DNA from: Chrysophaeum taylorii
Taxonomy: Eukaryota > Sar > Pelagophyceae > Pelagomonadales > Pelagomonadaceae
Length of the DNA stretch: 23,838 nucleotides
Assembly: GCA_029834535.1 (NCBI GenBank)
Contig: JAQMWT010000256.1
Location: 7,501-31,338 of the forward strand
Direction of reading: 5' to 3'
Position numbers and translations under genes: made by a program
Shown: positions 1-23,838 of the stretch, piece after piece
Layout of the letters: every line of letters starts with the position of its first letter
How positions within the stretch are numbered: position 1 is the first letter of the stretch
Notes under the pieces: model-generated
Databases searched by the model: none
The model's input: the letters and a program-made list of their open reading frames with translations, nothing else
What the model was told of the DNA's origin: nothing

Positions 1-24
1 GAATTTCTTTCATGTTTGCTCGAT

Positions 25-240
25 TTTGATGTATGATTAAGGAAAAACTCACAAGTGTGGTCACTTCCCATAGAAGTTAGGTCAGTTAAGTTTGGTCACT
101 CCGAAGTTGCATTAAGTTTGATCAATCAACCCTTCAAGTTTGATTAATTTCCTTGTAAGTTTGGTCAACAAGTTTGATCACTACTCCTCGAACTTCCACA
201 GTATTGACCAAACTTCGGCTTTTAAAATCAAACTTAAGGA
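25..240. repeat. Cluster of AAGTTTGRTCA motifs, left end of MULE region
   Basis: Short degenerate copies of AAGTTTGGTCA or AAGTTTGATCA recur about every 15-30 bases here, for example near 90, 115, 137, 158 and 170. At about 205-237 two copies are in the opposite orientation (GACCAAACTT, ATCAAACTT). The same motif is clustered at 4030-4230 and 5040-5280, so the clusters bracket the transposase gene. I infer that this is the terminal or subterminal region of the Mutator-like element and that the motif may be a transposase binding site. No clean long terminal inverted repeat was found. Confidence 0.6.
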
Positions 241-243
241 GGC

Positions 244-1016
244 CTTTTAAGGGGGCGCGTGAGCGCTTTTGGCGCGAAAATGCTTTTAAAACGAGAGCTA
301 GGTGCTGCAGCTACGCAGAATCTACCGTGGCGTTACACGCGCGGCATGGACACCCCCCCATGACCGTCTTAGAAGGAGATCCTAAGGCAGCGCGGCGATA
401 CGCAAGGAGCTTCGCATATTGAGGGCTGCGACGCGCGGCCTCGCCAGCAGTTTCCCACGGCTTGACGCGGTTAAGCTGGGCCCATTCTCGCACCTTCCAT
501 CATAGGAGCATCCCATACCGCGACTCACCATGGTGCTGTTGCCGTGGTCGTCCGCCATTCTTCGGCAAGAGGCGGACGCCAAAAGACAAAGGTAAATGGT
601 CAGCGTGACACGGATCACCCCATTCTGGATCCCAAAATCCGAGAGGGAGAGCGTCTTTGCGAATCGATTCAGGGTCGAGAGCGCGCATCCGAGGTTCTAA
701 GGAGGGTGCCTCTTGATAGTGTTGTGGAGGTTTTCGTTGGCGGTCTTGTCGAGGCAACCACACGGCTATGTCGAAGTGCCCCCCGGGCGTTAATGAACCA
801 TGGATTTGAAGTCGACGCGGGAGCTTGGAAATAAACAAGTCACCTGTGAGCCTTGTTGAACGAGCGGAGAACATGGCGCACTGGGTCCTTTTCTTGGAGC
901 GAGGCTTTCCGGCCGGTGGAGCACGCGTAGGCCGTCCTGATTGATTGGATTCCTGCACGAAGCCTGTTGTTTCCGTGTCGAGTGCGTTGGGTGTACATGC
1001 CCGATAGGACCGTGGG
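244..1016. other. No convincing gene; 3' flank of the MULE transposase
   Basis: This stretch has several medium-length open frames on both strands, but none has a recognisable motif or coding-like composition. It lies between the end of the transposase reading frame and the left motif cluster, so it is probably the non-coding 3' part of the element. Nothing else was seen. Confidence 0.4.
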
Positions 1017-2211
1017 TCACACGAGCTCGCTGCTACAAACATTCTTGGACACTCCCATAAAAACACACATCATTGAACTCGGCTTCAAATATCGCACCGA
1101 ATCGTTCTCGAAAGGTAAGAAGTACCCCATACTCAGCTCGGCAAAGATTCCCTTGTCTTCGTCGTTCGCATCATACCGCTCCGTATCGTCCCCGTTGTCG
1201 TACGTGACGGCGAACTTGTTTCTGGCGTAGGTGACTGTTCCAGGAACGTAGTGTTTAGGCTGCGCAGCGGGATATGGCACATCCGAAGCCATCACCCGGA
1301 CTGATTTGACACTCCTTCCGCGCGCCGTAAGCATATTGAGGGTGGTGGTGAGCTCGGCGCGCGCACGGTCCCACGCTTCTTTGTCTGTTGGCCACCAGGG
1401 AGGAAACGAGCTTGTAGACGACTCTTTCTGCTGCTTGTTTGGGGGCTCGGTCGACGCGGGAGGCTCGGTATACGCGGGAGGCGCGGGAGGCTCGGGAGAC
1501 GCGGGAGGCTCGGTAGGCTCGGGAGGCTCGGTAGGCTCGGGAGGCTCGGTTGCTTTGCGGCCTCCTTTCCTCCGCTTTTTACTGGCGACCCGGGCAGCAG
1601 TTCCTTCTGGGTCCAACCCGGCGAACGTCTTGGCCATTTCTTTTCGTGCACGCTTCCGGTCCTTCTTTGACCCCGACCCCGTATTCTTCCGCAGCGAGGA
1701 TTCTTGGCGTTGGTCGTTCTTTGGCCTGCCTGTCCGTCGGGGCCCGATCGCGGATGGCAGCCAAGGCTCAAACTCCTCACCAGCTTCTTTGCATTCGGCT
1801 TCAATTTCTCCTTGCGCCGATTCAATTTCCGTTGCGTTGAGAATCGGAAACACCCCCCCGACCCGATATTGACTTTCCCAACGCTGCGTCGTGGTCCAAA
1901 GTGGATAGAGATCCTCAGCACGCTCACCGCGAGCTATCTGAGCTCCAATCATGCAAACGCACGGCAGGCGAGAGAGCGCGTAGTTGCCACAGCTACAGGA
2001 AAGTACGTCGAGTTGCTCCGAATCTTCAAAATTCACGTATCCCTTCTGCCCGATAACAACGACGGACGTAAGTTTCTGATTGTTGTCACCTAAGACATAC
2101 GCCAAGAACGTCCCCTTATTGGCCCCAGCGCCGCCGCCGTAAGGCTGAACTCTTGTTATCCGGGTCTTGCTTTTTGCAACCTTGACTTGGGCATCATTAT
2201 TGTAGTTGGGC
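1017..2211 (-). CDS. MULE transposase, last exon: SWIM-like finger, Pro-rich linker, possible Tudor-like domain
   Basis: The open frame runs about 400 residues. Near its start is a SWIM-type zinc finger, Cys-x-Cys followed by Leu-Pro-Cys-Val-Cys, at about 1950-1985; SWIM fingers sit C-terminal to the DDE core in Mutator-like transposases. The usual last His is Cys here. A basic Lys/Arg-rich stretch follows, then a Pro-Glu-Pro-Thr repeat. The final ~100 residues contain PGTVTYARNKFAVTYDNGDD, which looks like the beta-barrel core of a Tudor or Agenet fold. A TAG acceptor at 2212-2213 fits the phase of a GTGAGT donor at 2424-2419, so the exon probably starts at 2211. The frame is open to its stop at 1017. 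The SWIM call is good; the Tudor call is tentative. Confidence 0.7.
1441..1550 (-). repeat. Coding minisatellite (Pro/Glu/Thr-rich)
   Basis: Tandem 9-18 base repeats of the GGGAGGCTCGGTAGGCTC type (plus strand) encode Pro-Glu-Pro-Thr-Glu-Pro on the minus strand. They form the flexible linker between the SWIM-like finger and the C-terminal domain. Length is likely to vary between copies. Confidence 0.8.
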
Positions 2212-2424
2212 CTACGGTTCACGCTTAGATATCACATAGAACAACCCGACAAGTGTGAACATAACAACGGGAGTTTGATCTGAAAAGACAAAGGCCCGTA
2301 GGCCCGTACGTATTTGAGATGGTTGAGACCCTTGAGATTATTGGCCGAAAACACGCTATTTTGATCGAAGACAAGACGAAACTAATGACGCAACAATTTG
2401 CATCCGAACACGAGGAAGACTCAC
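2212..2424 (-). other. Probable intron of MULE transposase
   Basis: A consensus donor GTGAGT (2424-2419) follows the upstream exon and a TAG acceptor (2213-2212) precedes the next. Both flanks are phase 2, so removing 213 bases keeps the frame (…Glu-Arg-Leu-Thr | Pro-Asn-Tyr…). This is the best supported of the three introns. Confidence 0.6.
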
Positions 2425-2864
2425 GTGAGCCTCTCGCCGGTTTTTGCGCACCGGATGGCCGCTGCGCTCGTATCCGCGTAGGTCGTTGCCTGCTCAGCGA
2501 ACAAGGTCTGGAGGGACTTGGGTCCGTTGCATAACCTCGCGTTGATGTGCTTCTTGTTGAAAGCCTCCGCCGGGTTGTTCGTACTCGTGCCATAGAGTGC
2601 CCTGGGCCCGTCTAACACTGTGACGGTGTCTGCTTCCTGATCGTTCAGATGCTTTCGCGCATATTCGCGCCGACTGGCAACCTGTAGTGCCAGAAAACTC
2701 AATGCCACGAGGAGATTATGACTCACCCAACGCTGGGCCTTGGGAGAAAGTTTGGCATGAAAAGCGTCGCTGGCCGCCTTCGTAGGCGCCTCAACAAAGC
2801 GACGAAAGATAGCGGCGTCCCCGGATTCCGCGATCTTTGCGATGTTCTCGCTGCCGTGGTTCAC
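2425..2864 (-). CDS. MULE transposase, third coding block (after the DDE core)
   Basis: About 147 residues are open. The segment GTSTNNPAEAFNKKHINAR (about 2530-2590) matches the conserved Mutator-like motif in which Thr-Ser/Asn-Asn is followed by Glu-x-Phe-Asn, C-terminal to the catalytic core. Upstream, FRRFVEAP…RWVSHNLL fits the usual helical stretch ending in a Trp. The block ends at the GTGAGT donor. Its 5' edge is uncertain: a CAG acceptor lies at about 2866-2864, but its phase does not match the preceding donor, and the frame stays open a little further toward the LINE fragment. A stretch with the usual Cys-x-x-His is not seen between this and the previous block. Confidence 0.65.
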
Positions 2865-2903
2865 TGTGAATAGGACGTATTCACGAAGAGTAAACAGTTC
2901 AAA

Positions 2904-3300
2904 CTAACTAACTAACTAACTTCGGACCTCTCCCGGGCATGGGAGCCAGGCTGGGCCGGTAGTAGCCGGTCCAGGATCACAGAGCAAAAAATCACACAGT
3001 TGGGGTAGAAGCTTGGGAAGAAATTGCATGGATGGCGGACCGCCACTGCGCGCGGTCTTGTGCGAGGTCGTGCCACGAGTTGAAGGGGATGTCGCATTTC
3101 CGGAGTGCCTTGGCGAGCGACCTCCCGTACGTCATCTGCGGAGCCCCCGGTGGGCGCTTGGAGCGGACCCAAGACGAGAGCATCTTGCGAGGGAGTCGGG
3201 AGAAGGGCATGCGGGCGACGTGACCGGCCCAGCGGAGCTGGCGGCGCGTGACGTAGACGTCGATGGACTCGAGGCCGAGGCGCCGCCGCAGGATCTCCAC
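2904..3300 (-). mobile_element. 5'-truncated LINE (non-LTR retrotransposon) 3' end
   Basis: The minus-strand frame 3300-2992 encodes LRWAGHVARMPFSRLPRKML, then a Gly-Ala-Pro and a Trp-His-Asp-Leu-Ala-Gln-Asp-Arg-Ala-Gln-Trp-Arg block. This is the typical tail region after the reverse transcriptase of many LINEs. About 75 bases of 3' UTR follow, with a CCGGCTACTACCGGCC near-palindrome, and the element ends in four GTTA repeats at about 2904-2922. Some LINE clades end in such short tandem repeats. A stop lies 9 bases upstream of the readable part, so only the 3' end is present. It sits between two MULE coding blocks, probably within an intron. No target-site duplication was found. Confidence 0.75.
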
Positions 3301-3408
3301 AACAGTTCATCGAAGACTTACTGCAGGAGAAGGCGTCGGCCTCGGGCGTATGCTGCGCAGGAATCGGAATTAGACGAGGAATCAAATGGTGCTAGCGAGG
3401 TCACTCAC

Positions 3409-3945
3409 GGTGACGTGCGCTATGAGGCCTCCCTTTTGGAAGTCCTGTACTATGACGAATCCCTGACAGTTTATGTGCGGGATGTTCTCGACGGTCAGTT
3501 TAATGACCTTGCCGATCGATTCCGCAGACTCGGTCATGTTCCACCGCGAAGTGGATATCATCACGAGGTGGTTGTTGGCATCACGGCCGGTCACAGAAAT
3601 CATCACCTGGTTGTCGAGGCAGTGAGCGCCGTCAATAAACGCCTGCCGGCGCAGGAGGCCCGCATTCATCATGCGTATGGCGGGTTTCGACACGACGACA
3701 TAACCTAAGAAGAACTTCCTATCAGCCAAGGCAGGTGACTGCAGCATTTCAGGGATCTTGTGGTCGTTGAGGTCTAAGCTCTTGTACCGGCTCCTGTCGG
3801 AGCCATGCCTGAACTCTTGTTCCGACTTGTGCTCAGACTTGAGCCTCTTCCTGAATACCTTCAGGAGACCTCCTTGTTTCGCGCCATACAACTTAACCGC
3901 ATGACCGTGGGCTCGCAACGCGCGCTGGCAAGCGTGCAACTCCGC
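3409..3945 (-). CDS. MULE transposase, second exon: DDE catalytic core (first two Asp blocks)
   Basis: The frame encodes about 180 residues. RRQAFIDGAHCLDNQVMISV, then Asp-Ala-Asn-Asn-His and Glu-Ser-Ala-Glu-Ser, match the first catalytic-Asp block of Mutator-like transposases (IDGTH…AVGxDxNNxxxPxAF…E). GFVIVQDFQKGGLIAHV fits the second Asp block (xSDRxKGLxxAI). The exon probably starts after a TTAG acceptor at 3947-3946, and a GTGAGT donor at 3408-3403 ends it just before an in-frame stop at 3382. The first-exon donor that best fits (GTGAGC at 4373-4368) is not in the matching phase, so either I chose the wrong donor or the gene is broken there. Confidence 0.8.
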
Positions 3946-4338
3946 CTAAGAGAATGACAAGTGTGACTTTGATGCACACAACTGAAGGTAGATGTGGCGA
4001 AGTATACTAACACACTAAGCTACGATTTTCAAGTGCGGTCACGAAACCAAAAGAGTTTGATCAGAAAGCTACAAGTTTAATCACAAAGTTTGATCACACG
4101 GACATAAGTTTGATCATAAAGTCACAAGTTTGGTCACCAAGTCAAAAGTTTGGTCATAAAGTCACGCGTTTGGTCACACAGTCACAAGTTTTGTCACAAA
4201 GTTTGGTCAGAACATTACAAGTTTGATCACACACATGCACCTCCTCGCAGGACAACAGCCACAAACAAGACCTGCGCAAGACACCGCTGATACCGCGTTC
4301 CTCTCCTCGTTTCCCAAGAGCGCTAGGATGCACTTGAG
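3946..4338. other. Probable intron between MULE exons 1 and 2
   Basis: No coding frame of note. Most of it is taken up by the internal AAGTTTGRTCA cluster. Candidate donors on the minus strand include GTGAGC at 4373-4368 (just inside the first coding block) and GTGCAT near 4240. The acceptor is at 3947-3946. Confidence 0.45.
4028..4231. repeat. Internal cluster of about ten AAGTTTGRTCA motifs
   Basis: About ten copies of AAGTTTGATCA or AAGTTTGGTCA variants lie in 200 bases, in one orientation on the plus strand, spaced about 15-22 bases and separated by short CACA/AGTCAC linkers. The same motif appears at both ends of the MULE region. It lies between two transposase coding blocks, so it is not simply a terminal repeat. 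It could be an array of transposase binding sites (self-regulation), an intronic minisatellite, or the end of an older nested copy. Confidence 0.7.
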
Positions 4339-5022
4339 CTAGATGTTCTCGACGGATGAGAATGTATGCTCACGGTTCGTCATCTCATTGAGCCTTTCCT
4401 TGATGACGTTGTTGTGGACATCTACCAGACGCCTTTTCCGAGTAGTGCCTCCTGACTTGCTCTCCATAGAGCCCTTCTTGATGATGGTCGTCACGGCCTC
4501 TAAGAAGTGCTCTGCGCGGTAGTTCGACTTGGGCTGGGTTTTCGTCGGTGTAAAAAGTCCTGTGCAGGTGTGAGGTTCATCATGCGTGACGACGAAGTCT
4601 ATAAGCCCATCACGACGAGCAGCGCGCTTAAAGAAGCCGCAGCCCTCTACTTTACACTTGAACGACAACGCCGTCGCGGTAATGATCATGTTATGCACGC
4701 TGTGCTTGCCCCCCGTGTCGACCATCTTCGGCTGCAACTCGGCCTCTTCCCGAACGCACATACTAAATTCGGATTTCGTCGGGTGGCGTGAAAGCAGCGA
4801 AACGTGGTGCTTGAACATTCTGAGCTGCGACAGCGTACGCGGCGATCTGTCACAGTCGTTAACCTTCGTCAGGCCACGCTTGCCGTTCTTGGTGTCGTGG
4901 TCGCCCGACGTCAGAGAGATACCAGCACGGTCCCGCTCGACCTGAGCGAAGCCCTCGTCGATATCGACCTCCTCGTCATCCGTGTCGAAGTCGAAGGACG
5001 CTCCGGAGTCACGACGCGACAT
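4339..5022 (-). CDS. MULE transposase, first exon: zinc-binding N-terminal domain
   Basis: The ATG at 5022 opens 227 residues. An acidic N-terminus (Asp/Glu-rich, residues ~8-30) precedes a zinc-binding module: Cys-x4-Cys in CKVEGCGFF and His-x3-His-x-Cys in HDEPHTC, about 130-165. This arrangement (C..C…H.C) is the DNA-binding domain found at the N-terminus of MuDR/FAR1-type transposases. A basic stretch (GGTTRKRRL) follows. The frame stops at 4339; splicing just before that would link it to the DDE block at 3945. Family placement is firm from the four blocks together; the exact exon end is not. Confidence 0.75.
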   Translation of the reverse strand: MSRRDSGASFDFDTDDEEVDIDEGFAQVERDRAGISLTSGDHDTKNGKRGLTKVNDCDRSPRTLSQLRMFKHHVSLLSRHPTKSEFSMCVREEAELQPKMVDTGGKHSVHNMIITATALSFKCKVEGCGFFKRAARRDGLIDFVVTHDEPHTCTGLFTPTKTQPKSNYRAEHFLEAVTTIIKKGSMESKSGGTTRKRRLVDVHNNVIKERLNEMTNREHTFSSVENI

Positions 5023-5039
5023 GCAGAACCTCCAAATGC

Positions 5040-5298
5040 TTGATCACAGCGGGCCTTGTTTTGTCAGCGAGCCCTATCCTTGTTTTCTTCAAGCATAAGT
5101 TTAGTCAGCCAAGATACGGATTGACTGTAAAAGACCAAACATACATATGGTGGTTGGAAACTCGACTTTTCCCTAATAATAAGGGGAACTTGACTTTCCC
5201 CTTGTTATTGGGGAAAAGTCGAGTTTCCAACCACCATATGTATGTTTGGTCACCGTAAACCCCCAACAAGTTTGGTCACTTAAGTCCTAACTACTAAT
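5040..5298. repeat. Right-end cluster of AAGTTTGRTCA-type motifs
   Basis: Motif variants occur near 5038, 5096, 5243 and 5267, mostly in the same orientation as the left cluster. This is probably the other end of the MULE, upstream of its start codon, and may also hold the promoter. The foldback at 5133-5251 lies inside it. Confidence 0.55.
5133..5251. repeat. 119-bp foldback (near-perfect hairpin), MITE-like
   Basis: The left arm starts GACCAAACATACATATGGTG and the right arm ends with its reverse complement. The arms are about 55 bases with only a few mismatches (Ts and Cs in the TTTTCCC/ATAA region) around a loop of roughly 5-10 bases centred near 5192. Its outermost bases, GACCAAAC…GTTTGGTC, are the AAGTTTGGTCA motif itself. 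It could be a foldback MITE or an element end with an adjoining inverted copy. Confidence 0.85.
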
Positions 5299-5299
5299 C

Positions 5300-5382
<83 letters not shown>
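5299..5382. repeat. (CTGT)n microsatellite
   Basis: About 21 uninterrupted CTGT units, followed by CTTTAAATGTCGAC. Shorter CTGT/TTTG tracts lie at the edges of the other repeat units (about 6436-6560, 7612-7648, 8631-8690), so this tract marks a unit boundary. Confidence 0.95.
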
Positions 5383-6435
5383 TTAAATGTCGACAAGTGC
5401 AGGCCAGTAAGTTCACCTAGTCCCAATATCGAACCCCAGTAAGTTCACCTAGTCCCAATCTCTAACCCCAGCAAGTTCACCTAGTCCCAATCTCTAACCC
5501 CAGTAAGTTCACCTGGTCCCAGTAAGTTTCATATAAGTTCACCTGGTCAGTAAGTTCACCTAGCTCACACCAACTCCTTTGAGCTCGTCGCTCTCGCCTC
5601 CGCCAATCTAAACTGCTTCGATCCGCACGCGCCGCCAACCTTTGACTGAGTTTACTCTAAAAACCCTTTGCTCTAAAACCCCAGTATGTTCACCTGGTCC
5701 CAGTTTCACCTGGTCACTCAGCTCACCTAGTCCCAATCTCAAACCCCAGTAAGTTCACGTGGTCCCAGTAAGTTCACCTATAGTGCGCGTGTAGACGCCG
5801 GGAGGGGGCTTATAGGTATTGCGTAGCACGTGTGGGGTCGGGTGGAGTCGTCGACTCAGAAGAGCATATCCCCGGGGTTGCCGATCGACAGAGAGCCACG
5901 TAGAGCTGGACGTGACAGAAGACGGGCTTAGGTAAGAGGACGCCGACCTCGCGGGGCGTCTGGCCCTGGCTCTTGTTGATCGTTTGGCGTAGGCGGGCCT
6001 TAAGGGTTGCAGGTTGGAGGAGCCTCGGTGACACGACACGATCGATCATGTATCTGGTACCGTTGCAGTGGCCGTGCGACGGGTCGAGGTTGCGAAGACC
6101 TTAAGCTCGCGCTCAAAGTCAGCATGCCGTTGGTTGTCAGGGAGTCGAAAACTCGACTGTAAAGAGCGAGGCGTCGTCTTCCGACCCAACCTAGTCTGCC
6201 TAAAAGAACTCCGACGCCTCGTCTCCGGGAAAAAAAGGCCGCGGTCATGCGCGCGTTGTCAGCATCGACAACATCGTTTCGACGGGGCGTGAGAATGGCG
6301 CGCTGAAAGAGCCGCCGCGGGTCGTGGAAATAGTCTGCGAGGTCGCCGTAGACGGCTTGGAGGATCACCTGTCTGGCTCTCGCGCCTACCTGATCCTTAC
6401 TCTCGCGCCTACCTGATCCTTACCCTAAATCGAGG
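5383..6435 (-). mobile_element. Repeat unit A: Helitron/Pif1-type helicase 3' fragment plus minisatellite
   Basis: Read on the minus strand from 6435. The unit starts with TCGATTTAGGGTAAGGATCA, and the early part encodes VYGDLADYFHDPRRLFQRAI followed by Leu-Thr-Pro-Arg-Arg-Asn and Asp-Ala-Asp-Asn-Ala-Arg. This is the Helitron helicase region where RAILTPxN…V..xN is conserved. Later come TINKSQGQT (motif V) and QLYVALCR (motif VI, with Cys for Ser). The frame is broken by a T7 run and other shifts. Short stretches of other frames give LRNLDPSHGHCNGTRYM and PEDM…VDDST, also helicase. Compared with the family, segments are missing before LRNLD and between RRQ and TINKS. The rest (5400-5780) is the AGTAAGTTCACCTAGTCCC minisatellite. 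Pseudogene; no protein expected. Confidence 0.75.
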
Positions 6436-6611
6436 GACAGACAGACAGACTTTCATGCTCCCCACACACACCCCCCTCTTAGCAGTCGACATTTAAAGAC
6501 AGACAGACAGACTCTTAGCAGTCGACATTTAAAGACAGACAGGCGGACAGACAAACAAACAAACATCTGTCGATTAGTAGTTATAGGACTGCTAAGAGGG
6601 AGGTGTGTCCT
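6436..6611. repeat. Inverted junction between units A and B
   Basis: Units A and B face away from each other across this segment. It holds CAGA-type tetranucleotide tracts and two direct copies of CTCTTAGCAGTCGACATTTA (about 6477-6496 and 6513-6532). An inverted repeat pairs CCCCTCTTAGCAGTC (6474-6488) with GACTGCTAAGAGGG (6587-6600). The pattern suggests the meeting of two element ends, or a repaired palindromic duplication. Confidence 0.7.
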
Positions 6612-7646
6612 TCGATTTAGGGTAAGGATCATGTAGGCCCGCGAGCCAGGCAGGCATTGATCCTCCAAGCCGTCCACGGCGACCTCGCAGACTGTTTCCA
6701 CGACCCGCGGCGGCTCTTTCAGCGCGCCATTCTCACGCCCCGTCGAAACGATGTTGTCGATGCTGACAACGCGCGCATGACCGCGGCCTTTTTTTTCCCG
6801 GAGACGAGGCGTCGGAGTTCTTTTCGGCCGACTAGGTTGGGTCGGAAGACGACGCCTCGCTCTCAAGAGTCGAGTTTTCGACTCCCTGACAACCAACGGC
6901 ATGCTGACTTTGATCGCGAGCTTAAAGTCTTCGCAACCTCGACCCGTCGCACGGCCACTGCAACGGTACCAGATACATGATCGATCGTGTCGTTGTCACC
7001 GAGGCTCCTCCGACCTGTATCCCTTGAGGCCCGCCGACGCCAAACGATCACCAAGAGCCAGGGCCTGACGCCCCGCGAGGTCGGCGTCCTCTTGGCGAAG
7101 CCCGTCTTCTGCCACGTCCAGCTCTACGTGGCTCTCTGTCGATCGGCAACCCCGAGGATATCCTCTTCTGGGTCGACGACTCCACCCTACCCCACACGTG
7201 CTGCGCAATACCGATAAGCCCCCTCCCGGTGTCTACACGCGCACTATAGGTTAACTTACTGGGACCAGGTTAACTTACTGGAACCAGGTGAACTTACTGG
7301 GCTTAGAGATTGGGATTAGGTGAACTTAGTGACCAGGTGAACTTACTGAGACCAAGTGCAAACTTACTGAGGCTTTTAGAGTAAACTCAAAGCTTAGCGG
7401 CGTGTGCGGATCAAAGCAGCTTAGATTGGCGGGGGTGAGAGCGACGAGCTCAAAGGAGAGTGGGGTGAGTGGGTGTGGGTTTACGCCGAACTTTAGTGAT
7501 TGGGTTTACGCCGAATTTACTGGGGTTAGAGATTGGGACTAGGTGAACTTAACGGGGTGAAAACGCTGGGGTTAGAGATTGGGACTAGGTGAACTTACTG
7601 GCCTGCACTTGTGTCTGTCTGTCTGTTTGTTTGTCTGTCTGTTTGT
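6612..7646 (+). mobile_element. Repeat unit B: Helitron/Pif1-type helicase 3' fragment plus minisatellite
   Basis: Same unit as A, now on the plus strand. It encodes LFQRAILTPRRNDVVDADNA at about 6717-6776 and, in a later frame, TITKSQGLTPREVGVLLAKP and QLYVALCR. The T run after MTAAFF is eight bases here, against seven in A and C, so the reading frame differs. The shared losses before LRNLD and after RRQ are present. The last ~400 bases are minisatellite (TGAACTTACTGGGACCAGG type) interrupted by a 100-base spacer that is also seen in the other units. Pseudogene fragment. Confidence 0.75.
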
Positions 7647-8688
7647 CCCTCGATGTAGGGTAAGGATCAGGTAGGGGCGTGAGCCAGGCAGTGATCCTCC
7701 AAGCCGTCTACGGCGACCTCGCAGACTGTTTCCACGACCCGCGGCGGCTCTTTCAGCGCGCCATTCTCACGCCCCGTCGAAACGATGTTGTCGATGCTGA
7801 CAACGCGCGCATGACCGCGGCCTTTTTTTCCCGAAGACGAGGCGTCGGAGTTCTTTTCGGCCGACTAGGTTGGGTCGGAAGCCGACGCCTCGCTCTTTAC
7901 AGTCGAGTTTTGAACTCCCTGACAACCAACGGCATGCTGACTTTGATCGCGAGCTTAAAGTCTTCGCAACCTCGGCCCGTCGCACGGCCACTGCAACGGT
8001 ACCAGATACATGATCGATCGTGTCGTTGTCACCGAGGCTCCTCCAACCTATATCCCGTAAGGCCCGCCGACGCCAAACGATCACCAAGAGCTAGGGCCAG
8101 ACGCCCCGCGAGGTCGGCGTCCTCTTGGCGAAGCCCGTCTTCTGCCACGTCAAGCTCTACGTGGCTCTCTGTCGATCGGCAACCCCGAGGATATCCTCTT
8201 CTGAGTCGACGACTCCACCCTACCCCACACGTGCTGCGCAATACCGATAAGCCCCCCCCCGGCGTCTACACGCGCACGGTAGGTGAACTTACTGGGACCA
8301 GGTGAACTTACTGGGGTTTGAGATTGGGACTAGGTGAACTAAGTGACCAGGTGAACTTACTGGGACCAAGTGAACTTACAGGGGTTTTAGAGTGAACGCA
8401 AAGGCTAGCGGCGTGTACGGATAAAGCAGCTTAGATTGGCGGAGGTGAGAGCGACGAGCTCGAAGGAGAGTGGGGTGAGTGGGTGTGAGCACGAGTGGGT
8501 TTACGCCGAACTTACTGGGGTTAGAGATTGGGACTAGGTGAACTTACTGACCAGGTGAGCTTACTGGGACCAGGTGAGCTTACTGGGGTTAGAGATTGGG
8601 ACTAGGTGAACTTACTGGCCTGCACTTGTGTTTGTCTGTTTGTTTGTCTGTTTGTTTGTTTGTCTTTAAATGTCCACTGTTTGTTTGT
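7647..8688 (+). mobile_element. Repeat unit C: Helitron/Pif1-type helicase 3' fragment plus minisatellite
   Basis: Direct repeat of unit B with a period of about 1.04 kb. It has the longest single frame (about 7679-8305) through RAILTPRRNDVVDADNARMT, but this frame leaves the helicase after the T7 run. The motif V copy has a stop in place of Gln (TITKS-stop-GQT, near 8092). Minisatellite and TTTG/CTGT tracts close the unit. Confidence 0.75.
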
Positions 8689-8748
8689 CCCTCGATTTAG
8701 GGTAAGGATCAGGTAGGCGCGAGAGTAAGGATCAGGTAGGCGCGAGAC
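8689..8748 (+). mobile_element. Stub of a further repeat unit, cut by the Copia-like element
   Basis: The first ~60 bases of the unit are present, starting CCCTCGATTTAGGGTAAGG. AAGGATCAGGTAGGCGCGAGA is given twice, as in unit A but not B or C. Homology stops at about 8748, where the retroelement's reverse transcriptase begins on the other strand. Confidence 0.7.
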
Positions 8749-9430
8749 TCATTGGTAGACAAGCAATTGCTTGTATGCTGCAATAGCTAGTAGTACCCGG
8801 ATTGCGGTCATAGTGGCCACGGGGCTGAAGGTACCAAAGAAATCGGCGCCAAGAGATGCTAGGAAGCCACGTAGTACGAGGCGAGCCTTGTGCTTAACGT
8901 ATTTGCCTGCAGAGTCCTTACTACTGATCGACAGATGTTTCTGTTTTAATCTTCAGCACCATCTTGCTGTCAATAGGACGAGGGGCACCGTCGGGTAAGG
9001 AAAGTTTGAAGCAGCCAAAGCGGATAATGTCGTGGAGTTCCTTGGCGATAGCCTTGAGGTAGGCGTGCCTGTTTTCAGGCGACAGACCGTGGAGGCACTT
9101 AAGTTTATATTCGTCAATGGAAACGTCCGCTTCTTGGACCTTATATTCGTCAGGACCAACAATGGCTGGTGAATTATAGTTTAGCGACGTTGCGGTCGAG
9201 GCAGTGTGCGCAACTTCGGGATAAGCGGAAACAGCGTCAGTAGGAGTAGTAGGGGCAGATTCCAGTTGAATATGGATAGTAGGGTCGGTGCGTAAGACCT
9301 GGGTGATAAACTCTGTAGAGACCAGAAGGTATTCCTCCAAGTCAGCCAGAGATGCAGAAGTAGCGCCAAACTCGGAGGAGTTGTGATCAATAAAGCTGGT
9401 CGGCGCCAGGTACGTAAGCGCATATTGCAA
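8749..9430 (-). pseudogene. Copia-type reverse transcriptase, N-terminal part only
   Basis: The frame down to 8921 ends with AYLKAIAKELHDIIRFGCFK, then Leu-Pro-Asp-Gly and Asp-Ser-Lys-Met-Val-Leu-Lys-Ile-Lys, the conserved start of the Copia reverse transcriptase (A..KEL..L…W.LV.LP…KWVxKxK). A one-base change in an A run at about 8945 moves the frame, which then reads YVKHKARLVLRGFLASLGAD and Thr-Phe-Ser-Pro-Val-Ala…Ile-Arg-Val-Leu-Leu-Ala. It stops at 8749, at the junction with the repeat unit. This is just before the family's first catalytic Asp (DVxxAFL), so no active site is present. The upstream part of the frame (9430-9110) is linker and carries the third SLNY box. Confidence 0.9.
9177..9201 (-). 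other. SLNY box 3 (putative polyprotein processing site)
   Basis: DNA TAGTTTAGCGACGTTGCGGT (plus strand) encodes Ala-Thr-Ser-Leu-Asn-Tyr on the minus strand, between integrase and reverse transcriptase. It is close in DNA and peptide to the boxes at 11336 and 14313. Confidence 0.6.
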
Positions 9431-9516
9431 GGAAGAAGTGCCGAAGGCAGCAGCGTGTTCAGTGAACGCAGATAAAAGGGGCTGAGGAATAGGGCACGCA
9501 GGTGAACCATCCGCAG

Positions 9517-11102
9517 TTAAAAAGGTTGCATCTGGGATGCTGGATGCGCACTTGGCGTGGCGAAGTAACCATCGACGTGCGGGTAGCGGGCAAGTAAGTC
9601 AGTGCGCAACGCGAGAAGAAGACGAGCTAACAACGCATGTTCCCCCACTAAGCAGATAGCAGACCAGAGGATACCACCACGGAGATGAAGGGCGGAGAGG
9701 GCGGGAGACTTGAACGTAAGAAAGTGGCGGCGAAGATCCCAGCGGAAATCGGCGAGTTTGCCACCAGCGGCTTTGTAAGCACCAATAGTAGACGCTTGCA
9801 GCCGGGCTTGGATAGTTTTCATAGAAGTGGCCTTGCGGGTGTTGGGCTGTTTGGAACCTGGGACAGGAATGAGGTCATCTTGTGCAAAAAGGTCTTTGTA
9901 AGAAGGAAGCAAGGGCGGCGGTGACATAGAGCCAGAATCGTCGGCGAGAGTGGTAGAAGAGCGAGAAGAGGCAGGAGAAGGGGACGAAGAAGGAGCTGAA
10001 GGAGGTGGGGAGTGCCCCCTCTGAGGATGAGGAGTCCTTGTCCCCCTCTGAATGACATGGTCTTGGATAGCGGTGTGGGGTGTGAGCGAGAAAGGCGCGG
10101 GAGGAGCGTGAGGCGGAGGAGCTAGTTCAGGATCAGGAGTAGGATGCTGCAACATGTAGAGGAATTGCAGCTTGGACGAAACACGAATTTGTCCGTTTTC
10201 AGGGTTGAGGACGACGTCAGCGAGATGGTCGACGCGTGGGGAGACGAGCGGGTTTTGCGCGTTGGCGCAACAGAGATATAGATATTTGCGGCGGCACGGT
10301 TCCCAATTGTGGTGTTCATAGGGCTCCAATAGGAGGTAACATTCAGCGCCAAAAATCTTGAGCATATCATGTTGGGGAGTGTTGAGTTGGTTGTAGAGTA
10401 GCTGTTGCGGACTCAGGATAGCATGATGAATGCGCTCGAGCGTGGCGTTCGGGAGAAGGTTGTAGCTTTGAACGGTGTGTATCACCGCCCATGGGAACAT
10501 GATAGCTGGTTCCACGATCTTGGCGCCACGATAGTGAGCATTAAGGAGAGAACGAAGGCGAGTTGAGGAGGCGGAGGCGATGAAACCGATGGCAGACTCA
10601 ACCTCAAAGTTAACGTGGTGCATGTACGGCGGGGAGGCAATGAGTTGAATGCCCTTATCGACGCGGTACAGGGAGGTAATGTGCTGGCTAAAGTAAGGCT
10701 TGAATGCATCGGAGTAGAGGGTGCGCATGTGCACATTGAGTTGTGTACGACAGAAGTCATACACAAAATCCAGAGCTTGAGTGAACTCCGTGGCGTTGGT
10801 GGTGCGTGTAAAGTACACCAAGATTTCGAAATGAGTCCCTTGAGGACGATGATATGTGTGAAGCCTCCCCAATCGGATGGGATGGTTACATAGCCGCCGT
10901 CGCACGCCCAAACTTCACCGGCTTTGTGGGTTTGCTCAAAAGAAGGCTTGGTCGCATTGAAATGCTTGTGCGGGTGGCGCTTGTTGTGTGCGATGCAGTC
11001 GGTGCATAAGTCGCGATATGGTATGTCAGAAGCAGAGAATCCAGGGCGAGCAAGTACGTTGGGGGCCTTGGCAGCGACGTTGTCGGGGCAGTGATGCACC
11101 GG
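9517..11102 (-). pseudogene. Copia-type HHCC zinc finger and integrase
   Basis: The HHCC (gag pre-integrase) domain begins near 11100: His-His-Cys-Pro-Asp-Asn, then DLCTDCIAHNKRHP with the two Cys. The catalytic core follows: Asp in ACDGGYV (10901-10899), Asp in YSDAFKPYF (10710-10708) and Glu in FEVESAIGF (10599-10597), with 36 residues between the last two, normal for this family. The C-terminal region contains FGAECYLLLEPYEHHNWEP, matching the conserved Phe-Gly-x-x-x-Tyr segment. A Pro/Ser-rich linker follows (about 10120-9900). A frameshift near 10840 separates the first Asp from the rest. Role: insertion of the cDNA into host chromatin. Confidence 0.9.
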
Positions 11103-11335
11103 TGAAAGCGATTAGCACGTTCTTTGGCATTGGGATATTCGGTGGATCCGTGTGCGAGGACTTACGAGGAATTGGATGAGCGGGAATGTGCCGTTTGCGC
11201 CGAACATCGAACTTGAGTTCGGTGTCTAAGGCAGAGGAAGGCGGTGCGTCGTCATCCTGGTGCACAGCAGGGTCACTTGGAGGTGCATCCTCATTATCAC
11301 GAGTAGCGAGAGTATCTTCGTAGGACGACGATATA

Positions 11336-11357
11336 TAGTTTAACGACATTTCGGTCA
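11336..11357 (-). other. SLNY box 2 (putative polyprotein processing site)
   Basis: DNA TAGTTTAACGACATTTCGGT (plus strand) encodes Thr-Glu-Met-Ser-Leu-Asn-Tyr on the minus strand. It lies between the unassigned segment and the integrase, followed by an acidic linker. Confidence 0.6.
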
Positions 11358-11378
11358 AGCAGTTGCTGGAAATATACA

Positions 11379-12264
11379 TCATAAAAGATTGTGCCAAAGA
11401 CAAGGTATCTGTGCTGCACGTGGTGGAGGCTTGGTCAACGGTAATGAAATTGGATACATAGGATTATTCGTCACGGCAGCAGTATGTTGGAAGGTAGGGT
11501 CCAACATAAGGGATTTAATATCGGCGACGATGAGCGAAAGGTGCTTGTACAGAGTGCTGTACGTACCGGCAGGCAGAGCATTGCTGAGCATGTCACAGCA
11601 AAGGTCATGGCGTAGAGACAAGAGGAAAGATTCCTGTTGTTTGGTGTGGTTGTTAGCACGAATCAACTCCGGTCGAGTGGGGTAGCGTAATTTCCCGTTG
11701 CGAGGATCGAGTAGAATAATATTGGCATACCCTCGGACGGTTGGCAATGGAGCAAGCATTGAGTGGACTTTAGAGCCGAGTTTGCGGTCACTTCCACGAA
11801 GATACCCTATATAGCGATTACGAGATAGGTGATGATCTTCCAGAGCAAAAAGAGAGTCCTTGTAATCGAAAGAGTTGTGGGTGGCCTTGTAGGTAAGGCA
11901 GCCAGGCATCACAAGAGAGCATCTGGACAAGAGTTTTTGTATGGCGGTGCCATAGGTGGCAGCGGAGCCAACTTGGGGAAGGGCTTGGACTATCCACAAG
12001 TAACCCACAAACGGCTCCAAATATATGGACCTGTCCCGGTCGCGGGGGATGTCGGAAGCAGTGAACGTATACGTGCCTCCAAAGGCGTTGATGGAAGTTT
12101 GATATTTGGTGGTGGCGTTCTCTATGGTGAGGTTGCCGTCGGAATGGTGGCCACCAGTTAAGAAGTAGGAGTTGTGTGATGTTGATGAGGTTGTAAGTAA
12201 TAACCTGTGTGACGGTTGGTTAGTTTCGAAAACGGTTATGTAATAGGACACAGGAGTGGGTGAG
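11379..12264 (-). pseudogene. Unassigned polyprotein segment after the methyltransferase
   Basis: About 300 residues read without a stop. PFVGYLWIVQALP, then ATYGTAIQKLL (about 12020-11935), could be worn forms of methyltransferase motifs IX and X, in the right place at the C-terminal end of that domain. The rest, including RYIGYLRGSDRKLGSKV and NIILLDPRNGKLRYPTRPEL, I do not recognise. It looks like folded protein (mixed hydrophobic and charged) rather than linker. It ends at the second SLNY box, so it belongs to the same polyprotein. Confidence 0.55.
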
Positions 12265-13351
12265 TTAGTGTAAGCTGGCAAACAAGTTATAGAGGACTGT
12301 AAAAACCTTGACGTGTATAGGATGCGTTGCATTGGGTAGTGGCTCCATAGAGGAGCGTTTAAAGCACAACTGATGATAAGTACACTCGGATTGAACAGAG
12401 TGAGTACGTTGTTCGTGAGCCTGTTGTGAGTGAAGGCGAAGCAGTAACATATTGAGGGATTCAAGGTCAGCCATAGTAAGCTGAGCAGAACCTGTGCGAG
12501 AGTAAGGTGCAAACGTTTTAGGAACGGGGATATATGGAGGATCGGGGAACACCCGGATCCAGTCTTTGGATACGTGTTTAGGTAGCCAAATGCGCTTGGG
12601 AATAGCGTGTAGATCATCCACTATCGTTAGGAAGGGGCGTGGATGGAGGATGGGCCACGACAATTGTTTAATTGGTCCAGTATAATATCTGCGTGCGATG
12701 CATATCCATCTTTCTCTAGATTGGTAGTCGCCACAGAGGTAGGTCGGGAACCTATCAACAACATCGACACAGTAATCAAGTGTAGTATGGATAAGGTTGG
12801 CCACTGTGATGTGGTCTTGATGACAGTACTTATGCGGAGGCGTCATCTCAGCCAGTAGTACCAAGGGCTGGAGTAGCTTGATGACAGACAACATGCTGTC
12901 GAAAAGAGAGTCGTCCAGCAGGCTGTGTAAGTCTTCTGTCTTATGCTGTTTTAGTAAATTCCTGTTTGTGCAGGGAGGAGTGATCTCAATTATATCACAA
13001 TAGAATGTGCGCCTTTCCTCTGGTGAGATTAGGTGAAGGTGGTTAATAAAGGCGGGGAGAGAGAGATTCAAATAATAATACAGTAGGAAAACAGTGGCGT
13101 AACATACAAACAAGCGTATCATCAGACTCAACAACAACTTTTACATTGATATTTAAGCCTAAGTCATTAGTGGCTTGAGACAGGAACGCCGGAGTTGACA
13201 AACCAGAACAAAGTAACATGACAGAGGGTTTGCGGAGATTGGACTCTTGTGAGAGAAACACTGGCGTGAAAGTAGTCAAGTTAATGGCTGCGTATTTTGC
13301 TGAACAAATTTGTTCTGTTTCCGAAGATTGAGAACCAAAGGGCGAATCCAC
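12265..13351 (-). pseudogene. Cytosine-C5 DNA methyltransferase domain inside the retrotransposon
   Basis: C5 methyltransferases flip a cytosine out of DNA and methylate it from S-adenosylmethionine. Visible motifs in order: motif I SVMLLCSGLSTPAF (13225-13184), the SAM-binding loop; then VVVESDD, the acidic end of the next strand. Motif IV is DIIEITPPCTNRN with the catalytic Cys codon at 12972-12970. Motif VI-like VLLAEMTPP has Glu at 12849-12847. Motif VIII is GDYQSRERWICIARR (about 12729-12685). Spacing I-IV of about 80, IV-VI about 40 and VI-VIII about 42 residues is normal. A target-recognition-like stretch follows to about 12400. Motif I and motif IV are in different frames, so this copy is broken, with a shift near 13100. 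Motif VI reads Glu-Met where Glu-Asn-Val is usual. Such domains are known in retrotransposons of dinoflagellates and charophytes. Confidence 0.8.
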
Positions 13352-14012
13352 GGGCGATCTGGTAAAACTCGTTGGAGTAGGTAGTTGTAGTATGCCAGTA
13401 GATCCCTGTTTTCATGGTATCGCTTGAGGGGAAATGCGAGAGAACGAAGTTCGAGTTGCTTGTCGCGCGCGATGTTGTAAGTGAGACAAGGGAGAGCAGG
13501 TAAATTAGCTGCTACATAGTGTATGGGTATACGTACATCTTTGTCTATGCGGCTCGTGACAGCGCTGAGCTTTGGCTCAGCTCGATCATTGAACACAGTG
13601 GCCATGTTCGTCTGGTTCCACTCGAGCATGCTCAGGATAGCGAGATGTCGGTCATGCACTGGCTGAAGACATAAAGCGAAGTCGATCTTAACATAGCCAA
13701 CTTGTGGATGATCTGGTAGGCGAACAACAATGTTACGTGTTAACATCATGCGTGATGCCCGTTGTTGTCCTGTAGCCGTCTGAATAACAATCGGCGCGTG
13801 TTTGGAATCCAAAGGAATTATATGATTGGGTATTGCAAAATCGTAAGTGGACATCAATGAGATGGTAGCACAAGAGTCAAAATATAGAAAAGAGCAATGT
13901 GGAGGGACACTGTTTACCTTCATGTAGTTGGTGAGGAAGGCGCTTCCGAATGTGGGCAAGTAGTGGAGAGGCTGGCTGTGAAGAAGTTCTTCAGCAATAA
14001 CAGATTGGAATA
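13276..14012 (-). pseudogene. Retropepsin-like aspartic protease
   Basis: The segment CSFLYFDSCATISLMSTYDF (about 13895-13838) matches the Asp-Ser/Thr-Gly-Ala active-site loop of retroviral-type proteases, with Cys in place of Gly. About 90 residues on, HDRHLAILSMLEWNQ fits the second conserved strand (Ile-Leu-Gly-Met-Asp-x-Leu) with Ser for Gly. The protease would mature the polyprotein. Its frame is +1 relative to gag, which it overlaps by about 300 bases. Confidence 0.7.
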
Positions 14013-16043
14013 ATAATCGGTTGAACAGGTGGTGATGGTTCGTCAGCCTCATCAGCCATGCCGTGCTTTTCATCAAATGACGATAGCGAAGTATGATCGG
14101 CATCCCTTTTGGTTTCGGCTTGTGATGGTGTGTTGAGGGCAGATTGGACCTGTGAAGATAACGAGGACAATAATGCTGGTGGTAAAGCCGAGATGGCGGA
14201 AGCGGTAAAGAGGTTAGGCACAGTATTGGAAGGATTACCCTGTGTGTTTGTAGTAGGAGGAGTTGCCTTTGGGGTGGGAGCAGTAACAACAGTATGGTGT
14301 TGTGGCTCCACGTAGTTTAACGACTTTTCGGTCGAGGATAGATGAACGTCTACATCATAAATGATGTCTTCTGCAAACATGAGCTGTTCGTTTAGACGAA
14401 GTAAACTACGGTTGTCCTCAGTAGATGTCGTTGACAGAATGTCAGCTGATTGTAATAGAGTCTCAAATAACTTGTTGATATTCGGTTGTAGCTGAGCCGT
14501 GGTATCATTATCTGTCACATGCTTCGTAAGTTCACTACACTGTTCTCGCAGGGTGTTAAAGGTGTGGTTTGTTCGATCTAATAATTTCATGTTAGACCGA
14601 GAGGACCTGTCAAAAGTGCGGGGGTAAATTGGACGGTCATGGGACTGTCCGGCAGTTTTCTTGGTGACGTAAGAATCACCAGGACGATAATACGATAAAT
14701 CGCTGCGAGAGAAAGGCTGGCGAGCATCATTAGAGTTACGCAAGCGTCTAGCATTGAACGTGGAAGATGTACCAGGTTGGGACGAAGTGATGAAGGCGAG
14801 TGTGTTAGCAGTTTGAGTCAGACTTTTGTCTGATGAATCCAACGTGTTTGTAAGTAGTAACTTTGGCTTTGGTTGAGATGATAAACCTTCGACATAGGGT
14901 TGCCAAGAAACAGGGCGTTCTAAGCGTCTTTTGTTCGACCCATGTGATACTACATTGTAAAGGTCTAATGCGTATTCTAAAATGTACCTAGGGTTGGTAG
15001 GGTGACACAATCGTTCAGCTTCTGGCACAGGCCGAGATGAAGATCGGGTTTCGTACATATAACACCAATCTACCCAACCACGATCGTAACGGTTGTTGCT
15101 GGTATTATCGGCATAATGCCGATGTATCTCTTCATAGACTTTTCTATAAAGAGTGCCAAAGTCGAATTGAAGGTCAGTCTCTTCCTGGTTAAGTTGGTAA
15201 GAGATTTGCCTAAATGCTAGGACAGCTTCGATAAATATATGGACATACCAGTTAGGATTATAAACAACAGAGTTAAATTGCTGTTTCAAATAGGACAATC
15301 GGTAGTCGTAACAGACTCGTAGTAACTAAAGGCGATGAGCATAATAGCTCGAGCCTTGTTGGGTAAATAACTTTTGTTGTATACCTCATTGATGGCGGGC
15401 CAGGCTGCAAGTGCTGGTTTTCCAACACTTTCAAGATTGAAGTAAGTATGCAAGAATGTAGCATACGTGTTCTGATAAGTGTGCCAGTCAGCAGCAGTTA
15501 ACGAAACATGGTAACAGGGGCACGAACACGGGTGTCGAATGCTAGTGCCTTCGGGTGCGCGCGATTTAAGATTCGTACCTCTTCTAAGAAACGGGCATTG
15601 ATTTCAGGACGTAATGCCTTGACTTCATAGTCGTAACAGACAGTAGCTAGCTGAGCTACTTCTGCATCAGGCAAGTGGGGGAAAACTTCGTTGGTGAAAT
15701 GCCATTCCTGATACTCAGGGGGCAATTCATCAACAGCTAAACGTAGATCAGCAGCCCTATCGGTCTTCCATTCCAGGAAAATGCGATCGAGAATTTGATT
15801 CCGGAGGATCTCGTAGTCCTCGCATGACCGAGTATATGCTTCGTACGAGTCGTACTCGAGGAAAGCATCGGCATGACTGGACCGTAACAATTGCTTAATG
15901 TGCTTGATTTGCAAGGATACCTTGCGAGTCTGAAGCTGAAATCGATTTCCATCGTCAAGAAACTCAACTACAGGAGCTTCGACCTTCTATACATCCGCAC
16001 CTGTGATCGCCTTGGGTGCGGCTCGTGCTGCGTGTTCTGCCAT
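13991..16043 (-). pseudogene. Gag-like protein of the Copia-order element
   Basis: The first in-frame ATG is at 16043, followed after 18 codons by a TAG (about 15987) and then an open frame to 15498. After a frame change it runs on to about 15300 and after another to 13991. About 680 residues in all: helical N-terminal half (Tyr/Trp-rich, e.g. YNPNWYVHIFIEAVLAFRQI), then a Ser/Thr/Arg-rich stretch, then a helical segment with Leu-Arg-Glu-Gln-Cys. I see no CCHC zinc knuckle. It is placed as gag by position before the protease and by composition; there is no family motif. The C-terminal region contains the first SLNY box. Confidence 0.6.
14313..14337 (-). other. SLNY box 1 (putative polyprotein processing site)
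   Basis: DNA TAGTTTAACGACTTTTCGGT (plus strand) encodes Ser-Thr-Glu-Lys-Ser-Leu-Asn-Tyr-Val on the minus strand, near the end of gag and upstream of the protease. Confidence 0.6.
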
Positions 16044-16049
16044 AGCAGT

Positions 16050-17086
16050 TGACGGGGAACCTGTGGGTTCAGTCACGCAGTTGACACTGTCTAGACATTC
16101 TAAGGGGGTCTGTCTATCGGTGTCTATGTACACTCATCGTTTTCGATGGAAATATGTCTATTTGACGACTGTGCAAGCTGTGAGTCCAGAGTAGTGTCGC
16201 TAAGCGTAGTCACTCAGGCAGCTGGTTAGTTTTGGTGCTCTCAAGGAGCTTGTTAAGTGCATCACCATGGAATGTACGAGTGGACGTACCCAAAATATTC
16301 CATAACATGTGTGCAAGAGTACAGGTTAGCCAACTACACACACATCAACATTGACATGGCAATACGACACTATGAACAGGTGCACACAAGGCTACACGAT
16401 CACGTGTGCAAAAAATATGCTATATACAGCCCAATGGTAATGGCGATATATTGACAAGCGTGTCACATGTCGAGGCTGGACCGGCGCGGTAACAGTCCAA
16501 TACCCACAGGCTAAGTGCATGTTGACACATGGCTTATCAGGGACCCGCCTGGGCCCATAACCTGCAGAGCATTAGCAAGCAGTGGTAAGTCACCTGGGAA
16601 ACCATCCCGTCTCATCATGAACGTCTGGAAGTATTTAATTCGGGGTTGAAAAGGTATGTTCCCTATATCCTCAGAACACGACAGGCGGCATCTAGAACTA
16701 CACGAGAAAGGTAAAGTGTATAGTGCTACATACCTCGGGACGCGCTAGACCATGATGATGAGCGTAAGCACAAATCAGAGGACTATTTGATTGTGTATAA
16801 AGGAAGAAGAAGGGGTAAGGAAGAGATCACGTTCTCGACGGACGGATAAGGGTAAGAGGCAGCAGATTTCTCTGCAGCAACTAGCCAGCCTTAAGTTGGG
16901 AGGTTTGGTGAGCGTGAACACGTATTGTGGCGACGCGTAGCCGACCCCAAGTCCGTATTGACCTCGAGTGTAGAGGTCTCCGGCGTGTTGGTGAGTACCC
17001 CCGGCGTCCACGGGTCGGGAACGTTTTAATGCCGCCACACAAACTTTCCGATCAAACTTGACCGACCCCTATTTTATATCTATACT
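16050..17086. other. No convincing gene; possible 5' LTR and flank of the Copia-order element
   Basis: This lies directly upstream (minus sense) of gag, where a 5' LTR would be expected. The minus strand has a TGGACTCACAG stretch at about 16182-16172, which could be a primer-binding site since it starts with TGG. About 6 bases further out is a CA that could end an LTR. With no second LTR to compare, borders cannot be set. Short open frames here show no motifs. Confidence 0.3.
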
Positions 17087-17168
17087 CCCGCAGGATCGAA
17101 ACGCACGGAGCTGTCGGGACTTCTTCCCGACATCCGCGAATTCCCGCAGGGTCGAAACGCACGGCGCG
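17087..17168. repeat. Direct repeat pair around CCCGCAGGRTCGAAACGCAC
   Basis: CCCGCAGG(A/G)TCGAAACGCACGG appears twice, starting near 17087 and 17143, 56 bases apart. Between them GTCGGGACTTCTTCCCGAC forms a short hairpin. The function is unknown; it may be a transposon end or part of a downstream region of the sulfotransferase. Confidence 0.65.
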
Positions 17169-17498
17169 TGCTCGCCACCTGGCTCGCCGATCCTCAACGA
17201 GGGTTTTTAAAGGTCGACTGCTAAGAGGGGGGAGTGCTTGTGGGTGCTCGAAGGTTTTGGTGCGTTGCGTGGGGACATAGGGGGTGATGTGCCTGAAGGG
17301 CGTAAATGGGTATACGAGGGTTGTGGATTGTTTAGAGAGTAGCCCCGCCGGCCGGTGTACCCCGGGTACTCATAGGGTCCGCTGCACAAGGACCGGTGGT
17401 GTCGACCGGGTGAAGCCGGATTATTGGGGTATCCCCGTCCCCCCGGACTCGAAGGCCCCTAGATGAGGTCCTCCTCCGGATCCTCGTTGCTGTTTTTG
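17169..17498. other. Gap downstream of the sulfotransferase gene
   Basis: No gene seen. At 17206-17232 is TTTAAAGGTCGACTGCTAAG followed by a G run, the same end motif as in the A/B repeat junction (6474-6496 and 6587-6600). The rest is GC-rich with short open frames. It would hold the 3' UTR of the sulfotransferase; no clear AATAAA on the minus strand was seen. Confidence 0.45.
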
Positions 17499-18515
17499 TT
17501 AATGGAAGGAGCGCACGAGCTTGAGGTCGGCTCGGTGGCGGCGCTCGCAGTCGGGTGAGTTGGATCGCCAGTCGGGGTCGCCAAGGGTGGTGTTGTCGAG
17601 GTGGCGGTGGTGGGAGGCAGACGGCTTGCAGTAGTGTGCTTGGAAGGTACGTAGTCTCTCGCGAAAGGCGACGAGGTCAGCGTCGGAGACTGCAAAGCAG
17701 CACATCTTCCATTCCAAAATGGCGAGGGAGACGTTGTATACGAGGTCGTCGAGGAAATTGAGTGTGGTCGCAAGACGCGCTCCCCGGGGCCACGTATTTT
17801 TGATGCCCAAACTCGCGCGTTGGCGACAGTACACGACGTCCGAGAGGTCGAGCTCGCGTTGCAGGATGAGGAGACTAAGGTCGAAGTGCTCGACTGTCCC
17901 GACGAACAACCTGGGTTGCGCGAGGATCTGGACGATGCGGGTCTCGAGGGCGGTCAGGCCGAGCGGACACACGGTCTCGAGGCGCGCGGGGCCAGCCTCG
18001 TGTCTCGGCGCCGGTATGAGCGCGAGGCCGCAGCCTGGCTGGCCGGCGATCAGCTGTGAGAACTGGTGGTTGTGCCGCGCGCGACGGGACAAGACGTACT
18101 CCCCGAACCGCACGCACCGGTGCCACTTCCCGAAGCTCCCGCCAAGGCTCCTCGCGTAAAAAAATTGACTAATGAGCTTTGGCACCGCACGCCGCACAAA
18201 CGTGACATAAAAGCGACCTCGCCATTTTGGGGCCTCCGAGTGGAAGTACGCCGCGTACGATCGTTTACGGGGACCATGGAGTTCAATGGCCCTGTACTTG
18301 CGCAGCACCGACCGCAGCGTCGTCCCCGCGCACTTGGCGATGTGGTACAGTGCAAGCCGCTTCGTGCCGCGAGAACCACCCGGACACGTGAACAGCCGTC
18401 GCACCTCCTCCTGCGCGCTCGGATCGAGCCGCCGAATCACCCGGGCCTCGATCGCATCGAGACACCTCTTCGCGCTTACCACACTCGCGACCACCGCCAG
18501 ACACAATCCTTTCAT
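17499..18515 (-). CDS. Carbohydrate-type sulfotransferase (Golgi 2-O-sulfotransferase-like)
   Basis: Single uninterrupted frame of 338 residues. The N-terminus MKGLCLAVVASVVSA looks like a signal peptide or short membrane anchor. LALYHIAKCAGTTLRSVL (residues 53-70) is the 5'-phosphosulfate-binding loop that holds the PAPS donor. RFYVTFVRRAVPKLISQFFY (100-119) is the 3'-phosphate-binding block, with the Arg and Ser expected there. HNHQFSQLIAG and FVGTVEHFDLSLLILQREL fit later conserved blocks of the 2-O-sulfotransferase / Gal-3-O-sulfotransferase superfamily. It would move sulfate from PAPS to a sugar hydroxyl on a glycan in the Golgi lumen. The exact acceptor cannot be told. Length is normal, no frame breaks are seen, and no other intact non-transposon gene lies in the window. 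Confidence 0.85.
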   Translation of the reverse strand: MKGLCLAVVASVVSAKRCLDAIEARVIRRLDPSAQEEVRRLFTCPGGSRGTKRLALYHIAKCAGTTLRSVLRKYRAIELHGPRKRSYAAYFHSEAPKWRGRFYVTFVRRAVPKLISQFFYARSLGGSFGKWHRCVRFGEYVLSRRARHNHQFSQLIAGQPGCGLALIPAPRHEAGPARLETVCPLGLTALETRIVQILAQPRLFVGTVEHFDLSLLILQRELDLSDVVYCRQRASLGIKNTWPRGARLATTLNFLDDLVYNVSLAILEWKMCCFAVSDADLVAFRERLRTFQAHYCKPSASHHRHLDNTTLGDPDWRSNSPDCERRHRADLKLVRSFH

Positions 18516-18624
18516 TTCACCATTACCACCATCCCTTTTACATCTGGCGCACTAGAAATGGTAGGTTTATTGAGCCTTACCCTCAAACGTGACACGTCAC
18601 AATATGTCTTAGATACATACAAGC
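18516..18624 (-). promoter_or_regulatory. Short upstream region of the sulfotransferase gene
   Basis: Only about 109 bases separate the start codon from the repeat unit D minisatellite. The stretch contains GTGACACGTCAC (18589-18600), two GTGAC/GTCAC arms two bases apart around an ACGT core, a layout seen in bZIP-type sites. There is no clear TATA box. The promoter role is inferred from position only. Confidence 0.35.
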
Positions 18625-19235
18625 GCAGGCCAGTAAGTTCACCTAGTCCCAATCTCTAACCCCAGTAAGTTCACCTGTTCCCGTTAAGTTCACCTAGTCC
18701 CAATCTCTAACCTCCGTAAATTCGGCGTAAACCCACTCGTGCTCACATCCACTCACCCCACTCTCATTTTAACTCGTCGCTCTCACCCCCGCCAATCTAA
18801 GCTGCTTTGATCCGCACACGCCGCTAACCTTTGAGTTTACTCTAAAAACCCCAGTAAGTTCACTTGGTCTCCGTAAGTTCGCCTGGTCACTAAAGTTCAC
18901 CTAGTCACAATCTCTAACCTCCGTAAGTTCACCTGGTTCCAGTAAGTTCACCTGGCCCCAGTAAGTTCACCTACAGTGCGCGTGTAGACGCAGGGAGGGG
19001 GCTTATCGGTATTGGGCAGCACGTGTGGGGTAGGGTGGAGTCGTCGACTCAGAAGAGCATATCCTCGGGGTTGCCGATCGACAGAGAGCCACGTAGAGCT
19101 GGACGTGACAGAAGACGGGCTTGGGCAAGAGGACGCCGACCTCGCGGGGCGTCTGGCCCTGGCTCTTGGTGATCGTTTGGCGTCGGCGGGCCTTAAGGGG
19201 TACAGGTTGGAGGAGCCTCGGTGACACGACACGAT
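18625..19235 (-). mobile_element. Repeat unit D: truncated helicase-derived unit plus minisatellite
   Basis: Same family as units A-C, minus sense. Minisatellite at about 18632-18975 is followed by the helicase end with RRRQTITKSQGQTPREVGVL and QLYVALCR (about 19200-19080). It lacks the terminal GTCGACATTTAAAG on one side. On the other it stops at about 19235, in the middle of the unit (after CACGAT), so the RAILTP part is missing. The minisatellite end points at the sulfotransferase start. Confidence 0.75.
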
Positions 19236-19440
19236 GTGGCGGTAATAACCATCCCCCCCCCCACACTTATGTGCCTGTTACCTGCCTGTTACCTTGAATT
19301 TGGCGGTGTCATGCTTGACACCCACACCTGCTTCTCCAAGGATACTCCTGTACCGAGAACCTGTGTTGCTCTTGCCGATCTAGCATATCTTGCTGGATCA
19401 CCCATTGGAATCTATCGATTCTTGTTGTTTCCTTGAAATT
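19236..19440. other. Gap with no gene; one perfect hairpin
   Basis: Nothing coding is recognised. GGTGTCATGCTTGACACC at 19305-19322 is a perfect 7-base-arm hairpin. A C run lies at about 19250-19262. Confidence 0.4.
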
Positions 19441-19506
19441 ACCCTCAATTAAATGTTCGACAGCATGGCGTGAGCGGAGTGTGAGCGCTTGGTTGGACGT
19501 GTGGTG

Positions 19507-19628
19507 GAACCACCCGTGGTTCAGGACCGTTGAGCGGTCACGTTGTGACCGACGGTCAGGCGAAGAGGGGCGGGTGAGCTGAGTTTCCACCACAGGTGGT
19601 CTCAGAAACGGGAACTGATAGTTTCCGG
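19507..19628 (+). other. Cluster of four hairpins in the leader
   Basis: Four stem-loops follow one another. GAACCAC-CC-GTGGTTC lies at 19507-19522. A two-part stem, GACCGT…ACGGTC enclosing CGGTCAC-GTT-GTGACCG, lies at about 19525-19557. CTGAG…CTCAG enclosing CCACC-ACA-GGTGG lies at about 19579-19606. GGAACT-GAT-AGTTTCC lies at about 19611-19626. This density is unlikely by chance and suggests an RNA structure. Confidence 0.65.
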
Positions 19629-19712
19629 GGTTGTTGTTACGCGAATCCCGGACTGTCAGTCTCCCGCGCCCGGCGGCGAATCGGTGTTCAGGCTTTGGGT
19701 GAGTGCAGAGCC

Positions 19713-19944
19713 GACGTGTTTGTGGGTGCGGTTCCGGCGAATCGAGGGTGTCACTCCGATACGCGAAGCGGAACAAGCGTTCGGCGTGTTCGAACGTGAG
19801 CGGACGTTGTCGTGAGTCTCGAAAAAAAGACGTGTTTGTGAGTGCGGTTCCGGCGAATCGAGGGTGTCACTCCGATACGCGAAGCGGAACAAGCGTTCGG
19901 CGTGTTCGAACGTGAGCGGACGTTGTCGTGAGTCTCGAAAAAAA
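19713..19944 (+). repeat. 116-bp tandem duplication ending in A7
   Basis: Copies at 19713-19828 and 19829-19944 differ at about one base. Each begins GACGTGTTTGTG and ends GTCTCGAAAAAAA, so the duplication is recent. Confidence 0.95.
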
Positions 19945-19948
19945 CAAT

Positions 19949-20108
19949 CGCCTGGGGAGCGGGGAGTAAGCCATCGCTCCCAGAACGGCAGACCGGGGAG
20001 GACAACCATATCCTCAAGACAACCGAAAAAAAGAGTTCGCCTGGGGGAGACAGCCATCTCCCAGAACAGGTAGGCCGGGGAGGACGACCATATCCTCTAG
20101 CCAACCGG
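19949..20108 (+). repeat. Two further diverged tandem modules
   Basis: CGCCTGGGG…CTCCCAGAAC…GGCCGGGGAGGAC-style sequence appears at about 19949-20024 and 20039-20108. Shared blocks include ACCATATCCTC and CCAACCG/ACAACCG. Each copy has an internal GGGAG…CTCCC pairing, and the first ends in an A7 run. Confidence 0.75.
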
Positions 20109-20156
20109 CTCAAGCGCGCAGTCAAGCAGTAGCCGGCAAATTGCTGCTTTGACGAC

Positions 20157-20172
20157 AAAAAAAAAAAAAAAA
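20157..20172 (+). repeat. Poly(A) tract just upstream of the first retroelement frame
   Basis: Sixteen A residues end the leader, ten bases before the ATG at 20182. Earlier modules also end in shorter A runs. It may be an old poly(A) tail from an integrated RNA copy or an A-rich leader feature. Confidence 0.7.
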
Positions 20173-20181
20173 CAAAATTAG

Positions 20182-20490
20182 ATGACGGCCCCGTGGTTTC
20201 GGGACGCCCAGGAACGCCTGCGGCGAGTCATCACCCCAGTGATGGAGTCATCCCTCCGAAGACGGCTAGATGTCGGGACGGGTGGCGAACGAGTGGAGAT
20301 ACCAGTGGAGAGTGCGGCGGATACGGCTGTCCGGCCAGAAGTGCGCACTCCAGAAAGTGAAGAAGTGGGGACCATGACAGCCCCAGAACCTATGCCTGCA
20401 ACGGTAGTCGGGGGCGAGCCAACGCCTATGCCCGTGCACGTACGAGAAGACGAGACGATCCGTACGGAACGACTACGGTCCGACCCATGA
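20182..20490 (+). CDS. N-terminal part of retroelement gag-like protein
   Basis: The ATG follows the A tract directly and gives 102 residues rich in Glu, Pro and Arg with no recognised domain. Coding-like sequence continues downstream in other frames, so this is probably the start of the polyprotein, broken by a frameshift near the stop. The start was chosen as the first ATG after the leader. Confidence 0.5.
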   Translation: MTAPWFRDAQERLRRVITPVMESSLRRRLDVGTGGERVEIPVESAADTAVRPEVRTPESEEVGTMTAPEPMPATVVGGEPTPMPVHVREDETIRTERLRSDP

Positions 20491-20587
20491 ACTCCAGCTG
20501 CAATCCGGGAGCCGGTGACTCGAGCACCGCCGGCCCCACCTTACTCTGCGATTGCTGGAGAAGAAAAGATAGGGGGATCCCGCGCTT

Positions 20588-20938
20588 ATGCGCACCCTCC
20601 TCGAAAGAGTTGAAGAATATCGCTCAGAGATCCACTATCTCGAAGGGACGATGGAATACGAGCGAGAAGAGTCTCAACGCCAATACCGAGACGCTGAGCT
20701 TCAGCGTCGGACAGTTCAGCATGAACGAGCCGAGAATGAACGGCTTCGACGAGAAATCGAAGACACGAGACGAGCTCGAGAAGAATATCCACCATCTCTC
20801 GATACTACCCTCGTCGAACAACATCGTCGAGAGGCCGAGTTTCAGCGGCACGAGGCCGAGAAGCTGCGGCGTGAGCTTAAAGAGGCCACACGAGTCCGAG
20901 GCCACACGAGTCCGAAACAAGCGACCACCATCACCTGA
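20588..20938 (+). pseudogene. Coiled-coil segment of the gag-like protein, frame lost at a 16-bp duplication
   Basis: About 100 residues are strongly charged and heptad-like (ERVEEYRSEIHYLEGTMEYE, then runs of Arg/Glu with Leu), typical of a long coiled coil that would drive particle or filament assembly. At 20884-20915 a perfect 16-base tandem duplication (GGCCACACGAGTCCGA twice) throws the frame. The frame stops at 20938 while coding-like sequence goes on in the next frame. Confidence 0.65.
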
Positions 20939-21440
20939 CGTTGATCGCGCCAGAGCGGAACTAGCGGACGACGCCGCGGCGACTCGTGCAGACGACCCCC
21001 CGCCTCGAAAGCATCCCGAACCAATACGGCGGAGGCCCTCTGCACCTGACTTCGATCCTTCTGGCGACGATGATGAGTTCGATGATACCATCAGCATCGA
21101 TAGAGGTCCGACGGGGATGCACAGGTTGAACTTCCCGACACTCCAGGGTCCTATTGTCAAGACGCGTGACGAAGTACGGACGTGGTGGAACCAACTGATG
21201 CGGATCATCGAGCTAAGGCTCGACCGTCCTTCATGCGCCATGAACATGATCGGTGGCGAATATCAACTCGCTCCCATGACTGTTTATAACAAGTGGGAAG
21301 ACGAGCACAAGCCACTATGGAAAGGGTATTTACGCGGACGTGTTTCGAAGGCGGAAATCCGTAAGCACGACGAGGAGTACTTGGCCAAAATCGAAGAAGC
21401 ACCCTATTGCCCTGCCCTCCTCGAGCCACGAGACAACTGA
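20900..21440 (+). pseudogene. Gag-like domain, central part
   Basis: The frame after the duplication reads an Asp/Pro/Arg-rich linker (RADDPPPRKHPEPIRRRPSA) and then a folded stretch: FPTLQGPIVKTRDEVRTWWN, LMRIIELRLD, YQLAPMTVYNKWEDEHKPLW. The Trp and Tyr pattern resembles retrotransposon gag capsid regions. It ends at 21438-21440, and the same protein seems to go on in another frame (TMTQGNLPLSKYVSWVQKFG) up to about 21588. Confidence 0.55.
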
Positions 21441-21808
21441 GTATGAGTGGTACACGATGACGCAAGGCAACCTTCCGCTCTCCAAGTACGTCAGCTGGGT
21501 CCAAAAATTTGGACTATGGCGAGCTGCTTCTAAGAACCCGGTGGAACCCGAAGCTTTTCGGATGCACTTTCCGAGGGTTATCGTCTGAAAAGCCTCGACA
21601 CGACATTCACCTTGCGCGGATCTCGGCCCCGGACCAAACGCTAGACCAGACGTTCCAACTTGCCTTGCAATTGACGCGATGCCAGAGGTGGGGACGTCCA
21701 GCGACAAGCATGAAGATCCAAAAAGACCAAAGTCCCAAAAGACAAGCCCCACCGTACGTAAGGATTGGTATCAGCAGCACAGCTAGCAGGTTATGTCACC
21801 AGCTCTGA
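21440..21808 (+). pseudogene. Gag-like domain, C-terminal part in two frames
   Basis: EYEWYTMTQGNLPLSKYVSW and PEAFRMHFPRV are in one frame to 21588. FRGLSSEKPRHDIHLARIS and LDQTFQLALQLTRC, in the next, look like the end of a Retrotrans_gag domain (Phe-x-x-Gly-Leu, then a short helix). A frameshift near 21580 separates them. Confidence 0.5.
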
Positions 21809-21862
21809 CGCGTCAGGTCGGCTGCCGGAGAACTCGACTCTGAGTTACGCTATGCGTTGATG

Positions 21863-21919
21863 ACGTGCTTGAAATGTGGGAAGCATATTTATTACGGGCA
21901 CGATGGTGGTGTGTCCTAA
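21863..21919 (+). other. Possible CCHC-like zinc knuckle
   Basis: TCLKCGKHIYYGHDGGVS has Cys-x2-Cys and Gly-His, but three residues more than the CCHC consensus between them. The last Cys would need a frame change. It is at the right place, after the capsid-like part. Weak call. Confidence 0.35.
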
Positions 21920-23838
21920 GTCTGGAAATTTGATCGGAGCCGCGCTGCCCGAACGTTGAAGGCTGCAGGCTTCCCACCGACGGCAGAAGGACAGGCCCAA
22001 TGTCGACAAACGGTCACGGCTAATCAAGCTGCCGTGACGCGGCGCGTTCAAGCACCATTTACGCCACCCCCACGTCGTCTACTACTGCTGCGCAGGGCTG
22101 TTGCAGGTCCCCAACGTAATCGCCGCTCCGCAGCAGATGGTTCAGCAACCGTGCAGCAGCAGAGTGCATCGCGCACGCTGAGATCGGCGACGTTGCGCAG
22201 GCACTAAACACCCTGTCGTTGCTACTAAGTCACCCAGTCGACACAGCAGCAGGCCAACCCCAGCCAGTGCAGTGCCGGCGCCGCCTCCCTCGCGGCTCGA
22301 TGTGCTTGATGAAGATCAGGGCGGCTCTAGGCGATTCAATGGATGCACGGTGCAGAATGCGGCGCTGATGGACGGCGTGATCAGCGGAGACGACGAGGAT
22401 GAGAGCCGTGGTGATGTAACACCAGAGCATCTTTTTGTGATGAACCCATGGAACCGCCCTCCTTTTTGGTGATCACCGAGGACGCATGGACGGCAGAAGA
22501 GAGTCGGCGTTGAGGTGCGCAAAGTCGCGTCCATCCTCTCCAGTCAAGACGGAGGGAGATGTCGAAAGACGAGGACCCAAGCTGGTTTACTGGTCGAGAC
22601 CCACCGATGGCCATCGCGCCAGACGTCATCGACGATCTTGCCACTGGCTCCGCTGCATGCCCGAGCTATTAGCTCTGATTTCGATGAGTTCTGCCCGCAG
22701 ACAGCGATGAATACAGCTAGTCATCCTGATCATCGTGAGAACAAAGCAGTGACATACGACGGGACGAAGTTGACGCGTTTTTGACGTATATCCCTGTCGC
22801 CGTTGTGTCTCAGGATGGTGCATCTTATCCGGTCCTTGCAGCTGGGCTGGATGGTATGGCTGACTCGCCATACATCGATCCGCTTTACGCAGCTCAGACG
22901 TGAAAATAAGATCATTTATCGCCAGGCGCTGCCCTCTACTCGCACTCTTAGCGGATCAGGTGGTTCGGAGCGGCTATTCGCGAAATTGATTATCTTGCGC
23001 GTTTCTATGACGCCTGAACTTCCACTCTGGATGTTTTTCGTGGGCACGAATGGGCAGCTACTACTAGGAGCGCGAGAATTACGACTTTGGGTTCTATCAT
23101 GGATCGCGCCCGAGTTGGCCATTTTCCGTCGCTCTGAAGTGCCATTGGAGTTCTGAAAAGTAGAGATCCCGATGCGCTTCAGGACCACCAGGGCGTTGTC
23201 CTCTTCAACGAAGCGTTCGATGCGACTCAACGGTTCCTATGTTCCCGACGGCGAAGCTCGCCATACACGACGGGAACCAGCAGTGGCGTCACTGCTACCC
23301 TGGCGGTATGAAGCTTGCTTCGGTCCATCCAGGCTAGAGCCGAGCACCATCGCACTGACCCAGAGCATCCTCCGCTAGACGCGCATGGTTGGATACTTCT
23401 GCGGGTACGGCGGACAAAGTCAGGTTTCGTGAGGATCCCACCGTCGTCCTCACTTCGCGTTTGTGACTAAGACCACTATCTCGCACCCGGCCATCCGCGT
23501 GCTGAGCTTGTCTGTGACGCGCCACTGATGAGAGGTCAGGCCTACCGCCCTTATCGCTCGCTCTACCTGATTTGCGTGTGATACCAAACTCTTTGTCGTC
23601 ATTGCTTCCACGAGCCGAACGAAGTTTACGTGGCTGTGGAGCATGTTGGCACACATCTATTGGACTCGACCTGAGGTACCCATGATCGAGGGAAGATCAT
23701 ACCACATGAAGGTTGCGTCAAAGCGCCGCCAAGCCGCTAAACAGGATAAAAAGAGTCTGTTTTGCTACTGTTCAGCTGACGAAGATGAGACGGAAGTCGG
23801 GGGAGGTTAGCATGGCTACTGAATGTAAACTGAACGAA
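21920..23838 (+). other. Unrecognised, frame-broken remainder of the retroelement
   Basis: Coding-like pieces occur in changing frames: an acidic stretch at about 22290-22470 (LDVLDEDQGGSRRFNGCTVQ), VSQDGASYPVLAAGLDGMAD at about 22800-22865, and LGSIMDRARVGHFPSL at about 23090-23140. The second could be a very worn retropepsin, but no Asp-Thr-Gly triad is visible. No reverse transcriptase or integrase motif was found before the window ends. Confidence 0.35.

Follow-up and report, generated by a model that had tools for sequence, protein, structure and literature searches.

A very likely, highly diverged C5 cytosine methyltransferase in the Pol polyprotein of a Copia retrotransposon family of Chrysophaeum taylorii

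A Copia element and its methyltransferase region

The stretch of DNA that we analysed (the window; 23,838 nucleotides of contig C256 of the 70.8 Mb, 697-contig assembly of Chrysophaeum taylorii) holds a broken copy of a Copia retrotransposon of a family that we term A, in which a region that very likely encodes a C5 cytosine methyltransferase (MTase) lies between protease and integrase. The features are as follows.

8753..16876, minus strand: Copia element of family A, broken copy (alignment to the relatives L009 and L016)
16560..16876, minus strand: 5' LTR, about 316 bp (alignment with the copy on contig C42, whose sense position 791 corresponds to window 16876)
14006..15941, minus strand: gag region, in more than one frame (tblastn with the L014 gag-protease frame)
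13279..13956, minus strand: protease region, assigned by eye, with YFDSCAT at 13864-13884
13276..13278, minus strand: in-frame TGA 3' of the protease, with CTA as the next codon (pattern for the protease end)
11463..13264, minus strand: putative C5 cytosine MTase region of about 600 aa, here spread over three frames (tblastn; hhalign against canonical C5 MTases)
13184..13216, minus strand: motif I, LLCSGLSTPAF (profile alignment, tblastn)
12958..12984, minus strand: motif IV, ITPPCTNRN, with the catalytic-type Cys (profile alignment, tblastn, locus pattern scan)
12832..12858, minus strand: motif VI, LLAEMTPPH, Glu kept and Asn-Val replaced (profile alignment, tblastn, locus pattern scan)
12706..12732, minus strand: motif VIII, GDYQSRERW (profile alignment, tblastn, locus pattern scan)
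11649..11693, minus strand: motif IX, KLRYPTRPELIRANN (C-terminal profile match to canonical MTases)
11565..11594, minus strand: motif X, DMLSNALPAG (C-terminal profile match, locus pattern scan)
11329..11355, minus strand: TEMSLNYIS, between MTase and integrase, a candidate protease cleavage site
10250..11096, minus strand: integrase, frame broken in this copy, lower limit approximate (SH3_retrovirus, E 0.002, and comparison with the L009 frame)
11079-11096, 10995-11006 and 10890-10910, minus strand: integrase motifs HHCPDN, CTDC and WACDGGY
8752..8998, minus strand: Copia-type reverse transcriptase, 5' part, truncated, upper limit approximate (RVT_2, E 7.7e-42, in the corresponding L009 frame)
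22665..23722, plus strand: fragment of a Gypsy element of family E close to the end of the contig, from the protease side and interrupted by stops (tblastn of L044, E 1.2e-33 and 2.0e-32)

The window copy is 96.3% identical over 8156 bp to L009, the copy on contig C42, and 91.1% identical over 8177 bp to L016, with the same window limits in both alignments; the 3' part of a family A copy, namely the rest of the reverse transcriptase and the 3' LTR, is missing from the window. In L009 one natural frame, 1691 aa long, extends from the MTase through the integrase to the reverse transcriptase, and Pfam recognises in it RVT_2 (E 7.7e-42), with rve (0.0076) and SH3 (0.00056) in the right order and both below their cut-offs. 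The integrase thus lies 5' of an RVT_2 reverse transcriptase, as in Ty1/Copia elements, and the rank is that of a Copia superfamily, where the sequence-only reading from which we started had spoken of a Copia order. Paired LTRs are present in the C42 copy as a direct terminal repeat (791-1106 and 12331-12643, 92.7% over 317 columns), which gives the element a length of about 11.9 kb from end to end. A long repeat in L010 was rejected as an LTR pair because it extends into gag, and the LTRs were therefore taken from the C42 copy. No Pfam protease match was obtained for the window frames or for the long family A frame. The peptide SLNY occurs three times in the polyprotein on the minus strand, in gag (14306-14332), before the integrase (11329-11355) and before the reverse transcriptase (9170-9196), and possibly represents a protease cleavage signal. 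Repeats in clusters, with AGTAAGTTCACCTAGTCCCAATCTCTAACCCC as their unit, and tracts of (TGTC)n occur in both orientations at window 5300-8750 and 18610-19240 and so flank the Copia copy on both sides, and similar clusters adjoin the L016 copy; an inverted repeat with 56-nt arms, 96% complementary and 7 nt apart, lies at 5133-5251.

The sequence-only reading had quoted peptides for motifs I, IV, VI and VIII, and all of these are present on the minus strand, in order and at the places given, although they are split over two frames because the window copy is frameshifted (the three MTase frames are 13264-13061, 13056-12271 and 12269-11463). Its placement of the domain between the protease and integrase of a Copia pol polyprotein is likewise borne out by the L009 frame, the family copies and the profile alignment. 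The range that it had assigned, 12265..13351, proved too short, with motifs IX and X following further on, to about 11.5 kb. We had also considered the stretch between motif VIII and the integrase as a mere spacer, an idea that was rejected since the stretch holds these two motifs; motifs VIII and IX are about 335 aa apart in window coordinates versus about 140 columns in the canonical profile.

Identity and conservation of the domain

Is the region a C5 MTase at all? The sequence-only reading had proposed a Pfam search and had named the absence of a DNA_methylase match as evidence against its claim, and that, taken literally, is what was found: there was no such match in any of the ten window frames scanned, or in the long family A frame of L009. 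Eight members in all of families A and B, the MTase domain of B being about 50% identical to that of A, were scanned singly against Pfam, and the best of them reached an E of 0.27, short of the gathering score; searches of both families against PDB chains, with single sequences and with profiles, returned nothing relevant. Prediction of the structure of window frame 12265-13137 alone gave a mean pLDDT of 37.5.

Because single-sequence searches are blind to A and B, we compared a profile of natural copies with a profile. The A/B profile comprised 28 natural stop-free sequences (18 A and 10 B, with two copies entered twice, as window/L001 and as L018/L033), and the canonical profile comprised 12 C5 MTases, ten from named plasmids and phages (L053-L062) and the host-type genes L021 and L022 from the genome that contains the window. 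The hhalign comparison of the two gave Prob 86.3, P 4.8e-6 and a score of 48.4 over 183 columns, with motifs I, IV, VI and VIII of A/B in register with their canonical counterparts; the reversed controls gave P 0.16 and 0.15, and 60 column shuffles gave a mean score of 14.5 and a maximum of 20.7. Family A alone matched with P 4.9e-6 (reversed 0.1 and 0.09) and family B alone, by a smaller margin, with P 3.8e-5 (reversed 0.016 and 0.013). The C-terminal part of A/B, with motifs IX and X, matched the same part of the canonical profile with P 4.5e-5, and none of 100 shuffles did as well. An extended A/B profile scored slightly lower (Prob 78.6), with the alignment in one piece for the first half only. 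The description of the domain as highly diverged is upheld by this profile match in the face of Pfam's failure to recognise it. On these comparisons, the A/B domain is very likely a real, conserved C5 MTase by descent.

The motifs are retained in copies elsewhere in the genome, one of which (L009) has the open 1691-aa frame. Our scan covered 23 A loci and nine B loci, which were mostly best matches rather than a random sample; L018 contributed one A and one B copy, and L001 and L033 were left out as duplicates. The motif I pattern was found in 20 of the 23 A loci (not counting a 21st hit that falls in the B copy of L018) and in all nine B loci, PCTNRN of motif IV in 22 A loci and all nine B loci, and motif X in 22 A and eight B loci. 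The QxRxR of motif VIII, in family A by a loose pattern, and the Glu of motif VI were present throughout (23/23 and 9/9). The sequence-only reading had noted Glu-Met in place of Glu-Asn-Val in motif VI, and this holds in every locus scanned, Asn-Val being replaced by Met-Thr in both families.

The MTase is also under purifying selection. The median dN/dS of the core from motif I to motif VIII was 0.086 (15 copies with open frames), the lowest of the segments tested, versus 0.148 for the N-terminal part (13 copies), 0.227 for residues 197-345 (18), 0.204 for the stretch 345-640 (12) and 0.165 for the integrase (11); these medians are of pairs with dS above 0.03, come from different sets of copies for each segment, and are biased towards low values because the copies were picked for open frames.

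Has the MTase been lost from part of the family? A listed MTase match lies upstream of 69 of 136 integrase matches, at a median distance of 1974 bp, in a pairing that took in 136 of 139 integrase and 135 of 137 MTase matches (the five omitted are small second fragments), with the integrase matches coming from about 136 scored among 1308 candidates. Loss of the MTase in half of the integrase matches was rejected, because the three that we read among the remaining 67, picked for their long open frames, all carry an MTase, and because only about 136 of the 1308 candidates had been scored. The sequence-only reading had held that intact relatives lacking the segment would reveal an unrelated insertion; none appeared among those three of the 67.

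Related families and the route of expression

Five families of MTase-bearing LTR elements are present in the 70.8 Mb. With fragments included, the listed MTase matches number at least 137 for A (the window copy among them), at least 150 for B, at least 55 for C, at least 138 for D and at least 146 for E, or at least 626 in all. Family C is a Copia family whose reverse transcriptase and integrase are 36% and 26% identical to those of A; its count is that of 55 matches with its extent, of which 11 were read and all 11 were C. Its motifs include FTLPCQHLS and mostly VENVP, with Glu-Asn in 11 of 11 loci. Families D and E, 42% identical to each other, belong to Gypsy, and their MTase is preceded by a protease-like stretch and followed by the reverse transcriptase. 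Pfam recognises DNA_methylase in the one representative of each that was searched (C 32.1, D 22.6 and E 35.3 bits, with a cut-off of 22), and in all three representatives the MTase follows the protease-like stretch, the protease being assigned by eye. In L044, another copy of the family E whose fragment lies in the window, the DNMT likewise follows the protease.

How are these domains related? A/B and C are collinear from motif I to motif X. Their profiles did not match significantly in short form (P 0.055, reversed 0.03) and matched weakly in long form (P 0.013, reversed 0.06), and the C-terminal parts matched with P 0.00018, none of 100 shuffles being as good; the motif IX/X part of C alone matched the canonical profile weakly (P 0.0057, one of 100 shuffles as good). 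These results would fit one old capture in this Copia lineage. No link was detectable by hhalign between D/E and either A/B (P 0.21) or C (P 0.55), so that a minimum of two captures is probable, both into the position that follows the protease, and the suggestion of the sequence-only reading that the domain is a separate capture stands relative to the Gypsy families of this genome.

Other searches returned little. Among C, D, E and L022, NCBIfam gave dcm below the cut-off for D (0.0057) and E (0.0018) and nothing relevant for C; no C5 MTase reached significance in PDB searches with C and with D/E (best E 0.086 and 0.092). The window frame was without a match in phage records, scans with two short peptide patterns per group yielded no relative of A/B, C or D/E in public viral contigs, and the D/E patterns found none in prokaryote genomes. 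Of the two host-type C5 MTases, L021 (C634) matches the solved DNMT2 1g55 (3.9e-39), and L022 (C621), which we take to be DNMT5-like, has a GTSC motif and a weak RING match. A chlorophyll-binding protein match adjoins the DNMT2-like host gene, which points to a host capable of photosynthesis.

In families A and B a TGA stands in frame after the protease in 30 of the 31 sequences found by the protease-end pattern, the sole exception being L011, with AAC TAA. The next codon in family A is CTA in 14 of 20 sequences (CTG in two, ATG in two, CCA and ATA in one each) and in family B it is CGC in all ten, of which L018 and L033 are the same copy. UGA CUA is a leaky stop context. No RNA fold beyond that of shuffles was found 3' of the TGA in six sequences (z from -0.50 to 0.42). 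From the conserved in-frame TGA we infer that production of the MTase, and with it of the integrase and reverse transcriptase, probably depends on readthrough of this stop codon. In the family C copy L041 (C96), gag and pol overlap in different frames, and the Pol of that family may therefore come from frameshifting rather than from the TGA of A/B.

Possible roles and comparison with known systems

A major question arising from these observations is what an LTR element would do with a cytosine methyltransferase. The usual view is that retroelements are victims of DNA methylation. The likeliest role in our view, judging from motifs, selection and position, is catalytic, with the enzyme marking the DNA of the element that encodes it. 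A Copia LTR lineage would have captured a C5 DNA MTase, which became the first product of Pol. Ribosomes would mostly halt at the TGA and yield Gag-protease, and occasional readthrough would yield Gag-protease-MTase-integrase-reverse transcriptase; the protease would cut this polyprotein, and the MTase would be packaged with the reverse transcriptase into the particle, where it would methylate cytosines in newly made element DNA, either ahead of integration or as it takes place, so that each copy arrives already marked. The likely gain would be that a host defence is avoided or that the host is harmed less. This scheme as a whole, in which the captured enzyme is kept as a packaged, readthrough-made product that premarks new element DNA, we regard as reasonably probable.

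Whether such marking has left a footprint is a separate matter, for which the signal is weak and uneven, and pair counts are not independent. For CpG, observed/expected ratios of 0.88-1.18 were obtained for nine element stretches, of 1.09 for the remainder of the window, and of 1.26 and 1.46 for two host gene loci. Among ten A copies, the transition rates are 0.140 for CpG, 0.125 for GpC, 0.131 for CC and 0.078 for GG. At 4-fold sites, family A has no excess of C/T differences before G (0.069 versus 0.057-0.068), and its A/G differences are more frequent when C precedes (0.069) than when T (0.039) or G (0.058) does. Family B has the C/T excess before G (0.160 versus 0.063-0.094), and its A/G differences are no more frequent when C precedes (0.055) than when T does (0.057). 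On the sense strand, C/T differences at these sites exceed A/G differences in both families (A, 0.067 versus 0.053; B, 0.100 versus 0.044), a strand asymmetry.

Could the domain instead retain the fold of a C5 MTase with lost or changed catalysis, kept for binding DNA or RNA or for the assembly of Pol? The Glu-Met found for Glu-Asn-Val in all 23 A and nine B loci and the strong divergence from Pfam are what one would expect, but the motif IV Cys is kept in 22 of 23 A and all nine B loci and the motif VI Glu and motif VIII in all of both, no other segment tested has a dN/dS as low as that of the MTase core, and family C has Glu-Asn at the same place in 11 of 11 loci, and we consider this reading unlikely. 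We are similarly doubtful of a bolder version of our own proposal, in which two LTR superfamilies would each have taken up a C5 MTase after the protease, made in A/B by readthrough only, the particle would premethylate the cDNA, and the several hundred gene copies may supply much of the methylation of the host. That host DNA is the target, with hundreds of element MTases setting part of the host methylome or countering silencing, would accord with the numbers of matches listed in the 70.8 Mb for families A to E (137, 150, 55, 138 and 146, counting fragments), but many of these are fragments or contain stops, which leaves this alternative rather improbable. DNMT2-class C5 MTases have an RNA substrate, namely tRNA, and the MTase of family A travels with a reverse transcriptase, which copies an RNA template and is probably primed by a tRNA; an RNA m5C methyltransferase acting on the genomic RNA or on the tRNA primer is nonetheless a poor candidate, since the TPPCTNRN of family A is unlike the SPPCQPHTR of the DNMT2-like host gene. 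Chance resemblance, with the segment being no MTase, would agree with the lack of a relevant Pfam or PDB match for A and B but is highly improbable, because the profile match beats shuffled and reversed controls, the motifs are in order, and A/B are collinear with the Pfam-recognised C (the A/B-C match being significant in the C-terminal part only).

The uptake and upkeep of MTases in several LTR lineages of one small genome open the proposal that elements methylate themselves to direct test. Such enzymes can escape standard domain searches, and retroelement MTases may therefore be commoner than thought.

How does family A compare with what has been described? According to the pertinent passages of de Mendoza 2018 (PMC5890265), DNMTs occur in LINE and DIRS elements of Symbiodinium and in a Gypsy element of Klebsormidium, two DIRS enzymes from dinoflagellates carry out de novo CG methylation in yeast, no activity was seen there for the LINE and Gypsy enzymes, a result termed inconclusive by the authors, and the Copia elements of Symbiodinium are given without a DNMT. 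KnitGypsy-Dnmt3 of Klebsormidium nitens resembles family A as a multicopy LTR element whose Pol frame includes a cytosine DNMT under purifying selection; as there described, it is a Gypsy element of DNMT3 class by the authors' tree, whereas family A is Copia, invisible to Pfam, and has the long motif VIII-IX stretch and a TGA before the MTase (PMC5890265). SymbioDIRS-Dnmt3 and SymbioLINE-Dnmt likewise amount to hundreds of retroelement DNMT copies in one alga and differ, in the same account, as DIRS and LINE elements with other domain orders (PMC5890265). A single sentence of a 2025 paper names DNMT3 in LTR Copia and DIRS elements of streptophytes and dinoflagellates (PMC12344493); by that one-sentence description, it shares Copia and a DNMT with family A and differs in being of DNMT3 class. 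DAM- and DCM-encoding Gypsy and DIRS elements of stramenopiles and others are mentioned in a 2019 opinion article (PMC6338049), and an Ectocarpus DNA transposon with a ParB and DNA methyltransferase protein, as outlined in 2025 (PMC12477816), is of another kind. In the non-subscription literature searched, we recognised no description of a Copia DNMT between protease and integrase.

With canonical C5 MTases (PF00145; e.g. L053-L062), family A has in common motifs I, IV, VI (Glu), VIII, IX and X in order, and it differs in TPPCTNRN, in EMT for ENV and in the longer VIII-IX stretch. In Tca2 of Candida albicans, by the part of its description used here, a UGA must be bypassed for Pol, as probably in A/B, and the junction alone gave no directed readthrough in baker's yeast; the Tca2 UGA follows gag, whereas that of A/B follows the protease, with the MTase next (PMC2194720). 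Retrotransposon DNMTs are thus already known from LINE, DIRS and Gypsy elements, with Copia named in one paper, and the arrangement in family A is a variant of these.
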